42,522 nucleotides of DNA from Desulfohalobiaceae bacterium. Lineage in GTDB: Bacteria; Desulfobacterota; Desulfovibrionia; Desulfovibrionales; Desulfothermaceae. This document shows, piece by piece, positions 1-42,522 of this stretch. The stretch lies in the NCBI GenBank assembly GCA_021737085.1, contig JAIPEP010000006.1, forward strand, positions 1 through 42,522, read 5' to 3'. The number at the start of each line of letters is the position of its first letter. The stretch's first letter is position 1. The notes beneath the pieces are model-generated. The model had not been told where the DNA came from. It saw only the letters and a list, made by a program, of their open reading frames with translations, and did no database searches. The position numbers and the translations under genes are program-made.

Positions 1-74
<74 letters not shown>

Positions 75-109
75 AATCCTGTGATACTGCGTGCTTCTGC
101 GCCCAACTC

Positions 110-130
110 ACTATCTAGTTGTCAATGACC
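110..130 (-). promoter_or_regulatory. boxA-like antitermination site in the rRNA leader
   Basis: The minus strand reads GGTCATTGACAACTAGATAG, close to the boxA-type motif (TGCTCTTTGACAA followed by an A-rich stretch) found in rRNA leaders, and sits about 40 bases before the mature 16S end. Such sites recruit NusB/NusE antitermination factors. The match is partial (CATTGACAA instead of CTTTGACAA), so the assignment is by similarity and position only. Confidence 0.5.
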
Positions 131-140
131 GGAACTGAAC

Positions 141-168
141 ACTGTAACAAATTCACCCGCTCTGTCAA
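141..168 (-). promoter_or_regulatory. rRNA promoter P3 (sigma70 type)
   Basis: On the minus strand, TTGACA (168-163), a 16-base spacer, and TACAGT (146-141). It is the promoter closest to the 16S gene, about 65 bases from the mature end, and lies upstream of the boxA-like site. Confidence 0.7.
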
Positions 169-226
169 TCCCAAATTTGCCAAGGCCCTGAATCAATCTC
201 CGCCCCGGCATCCGAAAGAAACTATT

Positions 227-255
227 TTTTTAGCTAAAGAGTTTCTTCAAGTCAA
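227..255 (-). promoter_or_regulatory. rRNA promoter P2 (sigma70 type)
   Basis: On the minus strand, TTGACT (255-250), a 17-base spacer, and TAAAAA (232-227), with an A-rich segment continuing downstream. It is the middle of three tandem promoter-like sequences pointing at the 16S gene. The -10 box is weaker than those of P1 and P3. Confidence 0.6.
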
Positions 256-350
256 GGAATTTATTCGGAATTTTTAGGTAAGAGCTACTTTCCCTTTCAG
301 GCGGGATAACTCTCCGCGCTTCAAAAGATCGTCATCGCGTCAAAAAAATA

Positions 351-379
351 TTTATAGGTAAAAGCTTGCGCTTTGTCAA
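351..379 (-). promoter_or_regulatory. rRNA promoter P1 (sigma70 type, near consensus)
   Basis: On the minus strand, TTGACA (379-374), an exact 17-base spacer, and TATAAA (356-351). This is the strongest promoter match upstream of the rRNA operon. It lies in the 453-base gap between the proB stop and the 16S gene, whose remaining bases show no gene and no clear terminator for proB. Confidence 0.75.
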
Positions 380-527
380 CAAAAAAGCGAGCCCTTACAC
401 TAATCTTTTCCAAGCTTTCCCATTCGGAGGCTGAACAGGTAGCCACCCCGTGCCAGCCACTTGAAAAGTTGCCTCTCAAGGAGTTGTAGACAGAGTAACC
501 GCTTCCTGGCCATTGGGGATATAAGGC

Positions 528-1690
528 TCAATAGACCACGTCCAGCAGCAAATTGTCCCGGTGCACCGCCTCTTCCTCCACGGCTTGATCGCCGAGAATA
601 TGGGGAAGTTCCGCTGTCTTCCTTCCACCGATGCGGGCTAGGTCATCGCTGCTATAATTACTGAGACCCGCGCCGATTCGTTTGCCGTCGCTGCCCAAAA
701 GCTCTACCAGATCCCCGGCAGTGAAGGTGCCGCGCACACTTGTGATCCCCGCTGGAAGCAGGCTCTTGCCTTTGAACAAAAGGGCCTCCTTGGCCCCGTC
801 GTCCAAAACGAGACTCCCTTCCGGAGTAAGGTTGTACGCCAGCCAGAACTTGCGCTGAGAAACCGAACGCTGCCCGGGAAGAATCCAGGTCCCCAGATCG
901 TGGCCGGCAAAGACCTTCTCCAGGGCAAAACGGGTCTTGCCCGAGACAATAAGAGTGGGCACTCCCAGTTGGTCCGCCCTCTGAGCTGCAAGGAGCTTGC
1001 TGTACATTCCCCCGGCTCCGCTCTGGGTCTTGCCCCGGCACATCGCTTCCAGATCCAACTGCTTTATCGATGCGATACAGTCATACTTATGCGCCTCAGG
1101 ATCCCTGTCCGGATTGCCAGCAAACACCCCGTCGGCAGTGGTCAGATTGATGAACAGGTCGGCCTGGACCAGGTTCAGGATGAGAGAGGCCAGAAAATCG
1201 TTATCCCCGAAGTTGAGCTCCTGGACCACCACGGTGTCGTTTTCGTTGACGATGGGAATCACGCGATTGGCGAGCAGGGTGGCGAAAGTGTTGCGCGCAT
1301 TGAGAAAGCGGTGTCTGCTGCACAAGTCGTCACGGGTCAAAAGGATCTGGGCAGTTGACTTGCGGAAGCGCTCGAAGGCCTCGTCGTATCCGTGCATCAG
1401 CCTGCTCTGCCCCACCGCTGCCGAGGCCTGCTTCTCGGGCAGAGTGTTACCCTCCGCGCCGAAACGAAGATGCTTGCGACCGGCGGAAACCGCACCGGAG
1501 CTAACCAGGACCATGTCCCGGTTCTGATCGTGGAGCATGGCGACCTGATCGGCCAGGCTATTAACCACCCGAAGATCGAGCTCCCCTCCAGTGGTCAGGA
1601 CCGCGCTGCCCACCTTGATCACGATGATCCGGGCCTGTTCCAGAATAGCGTCCCGGTGCGCGCGCCAATTCTCCCCACAGGTGTGATTCA

Positions 1691-1691
<1 letters not shown>
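528..1691 (-). CDS. proB: glutamate 5-kinase (proline biosynthesis)
   Basis: ProB phosphorylates the gamma-carboxyl of glutamate with ATP, the first committed step to proline, in the cytoplasm. The 387-residue protein has the amino-acid-kinase fold: IVIKVGSAVLT near residues 23-33, SSGAVSAGR at 64-72, VNENDTV at 148-154 and FGDND at 161-165. A C-terminal PUA domain follows (about 300-375; GDLVELLG and IGAGLSNY). Length fits two-domain ProB enzymes. The start at 1691 was chosen because its ATG overlaps the obgE stop by one base (TGATG) behind an AAAGGA ribosome site; the frame is open further upstream, but that would run far into obgE. It is probably translationally coupled to obgE. proA is not in the window. 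Confidence 0.95.
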
Positions 1692-2826
<1,135 letters not shown>

Positions 2827-2940
2827 GTAAGTGGCTCCATGTCAGACGCCGGCGTTAGCGTGTCCCCTTTGATCCGAGATAACTGATGCGGGGCGGGGAG
2901 GTCACGCGGAATAGAAAACTAGTTTCGCAGCGCAACAGAC

Positions 2941-3207
2941 TTAGGCCGCGGGCACGATGTTTACACGCGTCTTCAGCTTGCGCTGGCGTCGAAACTTCTC
3001 GAACTTCACCTCGCCGTCGGTTTCTGCGAACAGGGTATAATCCCTGCCCATGCCTACATTCATGCCCGGATAGATCCTGGTGCCCAACTGTCGGACCAAA
3101 ATATTTCCGGCCCGCACCTTTTGTCCTCCGTAGCGCTTAACCCCTCGGCGCTTTCCGATAGTGTCGCGGCCATTGCGCGAACTGCCGCCTGCCTTTTTGT
3201 GTGCCAT
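2941..3207 (-). CDS. rpmA: 50S ribosomal protein L27
   Basis: L27 is a small basic protein at the peptidyl-transferase centre of the large ribosomal subunit. The 88-residue product begins [15 protein letters not shown], the hallmark L27 N-terminus, and continues with [18 protein letters not shown]. It starts directly with the mature-type MAHKK, so the cleaved N-terminal extension of Firmicutes L27 is absent. It lies 49 bases after rplU in the usual L21-L27 pair, behind the same promoter and ahead of a strong terminator. Confidence 0.98.
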
Positions 3208-3256
3208 ACAAACCCTCCGCTCTTAAATAGGGTATCGCCCTGTCCGGACGCAATCA

Positions 3257-3565
3257 CTAAACTTCAATGGCGCTGACCTTGACCCTGGTGTAGTCTTGGC
3301 GGTGTCCGATCCGCTTGCGGTAGTCCTTCCGCTTCTTGTGCTTGAAAACGTCAATCTTCGGACCCCTGCCATGATCCAGGACCTCGCAGGTGACCCTGCC
3401 TTGCAGATAAGGAGTGCCTGCCTGCGGTTCCCCCTCCTTCTCTGCGAAGAGGACCTTGTCCAGGACCACATTGGCGCCGACTTCGGCGGTCAGCTTTTCC
3501 ACATCGATCACTGAGCCTTCCTGAACCGGATATTGCTTGCCGCCTGTCTCGATAATCGCATACAT
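3257..3565 (-). CDS. rplU: 50S ribosomal protein L21
   Basis: L21 binds 23S rRNA in the large subunit. The 102-residue protein begins MYAIIETGGKQYPVQEG and contains KRIGHRQDYTRVKV near the C-terminus, both diagnostic. The ATG at 3565 was chosen over an in-frame start further up because AGGAGG lies 8 bases before it and the length matches the family. A consensus promoter ends 28 bases upstream, giving a short leader. A second weaker extended -10 (TGATATAAT, ending at about 3671) lies further upstream with a poor -35. Confidence 0.98.
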   Translation of the reverse strand: MYAIIETGGKQYPVQEGSVIDVEKLTAEVGANVVLDKVLFAEKEGEPQAGTPYLQGRVTCEVLDHGRGPKIDVFKHKKRKDYRKRIGHRQDYTRVKVSAIEV

Positions 3566-3592
3566 GAATAATACCTCCTGAAGAAGATAGCA

Positions 3593-3621
3593 ATTGTATG
3601 CAAAGGCGTCAGAGTTGTCAA
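3593..3621 (-). promoter_or_regulatory. promoter of rplU-rpmA
   Basis: On the minus strand, TTGACA (3621-3616), exactly 17 bases, then TACAAT (3598-3593). The expected transcript start is about 20 bases before the L21 start codon, leaving room for the AGGAGG ribosome site only. Confidence 0.85.
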
Positions 3622-3718
3622 CAAGCAAGCCTGATCAATCGGAGTGGGCTTGTTCAGCTGTTAAGTTTCAATTATATCAAGTCCTTACCAAAAAGCTCCC
3701 CGCCATAACACAAAGTAG

Positions 3719-5494
3719 TCAGACAATGCATAATGCCTTGGGGGTCATGTCCTGGAAGTCGATCAGGCCGCTTTCGCAGATACGAAAGAAAGGAATTGCG
3801 GCACAGGTAAGCACATTGATTGTCAGCCAGGGTTCTTCCAGTTGAACCCCCATTTGCCGCAACTCACTGCGAAGCTCCTCGAGTTGGTTAACCACCGCCT
3901 CTGTGGGGATGTCAGGCAAAAGGCCGAAATAAGGCAAAGAGAGCTCCGCTTTGACCCGACCACGGGAACAAGCCACGATTCCTCCTTGCAGCTCATGGAT
4001 CCGGTTTACTGCCACGGCCATGTCCGCCTCATCAGCTCCAACCACAATGATGTCCGTGGAATCCCAGGTAGCACTGGAAGCAACAGCTCCGTAATGCAGG
4101 CCGATTCCGCGGATGAGCCCGAGGAACTTCTGTCCCGGATTATACATCCGATCCATGGCAGCTACTTTTAAGAGGTCCCGATCTGGATCGATATGGATAT
4201 AACCGTTTATAACGGGGATATGCATAATCTTTTCTTTAGTGACCAGCTCGGTAATCTGATCGATGACCCTTACCTGCACGTTGTCTTCACTGGAGGGAGC
4301 CTGTATTAAGAAGTCTGATGTGGAACAGCCGCCTTCGGGCAGGCTCACTGAGTTTTGATAGGCCTTGGAGATCCTGTCCTGCCTTGCTCCTACAAGCTTC
4401 TCCCTATGGCGTACAATAATAGATCCCTGACTGATGACATGTTCCGCTTGAATAGTCTGGGGGTCGGGTATGATCATCATGTCAGCGTGCCTTCCGGGAG
4501 CGATGCCCCCGACCAGGGAGTCAATACCGAAATGTTCCGCCGGATTCAGCGTTACCATGCGAACGGCAGTAACCGGATCGATGCCCATATCTATTGCTTT
4601 TTGGAGCGCGAACTCAAGTGAACCTCTCTCCAGCAAATCAGAAGGGCTTACACTGTCGGTAACCAGTATCAGCTGACGTGGATCAATTTCCTTGAAGTCC
4701 AGATTCAAGGCAATCCGCTCTAAATCACGTCGAATGCTCCCTTCCCGGATCATAACCCTGAATCCGAGTCTGAGTCTTTCCACAACCTCTGCGGCTGAAA
4801 TGGATTCATGACAGGATGTAATCCCTGTGGAGCAATAGGCGTTTAGTTTATGGCTTCTAGCCCCGGCTGCATGGCCTTCCAATGTCTTCTTGCGGTGAAG
4901 TGTCTCCAGCATTACGGACTTGATCATGTCCGGATAATTAACAACCAGCTGCCAGTAGGATTCACCAAGGCCCAGCACGTCTTCTTCTCGGAGAAGCTCA
5001 ACAGCCGAGTCAAGGGAAAGGGGTGCAACATGAGGGCTTATAGAGAGAAGTGGCGGGGCAAGAAAAAAAACCTTGAGCGGTTGCTCCCTTAATATTCTTG
5101 TTAATTCAAAAAAACCTTTTTTCCCGGAAATAAAGGCTGGTTCCTGGATCTCAGTAACCAGTGTAGTGATGCCAGAGGGAATGATGCGATTCAAAAAATC
5201 TATTGGCTCAAAGAATTGGCCGAATATATGGGTATGGGCGTCTATAAGCCCGGGGAGCACGATGCCACCCGAGGCATCAATAATCTCCGTTTTCTCCCCG
5301 ACCATGTTGTCGCTGGGGAAAGACCCAACAGAGGCTATCCATCTGCCTTTGACACTAATGGTTTGGTCTGGAAGGAATTCTCCGGTAAATACGTTTAGTA
5401 GCCTAGCATTGAGGATAACTAGATCTGCCGGATCCAATCCCAGGGCTACTTGAATACAGTCATGAAAAGAGTTTTTTTTCATGAGAACCACCAT
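3719..5494 (-). CDS. ade: adenine deaminase-family amidohydrolase
   Basis: Adenine deaminases (COG1001 type) hydrolyse adenine to hypoxanthine and ammonia. The 591-residue length and layout fit: an N-terminal segment, a metal-dependent TIM barrel with PGLIDAHTHI (81-90), then EGHAAG, LNAY, MIREGS, VTDS and TLNPAEHFGI, and a C-terminal domain with HYGAVASSATWDSTDIIVVG. Compared with the family as I recall it, HVHIESS reads HTHIFGQ and TDDR reads TDSV, so the substrate may not be adenine. The start is uncertain. An ATG at 5494 overlaps the stop of a two-codon mini-ORF; GTG 5512 lies inside the ribosome-site sequence, and ATG 5482 is a third choice. It is the last gene of the aromatic-degradation gene run, or an independent gene after the hairpin. 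Confidence 0.8.
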   Translation of the reverse strand: MVVLMKKNSFHDCIQVALGLDPADLVILNARLLNVFTGEFLPDQTISVKGRWIASVGSFPSDNMVGEKTEIIDASGGIVLPGLIDAHTHIFGQFFEPIDFLNRIIPSGITTLVTEIQEPAFISGKKGFFELTRILREQPLKVFFLAPPLLSISPHVAPLSLDSAVELLREEDVLGLGESYWQLVVNYPDMIKSVMLETLHRKKTLEGHAAGARSHKLNAYCSTGITSCHESISAAEVVERLRLGFRVMIREGSIRRDLERIALNLDFKEIDPRQLILVTDSVSPSDLLERGSLEFALQKAIDMGIDPVTAVRMVTLNPAEHFGIDSLVGGIAPGRHADMMIIPDPQTIQAEHVISQGSIIVRHREKLVGARQDRISKAYQNSVSLPEGGCSTSDFLIQAPSSEDNVQVRVIDQITELVTKEKIMHIPVINGYIHIDPDRDLLKVAAMDRMYNPGQKFLGLIRGIGLHYGAVASSATWDSTDIIVVGADEADMAVAVNRIHELQGGIVACSRGRVKAELSLPYFGLLPDIPTEAVVNQLEELRSELRQMGVQLEEPWLTINVLTCAAIPFFRICESGLIDFQDMTPKALCIV

Positions 5495-5550
5495 TAGTAC
5501 ATAAATAAGCACTCCTCTATAAACTATTGAAATGGAAAGAGGAGTGCTTA
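5492..5550 (-). promoter_or_regulatory. 13-bp hairpin covering the ade ribosome site, plus a two-codon mini-ORF
   Basis: Inverted arms 5506-5518 and 5538-5550 (TAAGCACTCCTCT and its complement) form a 13-bp stem with a 19-base loop between the dienoyl-CoA hydratase stop and ade. The downstream arm contains AGAGGAG, the only good ribosome site for ade. The first ATG after it (5502) reads ATG-TAC-TAA, and its stop overlaps the ade ATG as TAATG. Only a short T stretch follows the stem (TTATTT), so it is a poor terminator. It may block translation or limit read-through. The fold is seen in the sequence; the role is inference. Confidence 0.6.
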
Positions 5551-5560
5551 ACAGGAAAGT

Positions 5561-6325
5561 TTATTTTTCTTTCCAAACCGGTTTTCGTTTATTTAAGAAT
5601 GCATCCAATCCTTCCATTGCATCTTCTGTATTCATAAGCTTATTTAGATAGGTGTCTTCAATCTGTTCCAAAACACGTTCTTGCTCTTCTTCGATACCGT
5701 GCATAATGGCTTGTCGAGTATATTTCAGGACCACTCCGCTGTTTTGGGTAAATTTCTGAATAAACTTTTGAGCCTCTTCCTCAAGCTGATCAGGAGGAAC
5801 AACCTGATTCACCAAGCCGAGCTGTTTGGACTCTTCCGCACCAATAATATCACCGGACATTATTAATTCCATTGCCTTTTTCCGGCCCATGATACGGGGA
5901 AAGACAAGAGCGGCAATAGGTGGGAAAACCCCGACATTAATCTCAGGTTGGCCAATTTTTGCCTTTTCCGAGGCTATCACCAAGTCACAATACACCGCCA
6001 GCTCGCAACCTCCGCCTAAAGCTGCCCCATTGACCACCGCAATGGAAGGAACGCCCAGCTTGTCCATGTTGCGAAACATGCTGTGAAAGGAGTGAATCAT
6101 CTTGGGAGCGAGATCCCCCATGTGCTCCCCTATATCCACACCACTACAGAAAGATTTTCCTTCCGCCCTAAAAACAAGAACCTTTATAGCTTGGTTGGCA
6201 AAATCTTGAAGAGCAGTGTTGATCTCTTCCATCATGGCTATATTCAAAATATTGAGTGAGTCCCTTTTTAAGACAATAGTACCCACTCCATCCGCTACAT
6301 CTGACTGTATGTATTCGTAACTCAT
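5561..6325 (-). CDS. bamR: cyclohexa-1,5-diene-1-carbonyl-CoA hydratase (crotonase family)
   Basis: The likely reaction is addition of water to the dienoyl-CoA made by benzoyl-CoA reductase, giving 6-hydroxycyclohex-1-ene-1-carbonyl-CoA. The 254-residue crotonase has LNILNIAMMEEIN near 24-36, oxyanion-hole segments FCSGVD (59-64) and NGAALGGGCE (99-108), and candidate acid residues E108 and E128 (GQPEIN). The MNVLNIAMM-like segment recalls characterised Dch/BamR enzymes, but crotonases are hard to tell apart by motif. The call also leans on the two pathway-specific genes upstream. ATG 6325 was chosen over 6331 because GGAGG lies 8 bases before it rather than 2. It follows the SDR gene by 23 bases in one operon. 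Confidence 0.8.
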   Translation of the reverse strand: MSYEYIQSDVADGVGTIVLKRDSLNILNIAMMEEINTALQDFANQAIKVLVFRAEGKSFCSGVDIGEHMGDLAPKMIHSFHSMFRNMDKLGVPSIAVVNGAALGGGCELAVYCDLVIASEKAKIGQPEINVGVFPPIAALVFPRIMGRKKAMELIMSGDIIGAEESKQLGLVNQVVPPDQLEEEAQKFIQKFTQNSGVVLKYTRQAIMHGIEEEQERVLEQIEDTYLNKLMNTEDAMEGLDAFLNKRKPVWKEK

Positions 6326-6348
6326 TCGCATTGCCTCCTTGCTGCCAA

Positions 6349-7098
6349 TTAACCGATATAGCCGCCATCCACGGCCAAAATCTGCCCTGTCACATATCTT
6401 GCTTCGTCAGAGGCAAAAAAGACAAAAGCAGGGGCCACATCCTCGGTTTCAGCGAAGCGACCCAGTTGTATTCTGCCTAAGTAGATATCTCTTAGTTTTT
6501 CGTCAGTCCTTACTGTTTCCGTCATCTCTGTGGCTGTTATGCCGGGGCAGATAGCATTGACAGTTACATTATATCTGCCCAGTTCGCGGCAGGCAGACTT
6601 GGTAAATCCTATAACGCCCGCCTTAGCCGAGCTATAGTTGATCTGACCAATTGTGCCATACATTCCGGCAGAAGAAATAACATTTATGATACGGCCGGAT
6701 TTTTGCTCTCGCATATAGCGTCCGGCGGCTTGGCTCGCATTGAATGTTCCTTTGAGATGGATATCAACTATTTTGTCCCAGTCTTCCTCGGCCATCTTAA
6801 GGAGCATACTGGGCTTGGACATTCCCGCATTGTTGACCAGGATATCAATCCCGCCAAGCTCGTTAACTGCCGTATCCACCATTTTGTAGGCATCGTCATA
6901 TTTGCTGACATCGGCCTTGACCGCCACAGCATTTCTGCCCATGTCTTTTACCTGCTTTACCACATCCTGGGCAGCCTCATCATTACTGTGATAGTTGACC
7001 AGTATATCCGCCCCTTCGCTCGCGTAGGACAACGCGATAGCTCGACCGATGCCGCGGCCTCCTCCGGTAACAATCGCTTTTTTATCCTGAAGTCTCAT
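6349..7098 (-). CDS. short-chain dehydrogenase/reductase, possibly 3-hydroxypimelyl-CoA dehydrogenase
   Basis: A classical SDR of 249 residues: TGGGRGIG nucleotide loop (11-18), NNAG (89-92), catalytic Ser at 142-143, Tyr155 and Lys159 (NYSSAKAG). It resembles FabG-like 3-oxoacyl reductases, also used as 3-hydroxyacyl-CoA dehydrogenases. No acyl-carrier or fatty-acid-synthesis gene is nearby. In this operon the free step is oxidation of 3-hydroxypimelyl-CoA, the product of BamA, to 3-oxopimelyl-CoA; that is inference from context. An alternative is a role like the BbsC/BbsD dehydrogenase of toluene degradation, or general reductase duty. ATG 7098 fits the family N-terminus and an AAGGTG ribosome site; ATG 7104 is also possible. 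Confidence 0.75.
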   Translation of the reverse strand: MRLQDKKAIVTGGGRGIGRAIALSYASEGADILVNYHSNDEAAQDVVKQVKDMGRNAVAVKADVSKYDDAYKMVDTAVNELGGIDILVNNAGMSKPSMLLKMAEEDWDKIVDIHLKGTFNASQAAGRYMREQKSGRIINVISSAGMYGTIGQINYSSAKAGVIGFTKSACRELGRYNVTVNAICPGITATEMTETVRTDEKLRDIYLGRIQLGRFAETEDVAPAFVFFASDEARYVTGQILAVDGGYIG

Positions 7099-7228
7099 AA
7101 GCATTCACCTTCTTTTTTACACATTATCTAACAAAAAGCTTTTCTCAGGAAAAAATATGGCAAGCACGACATATATCTCGTGCCTGCCATTCAACACATT
7201 ATAAGTTCCACACCATCTTTATGCAGAC

Positions 7229-8368
7229 TTATTCTTTGGGTTTGGGCACAACCTCCTCAGCAATCTCGTCGAAGAGCTTGCCTTGGGCCAACAAGCGCCG
7301 GTAGGACATAAAGTCGATATCCCTAGAGCCAGTCATCTTACCCGTGTTAAAAGCATTGAATCCGATGTAGGCCTCGGTATTCATATTGGCAGCAAGCCAG
7401 TAGACCTGTGTGCTCTTGAGATTGTCCCAGAAGTATTTCTTTCTGGCCCTGACATCTTCAATAGTGTTCATAAGGCAGAGGAAAGTAGTGTTGCTGATGG
7501 TCCATATCATGTAGTCAATAAAGCTATCCAGCTTGCTCCAGTCAGTCTGGAGGCCCTTCAGTTGCTCCTTGCCCTGCTTGAAAGCGTCGCCGCTCTTGAA
7601 CTCCCCATAGGCGATATCGCCGTTTTCATCCGCATATCTGTCCGTAATAACCCTGGGGTCCCTTACCCACTCGCCTTTGTCGTTTTTCTTGATAGGGACG
7701 GCCTTGGTGATGGCTCCAACCCGCTCCATCTTTGCCGCGCTCCACAATTGATTGGAGATGGACTGCCACATGGCTTGCTCAATGGTCATATTCCAGGTCA
7801 AAAAGTTGGTCGATCCGCCGGTAGGGGTAGAGCCGTGCCTTGTCCCCGCCTGTCCAAAAGCCGCGGTATCTGCGGCAACACTGAAGTCGCAGGCCTGGCC
7901 TATCTCTTGACCCCCTGCCACTCGCATGCCGTTTACCCGGCAAATTGTAGGCTTGCGTGCCTTGAGGATAGCATCTATTGAACCGGAAAAAAGGTCTATA
8001 TACTGGGCGTATTCCATGGGCCTTTTGGTATAGTATTCCGCATATTCCTTGGTGTTGCCCCCTGTACAAAAGGCCCTGTCTCCCACGGAAGTCAAAATGA
8101 TGGAAACCACATCGCGTTCCATTGAGGCTTTGTGCATTCCAGCGATTATGCCCTTCAACATCTGGGTGGTATAGGAGCCCATTTGATCTGGATTGTTCAA
8201 AGTAATCCAAGCATTATACAATCCCTCTTCTTTTTCTCCGCTATTAGGATTGATAAGCGGCTTTTTCTCGTAAGTAACACACGGCGGCTCAGATCCGAAA
8301 TGTTCATCCCCGAAAAGGTGATGGTCTCTTAATTCATTGTCTCGAGGCAACCAATCTGCTAATGTCAT
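7229..8368 (-). CDS. bamA: 6-oxocyclohex-1-ene-1-carbonyl-CoA hydrolase (ring opening)
   Basis: BamA (Oah in Thauera) adds water and hydrolytically opens the ring of 6-oxocyclohex-1-ene-1-carbonyl-CoA, giving 3-hydroxypimelyl-CoA. It is a marker of anaerobic aromatic degradation. The 379-residue protein is longer than normal crotonases and has the BamA hallmarks: ADWLPRDNELRDHHLFG near the N-terminus, FCTGGNTKEYAEYYTKRP from residue 100, RVAGGQEIGQACDFSVAAD from 149, and GQAGTRHGSTPTGGSTNFL from 172. The ATG at 8368 has AGGAGG 8 bases upstream; the in-frame GTG at 8377 overlaps that site. The 130-base gap to the SDR gene holds no gene and no clear terminator. Confidence 0.95.
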   Translation of the reverse strand: MTLADWLPRDNELRDHHLFGDEHFGSEPPCVTYEKKPLINPNSGEKEEGLYNAWITLNNPDQMGSYTTQMLKGIIAGMHKASMERDVVSIILTSVGDRAFCTGGNTKEYAEYYTKRPMEYAQYIDLFSGSIDAILKARKPTICRVNGMRVAGGQEIGQACDFSVAADTAAFGQAGTRHGSTPTGGSTNFLTWNMTIEQAMWQSISNQLWSAAKMERVGAITKAVPIKKNDKGEWVRDPRVITDRYADENGDIAYGEFKSGDAFKQGKEQLKGLQTDWSKLDSFIDYMIWTISNTTFLCLMNTIEDVRARKKYFWDNLKSTQVYWLAANMNTEAYIGFNAFNTGKMTGSRDIDFMSYRRLLAQGKLFDEIAEEVVPKPKE

Positions 8369-8440
8369 AATAAGCACCTCCTAATTACTTAATTTCTTTG
8401 TATTATAAGTTCCAGACAGATTAAGTCCCCATGTGATTTA

Positions 8441-9544
8441 TTAGAAATCGGGTTCCAGGATAATGCGTCTCTCGGGGGGTTGATTGTGGGCCTCTTCGAA
8501 GGCCTCCTGTATGGTGCTCATGGGTCTAGTTTGCACGAAATCCTCAAGATTGATTTTGCCACTGGTAATCAAATCGAGCACAGAGGGATAGTATTCAGGG
8601 AGGCAACCCCAGGTTCCTATCAGCTCAGCATCGAAAGCCATAAGTCTGCTAATGGAGTATTCGACCTTATGCGGACCAAAACCAACAACCATCATCTTAC
8701 CGGTGAAGCTAAGCAAAGACAATCCTGTTTCTTGGCCTGGCTTGGTCCCGCTGCACTCAAATATCTTCCATCCATGAGTAGGCAGACCGTTCTTCTTGCG
8801 ATACGCCTTGAACTCATCAGCAACTTCCTTAGCAGACTTATCCTTGGAATTTATGGTAGCATCCACCCCGTAGGATTGCATTTGTTCAAGTCGCTTTTCA
8901 TTAATATCAATCGCTAATACAGTATTGGCACCCAGAGCCTTCAATTCCTGGGCCATATACTGTCCAACACCACCGATTCCTATGACAATCGTGTTATCTC
9001 CGAGATCGACTTCCGCACGCTTGGCGGCCTGAAAGGGAGTAGTAGCCGCGTCCGCTACAGCGGCGAAGTGGGGCAAGGGTATACCCTTGCGATCCTTGAT
9101 CTCGCAGAGGTCTATGCTGGGAACGGGTATGTGGCTGGAAAACCCACCATATATGCCCATACTGTTTCCAGGCATGCGCTGATTCAGGCAACGGTTTCCG
9201 CGGCGCGTTTTGCAGAGTATACATGAGCGACAGGGCATAACTGCGGGAATAATAACCTCTTTGCCGATCCATTCCTCATCACCCGCAACAACAGTTCCCG
9301 AAATCTCGTGCCCCAAAGTCATGGGTGGCTTATTCACAGTGGGAACGCCGTCATAAAAGAATCCCAGATCGGTATGGCACACTCCGCAACCGGCAACTTC
9401 CACCAAGACTTCGCCCGGTTTCAGCTCCGGGACATCAATGGCTGTTTTCTCCAGCTTGCCGGGAGTTACCTCCCCGGTTTCCTTATCTTTTGTTGTGGGT
9501 TGCACCATCTGCCATGTTTGTATTTTATCAGGCACTCCGGACAT
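8441..9544 (-). CDS. had: 6-hydroxycyclohex-1-ene-1-carbonyl-CoA dehydrogenase
   Basis: A zinc alcohol dehydrogenase-family enzyme (Had; BamQ in Geobacter) that oxidises 6-hydroxycyclohex-1-ene-1-carbonyl-CoA with NAD to the 6-oxo compound used by BamA. The 367-residue protein has GCGVCHTDLGFFYDGVPT (catalytic Zn Cys53, His57), GHE at 78-80, four structural-zinc cysteines (105, 108, 111, 119), and the nucleotide loop GIGGVG at 189-194. CHTDLGFFYDGV and RGNRCLNQRMPG recall characterised Had/BamQ proteins. AGGAGG lies 6 bases before the ATG. It sits directly upstream of bamA, as expected for consecutive pathway steps. Confidence 0.9.
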   Translation of the reverse strand: MSGVPDKIQTWQMVQPTTKDKETGEVTPGKLEKTAIDVPELKPGEVLVEVAGCGVCHTDLGFFYDGVPTVNKPPMTLGHEISGTVVAGDEEWIGKEVIIPAVMPCRSCILCKTRRGNRCLNQRMPGNSMGIYGGFSSHIPVPSIDLCEIKDRKGIPLPHFAAVADAATTPFQAAKRAEVDLGDNTIVIGIGGVGQYMAQELKALGANTVLAIDINEKRLEQMQSYGVDATINSKDKSAKEVADEFKAYRKKNGLPTHGWKIFECSGTKPGQETGLSLLSFTGKMMVVGFGPHKVEYSISRLMAFDAELIGTWGCLPEYYPSVLDLITSGKINLEDFVQTRPMSTIQEAFEEAHNQPPERRIILEPDF

Positions 9545-9594
9545 ATGGCACCTCCTAACTCAATTTAGATTTAAAAGAACAGCCCTACTTTCTG

Positions 9595-10026
9595 TTAAGC
9601 TTTTTCAAAAACATAATTCAGCTGTCCATTGGGTAGCTCATTAGTAACCACTTTCATGTCCATCCCTACTTGCAAATCATCTTCAGAGATCTTGTCCGAA
9701 ATACGACCAAAGACCTTATAGTCGGAAAAATCCAGTAGGGCTATTATGTAAGGTAAATCATTCTCAAATCCGATGGGACCAAACTGCAACTTGCTAAAGG
9801 ACAACAGCTTTCCCGCACCGGAAACATCAAACCACTCAATATTGCTAGATAAACAATTAAAGCAGTCAGCTCTAGGCGGAAAAAACTTCAGACCACAATC
9901 TTTACATTTTGTTCCCGTGACTTTCCCTTGTTCAAGATAGTCGATAAAATCATTGATTTTGCTTTGTGAAGTAAAACTAACAGTACCGAACTTTTTGAAG
10001 CGATCATCTATCTCTTTATTACTCAT
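9595..10026 (-). CDS. DUF35 zinc-ribbon/OB-fold protein, likely thiolase partner (BbsA-like)
   Basis: A 143-residue protein with a zinc ribbon (Cys41, Cys44, Cys55, Cys58; CKDCGLKFFPPRADC) followed by an OB fold (LLSFSKLQFGP, YIIALLDFSDYKVFGRI). DUF35 proteins pair with SCP2-type thiolases; BbsA of the BbsAB benzoylsuccinyl-CoA thiolase is the best known case in anaerobic aromatic metabolism. Here it follows the thiolase gene by 8 bases, so a complex is likely. The zinc ribbon may help bind CoA or stabilise the thiolase. The N-terminal 30 residues, including a short helix ahead of the ribbon, are also typical. Confidence 0.85.
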   Translation of the reverse strand: MSNKEIDDRFKKFGTVSFTSQSKINDFIDYLEQGKVTGTKCKDCGLKFFPPRADCFNCLSSNIEWFDVSGAGKLLSFSKLQFGPIGFENDLPYIIALLDFSDYKVFGRISDKISEDDLQVGMDMKVVTNELPNGQLNYVFEKA

Positions 10027-10034
10027 AATCCAAT

Positions 10035-11201
10035 TTACCTCCCTAAAATTGTCACATTACCGTATAAACCTACCCCACCGATGTTATGAACCAGGCCTAT
10101 TTGGGGATCTTTAACCTGCATGCCACCGGCTTCTCCTCTCAATTGCTGAACAATGGTCCGGATTTGAGAACCTCCTGTAGCACCTATGGGATGGCCCTTA
10201 GATAACAAGCCTCCATCGATATTTACTGGGATTTGTCCATCCTTATATGTTTCTTTATTGCGTATCAGCTCTGGTCCTTTGCCAGGCTCGGCAAAGCCGA
10301 GATCTTCATAGGCCATTATCTCGGCAATCGTAAAACAATCATGTACTTCAGCAACATCGATATTCTTTGAAGAGATACCTGCCATTTTATAGGCCTCAGA
10401 TGCCGCGTTCTGCGCCACAGTGAGACCGGTAAAAAGATCCCTTCCGGGTAAATTGACAGCTGTGGAGGCTGCCCCCACACCCATGACCCATATAGGTTTG
10501 CGGGAAAGGGCTTTGGCCTTTTCTTCGCTAACCATAATAATACAGGAGGTCCCGTCTGCATTGGGACAGCAGTCCCCTACTCTCAGGGGGCTGGCCACCG
10601 GGCCGGCCATCTTGCTTTCCGGATCTGAAAGTTTATCCATGGTAACGGCCTTTTGGTAGACCGCCTTCTCATTGATTTGGCCATAGGAGGAGGCCTTGAC
10701 CCGGATATTGGCCAAATCTTCAGGAGTAGTGCCGTATTTGTCCATATGCGCTCTGGCATACATGGCGTAATAGGCGGGCATCATGGTACCAAAAGGGCTC
10801 TCCCATTGAATGTCCGCTCCGCGACCCATCCGTTCCTGGGATTCTGCAGAGGAAATTTCCGACATTTTCTGAAATCCTAGGACCGCCACCACATCATGTA
10901 ACCCGGACTTGATAAGGGAATAACCCATTCGAACGCCCATACTGCTTGAGGAACACAGGGTTTCCAAATAGCAGGTAGGTTGCGGAATAAGCCCTAAATA
11001 CTCGGAAATCACTCCTGCAGGAGAGCGTTGCTTATCGTATTCAGGGGCAGAGCAAACAATAGATGCCTCAATATCTTCGGAAGATAAATTTGCATCCTGC
11101 ATAGCTTCCTGAAAACCCTCAAAGGCCATCTCCTTAATAGAGCCGGGATAGCCTCGAACAAAAGCGCTTTGTCCCACTCCTATTATACCAACATTTCCCA
11201 T
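10035..11201 (-). CDS. SCP2-type thiolase (BbsB-like)
   Basis: Thiolases cleave 3-oxoacyl-CoA with CoA. This 388-residue protein has the nucleophile Cys83 (LETLCSSSSMG), HDCF at 287-290, GHPIGATGG at 336-344, and a C-terminal HNIGGVGLYGN. The GHPIGATG and HNIGG pattern is that of the SCP-x/SCP2 group, which works with DUF35 partners, not of classical FadA/AtoB thiolases. As first gene of the operon it probably acts on 3-oxopimelyl-CoA, yielding glutaryl-CoA and acetyl-CoA. A BbsB-like role on benzoylsuccinyl-CoA is the main alternative, but no benzylsuccinate synthase or CoA-transferase genes lie near. AGGAGG precedes the ATG. Confidence 0.85.
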   Translation of the reverse strand: MGNVGIIGVGQSAFVRGYPGSIKEMAFEGFQEAMQDANLSSEDIEASIVCSAPEYDKQRSPAGVISEYLGLIPQPTCYLETLCSSSSMGVRMGYSLIKSGLHDVVAVLGFQKMSEISSAESQERMGRGADIQWESPFGTMMPAYYAMYARAHMDKYGTTPEDLANIRVKASSYGQINEKAVYQKAVTMDKLSDPESKMAGPVASPLRVGDCCPNADGTSCIIMVSEEKAKALSRKPIWVMGVGAASTAVNLPGRDLFTGLTVAQNAASEAYKMAGISSKNIDVAEVHDCFTIAEIMAYEDLGFAEPGKGPELIRNKETYKDGQIPVNIDGGLLSKGHPIGATGGSQIRTIVQQLRGEAGGMQVKDPQIGLVHNIGGVGLYGNVTILGR

Positions 11202-11257
11202 GCCTTATCCTCCTGTTTTTTAATGGCGTGATAATTTTTTACAAGACTGCTTACTTT

Positions 11258-11365
11258 TAGCTAGACATACGTAAACTAGCTAGCATTTCTTTTTCGCAAA
11301 AAGAAACAAAAAAAGGCGAGGCAATCCATTGATTTTCTTACTTCTTCTTTTGGCTAAAGAAGAAG
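11258..11365 (-). promoter_or_regulatory. three successive hairpins upstream of the thiolase operon
   Basis: Between 57 and 164 bases before the thiolase start lie three perfect inverted repeats: TAGCTAG arms (11258-11264, 11276-11282) around TACGTA; 9-bp arms TTTCTTTTT/AAAAAGAAA with loop CGC (11286-11306); and 10-bp arms CTTCTTCTTT/AAAGAAGAAG (11341-11365). A T-rich stretch on the minus strand follows the last one. They could be a regulated leader or operators. No convincing -35/-10 or sigma54 pair was found nearby. Confidence 0.45.
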
Positions 11366-11370
11366 CGGAG

Positions 11371-12027
11371 CTATTTCCTGTAAACCTCCTCCTTAGACGT
11401 ACTTCTGGTTATTTTAGAATAGTTTCCTACATAATCGTAAAATAATGCACCACAATCCATCACCATGCTAGCATATCCCATGAACAAGGGGGAGCTTCAA
11501 GAGGAAAGTATATTGGCTCAGGCAGTGACGGAGATAGCTCTTGGGGCCGTTTGACAAAAAATTCCGCAATAGTTCCCAATTTTACGAAGTAACAAGATGT
11601 TCCGAAGTGAATCTCTCCTGAGTCTGTAACGCAAAAGGGTGTAGGCGCGAAAGAAGCACGCGCGACGGGCAAAGGCTGGCCGAAGCGGCCGTGTCTAAAT
11701 CTTTCCAGCTTCTCGAGCCTGAGCAAGGAGCAGGTATCTTTTTGGTAAAGGAAGCGCGGGATTGCGCCACCACTTTATGTAGAAAAGGTGGGGATCAAAG
11801 CCCACTCCATAACCCAGGGATGCCACTGTCTAAGTCCAAAAGGCAATTTACACAGTCAAAGAAAGTGGCCCCCTTAATTCGAATTCAAGACTGGCCTTGC
11901 TTAAGTTGATATAATTAATTTATAACTACAAAGTGGTTATATGTCAAATCCGAAAAAAAGAACATCAATCAACCTCCTCAAGCATCGCAGGGCATTCTCC
12001 CTGCACAAAGCGCCCCGGGGGGAGGCG
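11371..12027. other. intergenic stretch with no recognised gene
   Basis: This stretch upstream of the aromatic operon has only short open frames on both strands (up to about 88 codons, e.g. 11460-11726 on the minus strand), none with a recognisable family, a clear ribosome site or a conserved motif. An imperfect palindrome ATAACTAC-AAA-GTGGTTAT lies near 11922-11940 beside AT-rich TTGATATAAT and could be a regulator site. It may be decayed coding DNA. Confidence 0.4.
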
Positions 12028-12067
12028 AGAAAACACCCTTCACCCACTTTACGAAGTGGGTGAAGGG
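12028..12067 (-). terminator. Rho-independent terminator after the DUF945 gene
   Basis: Perfect 14-bp arms CCCTTCACCCACTT (12036-12049) and its complement (12054-12067) with a four-base loop, followed on the minus strand by TGTTTTC. It lies 54 bases past the DUF945 stop and separates that gene from the aromatic operon. Its arm shares CACCCACTTTACG with the larger element at 34118-34222. Confidence 0.8.
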
Positions 12068-12120
12068 TCAGCCCGAGCAAAAGGCAACTCCCCGGCAAGG
12101 TCCAAAATTACGTTGTAGTG

Positions 12121-13488
12121 CTATTGGCTCCCGAAAAAATCTTTGAGAGGAAAGAAGGGCTTATCGTTGATCGTAAGCATCCCCTGCTTTAGCTGTAGGC
12201 TCGAGGCATAGCTTCCCGAATCCCGGGTAATGTACCCCTTTTCGCGTAGCCTTTTTAGCCATTTCCGGGCCTGACGCTCGACACGTTCGCTTTTAGAGAG
12301 GGCCTCTTCCTCCCCCAAAGACTGGTCTTTCCCTATGAAGCGGGCAGGTAAGGCGGCCAGCCTGACCCCGATCCTTTGTGGCACGGAACCTCGAACCGAA
12401 AAACTGAGCCTGCTCACCAGTCCGAGGGCTCGCAAATTCAGCTTACCTGAACCGTCGAATACGGAAGAGATATCCATCCGTACACTGCCGTCCTCGGTTT
12501 TCAGGTGCAGTGTGGATTCCAACTCCGGAGATCGGCTCAGGAACCCACGGGCTAGCTTCTCGACCTCTTCCCGAGTGATATTATCCGGGGATTGACGATA
12601 GAGAACGGAGCCCATTTGGGCTTGAACAGCCGGATCTATATTTTCCATATGGATGGTCAGGTTCCCCCTGGGAACGCGGAAATCGCCGAAGCGCCCTTTT
12701 CGGAACCTGTACACGGATTTGCTGCGCAACAGTTTTTTCTGCAGTTGGGTGCGGGATTCAAGGGAGATATCCTCCAGACTAGCCCTGCCCTCACCCGAAG
12801 AAGCTTTTATTCTAGAGCAGGTAAAACTACCCTCTCCATGCTCGATCCAGTCCTGTTGGTTCCAGTTGACGCTCTGCTGCCAGCGCATATCGCTCAGAAG
12901 CACCTCCCCTGCCTCTTCCGGGGGGCTGAATTTAATCCTGGGGAGATAGAAATCCACATTCAACTTCTTCTTTTCCTTTTCTTGCCAGGCAATGGAAGCA
13001 TTCATTCCGCCCCAAACCATCTGCATCTCTTGTTTTTTCCAGCTAGCCGAGGGGGAGGTGACCCGGCTGAGCACGGAGCCGTCCAGAGCGATATAGGTCC
13101 TGGCCCGCAAAGGAATTCTCTCCTCGAAGACGTTTTGTAGCTCAGTATGGTTGCCGGAAACAAACTCCGCAGTTGTCTCCACCCGGCCTAGCCCCAAATA
13201 CCTGTCTGCATAAAAAAAAGGGCCGTGATTGATCTTATGCCGCAAAAGCATCGCAGGCGCGTCGCGACTCCGGAGACTGATCCTAGTCCTGGCCCGGGAA
13301 GTAAAGACACCGCGGTCATAAACAATCAGCTCCGGTCGCAAATGCGTTCTTTGGGCCCAGGTTGCGTTCTTTGCGAAAACAACGGCATATCGCCGCTGAA
13401 TCCGGCCGCCAACATAATAAAAGGAAAAAACTACCAAGCCGGCGATAACAAGTATACCAATTCCAACGAGTACGCGGGGTCGTCCCAT
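12121..13488 (-). CDS. DUF945 (YdgA-like) membrane-anchored protein
   Basis: A 455-residue protein with one N-terminal hydrophobic segment (about 7-27, VLVGIGILVIAGLVVFSFYY) acting as membrane anchor or uncleaved signal, and a large presumably periplasmic part. The pattern after the anchor (a short basic stretch, a helix, then ELIVYDRGVFTSRARTRI) matches the DUF945/YdgA family, whose members share a repeated beta-rich fold. The biochemical function is unknown; E. coli YdgA is an inner-membrane protein of about 500 residues. It follows pbp1A by 165 bases that contain a dispersed repeat, so it may have its own transcript. A terminator lies downstream. Confidence 0.7.
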   Translation of the reverse strand: MGRPRVLVGIGILVIAGLVVFSFYYVGGRIQRRYAVVFAKNATWAQRTHLRPELIVYDRGVFTSRARTRISLRSRDAPAMLLRHKINHGPFFYADRYLGLGRVETTAEFVSGNHTELQNVFEERIPLRARTYIALDGSVLSRVTSPSASWKKQEMQMVWGGMNASIAWQEKEKKKLNVDFYLPRIKFSPPEEAGEVLLSDMRWQQSVNWNQQDWIEHGEGSFTCSRIKASSGEGRASLEDISLESRTQLQKKLLRSKSVYRFRKGRFGDFRVPRGNLTIHMENIDPAVQAQMGSVLYRQSPDNITREEVEKLARGFLSRSPELESTLHLKTEDGSVRMDISSVFDGSGKLNLRALGLVSRLSFSVRGSVPQRIGVRLAALPARFIGKDQSLGEEEALSKSERVERQARKWLKRLREKGYITRDSGSYASSLQLKQGMLTINDKPFFPLKDFFGSQ

Positions 13489-13523
13489 GCGGCCTCCTTT
13501 TCTTCTCCAGCGGAATCAGATCA

Positions 13524-13621
13524 ATAACCCACATGCCTGGACAGACGCAGGCACAACCAAACATGAAAACGACCGGAGCCTATCCAATTTTATTAAGCAA
13601 TTCAGTAGGTTCGAGACATTT
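13524..13621 (-). repeat. dispersed ~100-bp repeat, copy B
   Basis: The minus strand matches the plus strand of 27812-27914 over almost its whole length (shared blocks AAATGTCTC, CTACTGAATTGCTT, CCGGTC, TTGGTTGTGCCTGCGTCTG, GGGTTAT), with a few gaps near the middle. It fills most of the gap between pbp1A and the DUF945 gene. Inside is an ATG frame starting M-F-G-C-A-C-V-C, mirrored in copy A. The similarity is seen directly; its nature (mobile element, RNA or peptide gene) is unknown. Confidence 0.85.
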
Positions 13622-13653
13622 ACATACAAAAAAACCTAAAAACTATTGCGCAG

Positions 13654-16032
13654 TTAAAAGATCTCCTTGAGTCGGTCGTCCTGGTGCGACGACCCGTCTC
13701 CTCCATCCGATCCGGTGTTCGAGCCCTCGCTTTTCGCAGGGGAGACTTTTTGCGGCTGGGTTCCCGCCTTGAAGGGAATCATGTAGCTCTCCTCCGTTCC
13801 CGGCCCGGCCAAAAGCCCGTTCTCCGCATCAACCCGGGCCATAACAATGCCTTGCGGCTTCTGGAAGTCCAAAACCGGGTAGCCCGACTGCACCCGCTTC
13901 CAGTAATCGATCCAGATGGGGGCGGCCGCTCGGGATCCTGTCTCGTACTTGCCCATGGGCCGAGGATCGTCGAAGCCAACGAACACTCCGGCAAGCAGGT
14001 TCGGGGAATACCCCATGTACCAGGCGTCCTTCTGCTCGTCCGTAGTCCCTGTTTTGCCCGCCACTGGCCGGTCAATTGCACGCTTGACCCGCCAGCCAGT
14101 TCCGTACTGGACCACCTGCTGCATCAGTTCGGCCATTATGTAGGAGGTCTGGGGGCTGATGGCCTCCTGTACAGTCTTGTTCGACTCGTAGAGCACCTCT
14201 CCCCTAGGCCCGGTCACTTTGAGCACAAACCTTGGCTCCACTCTGGAGCCGTCCCTGCGTGCGAATGCGGAGTAGGCCCTGCACATCCCGCGCAGACTCA
14301 CCGAGCCCGAGCCAAGGCTCACGGAAAGATCGCGGGGAAAATCGCCCTTCAGCCCCAGGGTCCTGGCCCGCTGGATCACGCGATCGATGCCGATCTCCCT
14401 GGCCACCCTTATGGTCACCAGGTTCCTTGATTTGACCAAGGCGGTGCGAAGCAGGGTGGGGCCAAAGTTCATCCGCTCGTAGTTCTGCGGCTTCCAGGTG
14501 GAGTTAGTCGCAGTGTCTTGGTAGACAATAGGCGCATCCAGCACCTGAGTGGCCGGGGTCATTCCCTCGTCGAAGGCGGCGGAGTAGACAATGGGCTTGA
14601 AAGCGGACCCCGGCTGCCGCATGGCCTGGATGGCGCGGTTAAACTCGCTCTCGTCATAGTCGTAGCCACCGATCAGTGCCCGCACCTTGCCGCTCTCCGG
14701 ATCCATGGAGAAAAGCGCCCCCTGGACCTTGGGCCGCTGCTGCAACAGCAAACGCCAGCGGCCTTGCTCCTTCCGGGATGTTTCCGCGAGGGAGGCCCAG
14801 ACCACATCTCCCTCGTCCAGCACCTTCCGGGCATTCTTCACCTCGGGCACGTTCTCCGGGGCCTTCTCCGGGTTGATCTCCCGGCACCAGGCCATGCTCG
14901 ACACATCCATCCAGGCGGTCTCGTTGGCGAAGCGGACCTTGGCCCCTTTCTTGCTCACCTCGTTCACCAGAACCTTGATCCATTCGCCCTGACGCAGTGC
15001 CTTCACCTGTTCCGAGGCATTCTGCCCCTCCAGAAAAGCTTCGGCACTAGTGGCGCTCAAGTGCTTCAACGGCCCACGCCAGCCTCGGCGTTTAGTCGAG
15101 GCCTCCAGACCGGAGCGCACCGCCTCCTCTGCGGCTTTCTGATGCTCGAGATCCGCCGCGGTGTAGACTTTCAACCCTCCCTGATAGACCTTTTTCTCCC
15201 CGAATTCCTTGAGGAGCCAACGCCGCACTTGCTCCACATAATCCGGGGCCAAGCGCCAGGTAGGATCCTGCCTTTCGCTGAGATCTAGTGGCGCGTCCTT
15301 TGTCTTTTCAAAACGCCAGTCAGAGATCCAATTCATATTGCGCATCTGGCGCAAAACGTATTTCCTGCGCTGGCGGGCCTGCTCCGGATTGTCGTAGGGA
15401 TTGTACTGGCTCGGCGCCTTGGGCAGCCCGGCCAGCAAGGCGGACTCGGCGAGGGTGATCTCGTCCGCGTGCTTGCCGAAGTAGACGCGTGCCGCCGCCT
15501 CCACCCCGTAGGCCCCTTCGCCCAGGTAGATCTGGTTCAAATAGATGGTCAGGATCTCGTCCTTGGAGAGGTGCTTCTCCAGCCGATAGGCCAGGATAGC
15601 CTCTTTGAGCTTGCGCTTGTAGCTCCGCTTCGGGGTCAGAAGCAGGGACTTGACCACCTGCTGAGTGATGGTACTGCCTCCCTGCACGATCTGGCCTGCC
15701 CGGAGGTTCTTGATCGCAGCCCGAAGGATCCCCATCAGGTCGATGGCCCCGTGTTCATAAAAACCGCTGTCCTCGGCGGCCATAAAGGCACGGCGGACAT
15801 CTTCTGTCATCTGTTCCTGGGAGCGCAGAAAGCGGTTCTCCCGGCTCAGGTATCCCAGGGTTTCGTTCCTATGGGAATAGATCGTCGTGGTCAGGGACGG
15901 GCTGTAATCGGCGATCTTCTCTATGGTGGGCAGCCCCGACGCGGCCCAATAGTAAACCCCCGCCCCGGCCCCGACTGCCAGGACAACCAAGCATACGAAA
16001 ATAATCAGGAAATATTTGAGGAAACGCAGCAT
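13654..16032 (-). CDS. mrcA: penicillin-binding protein 1A (class A, bifunctional)
   Basis: It polymerises and cross-links peptidoglycan at the outer face of the inner membrane. The 792-residue protein has a membrane anchor (about 5-30), then the GT51 glycosyltransferase with EDSGFYEH (87-94), GGSTITQQ (118-125), KLKE (141-144) and QIYLGEGAYG (167-176). An OB-like insert (about 310-430) precedes the transpeptidase with SAFK (nucleophile Ser476), SRN (535-537) and KTGTT (660-664). The C-terminal tail is rich in Ser, Gly and Asp. Length and insert fit PBP1A rather than PBP1B. It follows the arabinose-5-phosphate isomerase gene by 27 bases, so the two probably share a transcript on an envelope theme. 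Confidence 0.95.
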   Translation of the reverse strand: MLRFLKYFLIIFVCLVVLAVGAGAGVYYWAASGLPTIEKIADYSPSLTTTIYSHRNETLGYLSRENRFLRSQEQMTEDVRRAFMAAEDSGFYEHGAIDLMGILRAAIKNLRAGQIVQGGSTITQQVVKSLLLTPKRSYKRKLKEAILAYRLEKHLSKDEILTIYLNQIYLGEGAYGVEAAARVYFGKHADEITLAESALLAGLPKAPSQYNPYDNPEQARQRRKYVLRQMRNMNWISDWRFEKTKDAPLDLSERQDPTWRLAPDYVEQVRRWLLKEFGEKKVYQGGLKVYTAADLEHQKAAEEAVRSGLEASTKRRGWRGPLKHLSATSAEAFLEGQNASEQVKALRQGEWIKVLVNEVSKKGAKVRFANETAWMDVSSMAWCREINPEKAPENVPEVKNARKVLDEGDVVWASLAETSRKEQGRWRLLLQQRPKVQGALFSMDPESGKVRALIGGYDYDESEFNRAIQAMRQPGSAFKPIVYSAAFDEGMTPATQVLDAPIVYQDTATNSTWKPQNYERMNFGPTLLRTALVKSRNLVTIRVAREIGIDRVIQRARTLGLKGDFPRDLSVSLGSGSVSLRGMCRAYSAFARRDGSRVEPRFVLKVTGPRGEVLYESNKTVQEAISPQTSYIMAELMQQVVQYGTGWRVKRAIDRPVAGKTGTTDEQKDAWYMGYSPNLLAGVFVGFDDPRPMGKYETGSRAAAPIWIDYWKRVQSGYPVLDFQKPQGIVMARVDAENGLLAGPGTEESYMIPFKAGTQPQKVSPAKSEGSNTGSDGGDGSSHQDDRLKEIF

Positions 16033-16059
16033 AGGCTCTACTGGCCAGAATCCCGGCGT

Positions 16060-17094
16060 TTAAAGGTTCTCCTGGGACCTTCGTCCGCCGGTGTCCGCGC
16101 GGGTTCGTCCGTTAAAGGCTATTCTGCCCTTGCCCAGGAGATCGTGCAAATGGACGATCCCCACCAGACACCTATCTTCGTCCACCACCGGCAAGACGGT
16201 GATGGCGTTTTGCTCCATAATCTCCAGCAGGCGGGCCGTCTTCTCTCCTTTCCTGGCGAAACGGGGACGGACCGTCATATAGGCCTCGACCTCGTCCTGG
16301 AGACTGTAGCGCTTGTGGCAGATCATGCGCCGCACGTCCCCGTCGGTGAGGATCCCCTGCAGCCTCCCAGCGGAGTCCAGGACCACCACGGTGCCCAGAC
16401 CGCCGGAGTCCAAGAGCTGGAGGCTCTGTTGCAGCGTGGACCCCTCCCGGACCACCGGCAGATCGTCGCTGTGCATGACGCGATCCACACTCAGGCTGAG
16501 CTGCCTGCCCAGATCCCCTCCGGGATGATAGCGCTGAAAATCCTCGCGGCCGAAGGCCTTCCACTCGATGAGCCCCACGGCCAGTGCATCGCCCAGGGCC
16601 AGCGTTGCGGTGGTGCTCGCAGTTGGGGCCAGATTCAGGGTGCATGCCTCCCTGGGAACCGAGGTATCAAGCACCACGTGGCACATCGCGCCCATGGTGG
16701 ATTCCCTGAGCGCGGTCATTCCCACCAGCCGGCTACCCAGGGAGAGCATGGTGGGCAGGATCGCGTTCAGCTCGTCCGTTTCCCCGCTGTTGGAGATGGC
16801 GATGACCACGTCCCCCTCACGGATCATGCCCAGGTCCCCGTGGGCCCCTTCCACGGGATGGAGGAAGCTGGCCGGAGTCCCCGTGCTGCTCAGGGTCGCG
16901 GCGATCTTGCGCCCCACAAGCCCTGACTTGCCGATGCCGGTGACAAAGACCCGCCCCGCGGAGCCGGCGATCATCTCCAGGGCCCTCTCAAATTCCTTGT
17001 CCAGGTTGTCCCGGACCTGATAGAGCCCGTCGATCTCCGCCTCCAAAACCTGACGGGCCAGAGCCACCCAGTCGCGTTGTTTGTCTTTACTCAT
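16060..17094 (-). CDS. kdsD: D-arabinose-5-phosphate isomerase (KdsD/KpsF family)
   Basis: It converts ribulose 5-phosphate to arabinose 5-phosphate, the precursor of Kdo for lipopolysaccharide. The 344-residue protein has an N-terminal SIS sugar-isomerase domain (GIGKSG, SNSGETDELN, STTATLALGDALA) and two C-terminal CBS domains (about 215-330; VMH..DLPVV, GILTDGDVRRM, ITVLPVV, GIVHLHDLL). Layout and length match KdsD/KpsF. The ATG lies three bases after the purF stop with AAGG 8 bases before it, which points to coupling with purF. Other kdo genes are not in the window. Confidence 0.95.
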   Translation of the reverse strand: MSKDKQRDWVALARQVLEAEIDGLYQVRDNLDKEFERALEMIAGSAGRVFVTGIGKSGLVGRKIAATLSSTGTPASFLHPVEGAHGDLGMIREGDVVIAISNSGETDELNAILPTMLSLGSRLVGMTALRESTMGAMCHVVLDTSVPREACTLNLAPTASTTATLALGDALAVGLIEWKAFGREDFQRYHPGGDLGRQLSLSVDRVMHSDDLPVVREGSTLQQSLQLLDSGGLGTVVVLDSAGRLQGILTDGDVRRMICHKRYSLQDEVEAYMTVRPRFARKGEKTARLLEIMEQNAITVLPVVDEDRCLVGIVHLHDLLGKGRIAFNGRTRADTGGRRSQENL

Positions 17095-17097
17095 GGA

Positions 17098-18498
17098 TTA
17101 GCCTTGTTCCAGACAGGCTTTTCGGCAGCCTGCCTCCACCCGAGTGGGATAATCGCCCTCGAAGCAGGCCAGGCAGTACCCCGTATTCTGATTCACAGCC
17201 TCCAACAGGCCGTCCATACTCAGGTAGTGCAGGGAGTCCAGATCAATGAACCTGGCAATGTCCTCCACGGAGTGATTGGCCGCAACGAGCTCTCCCTTGG
17301 AGGAAAAATCGATGCCGTAATAGCAGGGATGACGGATAGGGGGGCAGCTAACCCGGAGATGCAGTTCCTTGGCTCCTAGCTCCCTAAGGTTCTTGATCCG
17401 GGTCCGAATGGTGGTGCCCCGAACTATGGAGTCCTCAATGATCACGATCCGCTTGCCTTTGATCATCTCCTTGACCGGGTTGAGCTTGATTCTGACCCCG
17501 AAATCCCGCATGTCCTGGGAGGGTTGAATAAAGGTGCGGCCTACGTAATGGTTGCGGATCATGGCGTTCTCAAAGGGCAACCCCGAAGCCTGGGCGTAGC
17601 CCACCGCCGCGTACACCCCGGAGTCGGGAAAGGGCATGCAGAAATCCGCATCCACTGGCGCTTCTCTGGCCAGTTGGGCGCCCATGTTCTTGCGCCTCTG
17701 GTAAACATTCTCCCCGAATACGGTGGAGTCCGGCCTGGCGAAATAGATTAGCTCGAAGATGCACGAGGCGCGACTTACAGGCTCCCCAGAGTCTATGCGG
17801 TAGGAGGTCATGCTGCCGTTCTGCAGCACCACCATCTCACCCGGCTCGATTTCCCGCAGGTATTCCGCCTCCAGAAGATCCAGGGCGCAGGTTTCCGAGG
17901 CCAGCACGTATGTGTCACCCACACGGCCCAGAACCAGAGGTCGAAAGCCGTGGGGATCCCGGATGCCAATGAGCTTCTCGTTCTCCTGCAACAGGACACT
18001 GTATGCCCCCCGAACCTCCCGACATGACCGCATTATGGCCTCCTCCACCGGCCCGTGGTCCAGGTGCTTAGCGATCAAATGGAGGAAGATCTCGCTGTCC
18101 ATACTGGTCTGGAACAGGGATCCGTCCGCCTCCAGGCGATCCCGCAGCTCTACACTGTTGACCAGATTGCCGTTGTGACCCACTGCCATGTGGCGTCCAC
18201 GGAAATTGATCAGAAAGGGCTGGGCGTTACGCAGCAGGGAGGTCCCGGTGGTGGAATAGCGGAGGTGCCCCATGGCGATCTCACCCTTGAGCTCGCGGGA
18301 AAGATGCCTCTCCTGGAACACATCCGGAACGAGCCCCATGCCCCGCTGCTCCCGCAGTTTCCATCCGTCCCAGGTGGAGATGCCCGCGCTTTCCTGTCCG
18401 CGGTGCTGCTGGGCGTAGAGCCCAAAATAGGCCATCCTGGCCGCTTCCTTGTGACCGTAAACACCGATCAGTCCGCAGTATTCCTTTTTCATAGCCAT
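17098..18498 (-). CDS. purF: amidophosphoribosyltransferase
   Basis: The first step of purine synthesis: glutamine and PRPP give phosphoribosylamine. The 466-residue protein has an N-terminal glutaminase with nucleophile Cys8 (EYCGLIGVYG), probably exposed by removal of a short propeptide, and a C-terminal phosphoribosyltransferase with the PRPP loop IIEDSIVRGTT (354-363). Cys246, Cys392, Cys442 and Cys445 (the last two in YCLACF) line up in spacing with the [4Fe-4S] ligands of the Bacillus-type enzyme; an oxygen-sensitive cluster is therefore likely. M1 is preferred over M3 because AAGAGA lies 6 bases before it. It follows carB by 62 bases, linking pyrimidine/arginine and purine genes. Confidence 0.96.
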   Translation of the reverse strand: MAMKKEYCGLIGVYGHKEAARMAYFGLYAQQHRGQESAGISTWDGWKLREQRGMGLVPDVFQERHLSRELKGEIAMGHLRYSTTGTSLLRNAQPFLINFRGRHMAVGHNGNLVNSVELRDRLEADGSLFQTSMDSEIFLHLIAKHLDHGPVEEAIMRSCREVRGAYSVLLQENEKLIGIRDPHGFRPLVLGRVGDTYVLASETCALDLLEAEYLREIEPGEMVVLQNGSMTSYRIDSGEPVSRASCIFELIYFARPDSTVFGENVYQRRKNMGAQLAREAPVDADFCMPFPDSGVYAAVGYAQASGLPFENAMIRNHYVGRTFIQPSQDMRDFGVRIKLNPVKEMIKGKRIVIIEDSIVRGTTIRTRIKNLRELGAKELHLRVSCPPIRHPCYYGIDFSSKGELVAANHSVEDIARFIDLDSLHYLSMDGLLEAVNQNTGYCLACFEGDYPTRVEAGCRKACLEQG

Positions 18499-18560
18499 TG
18501 CGTCTCTTTTTTATCCCCAAACAGGCTTATTCCGCCACCCGGAAACCCTTGTCGGGATGC

Positions 18561-21500
18561 CTAGGTCTTTTCCGCGTAGAACTCCTGGAGGCTGCCTACA
18601 GTTATCCCTTCATGGGCCCGGCGTTGACGCAGGGCCAGGGCAACCGCCCGGGCCCCGGCCACTGTCGTGGTGTAGGGAATATTGTAGAGGATGGTCGTCT
18701 GCCGGAGCGAAGAGGAGTCCTGCACGGTCAGCTTGCCAGAGGAGGTATTGATCACCAGCTGGATCTGCTTGTTCTTGATCATGTCGATCACGTTGGGCCG
18801 GCCCTCGTAGACCTTGTTCACCCGCTTGGTTTCGATCCCGAATCGCTCCAGGTAGTCCCCGGTGCCCTGGGTAACCACCAGAGTGTAGCCCATCTCGGCG
18901 AAGACCCTGGCCGGCTCCACGATGTTCGGCTTGTCCCGGTTGTTCACGGAAATGAAGATAGTGCCCTCCTCGGAGATGATCTGGCCCGAGGCAAGCTGAG
19001 ATTTAAGAAAGGCCAGCCCGAAGTCCGGATCCACGCCCATGACCTCTCCGGTGGAGCGCATTTCCGGCCCCAGCAGGGTGTCCACCCCGGGAAAACGATT
19101 GAAGGGCAGCACCGCCTCCTTGACCGAATAGTATCCCGATCGCCGCTTGGACCAGGGATCCAGGTCCCGGAGCCGCTCCCCCAGCATGACCTGTGTGGCC
19201 AGCTTGGCCAAGGGCACGCCCGTGGCCTTGCTCACGAAGGGTACGGTCCGGGAAGCACGGGGATTCACTTCCAGGATGTAGATCTCCCCCTCCCGGATGG
19301 CATACTGGATATTCATCAGGCCCTTGACCTGCAATTCTCTGGCCAGGGCCTTGGTGTCCCGGATGAGCTCCTCCTCCAGCTTCTCTCCTATGGTGTGCGG
19401 CGGAATTACACACGCCGAGTCCCCGGAATGCACCCCGGCCTCTTCGATGTGCTCCATGATGCCGCCCACGTAGGTGTCTTCCCCGTCGGAGACCGCGTCC
19501 ACATCGATCTCGATGGCGTTCTCCATGAACTTGTCCAGCAGGATGGGATGATCCGGAGAGATGACCACCGCTTCCCGGAAGTAGTTCATGAGGTCCTTCT
19601 CGTCGTACACGATCTCCATGGCCCGGCCGCCGAGCACATAGGAGGGCCGCACCACCAGCGGATAGCCAATGCGGCGAGCGATATCCAGGGCACCCTCCTC
19701 CGAGGTGGCGGTGCCGTTCTCCGGCTGCTTTAGCCCTACGGTGTTCAGAAGCTCCTGGAAGCGTTCGCGATCCTCGGCCCGGTCGATGCTATCCGGGGAG
19801 GTACCCAGGATGGGCACCCCGTTCTTCAAAAGGGGCACCGCCAGGTTGAGCGGGGTCTGCCCCCCGAACTGGACAATCACCCCCTCGGGCTGCTCCTGCT
19901 CGACAAGGTTCAGGGTGTCCTCCAGAGTGAGGGGCTCGAAGTAGAGGCGGTCCGAGGTGTCGTAGTCCGTGCTCACCGTTTCCGGGTTAGAGTTGACCAT
20001 AATGGACTCCAGGCCCATCTCCCGCAGGGAAAAAGAAGCGTGGACGCAGCAGTAGTCGAACTCGATGCCCTGCCCGATTCTGTTGGGCCCTCCTCCCAGG
20101 ATGACCACCTTGCGGCGACCTTCCGAGGCCCGGCATTCGTTTTCCCGCTCGTAGGTGGAGTAGTAGTAGGGAGTGTAGGCCTCAAACTCCGCGGCACAGG
20201 TATCCACCAGCTTGTACGTGGCCGTGACTCCGTGCCGCTGCCTGGAACGGCGTATCTCCTCCTGGCTGCGGTCCAAAAGTCCGGCGAGCTGCCTGTCGGA
20301 GAAGCCCAGCTGCTTGGCTCGCCGCAGGATCCCAGCGGATTGCTCCGGATCGTCGATGTCCGGCCAGTTTCCGGCCCATTCCAGGAGCTCGGCCTCGAAA
20401 TCCACCAGCTCCTGGATCTGTCGCAGGAACCAGGGATCGATATGCGTGTCCCGATGGATCTCCTCCTCCGTGATGCCGCTGAGCAGGGCCAGACGGAGGT
20501 AGGTGAGTCTCCGGGAATTGGGCTTACGCAGATTGGCTACGATTCCCTCGCGTTCCGGCAGCTGCGGCCGGAAGCTGTCAGCAAGCCCTATCATCCCTGT
20601 CTCCAGGGAGCGCAGGCCCTTCTGTAGCGATTCTTTAAAGGTCCGCCCGATGGCCATGGTCTCGCCCACGCTGCGCATGGAGGAGGTCAGCTCATCCTCG
20701 GAGCCCTCGAACTTCTCGAAGGTGAAGCGGGGGATCTTGACTACGCAGTAGTCGATGGAGGGCTCGAAGGAGGCCACTGTCTCCCGGGTGATATCGTTGG
20801 GCAGCTCATCCAGGCTGTAACCCACAGCCAGCTTGGCTGCGATTTTGGCGATAGGAAATCCCGTAGCCTTGGAGGCAAGAGCGGAAGAGCGCGACACCCG
20901 GGGATTCATCTCGATGACCATCATATCCCCGTTTGCAGGGTTGACAGCGAACTGCACGTTGGACCCTCCGGTCTCCACTCCGATCTCGCGCATTATGTCC
21001 AGAGAGGCGTTCCGCATCCTCTGGAACTCCCGGTCCGTAAGGGTCTGGGAGGGGGCCACGGTAACGGAGTCCCCGGTGTGGATCCCCATAGCGTCCACAT
21101 TCTCAATGGAGCAGATGATCACGCAGTTGTCGTTCTTGTCCCGCATGACCTCCAGCTCGAACTCCTTCCAGCCCAGAACCGACTCTTCCAGCATGACCTC
21201 ATGGGTCATGCTCGCGGCAAGCCCCCGGCGGGAGATCTCCTCCAGATCCTCCAGGTTGTAGGCCACCCCGCCACCGGTGCCCCCCAAGGTGAAGGCCGGA
21301 CGAACGATAACCGGAAGCTCCACGTCCTCCGAAATTTTCCGGACATCCTCCAGGCTGCGGGCAATGTCGCTCTTGGGAACCTCGAGGCCGATATTTTCCA
21401 TGGAGCGCCGGAAGCGCTCCCGGCTCTCTGCCTTCTGGATCACCTCCAGGGAGGCGCCAATGAGCTCCACACCGTATTCCTCGAGAACCCCCTGCTCGGA

Positions 21501-21806
21501 GACGGCCACCGCCGTATTCAGTCCGGTCTGCCCCCCCAGGGTGGGAAGCAGGGCGTCGGGCCGCTCCCGTGCGATGATCTTGGCCACGGACTCCGGGGTG
21601 ATGGGCTCCAGATAGGTGCGCGTGGCCAGCTCCGGATCGGTCATGATAGTGGCCGGATTGGAGTTGATGAGCACCACTTCAAAGCCCTCCTCGGTAAGGG
21701 CCTTGAGGGCCTGGGTGCCGGAGTAGTCGAACTCGCAGGCCTGACCGATGATGATCGGCCCGGAGCCGATGAGCATGATCCGCTTCAGGTCGTCTCTCTT
21801 GGGCAT
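18561..21806 (-). CDS. carB: carbamoyl-phosphate synthase large subunit
   Basis: CarB makes carbamoyl phosphate from bicarbonate, ATP and ammonia supplied by the CarA glutaminase, feeding pyrimidine and arginine synthesis. The 1081-residue length is normal. Two ATP-grasp halves are visible: [20 protein letters not shown] near the start, and [20 protein letters not shown] near residue 560. Each half also has an EVNPR-type strand ([20 protein letters not shown] and [19 protein letters not shown]). A C-terminal MGS-like regulatory domain follows (about 935-1081, NTSSGK). carA is not adjacent; the gene upstream is the divergent feoA. The ATG has only a weak ACGGAA ribosome site, and no clear promoter was found in the gap. 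Confidence 0.97.
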
Positions 21807-22064
21807 ATTCCGTATAATTGCGATTGAGGGTTGTCCGCGTCCTCGCAGCCGAGCTTACGGAAGCAGCCGCAATTGAAGGGCTGGGAGCTCGGGCCTTAAG
21901 CTGCTCTGTCAGGCCCCAATCAGGCCACCAAGCTGCGCATCGCACCTAAGAATAAAAGAGGCCAGTCCATTATGCAAACACAAAGGTCAAGAAGCGGGGC
22001 TAGGCTAGCCTTCTAGGCATTCCGTGTGCCCAGGAGCGCTCTTGATTTTGCACCGGCCCCGACC

Positions 22065-22093
22065 TTGACAAGGTGGCCTTTGAGGACTATAAA
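22065..22093 (+). promoter_or_regulatory. promoter of the feoA pair
   Basis: TTGACA (22065-22070), exactly 17 bases, then TATAAA (22088-22093) followed by an A run. The expected transcript start is near 22100, 33 bases before the first feoA start. The 258 bases back to carB show no other convincing site; no Fur box was confirmed. Confidence 0.8.
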
Positions 22094-22132
22094 AAAGTTA
22101 GGCAGACCAAACAAAACATCTCGGAGTCTCTT

Positions 22133-22363
22133 GTGACGCCCTACCCCCTAAACCATTTTCCTTCAGGCAGCAAGGTTGCCGTGGCCAATCTGGCCGGAGG
22201 CAGGGGAGCCCGCTCCCGCCTATACGCCCTGGGCTTCACTCCTGGCACCGAGGTCCTGATTATATCCGGCGGAGCCGGACCCCTTCGAATAAAGATCCGC
22301 GGCTCCGACCTGAGCCTGGGACAGGGTCTTGCGGAAAAGGTGCTGGCCACTCCCGCGGAATGA
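22133..22363 (+). CDS. feoA: FeoA-family protein (first of two)
   Basis: FeoA is a small SH3-like protein that assists the ferrous-iron transporter FeoB. The 76-residue product shows the pattern PSGSKVAVANL, GARSRLYALGFTPGTEVLII, and GPLRIKIRGSDLSLGQGLAEKV. The open frame extends up to GTG 22073, but that would place the codons across the promoter. GTG 22133, with CGGAG 6 bases upstream and a normal family length, is chosen instead. A second feoA follows 55 bases later. No feoB lies in the window, so the partner must be encoded elsewhere, or the pair serves another role. Confidence 0.85.
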   Translation: MTPYPLNHFPSGSKVAVANLAGGRGARSRLYALGFTPGTEVLIISGGAGPLRIKIRGSDLSLGQGLAEKVLATPAE

Positions 22364-22418
22364 GCCCGAGATACTGCTACACCCAAGTAACCAGCCAATG
22401 GAAGTGGAGAACCATCAT

Positions 22419-22673
22419 ATGAATCAGCCCGCGCTATCCCTGCGCCAACTTACCAAAAACCAATCCGCCCGTATCGTCAGCATCCACGCCACCGGGGAAC
22501 TGGGCCGCCGCATCCGGGATATGGGACTTGTCCCCGGCGTGGAGGTCACCATCCTGGGCCGGGCTCCGCTCCGGGACCCCGTGGCCCTGAAAGTCCACGG
22601 GTTCACCTTGTCCCTGCGGAATAACGAGGCAGACCACATCCAGGTCGAGCCGCTCCAGGAATCCACCACCTGA
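22419..22673 (+). CDS. feoA: FeoA-family protein (second of two)
   Basis: An 84-residue FeoA-like SH3 protein: LRQLTKNQSARIVSI, GRRIRDMGLVPGVEVTILG, and DPVALKVHGFTLSLRNNEADHIQVE. LTKNQ near the N-terminus and SLRNNEA near the C-terminus are typical of stand-alone FeoA. The ATG at 22419 is preferred over 22398 because GGAGAA lies 7 bases before it. It is in the same orientation as the first FeoA and probably shares its transcript. The 210 bases to rtcB hold only a small GGTGC/GCACC hairpin near 22828 and no clear promoter. Confidence 0.88.
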   Translation: MNQPALSLRQLTKNQSARIVSIHATGELGRRIRDMGLVPGVEVTILGRAPLRDPVALKVHGFTLSLRNNEADHIQVEPLQESTT

Positions 22674-22883
22674 ACTGCTTCTGACACTAAGCGACACATC
22701 CCAGCAGTGCCAATCCCCTTGGCCAAGTATCTCTATTTGCGGCACCATTCTCTCTAACCTGTGCTAATCCCTGTGGCAGGCAACAGAGCCGCACCCTGCA
22801 GGCGAAAAAAACATATACTTCCGTCAGGTGCCGGTGCACCGCGGCAATAGACATAACTACCCCACCCTAGGAGCATTTCCCTC

Positions 22884-24314
22884 ATGAACGCCAGTCTGTT
22901 CCGAGACACAGGGCAAGGCTACTTTGAAATGGCCCCGGAGCGCAGCATGCGGGTGCCGGTGCGGCTCTTCGGCAGCAGGGAGATCCTGCTGGACATGGGA
23001 CCCGAAGTCTTGCAGCAGGCGGCAAATGTGGCCTACCTTCCCGGAATTCGGGAAGCCTCTCTGATGATGCCGGACGCCCACTGGGGCTATGGCTTCCCCA
23101 TCGGCGGCGTGGCCGCCTTCGACCCGGATCAGGGCGGAGTCATCTCTGTGGGCGGCATCGGGTACGACATCGCCTGCGGCGTGCGGGCCATGCGAACAGG
23201 AATGGAGCGCAGTGCTTTGCAGGGCAGACTGCAGGAGCTGATCGACGCCCTGTACGCGAGCGTGCCCGCGGGCCTCGGCTCCGAGGGTAGGATCAAGCTG
23301 AGCGCCTCCAAGTTGGACCGGCTTCTGGAAAAGGGTGCCGCCTGGGCTGTGGAAAAGGGTTACGGCGAGGAGGCGGATCTAAACTTCATCGAGGACCGGG
23401 GACAAATGGGCGGAGCTGATCCGGACAAGGTTTCGGAGACCGCAAAGAAGAGGCAGAAGCGCCAGCTCGGCACTCTGGGCTCGGGGAACCACTATCTGGA
23501 AATCCAATACGTGGACCGTGTCTACGATGAGGAGGCAGCCGCGGCCTTCGGCCTGTTCCCAGAAGAAGTCCTGGTTACCATACACAGCGGTTCCCGCGGC
23601 CTGGGTCACCAGATAGGCACCGACTACGTTCACCACCTGAGCCGGGCGGTAGCAAGGCACAATCTTTCCCTCCCCGCAAGGGAGCTCGTATGTGCCCCCA
23701 TCCGCTCCAGCGAGGGGGAGGATTTTTTCCGGGCCATGTGCTGCGGGGTTAACTCCGCCCTGGCCAACAGGCAGGTCCTGGGGCATCTGGCCCGGGAGGC
23801 CTTCACCCGGGTAATTCCCCAGGCCCGGCTCGACCTCGTCTACGACGTAAGCCACAACACTTGCAAGATCGAGGACCACGAGGTGGACGGCCAAAGCACG
23901 CGCCTCTACGTCCATCGCAAGGGCGCCACCCGGGCCTTCGGCCCGGAAAGCGCAGATATACCGGAGGCATATCGCGGCACGGGACAGCCGGTAATCATCG
24001 GGGGAAGCATGGGCACCAGCTCCTATATCCTGGCCGGGAACAGCGCAGAACAGAACATGGCCTGGGGTTCGGCTTGCCACGGAGCAGGCAGGGCCATGAG
24101 CCGGAGGAAGGCCACCAAGACCTGGACGGCCAAGGAGGTGATCGGCGACATGTCCCGGCAGGGAATCCTGATTAAGGCGGCGAGCAAGAAAGGGGCGGCA
24201 GAGGAGGCCCCCATGGCGTATAAGGATGTCAATCTGGTGGTGGAAGCCACGCAAAAAGCCGGGCTGGCCAGAAAGGTGGCCCGGATGAGGCCCCTTGCCT
24301 GCATCAAGGGCTAG
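22884..24314 (+). CDS. rtcB: RNA-splicing ligase RtcB
   Basis: RtcB joins RNA ends carrying 2',3'-cyclic phosphate (or 3'-phosphate) to 5'-OH ends using GTP and Mn2+. The 476-residue protein has PDAHWGYGFPIGGV (63-76), metal ligands Asp95 and Cys98 (GYDIACGVR), His203 (GSGNHYLE), His234 (HSGSRGLG), and His324 (DVSHN). The guanylated His399 lies in ACHGAGRAMSR. All key residues are present. AGGAG lies 10 bases before the ATG. No rtcA, archease or rtcR regulator is next to it, so it may act in general RNA repair. It is the last plus-strand gene before a repeat-rich gap convergent with metG. Confidence 0.95.
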   Translation: MNASLFRDTGQGYFEMAPERSMRVPVRLFGSREILLDMGPEVLQQAANVAYLPGIREASLMMPDAHWGYGFPIGGVAAFDPDQGGVISVGGIGYDIACGVRAMRTGMERSALQGRLQELIDALYASVPAGLGSEGRIKLSASKLDRLLEKGAAWAVEKGYGEEADLNFIEDRGQMGGADPDKVSETAKKRQKRQLGTLGSGNHYLEIQYVDRVYDEEAAAAFGLFPEEVLVTIHSGSRGLGHQIGTDYVHHLSRAVARHNLSLPARELVCAPIRSSEGEDFFRAMCCGVNSALANRQVLGHLAREAFTRVIPQARLDLVYDVSHNTCKIEDHEVDGQSTRLYVHRKGATRAFGPESADIPEAYRGTGQPVIIGGSMGTSSYILAGNSAEQNMAWGSACHGAGRAMSRRKATKTWTAKEVIGDMSRQGILIKAASKKGAAEEAPMAYKDVNLVVEATQKAGLARKVARMRPLACIKG

Positions 24315-24320
24315 CAGGGC

Positions 24321-24390
24321 GTTCTGCGTTCCCCGTTCTGCGTTCCCCGTTCCGCGTTCCGCGTTCACCGTTCACCGTTCCGCGTTCACC
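24321..24390. repeat. tandem heptamer repeat, ten units
   Basis: Ten consecutive 7-base units of the form GTTCNNC (GTTCTGC, GTTCCCC, GTTCCGC, GTTCACC) begin 6 bases after the rtcB stop. The period is exact and the variation is confined to the middle positions. There are no stable spacers, so it is not a CRISPR. Confidence 0.9.
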
Positions 24391-24415
24391 GTTAGGTTTG
24401 AGGGGAAGGGCGACG

Positions 24416-24507
24416 GATCAGTGAGTCAGTAAATCAGTAAGTCAGTGTGTCGGTGTGTCGGTTGATCAGTAACCCGACCTCCGGCCTTGACATCCGATCT
24501 CTGACCA
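24416..24507. repeat. tandem octamer repeat followed by degenerate heptamers
   Basis: Seven 8-base units (GATCAGTG, AGTCAGTA, AATCAGTA, AGTCAGTG, TGTCGGTG, TGTCGGTT, GATCAGTA) span 24416-24471. From 24474 the period becomes seven (CCGACCT, CCGGCCT, TGACATC, CGATCTC). It is the second simple-repeat block in the rtcB-metG gap. Confidence 0.8.
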
Positions 24508-24524
24508 AGGGGGGCGGATCATCT

Positions 24525-24647
24525 GTTTGGACGATGATTTGCCCAGATCCAAGGCGCAAAGAATTTTGAAACCGCAGTGTATGAATAATACATGAGGACT
24601 TCAAAATTCTGCAGCAACGCAGGAGATGGGTGAATAATCGTCCAAAC
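24525..24647. repeat. 123-nt imperfect palindrome after metG
   Basis: Outer arms GTTTGGACGAT and ATCGTCCAAAC pair perfectly (11 bp). Inner pairs include GAATTTTGAA/TTCAAAATTC, and TGTAT/ATACA around a five-base apex GAATA. The element begins one base beyond the metG stop and separates metG from the convergent repeats and rtcB. It lacks a T run, so it is not a classical terminator, but as RNA it would form a long 3' hairpin. Confidence 0.8.
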
Positions 24648-24648
24648 A

Positions 24649-26628
24649 CTAGCTGATCTTATCCCCGGGGCTCACGACCTGATCTGGAGCCAGAAGGGAT
24701 AGCCCCTGCTCCCCGTGCACCGCCAGGACCATCCCGTGGGAGGTGACCCCGCGCAGCTTACGGGGCTTCAGATTGGCCAGCACAGTCACGTGTCTGCCCA
24801 CCAGATCCTGCGGGGAATAGGCCTCGGCCAGGCCGGCCACGATCCGGCGCGTGTAGCCCTCGCCAGCGTCCACTTCCAACTGGAGCAGACGGTCCGCGTC
24901 GGGATGAGGGCTCGCCCCCTCCACTCGGCCCACCCGCATATCGAGCTTCTGGAAGTCGGTGAAATCGATCTCCGGGGTCTGCTCCGACTCCGAGCCCTGC
25001 TTGCTTTCTGCCTTCTCCTTGCCCGCCTTGTTCTTTTTCTGCCCCGAGGCGTGCTTCCCCTCTCCGGCCCCTTCGCGCTCCAGCTTGAGCTCCTGCCTGG
25101 GGAAGAGGTTGGACTTTTTGGCCACTCTAGTCCCCTCCGAGAGGAAGACCCACTCCGAGCACTCCTGCCGCAGATCAACATCCAGGCTTCCCAGATCCAA
25201 CCCCAGCTGCTCGCACATTGTATGCGAGGCATCGGGCATCACCGGGCGCAGGGCGAGGGCAATGCGGCGCAGCGAGGCCAGGGCCAGGGCTAGCACCGTC
25301 TGCAGCCGCTGTGTATAGCCCTGTTTGTATAAGCTCCAGGGCGCAGTGGTGTCGATGTACTTGTTCACCCCGCGCACGAACTCCATGAGCCATTCCAGGG
25401 CCTCCGCTGTATGCACAGCCTCGAAGCACTGCAGATACTTCTCCAGGTAATCCCTGCCCAGCTGCAAAAGCTCCTCATCCTCCCGCTCCAGGTCTAAATC
25501 ATCCGGATGCGGCGGGGCGCTAGCCCCGAAATATTTTCCGGTCATGGCCAGGCAGCGGCTGAAGAGGTTGCCCAGGTCGTTGGCCAGATCTGCGTTAAAG
25601 CGGCCGATCAAGCCCTCCTCGGAGAAATTGCCGTCGTGGCCGAACTGCATCTCCCGCAAGAGGAAGAAGCGAAAGGCATCCAGACCGTACTTGGAGCGAA
25701 GCTCCAAGGGCCGCACCACATTGCCCAGGGTCTTGGACATCTTCTCCTCGTGTACCTTCCAGTAGCCGTGCACCCGGAGCCCCCGGTAAAGGGGCACCCC
25801 GGCAGCTCGCAGCATGGTGGGCCAAAATATGGCGTGGGGCTTTAAGATATCCTTGGCCACCAGGTGATGGGCCGCGGGCCAGAAGCGAACGTAGTCCTCT
25901 CCCTCCGGCCAGCCTAGAGCGGAAATGTAGTTGAGCAGGGCGTCGAACCAGACGTAGGTCACGTACCCCGAGTCGAAAGGCAGCTCGATTCCCCATTCCA
26001 GCCGGGATTTGGGCCGGGAGATGCAGAGGTCGTCCAGAGGCTCCCGCAGCATGGCCAGCACTTCCCTGCGGTAGCGCTCCGGTTGGATGAAGTCCGGGTT
26101 GTCCTGTATATAGCCCCGGAGCCATTCCTGATAACGGCTCATGCGGAAGAAATAGTTCGTCTCCTGGATGTACTCCGGGGGCTTCTGATGATCCGGGCAG
26201 TTGCCGTCCTCCAGCTCCTTTTCCGTAAAAAAGCGCTCGCACCCGAAACAGTAGTATCCCCCGTACTCCCCGAAATAGATGTCCCCGTTGTCGTACACGA
26301 GCTGGAGAAAGCGCTGCACGCAGGCTACATGATCCGGATCCGTGGTCCGGATAAAACGATCGTAATCAATGTTCAGCTCGGGCCACAGCTCGCGGAACTG
26401 CCGGCTGACCCGGTCCGCGTACTCCTGGGCATCCTCCCCTCTTTCCCTGGCGGACTGCATGATCTTGTCCCCGTGCTCGTCCGTGCCGGTCAGGAAAAAG
26501 GTTCGCTTGCCCTGCATCTTATGGAAGCGGCTTAAACTGTCCGCCAGAATGGTGGTATAGGCGTGACCCAGGTGGGGCTCGGCGTTGACGTAGTAGATGG
26601 GGGTGGTGATGTAAAACGTCTCCTCCAC
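24649..26628 (-). CDS. metG: methionyl-tRNA synthetase
   Basis: It charges tRNA-Met. The 659-residue protein has a class I core with HLGH (19-22), TGTDEHG (48-53), a zinc knuckle (Cys127, Cys130, Cys144 and CPDH), and KMSKT (296-300). An anticodon-binding helical domain follows, then a Lys/Ser/Glu-rich linker (about 520-550). The C-terminal EMAPII-like tRNA-binding domain (DFQKLDMRVGRVEGASPHPDADR to the end) promotes dimerisation in homologues. It begins six bases after the ricT stop, so the two are one operon. The ribosome site lies inside the ricT end. Confidence 0.97.
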   Translation of the reverse strand: MEETFYITTPIYYVNAEPHLGHAYTTILADSLSRFHKMQGKRTFFLTGTDEHGDKIMQSARERGEDAQEYADRVSRQFRELWPELNIDYDRFIRTTDPDHVACVQRFLQLVYDNGDIYFGEYGGYYCFGCERFFTEKELEDGNCPDHQKPPEYIQETNYFFRMSRYQEWLRGYIQDNPDFIQPERYRREVLAMLREPLDDLCISRPKSRLEWGIELPFDSGYVTYVWFDALLNYISALGWPEGEDYVRFWPAAHHLVAKDILKPHAIFWPTMLRAAGVPLYRGLRVHGYWKVHEEKMSKTLGNVVRPLELRSKYGLDAFRFFLLREMQFGHDGNFSEEGLIGRFNADLANDLGNLFSRCLAMTGKYFGASAPPHPDDLDLEREDEELLQLGRDYLEKYLQCFEAVHTAEALEWLMEFVRGVNKYIDTTAPWSLYKQGYTQRLQTVLALALASLRRIALALRPVMPDASHTMCEQLGLDLGSLDVDLRQECSEWVFLSEGTRVAKKSNLFPRQELKLEREGAGEGKHASGQKKNKAGKEKAESKQGSESEQTPEIDFTDFQKLDMRVGRVEGASPHPDADRLLQLEVDAGEGYTRRIVAGLAEAYSPQDLVGRHVTVLANLKPRKLRGVTSHGMVLAVHGEQGLSLLAPDQVVSPGDKIS

Positions 26629-26634
26629 AGGCGG

Positions 26635-27762
26635 CTACCTCCCGGACTTCTTCTGCTGCTTTCCCTGGGCGCCGTTTTTGCCTTCTGACGCGGCCTTGCC
26701 GGTGCCGCCGCCCTTGCTCTTGCCCTTATTCTTGCCACCGGACCGGGAACCGCCGCGCCGCTTTCCCCGGGAACGCCGTCCCTTTTTGCGCTGCCCGGAG
26801 CCACCGGAGTTCTTCTCTTTTTGCGGCTGCTGCTCTCCCGGGCTCTGTTCCGACCCCTCAACCTCCGGGTCAGAGTTGTCGGTTCCCTGGTCCTCCACTA
26901 ATATTTCCGTGGGGACGCTCTCCGGGTCAGCAGGGGGGCATTCCACCTCCTCACTCTCTACCTCTCCGGTGAATAGCTCGCTCCACTCCAAAAGATTTAT
27001 CTCCCGCTCCTCTCCCTCCGCGGCATCCAGGACCAGCGTGTCCCGAAAGAAATTGGCCCGGAGCACCTTCACCTCGCCGATGCTGGTCTGATACTTGCGG
27101 CCGATTTTGGGGCATCGGCTAAAGAAGTCGGCATAGGCCTTTTTCTCAAAGTTGAGACAGCACAATAGCCTGCCGCATACGCCGGAAATCTTGGAGGGAT
27201 TGAGAAAAAGCTGCTGCTCCTTGGCCATCTTGATGGTCACGGGAACGAATTCCCGCAAGAACTGATGACAACAGCAGATTCGGCCGCAGTTACCAATCCC
27301 GCCCAGGATCTGGGCTTCGTGCCTGACCCCTATCTGGCGCAGCTCAATCCTGGCCCGGTACTGATTGACCAGGTCCTTAACCAGGTCGCGGAAATCCACC
27401 CGGCTCGGGGCAGTAAAATAGAAGACCAACTTGCTCTGGTCGAAGCGGACCTCCACGTCGACCAGCTTCATGTCCAGGCCCATCTGCTTGATCTGTTCCC
27501 GGCAATAGGTGAAGGAATTCCGCGCCAACTCCTCATTTTCCCGCATGCGGGCCAGATCGTCATCTGTGGCCTTGCGGTCGATGCCCTTGACCTCCTCCGG
27601 ATACAGGCTCTCGGGCAGCTCCGTGTCCGTCAGGGCGACGCGGCCAATGCCCTGGCCTTCCTCGGTGGAGACGATCACATGATCGCCTGAGGTCAGATCC
27701 TCTTGCTCTGACAGGAAATAGTAGATCTGCCCCTGCTCTCTGAACTTGACCCCTATATACAT
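26635..27762 (-). CDS. ricT: RicT/PSP1-family protein with a basic C-terminal tail
   Basis: PSP1 proteins are cytoplasmic; RicT (YaaT) of Bacillus joins RicA and RicF in an Fe-S complex that aids RNase Y processing. The 375-residue protein has the PSP1 core (about 1-240) with IGVKFREQGQIYYF and the cysteine cluster GNCGRICCC (157-165), then Cys196, Cys201, Cys202 (CGRLLCCLNFE). After an acidic stretch, the last 65 or so residues are Lys/Arg/Gly/Ser-rich, unusual for the family and suited to RNA binding. ATG 27762 fits the family start; GTG 27786 has a stronger GGAGG but only 3 bases away. It is in an operon with metG; ricA and ricF are not seen. Confidence 0.88.
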   Translation of the reverse strand: MYIGVKFREQGQIYYFLSEQEDLTSGDHVIVSTEEGQGIGRVALTDTELPESLYPEEVKGIDRKATDDDLARMRENEELARNSFTYCREQIKQMGLDMKLVDVEVRFDQSKLVFYFTAPSRVDFRDLVKDLVNQYRARIELRQIGVRHEAQILGGIGNCGRICCCHQFLREFVPVTIKMAKEQQLFLNPSKISGVCGRLLCCLNFEKKAYADFFSRCPKIGRKYQTSIGEVKVLRANFFRDTLVLDAAEGEEREINLLEWSELFTGEVESEEVECPPADPESVPTEILVEDQGTDNSDPEVEGSEQSPGEQQPQKEKNSGGSGQRKKGRRSRGKRRGGSRSGGKNKGKSKGGGTGKAASEGKNGAQGKQQKKSGR

Positions 27763-27811
27763 GCTTATCCCGCTTCGCCGGGGCACTCGCCTCCCGGCGT
27801 ATTTTATATGA

Positions 27812-27914
27812 AAATGTCTCCAAGCTACTGAATTGCTTGATAAAACAGGAAAGGAGCCTATCCGGTCATTGTCATGCTTGGTTGTGCCTGCGTCTGCGCA
27901 GACATGAGGGTTAT
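27812..27914 (+). repeat. dispersed ~100-bp repeat, copy A
   Basis: The plus strand matches the minus strand of 13524-13621. It lies between alaS and ricT, pointing against their transcription. From ATG at about 27873 the plus strand reads M-L-G-C-A-C-V-C-A-D-M-R-V-I and stays open for 27 codons, with a possible GGAG about 15 bases upstream. The GTCTGCGCAGAC palindrome lies inside. Confidence 0.85.
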
Positions 27915-27953
27915 AGGTAAAAAACGACCAACCCCGGATCCTTTAGAAGGACC

Positions 27954-30605
27954 TTAAGCGCTTTTCGCCTCAATAAGCTCCCGGAGCCGCTGCAGGGCGC
28001 TATCGATGCCCTCGGGCCGGCTGCCCCCGGCCTGGGCCAGCTCGGGACGACCTCCTCCGCTGCCGCCCACCTCCTTGGCTACCTCCTGAACCAGCTCCGG
28101 CGCAGTGAAACGCTCGTGCAGATCCGGGCTCACGAACAGGAGCAGATGGGCCTTTCCCCTGTTCTCTCCGGCCAAAAGGATCACTCCGGAGCCAAACCTG
28201 GAGCGGAGATCGTCCATAGCAGACCGCAGACCCTTCATATCCGAGCTCTCGGGCAGGTCCAGCTTGGCTGCGAGCAGCCTGACTCCGGCCACGTCCACAC
28301 TGCGGTCCATCAGGCCACCGCCGGAAACCACCTGTTTGGCCTGGAGCTCCTCCTTCTCCCGGGAGAGTTGTTTGATCTGCTCCTGCAGACCAGCAACTTT
28401 CCCGGCGACCTCCTCCGGTGAGGTCTTCAGGGCCTCGGCGGCCCTGGCCAGTATTTCCCGTTTCTTCCGGAATTCCGCTACCGCGTTCCACCCGGTGGCC
28501 GCCTCGATTCGGCGCACTCCGGAAGAAACTCCCGTCTCGGACTGGATATAGAACGCCCCCGCCTGACCGGTTCGTTCCAGGTGAACGCCGCCGCACAGCT
28601 CCTTGGACACGTGGGGGACCTCCACCACACGGACCCGGTCCTGGTATTTCTCCGCGAAAAGACCGATGGCGCCCTCCTGCTCCGCCTGCTCAAAGTCGAG
28701 CTCCTTGATGCCCACGGGCAGGTCCCGGAGGATGGCCTCGTTGACCTCGTCCTCCACCGCCCGGATCTCCTCCTCGGAAAGGGGATTGATGTGGGTGAAG
28801 TCGAAGCGCAATCGGTCCGGGGCCACCAGAGAGCCGGACTGTTTGACGTGCTCGCCCAGGACGCGGCGCAAAGCGGCATGGAGCAGATGGGTGCAGGTAT
28901 GGTTCCTTGCCGTGTGCATACGGTCGCGGCTCACGGCAAGATGCACTTCCTGATCCAGATAGAGCCTGCCGCGGACCACGTCCACACGATGCAGCACCAC
29001 CTCGGGCCCCGGCTTCTGGGTGTCCAGCACCTCGGCCCGATCCATGTCCGTCTCTATGGTCCCGCAGTCGCCCACCTGGCCGCCGGACTCCCCGTAGAAC
29101 GGGGTCCTGGCGGCTGCAGCGTAGCCGCTCTCCCCGGCTGCAAGATCACTGCGGGAACGGCCCCAAAGATCCAAAAGGGCCACAATTCGGCTGGTGGTTT
29201 CAAAGGTCTCGTAGCCCACAAATTCAGTGGTGATGCCATTTTGCAGAACCTCGCCGAAGATCCGGGTCAGATCCTTCTCCCCGCTGCCGGCCCAAGAGGC
29301 CTTGGAGCGCTCCCGCTGGGCCTGCATCTGTCTCTCGTACCCCGCCTCGTCCACGCTAAACCCTCGAGCCTCGGCCACGTCCTTAACCACGTCCACAGGG
29401 AAGCCGTAGGTGTCGTATAGCTTGAAGGCCACATCTCCGGGAACAGTATCCTCCCCGCGGCCGGAGAGATCCGCTAGCTCCTGCTCCAGCATCTCCAGAC
29501 CGTGGTCCAGTGTCCGGCTGAAGCCGTCCTCCTCCTTGTGGACCACCTTGGCCATGAAATCGCTGCCTTGAACCAGCTCGGGATAGGCCTCGCCCATTTC
29601 GTTCACCAATTGCCCGCAGAGCTGAAAGAGAAAGGGATCAACCAGGCCTATACTGCGGCCGAAACGAAAGCCCCTGCGGATCAGACGCCGCAGCACGTAC
29701 CCCCGGCCCTCGTTGGAGGGCAGGATCCCGTCCGCGATCATGAAGGCTATGGACCGGGTGTGATCCGCTATTACCCGCAGAGCGGTATCCGTGACCTCGT
29801 CCTCTTTATAGCGCACACCGGCCTTGTATTCCGCGCTCTGGATCAGTCCGCTGAAAAGATCGGTGTCGAAGTTGGAAAGCACGCCCTGACAGATCGCGGC
29901 GATGCGCTCCAGCCCCATACCGGTGTCGATGCTGGGCCGGGGCAGGGGCTCCAAGTTCCCGGACTCATCCCGGTTGTATTGCATGAAAACCAGGTTCCAG
30001 ATCTCCAGATAGCGGTCGCAGTCGCAAACCCCGATTTCGCAGTCCGGGCCGCAGGCCATTTGCTCCCCCTGATCGAAAAGGACCTCTGAACAGGGGCCGC
30101 AGGGACCGATGTCACCCATGGCCCAGAAGTTCTCCTCCTCGTCGAGGCGATAGATCCGCTCTTGGGGCATGCCCACGATTTCGCGCCAGAGCCTTTCCGC
30201 CTCGTCGTCATCTCGGAAGATGGAGACGTAGAGCTTCTCCGGAGTTAGCTTCAGCTCCCGGGTAAGGAATTCCCAGGCCAGGCGGATGGCCTCCTCCTTG
30301 AAGTAGTCCCCGAAGGAAAAGTTGCCCAGCATCTCGAAGAAGGTGTGATGCCGCCTAGTCCGGCCCACATTCTCCAGGTCGTTGTGCTTGCCCCCCACCC
30401 GCAGGCACTTCTGGGAGGTCACCGCCCGGGAGTAGTCTCTGCGCTCCTGGCCCTGGAAGACCTTCTTGAACTGCACCATTCCAGCGTTGGTAAAAAGCAG
30501 CGTGGGATCCTCCTTGGGAACGAGCGGGGCACTGGGCACCACTTGATGGCCGTTGCGATAGAAATAATCCAGGAAGCTCTGCCGGATCTCTGCCGCAGTA
30601 GTCAA
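27954..30605 (-). CDS. alaS: alanyl-tRNA synthetase
   Basis: It charges tRNA-Ala and clears mischarged Ser/Gly. The 883-residue protein has a class II core ([52 protein letters not shown]), an editing domain with the HxxxH motif in [13 protein letters not shown] and the [10 protein letters not shown] zinc segment, a coiled coil ([18 protein letters not shown]), and a C-Ala domain with the [12 protein letters not shown] segment. The start codon is TTG at 30605 with AGGAG six bases upstream; no in-frame ATG or GTG lies before the conserved AEIRQSFL. It begins nine bases after the recA stop, whose TAG is part of the ribosome site, so recA-alaS are coupled. Confidence 0.97.
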
Positions 30606-30614
30606 AAGCGACTC

Positions 30615-31709
30615 CTATTGGCTTTCCTTTTCCGTGCCGCCGTTTTGCTCCTCAGTCCCGCTCTCCGTGCCTTCCCGGTCCTGCTGCTGCTTCAGGCCGA
30701 AGTGTTCCCTCAGTCTGTCCTCGATGGACTGCATGGTTTCCGGGTTCTCCTGGAGGAAGGCGCGCACGTTCTCTCTGCCCTGCCCCAGGCGCTCGGAGCC
30801 GAAGGCATACCAGGAACCGCTCTTGTCCACAATCCCGTGGTCCACAGCAAGATCCAGCAGCTCCCCCTCCCGGGAGATACCCTGGCCGTAGAGCACATCG
30901 AACTGGGCCTCGCGGAAGGGCGGTGCCACCTTGTTCTTGACCACCTTGACCTTGACCCTGTTGCCGTAAACCTCGTCCTTGTCCTTGAGGGTCTGGATCT
31001 TGCGGATATCCAGGCGCACCGAGGCGTAGAACTTCAGGGCGTTGCCTCCGGTGGTGGTCTCCGGGCTTCCGAACCCGGTGGTGTTGATCTTCATCCGGAT
31101 CTGATTGATGAACACCACCATTGTCTTGGAGCGATGGATGGAGCCGGTAAGCTTGCGCATGGCGTGGGACATCAACCTGGCCTGGCCGCCCACCTGGGTC
31201 TCGCCCATATTGCCTTCCAGCTCGGCCTGAGGGATGAGGGCGGCAACCGAATCCACCACGATCACGTCCAAGGCGCCGGAGCGCACCAGGAGATCACTTA
31301 TCTCCAGTGCCTGTTCCCCGTAATCCGGCTGGGAAATGACGAGTTCCTCGGTATTCACGCCGAGCCGCTTGGCGTACTGCACATCCAAAGCGTGTTCCGC
31401 GTCGACGAAGGCCACCGAGCCTCCTTTTTGCTGGGCCTCGGACAGAAGGTGCAGGGCCATGGTGGTCTTGCCCGAGGATTCCGGGCCATAGATCTCCACC
31501 ACCCTGCCCCGCGGCATGCCCCCCACGCCCAGGGCCATGTCCAGGCCGAAGGAGCCGGTGGGAATGGCAGGGACCTCCTGATGGGCCTGGTCGCTCAGAT
31601 ACATCACCGAGCCCTGACCATATTTGCGCTCGATTGTGGTCATAGCCGTCTGCAGGGCTTCCTTACGCTGATCCTGCTGGGATTCTGCGTTCTTTGTCTT
31701 CCGAGCCAT
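30615..31709 (-). CDS. recA: recombinase RecA
   Basis: RecA drives homologous recombination and the SOS response. The 364-residue protein has the Walker A GPESSGKT (75-82), [15 protein letters not shown] (Walker B), the L1/L2 loop region ([33 protein letters not shown]), and a C-terminal tail ending in Glu- and Gln-rich sequence. ATG 31709 (MARKTK) is chosen because GGAG lies six bases before it; ATG 31715 abuts that site. The leader contains a strong terminator-like hairpin. No E. coli-type LexA box was found. alaS follows nine bases downstream. Confidence 0.98.
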
Positions 31710-31734
31710 GGTCATCTCCGCAAGCTTAGATATG

Positions 31735-31810
31735 AAAAAAAGGAACCAGAGCCGGTCCGTCCGCTACTCAGGGCAGAGATCCGCTGGGAGCGGAGCCACC
31801 GGTTTCTGGT
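31735..31810 (-). terminator. terminator-like structured leader directly before recA
   Basis: On the minus strand, outer arms ACCAGA (31810-31805) and TCTGGT (31750-31745) plus CCGGT/ACCGG enclose an inner hairpin TCCGCT-CCC-AGCGGA (31794-31780). The sequence TCC and seven T (31741-31735) follow, 25 bases before the recA start. Transcripts of recA that begin upstream must read through it, so it may act as an attenuator. It could instead end antisense transcription from the far upstream VKOR gene. No known riboswitch consensus was recognised. Confidence 0.7.
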
Positions 31811-31967
31811 GCTTTCCCCTGGACACGCTTATTAATTCAGATCCGTTTTTTAGAGACCCTCAGAGGTGCTTGTCTGCAGGGAACTAGCTCAACAAACGTT
31901 TCCCTGGAATGCCCCTCTTCCTATGAAAACATGACAATTTATCAAACTCGCCCCAGGAGAGCAATAC

Positions 31968-33071
31968 GTGCCCTTGTCCCCGGTTCGCCAGTCTATTAGA
32001 CTGTCGGGGATGAGCCAAACCTACGATTGCCTCGCCCTTTTCTCCGGAGGGCTGGACAGCCTGCTCAGCTGCAAGCTGATGCAGCAGCAGAACCTCCGGG
32101 TCCTGGGCCTTCACTTTATTAGTCCCTTCTTCGGCAAACCGGACCGCATCGACCACTGGCAGCGCGAGCACGGCGTGAACATACTGCCCGTGGATGTGAG
32201 CCGGGAGTACGTGCAGCTCCTTCTCGGCGGCCCCAAATGGGGGGTGGGCAAGTGCCTGAACCCCTGTGTGGACTGCAAGATCTTCATGCTTTCCAGGGCC
32301 CGGGAAATGCTCTCCATGTTCGGGGCGAAATTCATCGTCAGCGGCGAGGTCCTGGGCCAGCGCCCCATGTCCCAGCGCAGGGAGGCCCTGGGCCTGATCC
32401 GGAACGAGGCCGGGGTGCGCGACGTCCTGTTGCGGCCGCTTTCCGCGGCCAGCCTGCCGCCGACGCCCATGGAGGAATCCGGCCTGGTGGATCGCAGCAT
32501 GCTCCCGAACATCGTGGGACGGGGGCGCAAGCCCCAGCTGGAGCTCGCCAGGGAATTCGGCATCCGCGAGGTGCCCACTCCGGCAGGGGGATGCCTGCTC
32601 ACGGACCCCGGCTCCTGCGCCCGTTTCTGGCCTCTGATATCCCGGATGGAAACCCCAGAACCGCAGGACTTTCTTCTGGCCCAGCTGGGCCGGCAGTACT
32701 GGCACGGGGACCACTGGCTGAGCATCGGCCGAAACAAGCAGGACAACCAGGCCCTCATGGAGCAGGTCCAGACCCGGGACATCGTTTTCAAGCCGGTGGA
32801 CATCCCCGGCCCCATCGCAGTGGGACGCCAGCACAAGGGAGAGTGGAGCAAAGAGATGATCCAGAGCGCAGCGGTGCTGCTCCTGCAATTCTCGCCCAAG
32901 GCCAGGAAAGCCCGGGAGCCAGTGCGGATCAAGGCGGGCTCGGGGAACTTCCTGCGGGAGTTCTCTCCGGATCCGGGCAGCGAAGCGGACCCGGAATGGA
33001 AGGTTCCGGAATGGGAGGAACTGGAACGGGAGAAGAAGGACTTCTTCCGGCGGCCGGAGCGGGAGGAATAG
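31968..33071 (+). CDS. PP-loop ATPase / tRNA thiolation protein with a C-terminal NFACT-type domain
   Basis: A 367-residue protein with the PP-loop motif SGGLDS (26-31), as in MnmA and ThiI tRNA thiouridylases, which adenylate a uridine. Cysteines in CLNPCVDC (96, 100, 103), and later in AGGCLLTDPGSC, may receive sulfur or bind metal. The C-terminal part (about 270-350; HWLSIGRNKQDNQAL, VDIPGPIAVG) looks like the NFACT RNA-binding domain found in such proteins of sulfate reducers. ThiI-like 4-thiouridine or other tRNA thiolation is likely; the exact base is unknown. GTG 31968 has AGGAGA seven bases upstream; ATG 32010 fits the conserved start but lacks a ribosome site. Confidence 0.75.
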   Translation: MPLSPVRQSIRLSGMSQTYDCLALFSGGLDSLLSCKLMQQQNLRVLGLHFISPFFGKPDRIDHWQREHGVNILPVDVSREYVQLLLGGPKWGVGKCLNPCVDCKIFMLSRAREMLSMFGAKFIVSGEVLGQRPMSQRREALGLIRNEAGVRDVLLRPLSAASLPPTPMEESGLVDRSMLPNIVGRGRKPQLELAREFGIREVPTPAGGCLLTDPGSCARFWPLISRMETPEPQDFLLAQLGRQYWHGDHWLSIGRNKQDNQALMEQVQTRDIVFKPVDIPGPIAVGRQHKGEWSKEMIQSAAVLLLQFSPKARKAREPVRIKAGSGNFLREFSPDPGSEADPEWKVPEWEELEREKKDFFRRPEREE

Positions 33072-33121
33072 CACTGAGCCGCCCAGCCGCCGAAAGCCGC
33101 TATTGCTTGGGGTCTGCTAGG

Positions 33122-34102
33122 CTAGGACCCTCCCGCAGGTCTGGCCCATTCGCTCACCACACCCTGTTCCCATAAATATCGGGATATATGCTCCACTCCG
33201 GTCAGGCTGACCCGCACCCCGTTCTCCTTGAGAACCACCAGAACAGGGACGCCGCGAAAGTTCCTGGAGCGGAAATAATTCCCCGCCTTGCGCGTGGCTT
33301 CGCGTACCTTTTTCGGTATGGAAGTACTGCCCGAGATCTCTGTCTTTTTGGACTTCAAAATCCGGAGAAAGGCATTGCCCCTATCCGCCCCCTCGGATGA
33401 GCTGGCCTTCGCGGCCCAGGCAAGCTTGGCCCGGGAGGCGGGATCACGATTAACCGCGGCGAAATGCCAGGTGCCGGAAATGGGGGCCACGCGGGCCAGG
33501 TTGAAGAGCACCTCGCTGCAGTGGGGGCAGTCGAGGCTAAAAAAGAGGTAGTACTGCGGCCCGTTATGCTCCGCCTCGGCGCTCTGCTCCAGGAAAGCGG
33601 TTTCCTGCAGGCTGGGCATATGCGGTGTGAACTGCAGGAGGGAGTTGGCGGCGAAGGCCCCGCACCAGACCGCAATCCCGCCGACGAGGAGCAGCCATGA
33701 GGCCCTCCGCCAGGCTGTGGCAACCAGCACCAGGAAGAGCCCTGCCGCAACCGCCACGCAGAGCCAGCACATCAGGCCCAGCCCCACAAACTGATAGCCG
33801 AGCAGGGCGCCGTCAAAGGCCAGGGCCCCGATCAGGCCCAAAACGGCCACACCCCAAAGCACTGGGCGCTCGTAGCGACAGGCGAAAAAGAAAAGACCAA
33901 AGAGGATCCAGAAGAAGAGGCTGCCGAAGAGGAGCAGTCCAATCTCGCCGATCCTTATATAGCGGCCCACGACCTCGCAGGCCTGTGTCCCGCACAGGCT
34001 CCCCGCTCCCTGGGCTTGCAGCGCGTACTCCAGGGTGAGGCCCACGGCGCAGAGGAGAATCACTGTCCCGAGAACGATGTCCCGTATATTGCCCTTTCGC
34101 AT
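33122..34102 (-). CDS. VKOR-thioredoxin fusion (disulfide-forming membrane protein)
   Basis: A 326-residue membrane protein: about four to five transmembrane segments (residues 8-25, 52-74, 82-100, 104-128, 134-152), with VKOR cysteines Cys37, Cys42 and the quinone-side CWLC (112-115). A periplasmic thioredoxin-like domain with CPHC (192-195) and the GVPVLVV cis-Pro segment follows. Bacterial VKOR homologues replace DsbB, oxidising their own or separate thioredoxin partners with quinone. The fused order (VKOR then Trx) is known from other bacteria. ATG 34102 is chosen with AGAGG nearby; a GTG 27 bases upstream lies inside an inverted repeat. It is convergent with the PP-loop gene. Confidence 0.85.
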   Translation of the reverse strand: MRKGNIRDIVLGTVILLCAVGLTLEYALQAQGAGSLCGTQACEVVGRYIRIGEIGLLLFGSLFFWILFGLFFFACRYERPVLWGVAVLGLIGALAFDGALLGYQFVGLGLMCWLCVAVAAGLFLVLVATAWRRASWLLLVGGIAVWCGAFAANSLLQFTPHMPSLQETAFLEQSAEAEHNGPQYYLFFSLDCPHCSEVLFNLARVAPISGTWHFAAVNRDPASRAKLAWAAKASSSEGADRGNAFLRILKSKKTEISGSTSIPKKVREATRKAGNYFRSRNFRGVPVLVVLKENGVRVSLTGVEHISRYLWEQGVVSEWARPAGGS

Positions 34103-34117
34103 AGTCCTCTCATCCCG

Positions 34118-34222
34118 CCCTGCACCCACTTTACGTGCGGTCCTGCTTGAAGGATTTGTAAGATCATAAAGATAAGCTACAAATCAGTATAAGTAGACAC
34201 CGTAAGTAAAGTGGGTGCAGGG
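34118..34222. repeat. 105-nt nested palindromic element
   Basis: Perfect 17-bp outer arms (34118-34134 and 34206-34222, beginning CCCTGCACCCACTTTAC) enclose smaller pairs CGGT/ACCG and GATTTGTA/TACAAATC. The arm shares CACCCACTTTACG with the terminator at 12036-12067. It lies just upstream of the VKOR start. It looks like a small non-autonomous element or a large hairpin; no coding frame is visible. Confidence 0.8.
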
Positions 34223-34230
34223 GCGTAAAG

Positions 34231-34307
34231 CGTGACTCGTGACTAGTTATCGGTGGTCTGGGGCCGGTAGTCGGTAGTCAGTTGTCAGTATTCAGTGGTC
34301 GGTGACA
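34231..34307. repeat. tandem heptamer repeat, eleven units
   Basis: Eleven 7-base units (CGTGACT, CGTGACT, AGTTATC, GGTGGTC, TGGGGCC, GGTAGTC, GGTAGTC, AGTTGTC, AGTATTC, AGTGGTC, GGTGACA) run without gaps. It is related in style to the block after rtcB. It lies in the 512-base gap between the VKOR gene and cobD-cobQ. Confidence 0.8.
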
Positions 34308-34385
34308 GATAGCTCTTACTCATGCAGCGGAAAGTTTCCAGCCGCAATGCTCTCCTGGACCCCGGTTTCCAGACTTTCTACATCC

Positions 34386-34427
34386 CCGGACCGCCATCCG
34401 AGTTCCGATCTCCGAAATCCGGCCTCC
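34386..34427. repeat. degenerate heptamer repeat, six units
   Basis: Six units (CCGGACC, GCCATCC, GAGTTCC, GATCTCC, GAAATCC, GGCCTCC) with fixed CC ends. The block resembles the CCGACCT-type units near 24474. The rest of the gap up to 34614 shows no gene. Confidence 0.65.
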
Positions 34428-34614
34428 GGCTTGCCAGCCGGAACAAATTGAGCTACCACGGCAGCTGTGTTGGACAAAGGAAACATGGGACGCTCGAGCC
34501 CTAAAGGAACATCACCAGGGCTCAGCGAAAAAAGCCCGGATGGGGCCGCGCCATAAAACGGCCTGGATCATCAGCACGGACCCCGCCCGGAATCTGAGGT
34601 CAATCCGAAGCCCT

Positions 34615-37245
34615 ATGCCCCACAACTCCCACGGCGGAAATATCCATAGCCTGCACAAGTGGTGCGGTCAACCCGACCAGCCCATCCTGGACTTCTCCGC
34701 AAACATCAACCCGCTGGGGCCTCCCCCCTGGCTCAGGCAGTGCCTCTGGGACAGCACGGAACAGATTTTGCATTATCCCGAGCCCGAGGCCGCGCCGGTC
34801 CTGGACTCGGCAGCGGCAACCTACGGCGTTGCCAGGGAGAACATCCTTGCGGGAAACGGCAGCACCGAGATCCTCTACCTCCTGCCCCGCATTCTGGACT
34901 ATGACCGCGCCCTGATCCCTGTTCCATCCTATGTGGACTACGAAACGGTCTCCCGGCTCTGTGGCCTCACCGTGGAGCGCCTCTTCCTGGACCCCGGGGA
35001 GGACTTCCGCCTGGAACCTTCACTCCTGCAGGAGCGCCTGGACCGGCCCGCGCTGGTCTTTCTGGGCCGGCCCAACAACCCCACGGGCCTCACCTTTTCC
35101 GCGAGGCAGCTGCGGGACCTGGCCCGCGATAATCCCCGCTCCTTCTTCGCCGTGGACGAGGCCTTCGCCGACTTCGTTCCCGGCCTGGACCGCCTCTACC
35201 GGGACATACCCTCCAATGTCCTCGTCCTGCTTTCCCTGACCAAGTTCTACGCCCTGCCCGGCCTGCGCTCCGGCCTGGCCATCGGCTCCAGGGATGTCAT
35301 CACGGAACTGGCCCGCCACTTGCCGCCATGGTCTGTGAACGCCCTGGCCCAGGCGGTCAGCTCCAGGGCCCTGCGGGACCGGGAATACGCCGAAGCGACC
35401 CGGGAGCGCGTCCCCCGCCTGCGGCGCGAGCTCGCGGACAACCTCCAGCGTCTGCCCGGCGTTCGCGTCTTCCCCGGAGAGGCCAACTATCTCCTCTGCC
35501 GCCTGGAGGGCTCCCATCCGGACGCCTTCGCCCTGCAAAAGGAGCTCTTGGCCCAAAACATCGCCGTGCGGACCTGCGCGGACTACCCCGGCCTGGACGA
35601 GTCCTACTTCCGGGTGGCGGTCCGGCCCGAACCGGAAAACGACGAGCTCCTGCGAGCCCTGAGGGAGGTATTGATCACGGGCACAGCCGGCACACGGCCC
35701 GGTAGCGCAGCACAGCGGGGACCCGGCCGCAGCCCGGTAAAGACCCCCGCTTTGATGTTCCAGGGCACCTCCTCCAATGCGGGCAAGAGCGTCCTCGCCG
35801 CGGCACTGTGCCGCATCCTCTTCCAGGACGGCTATCGAGTGGCCCCGTTCAAGGCCCAGAACATGTCCCTGAATTCCTTCGTGACCCTGGACGGCGGAGA
35901 AATGGGGCGGGCCCAGGTCCTGCAGGCCCAGGCCTGCAAGCTGGAGCCCAGCGTCCTGATGAACCCCGTCCTGCTCAAGCCCAGCACGGACACGGGCTCG
36001 CAGGTCATCGTCCACGGCAGACCCGTACGCAACATGGAGGTGCAGGCCTACATCCAGTACAAGCAGGAGGCGGGGAAACGGGCCAGGGAGGCCTACGACA
36101 CCCTTGCCGCGGAGAGCGACGTGATCGTCCTGGAGGGCGCGGGATCCCCCGCGGAGATCAACCTCAAGGCCCACGACCTGACCAACATGGCCATGGCCGG
36201 CTACAGCCGGGCCAATGTCTTTCTTGTGGGGGACATCGACCGCGGCGGGGTCTTCGCCTCCTTCGTGGGGACCATGTCCCTGCTGGATAAATGGGAGCGG
36301 GATCTCACCGCGGGCTTCGTGATCAATCGCTTCCGGGGCAAGGAGAGCCTCCTGGCTCCGGCCATCGAGGAGACGGAGCGCGTCACCGGCAAGCCCGTCC
36401 TGGGCACGATTCCCTATATCTCCGACCTGGGCCTTCCCGAGGAGGACTCGGTCTCCTTCAAGGCGGACCGAGGGGACCGTTCCGGCGAGGACGATGCCGC
36501 CGTCGTGCTGGGCTGCCTGGACCTGCCCCACATCTCCAATTTCACCGACATCGATCCCCTTCTGCAGGAACCCGACGTTGCGGTGCGCATTGTCCGCAGC
36601 ACCCGCGACCTGGACCCGCCCCCGGACGGCCTGGTCATTCCCGGAAGCAAGAACGTCATGGCCGACATGGCCCGGATGGAGGACTCCGGCCTGGGCCGGG
36701 CCATCCGCGAGCTGGTCCAGCGGGAGCGCACCGTTCTTGTGGGCATATGCGGCGGCTTCCAGATGCTGGGGCACAGCGTGGCCGATCCCTGGGGGCTGGA
36801 GTCACCGGACAGGGAAACGCTCTCCGGCCTGGGCCTGCTCCCCCTGGTCACGGAAATGAGCCGGACCAAAACCCTGAGCCAGTGCCGCGCCCGGCACTTG
36901 ACCTCGGACCACGAACTCAAAGGTTACGAGATCCACCACGGCCGCACGCATATCGTCGGGGATGACGTGGTCCCGGCGGTACGCTCCGAATCCGGGGAGA
37001 TCATCGGGTACGCCGATCCCGGGGGCAGGGTCTGGGGGACCTATCTGCACGGGGTCTTCGACGCGGACGACTTCCGGCGCTGGTTCATTGACGGCCTCCG
37101 CCGAGAAAAAGGTCTGGAGCCTCTGGGGCGTCCGCAGACCCGCTACCAGCTGGAGGACGCCCTGGACGCCCTCGCGGATGTGGTGCGAGACAGCCTGGAC
37201 ATGCGGGCCATCTACGCCATGCTGGAGCGCGGCTCGGACTCCTGA
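34615..37245 (+). CDS. cobD-cobQ: CobD-CobQ fusion: threonine-phosphate decarboxylase plus cobyric acid synthase
   Basis: Two cobalamin enzymes in one 876-residue chain. Residues 1-352 are a PLP aminotransferase-fold L-threonine-O-3-phosphate decarboxylase: HGGNI near the start, GNGSTE (80-85), FLGRPNNPTG, VDEAFADF, and PLP Lys210 in SLTKFYALPGLR. A Gly/Pro/Arg-rich linker (about 353-378) leads to cobyric acid synthase, which amidates adenosylcobyrinate diamide: P-loop GTSSNAGKS (384-392), DIDRGGVFAS, and glutaminase Cys712 (CGGFQML) with a late LHGVFD histidine. ATG 34615 fits the family start, but its ribosome site is weak; ATG 34540 would add 25 residues and has none. cbiA lies nearby on the other strand. 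Confidence 0.92.
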   Translation: MPHNSHGGNIHSLHKWCGQPDQPILDFSANINPLGPPPWLRQCLWDSTEQILHYPEPEAAPVLDSAAATYGVARENILAGNGSTEILYLLPRILDYDRALIPVPSYVDYETVSRLCGLTVERLFLDPGEDFRLEPSLLQERLDRPALVFLGRPNNPTGLTFSARQLRDLARDNPRSFFAVDEAFADFVPGLDRLYRDIPSNVLVLLSLTKFYALPGLRSGLAIGSRDVITELARHLPPWSVNALAQAVSSRALRDREYAEATRERVPRLRRELADNLQRLPGVRVFPGEANYLLCRLEGSHPDAFALQKELLAQNIAVRTCADYPGLDESYFRVAVRPEPENDELLRALREVLITGTAGTRPGSAAQRGPGRSPVKTPALMFQGTSSNAGKSVLAAALCRILFQDGYRVAPFKAQNMSLNSFVTLDGGEMGRAQVLQAQACKLEPSVLMNPVLLKPSTDTGSQVIVHGRPVRNMEVQAYIQYKQEAGKRAREAYDTLAAESDVIVLEGAGSPAEINLKAHDLTNMAMAGYSRANVFLVGDIDRGGVFASFVGTMSLLDKWERDLTAGFVINRFRGKESLLAPAIEETERVTGKPVLGTIPYISDLGLPEEDSVSFKADRGDRSGEDDAAVVLGCLDLPHISNFTDIDPLLQEPDVAVRIVRSTRDLDPPPDGLVIPGSKNVMADMARMEDSGLGRAIRELVQRERTVLVGICGGFQMLGHSVADPWGLESPDRETLSGLGLLPLVTEMSRTKTLSQCRARHLTSDHELKGYEIHHGRTHIVGDDVVPAVRSESGEIIGYADPGGRVWGTYLHGVFDADDFRRWFIDGLRREKGLEPLGRPQTRYQLEDALDALADVVRDSLDMRAIYAMLERGSDS

Positions 37246-38480
37246 GCCCCCTCCATTTCCGCCGCTAGCTCGCTAAGGCTCTGCTTCGCATGCTCCGGAT
37301 CGCGCAGGACGCGGTCTATGGGCTCGGGCCCCGGATCGAACTGGAAGGCGTTCTTCTCGGAGTGGGAGCGGAACCAGTCCAGAAAGGCGGCACAGGAAGT
37401 GCTTTCCGGAGATATGGCCGGGACGTAGCCCTGCCTCCCCTCCTCCTCGGTCCGGCTCACAGCGCCCATATCCGCCAGCGCACCCAGGATCTGGTTCACC
37501 GGCTTGAGGGGGATGTCCAGCCTCAGGGCCAGCTCCGAGGGCCGAACCGGCCCCCGCCCCGAGACGAAGCTCCCGCTGAGCAGGGCCATGAGGGCCATGG
37601 CCAGCCGTTCCTTGCTGCTGATGTTGAAGCGGCCCAGTGAGGAATGGGCCAGGCCGTACTTGCGCTGCTCCAGACAAAAGCTTATCTCCGCCCCCAAAAG
37701 CACCACGATCCAGCTCAGATAGAGCCAGATCAAAAACAACGGGAGCTGGGCAAAGCTCCCGTAGATGGCGTTGTATTTGCTAACCCCGATCTGGTAGTTC
37801 AGGAAAACGGACTGCAAAATCTGCCACAGGAGCCCGGCGGACACACCTCCCAGCAGGCAGCTTCGTGTGTCCGTCTGGGTGTTGGGTACCACCTTGTACA
37901 GGAAAAAGAGCGCGAAACAGACCAGGGCATAGGGCATGAGCTTGAGGGCGACAATATAGGCGTAGTTGATCACGGAGAGGGATAGCAGCCACTGCATGAG
38001 CTCCAGGCTCTCCAGGGAGGCGCTGAAGCTGATGGCCACCACGATGAGCAGAGGCGTCACCAGCGTCACCGAGAGATAGTCCGCGAACATCCGGGAGGGC
38101 TTCCGCTGGCTCTCCACCCCCCAGACGGAGTTGAAGCTCCGCTCCACGGCGCTCAGCATGGTAAAGACCGTGACCAAGAGGATAACGACTCCGACCACTC
38201 CCAAGGTGCTCACGTTGGTCTGGTTGATATAGTCCACGATGTACTCGACAATTGTTTCCTTGCCTGCGCTGATATTGAACAGGAAGTCGCGCATGTACTG
38301 GCTGTTCTGAAAGCCGAAACCCTTCAGAATGGAAAAGGCCACAGCCAGGAGGGGAACGATGGACAGCGAGGTGGCGTAGGTCAGGGCCGCGGCCCGCAAG
38401 AGACACTGATCCGCTTGGAAGGAACTATAGATAAAGCGCGCTCCGTGGAGCAACTTGCGGCCAGTAGCGACGTAGGACAC
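37212..38480 (-). CDS. YihY/BrkB-family inner-membrane protein with a C-terminal winged-helix-like domain
   Basis: A 422-residue protein with six or so transmembrane segments in residues 20-275 (AAALTYATSLSIVPLLAVAF, VVGVVILLVTVFTML, YGSFAQLPLFLIWLYLSWIVVLLGAEI), the pattern of the YihY family once misnamed RNase BN. The last 140 residues (LRLDIPLKPVNQILGALADMGAV) look like a winged helix, seen in longer family members. The function is unknown. GTG 38480 has AGGAGA five bases before it; an earlier frame start lacks one. Its 3' end overlaps the convergent cobD-cobQ stop by 34 bases. Confidence 0.88.
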   Translation of the reverse strand: MSYVATGRKLLHGARFIYSSFQADQCLLRAAALTYATSLSIVPLLAVAFSILKGFGFQNSQYMRDFLFNISAGKETIVEYIVDYINQTNVSTLGVVGVVILLVTVFTMLSAVERSFNSVWGVESQRKPSRMFADYLSVTLVTPLLIVVAISFSASLESLELMQWLLSLSVINYAYIVALKLMPYALVCFALFFLYKVVPNTQTDTRSCLLGGVSAGLLWQILQSVFLNYQIGVSKYNAIYGSFAQLPLFLIWLYLSWIVVLLGAEISFCLEQRKYGLAHSSLGRFNISSKERLAMALMALLSGSFVSGRGPVRPSELALRLDIPLKPVNQILGALADMGAVSRTEEEGRQGYVPAISPESTSCAAFLDWFRSHSEKNAFQFDPGPEPIDRVLRDPEHAKQSLSELAAEMEGAQESEPRSSMA

Positions 38481-38548
38481 TGGACTCTCCTTTCTTGCTC
38501 TGCCGTCTCCCCCCACTCAGCCTTCTATACGAGGGGAGCCTATTTTCA

Positions 38549-38577
38549 ACAATCTCTTTGCCTTGCTTTCCTGTCAA
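38549..38577 (-). promoter_or_regulatory. candidate promoter of the YihY-family gene
   Basis: On the minus strand, TTGACA (38577-38572), 17 bases, then GATTGT (38554-38549). The -35 is perfect and the -10 is weak. It lies about 70 bases before the GTG start in the divergent gap. Confidence 0.45.
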
Positions 38578-38653
38578 GGGATACGAGGAGGGAAACCTGT
38601 GCTTCAAGACGCTAGCAACAGTGAAGAACCCTTTCCTCTGCAGGATCCCTGTA

Positions 38654-38683
38654 TTGACACGACGAGCCGCTATCACCTACTTT
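38654..38683 (+). promoter_or_regulatory. candidate promoter of the UbiB-family gene
   Basis: TTGACA (38654-38659), 18 bases, then TACTTT (38678-38683), about 115 bases before the UbiB-family start, in the 316-base gap between divergent genes. Apart from these two candidate promoters the gap shows nothing. Confidence 0.4.
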
Positions 38684-38796
38684 CTCTACTATCTGAATAA
38701 CCGATCAGGGCCACTTAGCTCCGCGTTCGGTCCTTTTGCCGCCCAGTAGATCGGAATCCGGCCTGTACCGGAGAAACTCATTCACCGAGGTCCCGC

Positions 38797-40455
38797 GTGG
38801 ATATACACACCCTTTCCCGACTCAACCGCTTCCGGGCCATCGTGGTCACCCTGATCAAGTACGGCTTCGGGGACATCATCGCCAGGCTGGATCTGCCGGA
38901 AAAGCTGGGCCCCTTTTATCCCAGGAAGCAACCCAAGGAGGGGACCGGAACCTATACCAGAATCCGGCTCGCTCTGCAGGAGCTCGGCCCCACCTTTATC
39001 AAGCTGGGTCAGCTGCTCAGCCTGCGCACGGACCTGATACCCTCGGAAATGACTGAGGAGCTAAGCAAGTTGCAGGACGAGGTCCCGGCGGAACAGTTCT
39101 CGGAAATCAGCAAACAGATCGAGCGCGCCCTGGGACGACAGCTGAGCGAGGTGTTTAGCGAATTCGAGGAAAAGCCCATGGCAGCCGCCTCTCTGGCCCA
39201 GGTTCATGGCGCCGTCCTGCGCGACAGCGGCGAGTTGGTGGCGATCAAGGTGCAGCGTCCGGGAATCAGACAGATGATCCGCAACGACCTGCGGATCATG
39301 GAGAGCCTGGCCCAGAGGGCCCACGAGCGGGTGGAGTCCCTGCAGCTCTACAACCTGCCCCGCGTGGTGGAAGAGATCAAGCGGCTCTTGACCCAGGAGC
39401 TGGACTTCCGGCGCGAGGGCCGCAACATCCGGCTGGCCCGGAGCAATTTTGCGGGCGACACCGCACTGTATCTACCCCGAGTCCACAGCGATATCAGCAC
39501 CACCCGGATGCTGGTCTTGGAAAGGATCCAGGGAACCAAGCTCCGCGACGCCCTCACCAGTTGGCCCCTGGAGGTACGCCGGGATCTGGCCCGAAAGTGG
39601 CTTCGGGCGACCCTGAAGCAGATCCTGGAGGACGGGTTCTTCCACGCTGACCCCCATCCGGGCAACTTCTTCATCCTCTCCAAAGGGAAGTACAGCCTCT
39701 TGGACTGGGGCATGGTGGGACGTCTCACCCCGGAGACCCGCATCAAGCTCGTGGATCTGCTGGGAGGGGTGGTGCTCAAGGACAGCCAGCTGGTGCTGGA
39801 TCTATTGCTGGAGTTCACGGAGTACAGATCTGATATCGACATGGACGGTCTGCATCGCGAGCTCATGGACATCCTGGACGACTACCATTCGGTTCCCCTG
39901 AAAGAGATCAACATGGGCCGGCTCCTGACGGCGCTCACAGAGATGCTACGCAATCACCAGATGCAGCTGACCATGGACCTCTCCGTAATGATCAAGGCCA
40001 TCGTAACCAGCGAGGGCTCGGCCAGGATGCTCGACCCCGATCTGAACGTGATCAGCGAGGCCGCTCCCTACATCCGGCGTCTCGCCAGGCAGAAGTATTC
40101 CCCGCAGATGATCCTGCGCACAGTCCGGAGCAGCTTCCGTAATCTGTGGCGCATGCAGCAGAGCCTGCCAGTCCAGATCAACCACATCATGGACAAGCTC
40201 CAGCGGGACGAGCTCACCATCGGCTTCGAGCACAAGCGATTGGAAGGCTTGCGCCGCACCCTGAATCAGGTGGCCAACCGTCTAACCCTGGCCCTGGTGA
40301 CCGCCTCCATGATCATCGGCTCCTCCATGATCATCACCACCGGAGTCAAGCCCTTGCTTTTCGGCTACCCCGCTTTGGGGCTGGTGGGTTATCTGCTCTC
40401 CGGGCTCTTCGGGTGTTGGCTCATCGTGGACATTCTTCGCAAGCGAAAATTCTAG
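38797..40455 (+). CDS. ubiB: UbiB/ABC1-family atypical kinase
   Basis: UbiB-family proteins are membrane-linked atypical kinases or ATPases supporting quinone (ubiquinone or menaquinone) synthesis. The 552-residue protein has KxGQ-type LGPTFIKLGQLLSLRTDLIP, the Ala-rich loop MAAASLAQVHGA with AIKVQRPG (VAIK lysine), HADPHPGNFF and LLDWGMVGRL, and two C-terminal transmembrane segments (ALVTASMIIGSSMIIT and LGLVGYLLSGLFGCWLIVDI). GTG 38797 has CGAGG about seven bases upstream. An HD-domain gene follows by 18 bases and may share the transcript. Confidence 0.92.
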   Translation: MDIHTLSRLNRFRAIVVTLIKYGFGDIIARLDLPEKLGPFYPRKQPKEGTGTYTRIRLALQELGPTFIKLGQLLSLRTDLIPSEMTEELSKLQDEVPAEQFSEISKQIERALGRQLSEVFSEFEEKPMAAASLAQVHGAVLRDSGELVAIKVQRPGIRQMIRNDLRIMESLAQRAHERVESLQLYNLPRVVEEIKRLLTQELDFRREGRNIRLARSNFAGDTALYLPRVHSDISTTRMLVLERIQGTKLRDALTSWPLEVRRDLARKWLRATLKQILEDGFFHADPHPGNFFILSKGKYSLLDWGMVGRLTPETRIKLVDLLGGVVLKDSQLVLDLLLEFTEYRSDIDMDGLHRELMDILDDYHSVPLKEINMGRLLTALTEMLRNHQMQLTMDLSVMIKAIVTSEGSARMLDPDLNVISEAAPYIRRLARQKYSPQMILRTVRSSFRNLWRMQQSLPVQINHIMDKLQRDELTIGFEHKRLEGLRRTLNQVANRLTLALVTASMIIGSSMIITTGVKPLLFGYPALGLVGYLLSGLFGCWLIVDILRKRKF

Positions 40456-40473
40456 CTCAATTCGGAGGGATAT

Positions 40474-41055
40474 ATGCTGGACCGTGAAGAAGCCGTAAGC
40501 CTACTACACAAGAAAGGACTCGAGGAAAACCTCATCGCGCATTGCCTCCAGACCGAGGCTGTGCTCCGGCACCTGGCTGAACGCCTCGGACGCGACCCCC
40601 TGCTCTGGGGAGTTACCGGCCTCCTGCACGACCTGGATTACCCTCACACCAAGGACGATCCCTCGCGCCACGGACTCGTGACCGCTCAGGAACTCGCGGA
40701 TGCGCTCCCCGAAGAGGCCTTGCAGGCCATCCGGGCACACAACAGCGAGGAAAACGGCACTATGCCGGAGAATGAATTCGACTACGCCCTTCGCTGCGGG
40801 GAATCCGTGACCGGGCTCATCAGCGCCAACGCCCTGGTTCGGCCCCAGGGGATGGAGGGAATGAAACCCTCGAGTCTAAAAAAGAAGATGAAGGACAAGA
40901 GCTTCGCCGCAAACGTCAGCCGGGAGAGGATTCGGGAGTGCGAGAAGCTGGGATTGGAGCTGGACGAGTTTCTGCGTATCGGGATCGAGGCCCTCGCCGC
41001 CATAGCGGATCAGCCGGAAGCCGGGATAGGGGCCGGCAAGGAGGGTTCCGGCTAG
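40474..41055 (+). CDS. HD-domain (HDIG-type) phosphohydrolase-like protein
   Basis: A 193-residue HD-fold protein: His23 (IAHC), the HD pair at 52-53 (LLHDLDYPH), and further His/Asp candidates (SRHGLVTAQEL; AIRAHNSEENG). Such small HD proteins are usually metal-dependent phosphohydrolases with unknown substrates. GGAGG lies six bases before the ATG. It follows ubiB by 18 bases, so co-transcription is likely, though no shared function is evident. Confidence 0.85.
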   Translation: MLDREEAVSLLHKKGLEENLIAHCLQTEAVLRHLAERLGRDPLLWGVTGLLHDLDYPHTKDDPSRHGLVTAQELADALPEEALQAIRAHNSEENGTMPENEFDYALRCGESVTGLISANALVRPQGMEGMKPSSLKKKMKDKSFAANVSRERIRECEKLGLELDEFLRIGIEALAAIADQPEAGIGAGKEGSG

Positions 41056-41068
41056 TCTTTTGTAACGC

Positions 41069-41130
41069 GGTAGCGGCCGTTTTGCTGGGCGCGCACGCCT
41101 GAGGCCTCACCCCTTCAGCCGGCCGCTACC
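41069..41130. repeat. 11-bp inverted repeat between convergent gene ends
   Basis: Arms GGTAGCGGCCG (41069-41079) and its complement (41120-41130) flank a 40-base loop. The right arm lies inside the last codons of cbiA. There is no T run, so the terminator role is uncertain. Confidence 0.45.
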
Positions 41131-42522
41131 TGCGGACACGCCGGCTCGCCTCTGTCCAGGGCATGCTTGTACGTCCTCGCCGCCCTGACGAAATTTTCCG
41201 CCCAGTCCGGCACGCTAAGCGCATGGATGTGGTTGTAGCAGGCGAGAGTGTTCTTATACAGTAGCCCGTCCCTACCTCCACCTAAGCCGGTCCCCCGGTT
41301 CATCTCCAGACAAGAGGGCACATCTTCGCCCTCGCGGGGATAGCAGCGGGAATAGTGGAACTCGTGGCCGATAAACTCCTCCCCCACGGAAAAGAAGGGA
41401 TTGGAGCGCCGCACTGTGCAGCGGGTGTAGCCGTGTCCCTGGGGTTTTGCGGAAAGCCCGGTCTGTAGTGGGAAGAGATCCACCATGTTATAGACTGTCT
41501 CTGCATCCGTGGTCAGGCTGGAGCACAAGTACATCAGCCCGCCGCACTCGGCATAAACGGGAAGGCCCTTCTCTGCCAGGGTTCGCACGAGCTTTTTGGT
41601 TGCAGTGTTCGCAGCGAGCCACTCCGCCTGCATCTCAGGGAATCCGCCTCCCAGGTAGAGCCCATGGATTTCCGGCCATTTCTCGCCGGGATCGAGCAGG
41701 CTCACCTCCGCAAGCTCCGCTCCGGCCCGCTCCAGGGCCTGGAGGTTCTCCGGATAGTAGAACCACAGGGAAGCGTCCTTTACCACGCCGATCCGGACGA
41801 CTCGATCCACGCTCTGCACCTCGGGCCACAGGGCAATATCCGGAGTTTCGAGCTCCGGGGCCCGACCCGCCATGCGGAGAATCCCTTCCACATCCACCCA
41901 GTCCGCCAGAATGCGAGCGCTCTCCTCGATGGCCTCCTCAGCATTATATTCCCGATCCGATACCAGGCCCATATGGCGTTCCGGGATCAAGGTATCGTCC
42001 AGCTTGGGCAGAGCCCCCAGCACAGGGACATCCGTATACTCCTCCATGCATTTGCGCAGGATATTCCTGTGCCTCGCTCCAGCGGTGCGATTGAGGATCA
42101 CCCCGCCCAGGACCAAGCCCTTCTCGAACCCGGAGCAGCCCTGAACGATGGGGGCTATGGTACGGGTCATCTTGGAGCAGTCCAGGATAAGCAGGACGGG
42201 ACATTGCAAGAGGCGGGCGAGATGGGAGGTGGAACAGGAGCCGTTGGTGTCCTTACCGTCGAACAGGCCGCGATTGCCTTCCAGGAGGGCAACATCGCAA
42301 CCGTCGGCCTGTTCGGCGAAAAGGCGGGCCAACACCTGGTCCTGCATAAAAAAAGGATCCAGATTCGTGGCTGTTTGGCCTGCGGCTCGTCCCAGCCAGA
42401 CAGCGTCGATATAATCCGGACCCTTCTTAAAGGGCTTGACCCAAAGACCGTTTCGCAGCCAATGTCTGGCCAGGCCCAGAGAAAGGATAGTTTTTCCCGC
42501 CCCTCCGCTCAATGCGGAGACG
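41115..42522 (-). CDS. cbiA: cobyrinate a,c-diamide synthase, N-terminus cut by the window edge
   Basis: CbiA (CobB) amidates the a and c side chains of cobyrinate with glutamine and ATP. About 469 residues are visible. The window begins inside the Walker A loop: the frame stays open to the last base and reads V-S-A-L-S-G-G-A-G-K-T, so the true start is to the right and any start placed at 42512 is an artefact. Other motifs: FKKGPDYID, LLEGNRGLFDG, LGGGFPEMQ, glutaminase Cys in YAECGGLMYL, and GHEFHYSR. It serves the pathway with the nearby CobD-CobQ fusion but is on the opposite strand. Confidence 0.92.
   Translation of the reverse strand, partial: VSALSGGAGKTILSLGLARHWLRNGLWVKPFKKGPDYIDAVWLGRAAGQTATNLDPFFMQDQVLARLFAEQADGCDVALLEGNRGLFDGKDTNGSCSTSHLARLLQCPVLLILDCSKMTRTIAPIVQGCSGFEKGLVLGGVILNRTAGARHRNILRKCMEEYTDVPVLGALPKLDDTLIPERHMGLVSDREYNAEEAIEESARILADWVDVEGILRMAGRAPELETPDIALWPEVQSVDRVVRIGVVKDASLWFYYPENLQALERAGAELAEVSLLDPGEKWPEIHGLYLGGGFPEMQAEWLAANTATKKLVRTLAEKGLPVYAECGGLMYLCSSLTTDAETVYNMVDLFPLQTGLSAKPQGHGYTRCTVRRSNPFFSVGEEFIGHEFHYSRCYPREGEDVPSCLEMNRGTGLGGGRDGLLYKNTLACYNHIHALSVPDWAENFVRAARTYKHALDRGEPACPQVAAG

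What the first reader, a model, noticed from the sequence alone, without database searches (positions are those of the whole stretch)
27812..27914. Two copies of a ~100-bp repeat, each holding a possible Cys-rich micropeptide frame (copy A; copy B at 13524-13621)
The two intergenic copies, in opposite orientation and 14 kb apart, match over nearly their full length. Both contain an ATG frame beginning M-(L/F)-G-C-A-C-V-C-x-x-M-x-V-I, with one TGC/TGT silent change among the differences. It may be a small mobile repeat, a structured RNA, or a family of tiny Cys-rich peptides. The frame conservation could simply reflect recent copying.
Basis: partly seen in the sequence, partly recalled or inferred. 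Interest (0 to 1): 0.65.

Follow-up and report, generated by a model that had tools for sequence, protein, structure and literature searches.

The report
Miniature transposons of an RNA-guided transposase
The two repeats are short, gene-less copies of a mobile element that occurs about 60 times in this genome; their ends match those of an insertion sequence whose transposase belongs to the RNA-guided IS110 family, so they are probably moved by such an enzyme, and they do not encode a cysteine-rich peptide.

Summary
The two copies align at 81% over 113 bases (E 2.6e-25) and belong to a family of about 60 dispersed copies in this genome. Most copies with both ends are 321-368 bp; copies A and B are short, internally deleted forms with different breakpoints. 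The peptide reading fails: the "Cys" stretch is a terminal hairpin (CCTGCG/CGCAGG in some copies, CCCGGG/CCCGGG in others), the frame has no common end, and some copies lose the ATG or gain stops.

The same hairpin-bearing end, subterminal inverted repeats and TT|RTATG-type junctions bound one insertion sequence in each of two related genomes, around a 419-aa IS110-family (DEDD) transposase. Downstream of that gene lies a structured RNA with two segments that match the element's own left and right junctions, IS by IS. This is the layout of IS1111/IS110 seek (bridge) RNAs. Best reading: MITE-like, non-autonomous relatives of this IS clade, mobilised in trans.

Not shown: transposition itself; no cognate transposase or RNA was found in this 89%-complete genome. 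Long copies also carry a conserved ~165-nt module, in either orientation, of unknown function.

The parts
27802..27805 (+). T-run at the left edge of copy A (2-8 T in other copies); left half of the TT|RTATG junction
27806..27912 (+). Copy A: short (internally deleted) form of the repeat unit, ATATG ... GAGGGTT; keeps the left palindrome arm
27806..27816 (+). Terminal motif RTATGNAAATG, one subterminal inverted-repeat arm
27867..27877 (+). CATTGTCATGC, the other subterminal inverted-repeat arm (pairs with RTATGNAAATG)
27886..27903 (+). Terminal hairpin GCCTGCG-TCTG-CGCAGAC (with one C.A mismatch); the codons of the supposed Cys-rich peptide
27913..27917 (+). Right flank ATAGG, matching the family's preferred RTAKG flank
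13526..13627 (-). Copy B: short form of the repeat unit with a different deletion breakpoint (keeps the right palindrome arm)
13535..13552 (-). Terminal hairpin of copy B
13561..13571 (-). Inner arm of the subterminal inverted repeat of copy B
13617..13627 (-). Terminal arm of the subterminal inverted repeat of copy B (GTATGTAAATG on the minus strand)
13628..13634 (-). T-run at the left edge of copy B (A's on the plus strand)

Best explanation
The repeats are non-autonomous, MITE-like elements related to a clade of IS110-family (IS1111-like) insertion sequences. In copy A's orientation the unit is [RTATG ... CATTTTCATGC-TTSGTTGT-hairpin-ATGAGGGTT]. The related IS has the same ends (on the opposite strand: AACCC-hairpin-CACAACnAAGCATGAAAA ... 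TTTTCATAY) around a 419-aa DEDD transposase gene and a downstream structured RNA. Inferred mechanism: a transposase-RNA complex supplied in trans recognises both junctions by base pairing, mobilises the unit, and joins it without target duplication to sites of the form TT|RTATG. Long copies carry a palindrome-bounded module; loss of most of it produced short forms such as copies A and B. Shown here: copy number, shared ends, IS association, RNA-junction matches, presence/absence at one locus. Inferred: transposition in trans and the exact point of strand exchange.
For: About 60 copies with shared ends in this genome. No target duplication and conserved junctions. Copy A is absent from the orthologous gap in G001. 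Near-identical ~95-bp copies in different flanks in G004. IS110-family gene with the same hairpin end upstream and the T-run end downstream in both G003 and G004, and the same plan in L254 and L257. RNA-guided IS110 transposase by NCBIfam, IS621 by PDB sequence. Downstream structured RNA with covarying stems whose two variable segments match each IS's own junctions better than any other assignment (2 of 120 and 2 of 720 permutations reach it).
Against: Neither the 419-aa type transposase nor its RNA was found in this genome or in G001; the assembly is 89% complete, G001 53%. The left extension beyond the inverted repeat is ~38 bp, not the 7 bp of typical IS1111 elements. About 20 copies lack the T-run end. 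No clean empty site was obtained. No experiment.
Confidence: 0.73

Rival explanations
1. The hairpin is a pre-existing REP-like target, and the IS and its MITEs inserted into it at RTATG|CTTSGTTGTGCC, as IS621 does in E. coli REPs or IS1111 does in Coxiella QMITE2.
For: A GCACAACnAA segment in the IS RNA resembles the hairpin-side sequence GCACAACGAAG; IS1111 elements usually extend only 7 bp beyond the left inverted repeat; G004 holds hairpins joined to other sequence; REP targeting is known for IS621 and IS1111.
Against: Hairpins that travel with the G004 ~95-bp copies are homogeneous and differ from the other G004 hairpins; no unoccupied hairpin was seen in this genome; guide segment 1 matches the outer edge of the hairpin unit.
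Confidence: 0.15
2. IS200/IS605 or RAYT/REP-type element: single-strand transposition by a Y1 (HUH) transposase acting in trans.
For: Terminal hairpin, an internal segment that pairs with the end and with the preferred flank, no target duplication.
Against: No Y1 transposase in this genome or G001; none of the fetched Y1 loci of relatives carries the repeat ends within the ~1.5 kb fetched on each side, whereas IS110 genes of G003 and G004 do.
Confidence: 0.05
3. Retroelement (target-primed copying), suggested by copies that lack one end.
For: About 20 copies keep the hairpin end but lack the T-run end, with varied breakpoints, against two of the reverse kind.
Against: The reverse transcriptase gene is not co-distributed with the repeat; hairpin-end copies were the search criterion in part, so the asymmetry is inflated; the truncated copies lack the T-run expected at the target.
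Confidence: 0.03
4. Cys-rich micropeptide family.
For: An ATG frame is present in most copies, with one silent change between copies A and B.
Against: Hairpin-preserving changes break the Cys pattern; no common stop or C-terminus; lost starts and in-frame stops in some copies.
Confidence: 0.02

Closest known systems
IS1111 group of the IS110 family and its seekRNA (ISEc11, ISPa11, ISKpn4; PMC11187229)
   Same: DEDD transposase, subterminal inverted repeats, long noncoding region downstream of the transposase gene with segments matching the junction or target, no target duplication
   Different: Left extension ~38 bp with a hairpin instead of 7 bp; transposase 419 aa instead of 330-350 aa; the repeats in the window lack the transposase and any recognisable seekRNA
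IS621 and bridge RNA (IS110 group; PMC11208160)
   Same: RNA-guided DEDD recombinase family; RNA with two loops that read target and donor; sequence similarity of the transposase to IS621
   Different: RNA lies downstream, not upstream, of the gene; inverted repeats are longer; target is TT|RTATG-like, not a REP
Coxiella QMITE2 (PMC5896051)
   Same: Short intergenic MITE in tens of copies, with a palindrome, associated with an IS1111 element
   Different: QMITE2 has 7-11 nt direct repeats and is described as a target of IS1111, not as sharing its ends
REP/REPIN and IS200/IS605-derived miniature elements
   Same: Dispersed terminal hairpin, intergenic, no transposase gene
   Different: No linked Y1 transposase; ends shared with an IS110-family element instead

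Membership tests
MITE-like non-autonomous derivative of an IS | Many dispersed copies, no transposase gene | tested here: met
   about 60 sites, units 103-368 bp
MITE-like non-autonomous derivative of an IS | Termini shared with an autonomous IS | tested here: met
   same hairpin end, inverted repeats and junctions around the IS110-family gene in G003 and G004; the IS is not found in the same genome as copies A and B
MITE-like non-autonomous derivative of an IS | Mobilised in trans | not testable with these tools
   needs a transposition assay
IS110 family (the partner IS) | DEDD_Tnp_IS110 and Transposase_20 domains | tested here: met
IS1111 group (the partner IS) | Subterminal inverted repeats | tested here: met
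   GCATGAAAA ... TTTTTTCAT; CATGAGAATG ... CATTCTCAT
IS1111 group (the partner IS) | Noncoding region downstream of the gene, with segments matching the junctions | tested here: met
IS1111 group (the partner IS) | Terminal extensions of 7 bp (left) and 3 bp (right) | tested here: not met
   about 38 bp left extension if the hairpin belongs to the IS
IS1111 group (the partner IS) | Transposase of 330-350 aa | tested here: not met
   419 aa
IS200/IS605 or RAYT/REP element | Y1 transposase gene bounded by the same ends | tested here: not met
HEARO / IscB omega-RNA element | Match to Rfam HEARO, or an RRXRR protein gene | tested here: not met
   no Rfam match; no RRXRR hit in 11 genomes, though the control genomes did not ring either
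Cys-rich micropeptide family | Conserved start, stop and amino-acid pattern across copies | tested here: not met

The most novel reading that the evidence does not exclude
The long copies are RNA-carrying parasites of an RNA-guided transposase: the conserved ~165-nt inner module (GGTTTCATCCC ... TATATGAARCCCAGC), held at 161-169 nt and found in both orientations relative to the ends, is itself a guide or regulatory RNA of a new type.
Probability: 0.17. Interest if true: 0.8.

Novelty: new variant of a known kind. Interest (0 to 1): 0.5.

Why it matters
IS110-family transposases are guided by RNA and are being developed as DNA-writing tools. In the papers held I found none combining bridge RNA, IS110 and MITEs or non-autonomous elements. 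If the reading holds, this family offers dozens of natural, minimal donor ends and many natural target sites for one clade, so that end and target requirements could be read from sequence and tested with very short donors. It also points to an IS110 clade with an unusual hairpin-bearing left end.

Tried and rejected
Rfam scans of long copies on both strands: nothing convincing. Pattern scans of genome contigs and viral contigs with an inner motif: no hits. IscB (RRXRR), Y1 and TnpB zinc-ribbon searches: none in this genome. Reverse transcriptase: not co-distributed. Target-site duplication: rejected, because left and right RTATG motifs do not agree copy by copy. The genome's other IS110 gene (335 aa, L251): its flanking sequence shows no hit to the repeat ends. 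Search for the IS RNA inside long repeats and across this genome: nothing. A consensus fold of the inner module beyond its terminal stem has little covariation support. G-U versus A-C counts did not settle a transcribed strand.

Full report
Check of the observation. Copies A and B align in opposite orientation at 81% identity (E 2.6e-25). Both fill much of a ~165-bp gap between genes. A genome-wide BLAST with copy A gave 42 matches, one with a long copy gave 64 matching pieces, and a covariance model of the hairpin end (R1) gave 62 sites. The host assembly is 2.36 Mb in 178 contigs and 89% complete.

Anatomy. In the orientation of copy A a full copy reads: T-run, RTATGNAAATG, an AT-rich stretch, one arm of a 23-bp palindrome (GGAGCCTATCCGGGGAGAGCGC), an inner module, the other arm, CATTTTCATGC, TTSGTTGT, a hairpin, ATGAGGGTT, then a flank that prefers RTAKG. 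Of 60 sites with the hairpin end in fetched loci, 34 have a recognisable other end: 19 of these are 321-368 bp, 14 are 103-147 bp and one is 304 bp. Copies A and B are short forms with different breakpoints. Copy A keeps the left palindrome arm, like L004 and L002/L079; copy B keeps the right arm, like L011 and L074+. Because each breakpoint recurs at several loci, the short forms were probably mobile themselves (inference).

Peptide. The putative CACVC is the hairpin. Across 41 aligned ends 88.9% of cells pair, and two stem positions exchange C-G for U-A or G-C for C-G in about 40% of copies. These are mostly two linked haplotypes, so they represent few independent events. The exchange turns CACVC into CARVS or CARVG. 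Starts, stops and downstream residues are not conserved.

Spread. R1 finds the end in the same-genus relative G001 (32 sites), in G003 (55), G004 (43), G009 (4) and G005 (1), and in no other of the 61 genomes searched. A G003 contig equals, in length and in the transposase match, a record titled uncultured Desulfohalobiaceae (L253), so the family f1 is probably Desulfohalobiaceae (inference). In G001 the locus orthologous to copy A has both neighbouring genes but no element, as expected for a lineage-specific insertion; the rest of the gap is too diverged to define the empty site. In G004, near-identical ~95-bp copies, some in head-to-tail arrays, lie in different flanks, and the flanks diverge immediately outside T-run|GTATG and GGGTTTGT.

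Partner. Among the transposase and polymerase families searched, IS110 (PF01548) gave the link. In G003 and G004 a 419-aa IS110-family gene starts 85 and 75 bp after the hairpin end, and the matching T-run end follows the gene. The two proteins are 63% identical, score as IS110 family RNA-guided transposases, and match IS621 by sequence in the PDB. Homologs from other deltaproteobacterial MAGs show the same plan in L254 and L257; L256 has the inverted repeats but no clear hairpin, and L255 is cut on the left.

Guide RNA. A few tens of bases downstream of the gene is a conserved noncoding region that folds into two domains; four predicted pairs change on both sides (six sequences). One variable segment matches each IS's left junction including flank (ATGTTAAC in G003, TACAAAC in G004, TGAGTAAC in L254; weaker, 5-6 bases, in L256 and L257). 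Another matches the right junction (ATGTTAA, CATACAAA, ATACAAAT, CATATGAA and others). Own pairings are the best of all permutations, tied only through two similar ISs (2 of 120 and 2 of 720). This is the organisation described for seekRNA and bridge RNA (PMC11187229, PMC11208160). The segments were picked by eye from the alignment before the permutation test, so the test measures specificity among ISs, not discovery. The G004 guides (GGTACAAACG, GCATACAAAAA) would also suit the CATAY-AAC and CATAY-AAA junctions of this genome.

Mechanism and limits. The likeliest mechanism is transposition in trans by such a transposase-RNA complex; movement of cargo between IS ends with transposase and RNA supplied in trans is reported for ISEc11 (PMC11187229). 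In this genome neither that transposase nor that RNA was found, so the partner is missing from the assembly, lost, or diverged. The boundary is also inferred. A rival places the hairpin in the target, like a REP; it is weakened by the homogeneity of hairpins that travel with the G004 copies and by guide 1 matching the outer edge, but it is not excluded.

Unexplained. Long copies contain a ~165-nt module (GGTTTCATCCC ... TATATGAARCCCAGC; 161-169 nt) that occurs in one orientation in family A and in the opposite one in copies from G001 and in L177 of this genome. Its terminal stem is conserved, but covariation inside is weak, and it matches no Rfam family. It may be a passenger, a nested element or an RNA gene.

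Noticed in passing
L177 1202 (-), L085 1579, L118 282, L166 1582, L208 1095 versus L064 1583, L026 1263: The ~165-nt inner module of long copies occurs in both orientations relative to the element ends, at nearly constant length (161-169 nt), with conserved termini GGTTTCATCCC and TATATGAARCCCAGC.
   Followed up: partly
L065, L066, L067, L069, L070, L071, L032, L033, L074 (-), L078, L029, L080: A dozen copies keep the hairpin end but lack the T-run end, with varied breakpoints; only two of the reverse kind (L038, L041) were seen. The cause of the asymmetry is open, and part of it may be search bias.
   Followed up: partly
G004: L082, L114, L092: Head-to-tail arrays of the ~95-bp short element at ~90-bp period, each unit joined to the next at GGGTT|TGTATG.
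   Followed up: partly
L251 1492-2496 and L250 (G000 C38, G001 C62): A second IS110-family gene (335 aa) shared by this genome and its same-genus relative; no hit to the repeat ends in its flanks.
   Followed up: partly
window 24320-24389: Short tandem array of a 14-bp unit (CGTTCTGCGTTCCC and variants) just after the end of the ORF at 22884-24314.
   Followed up: no
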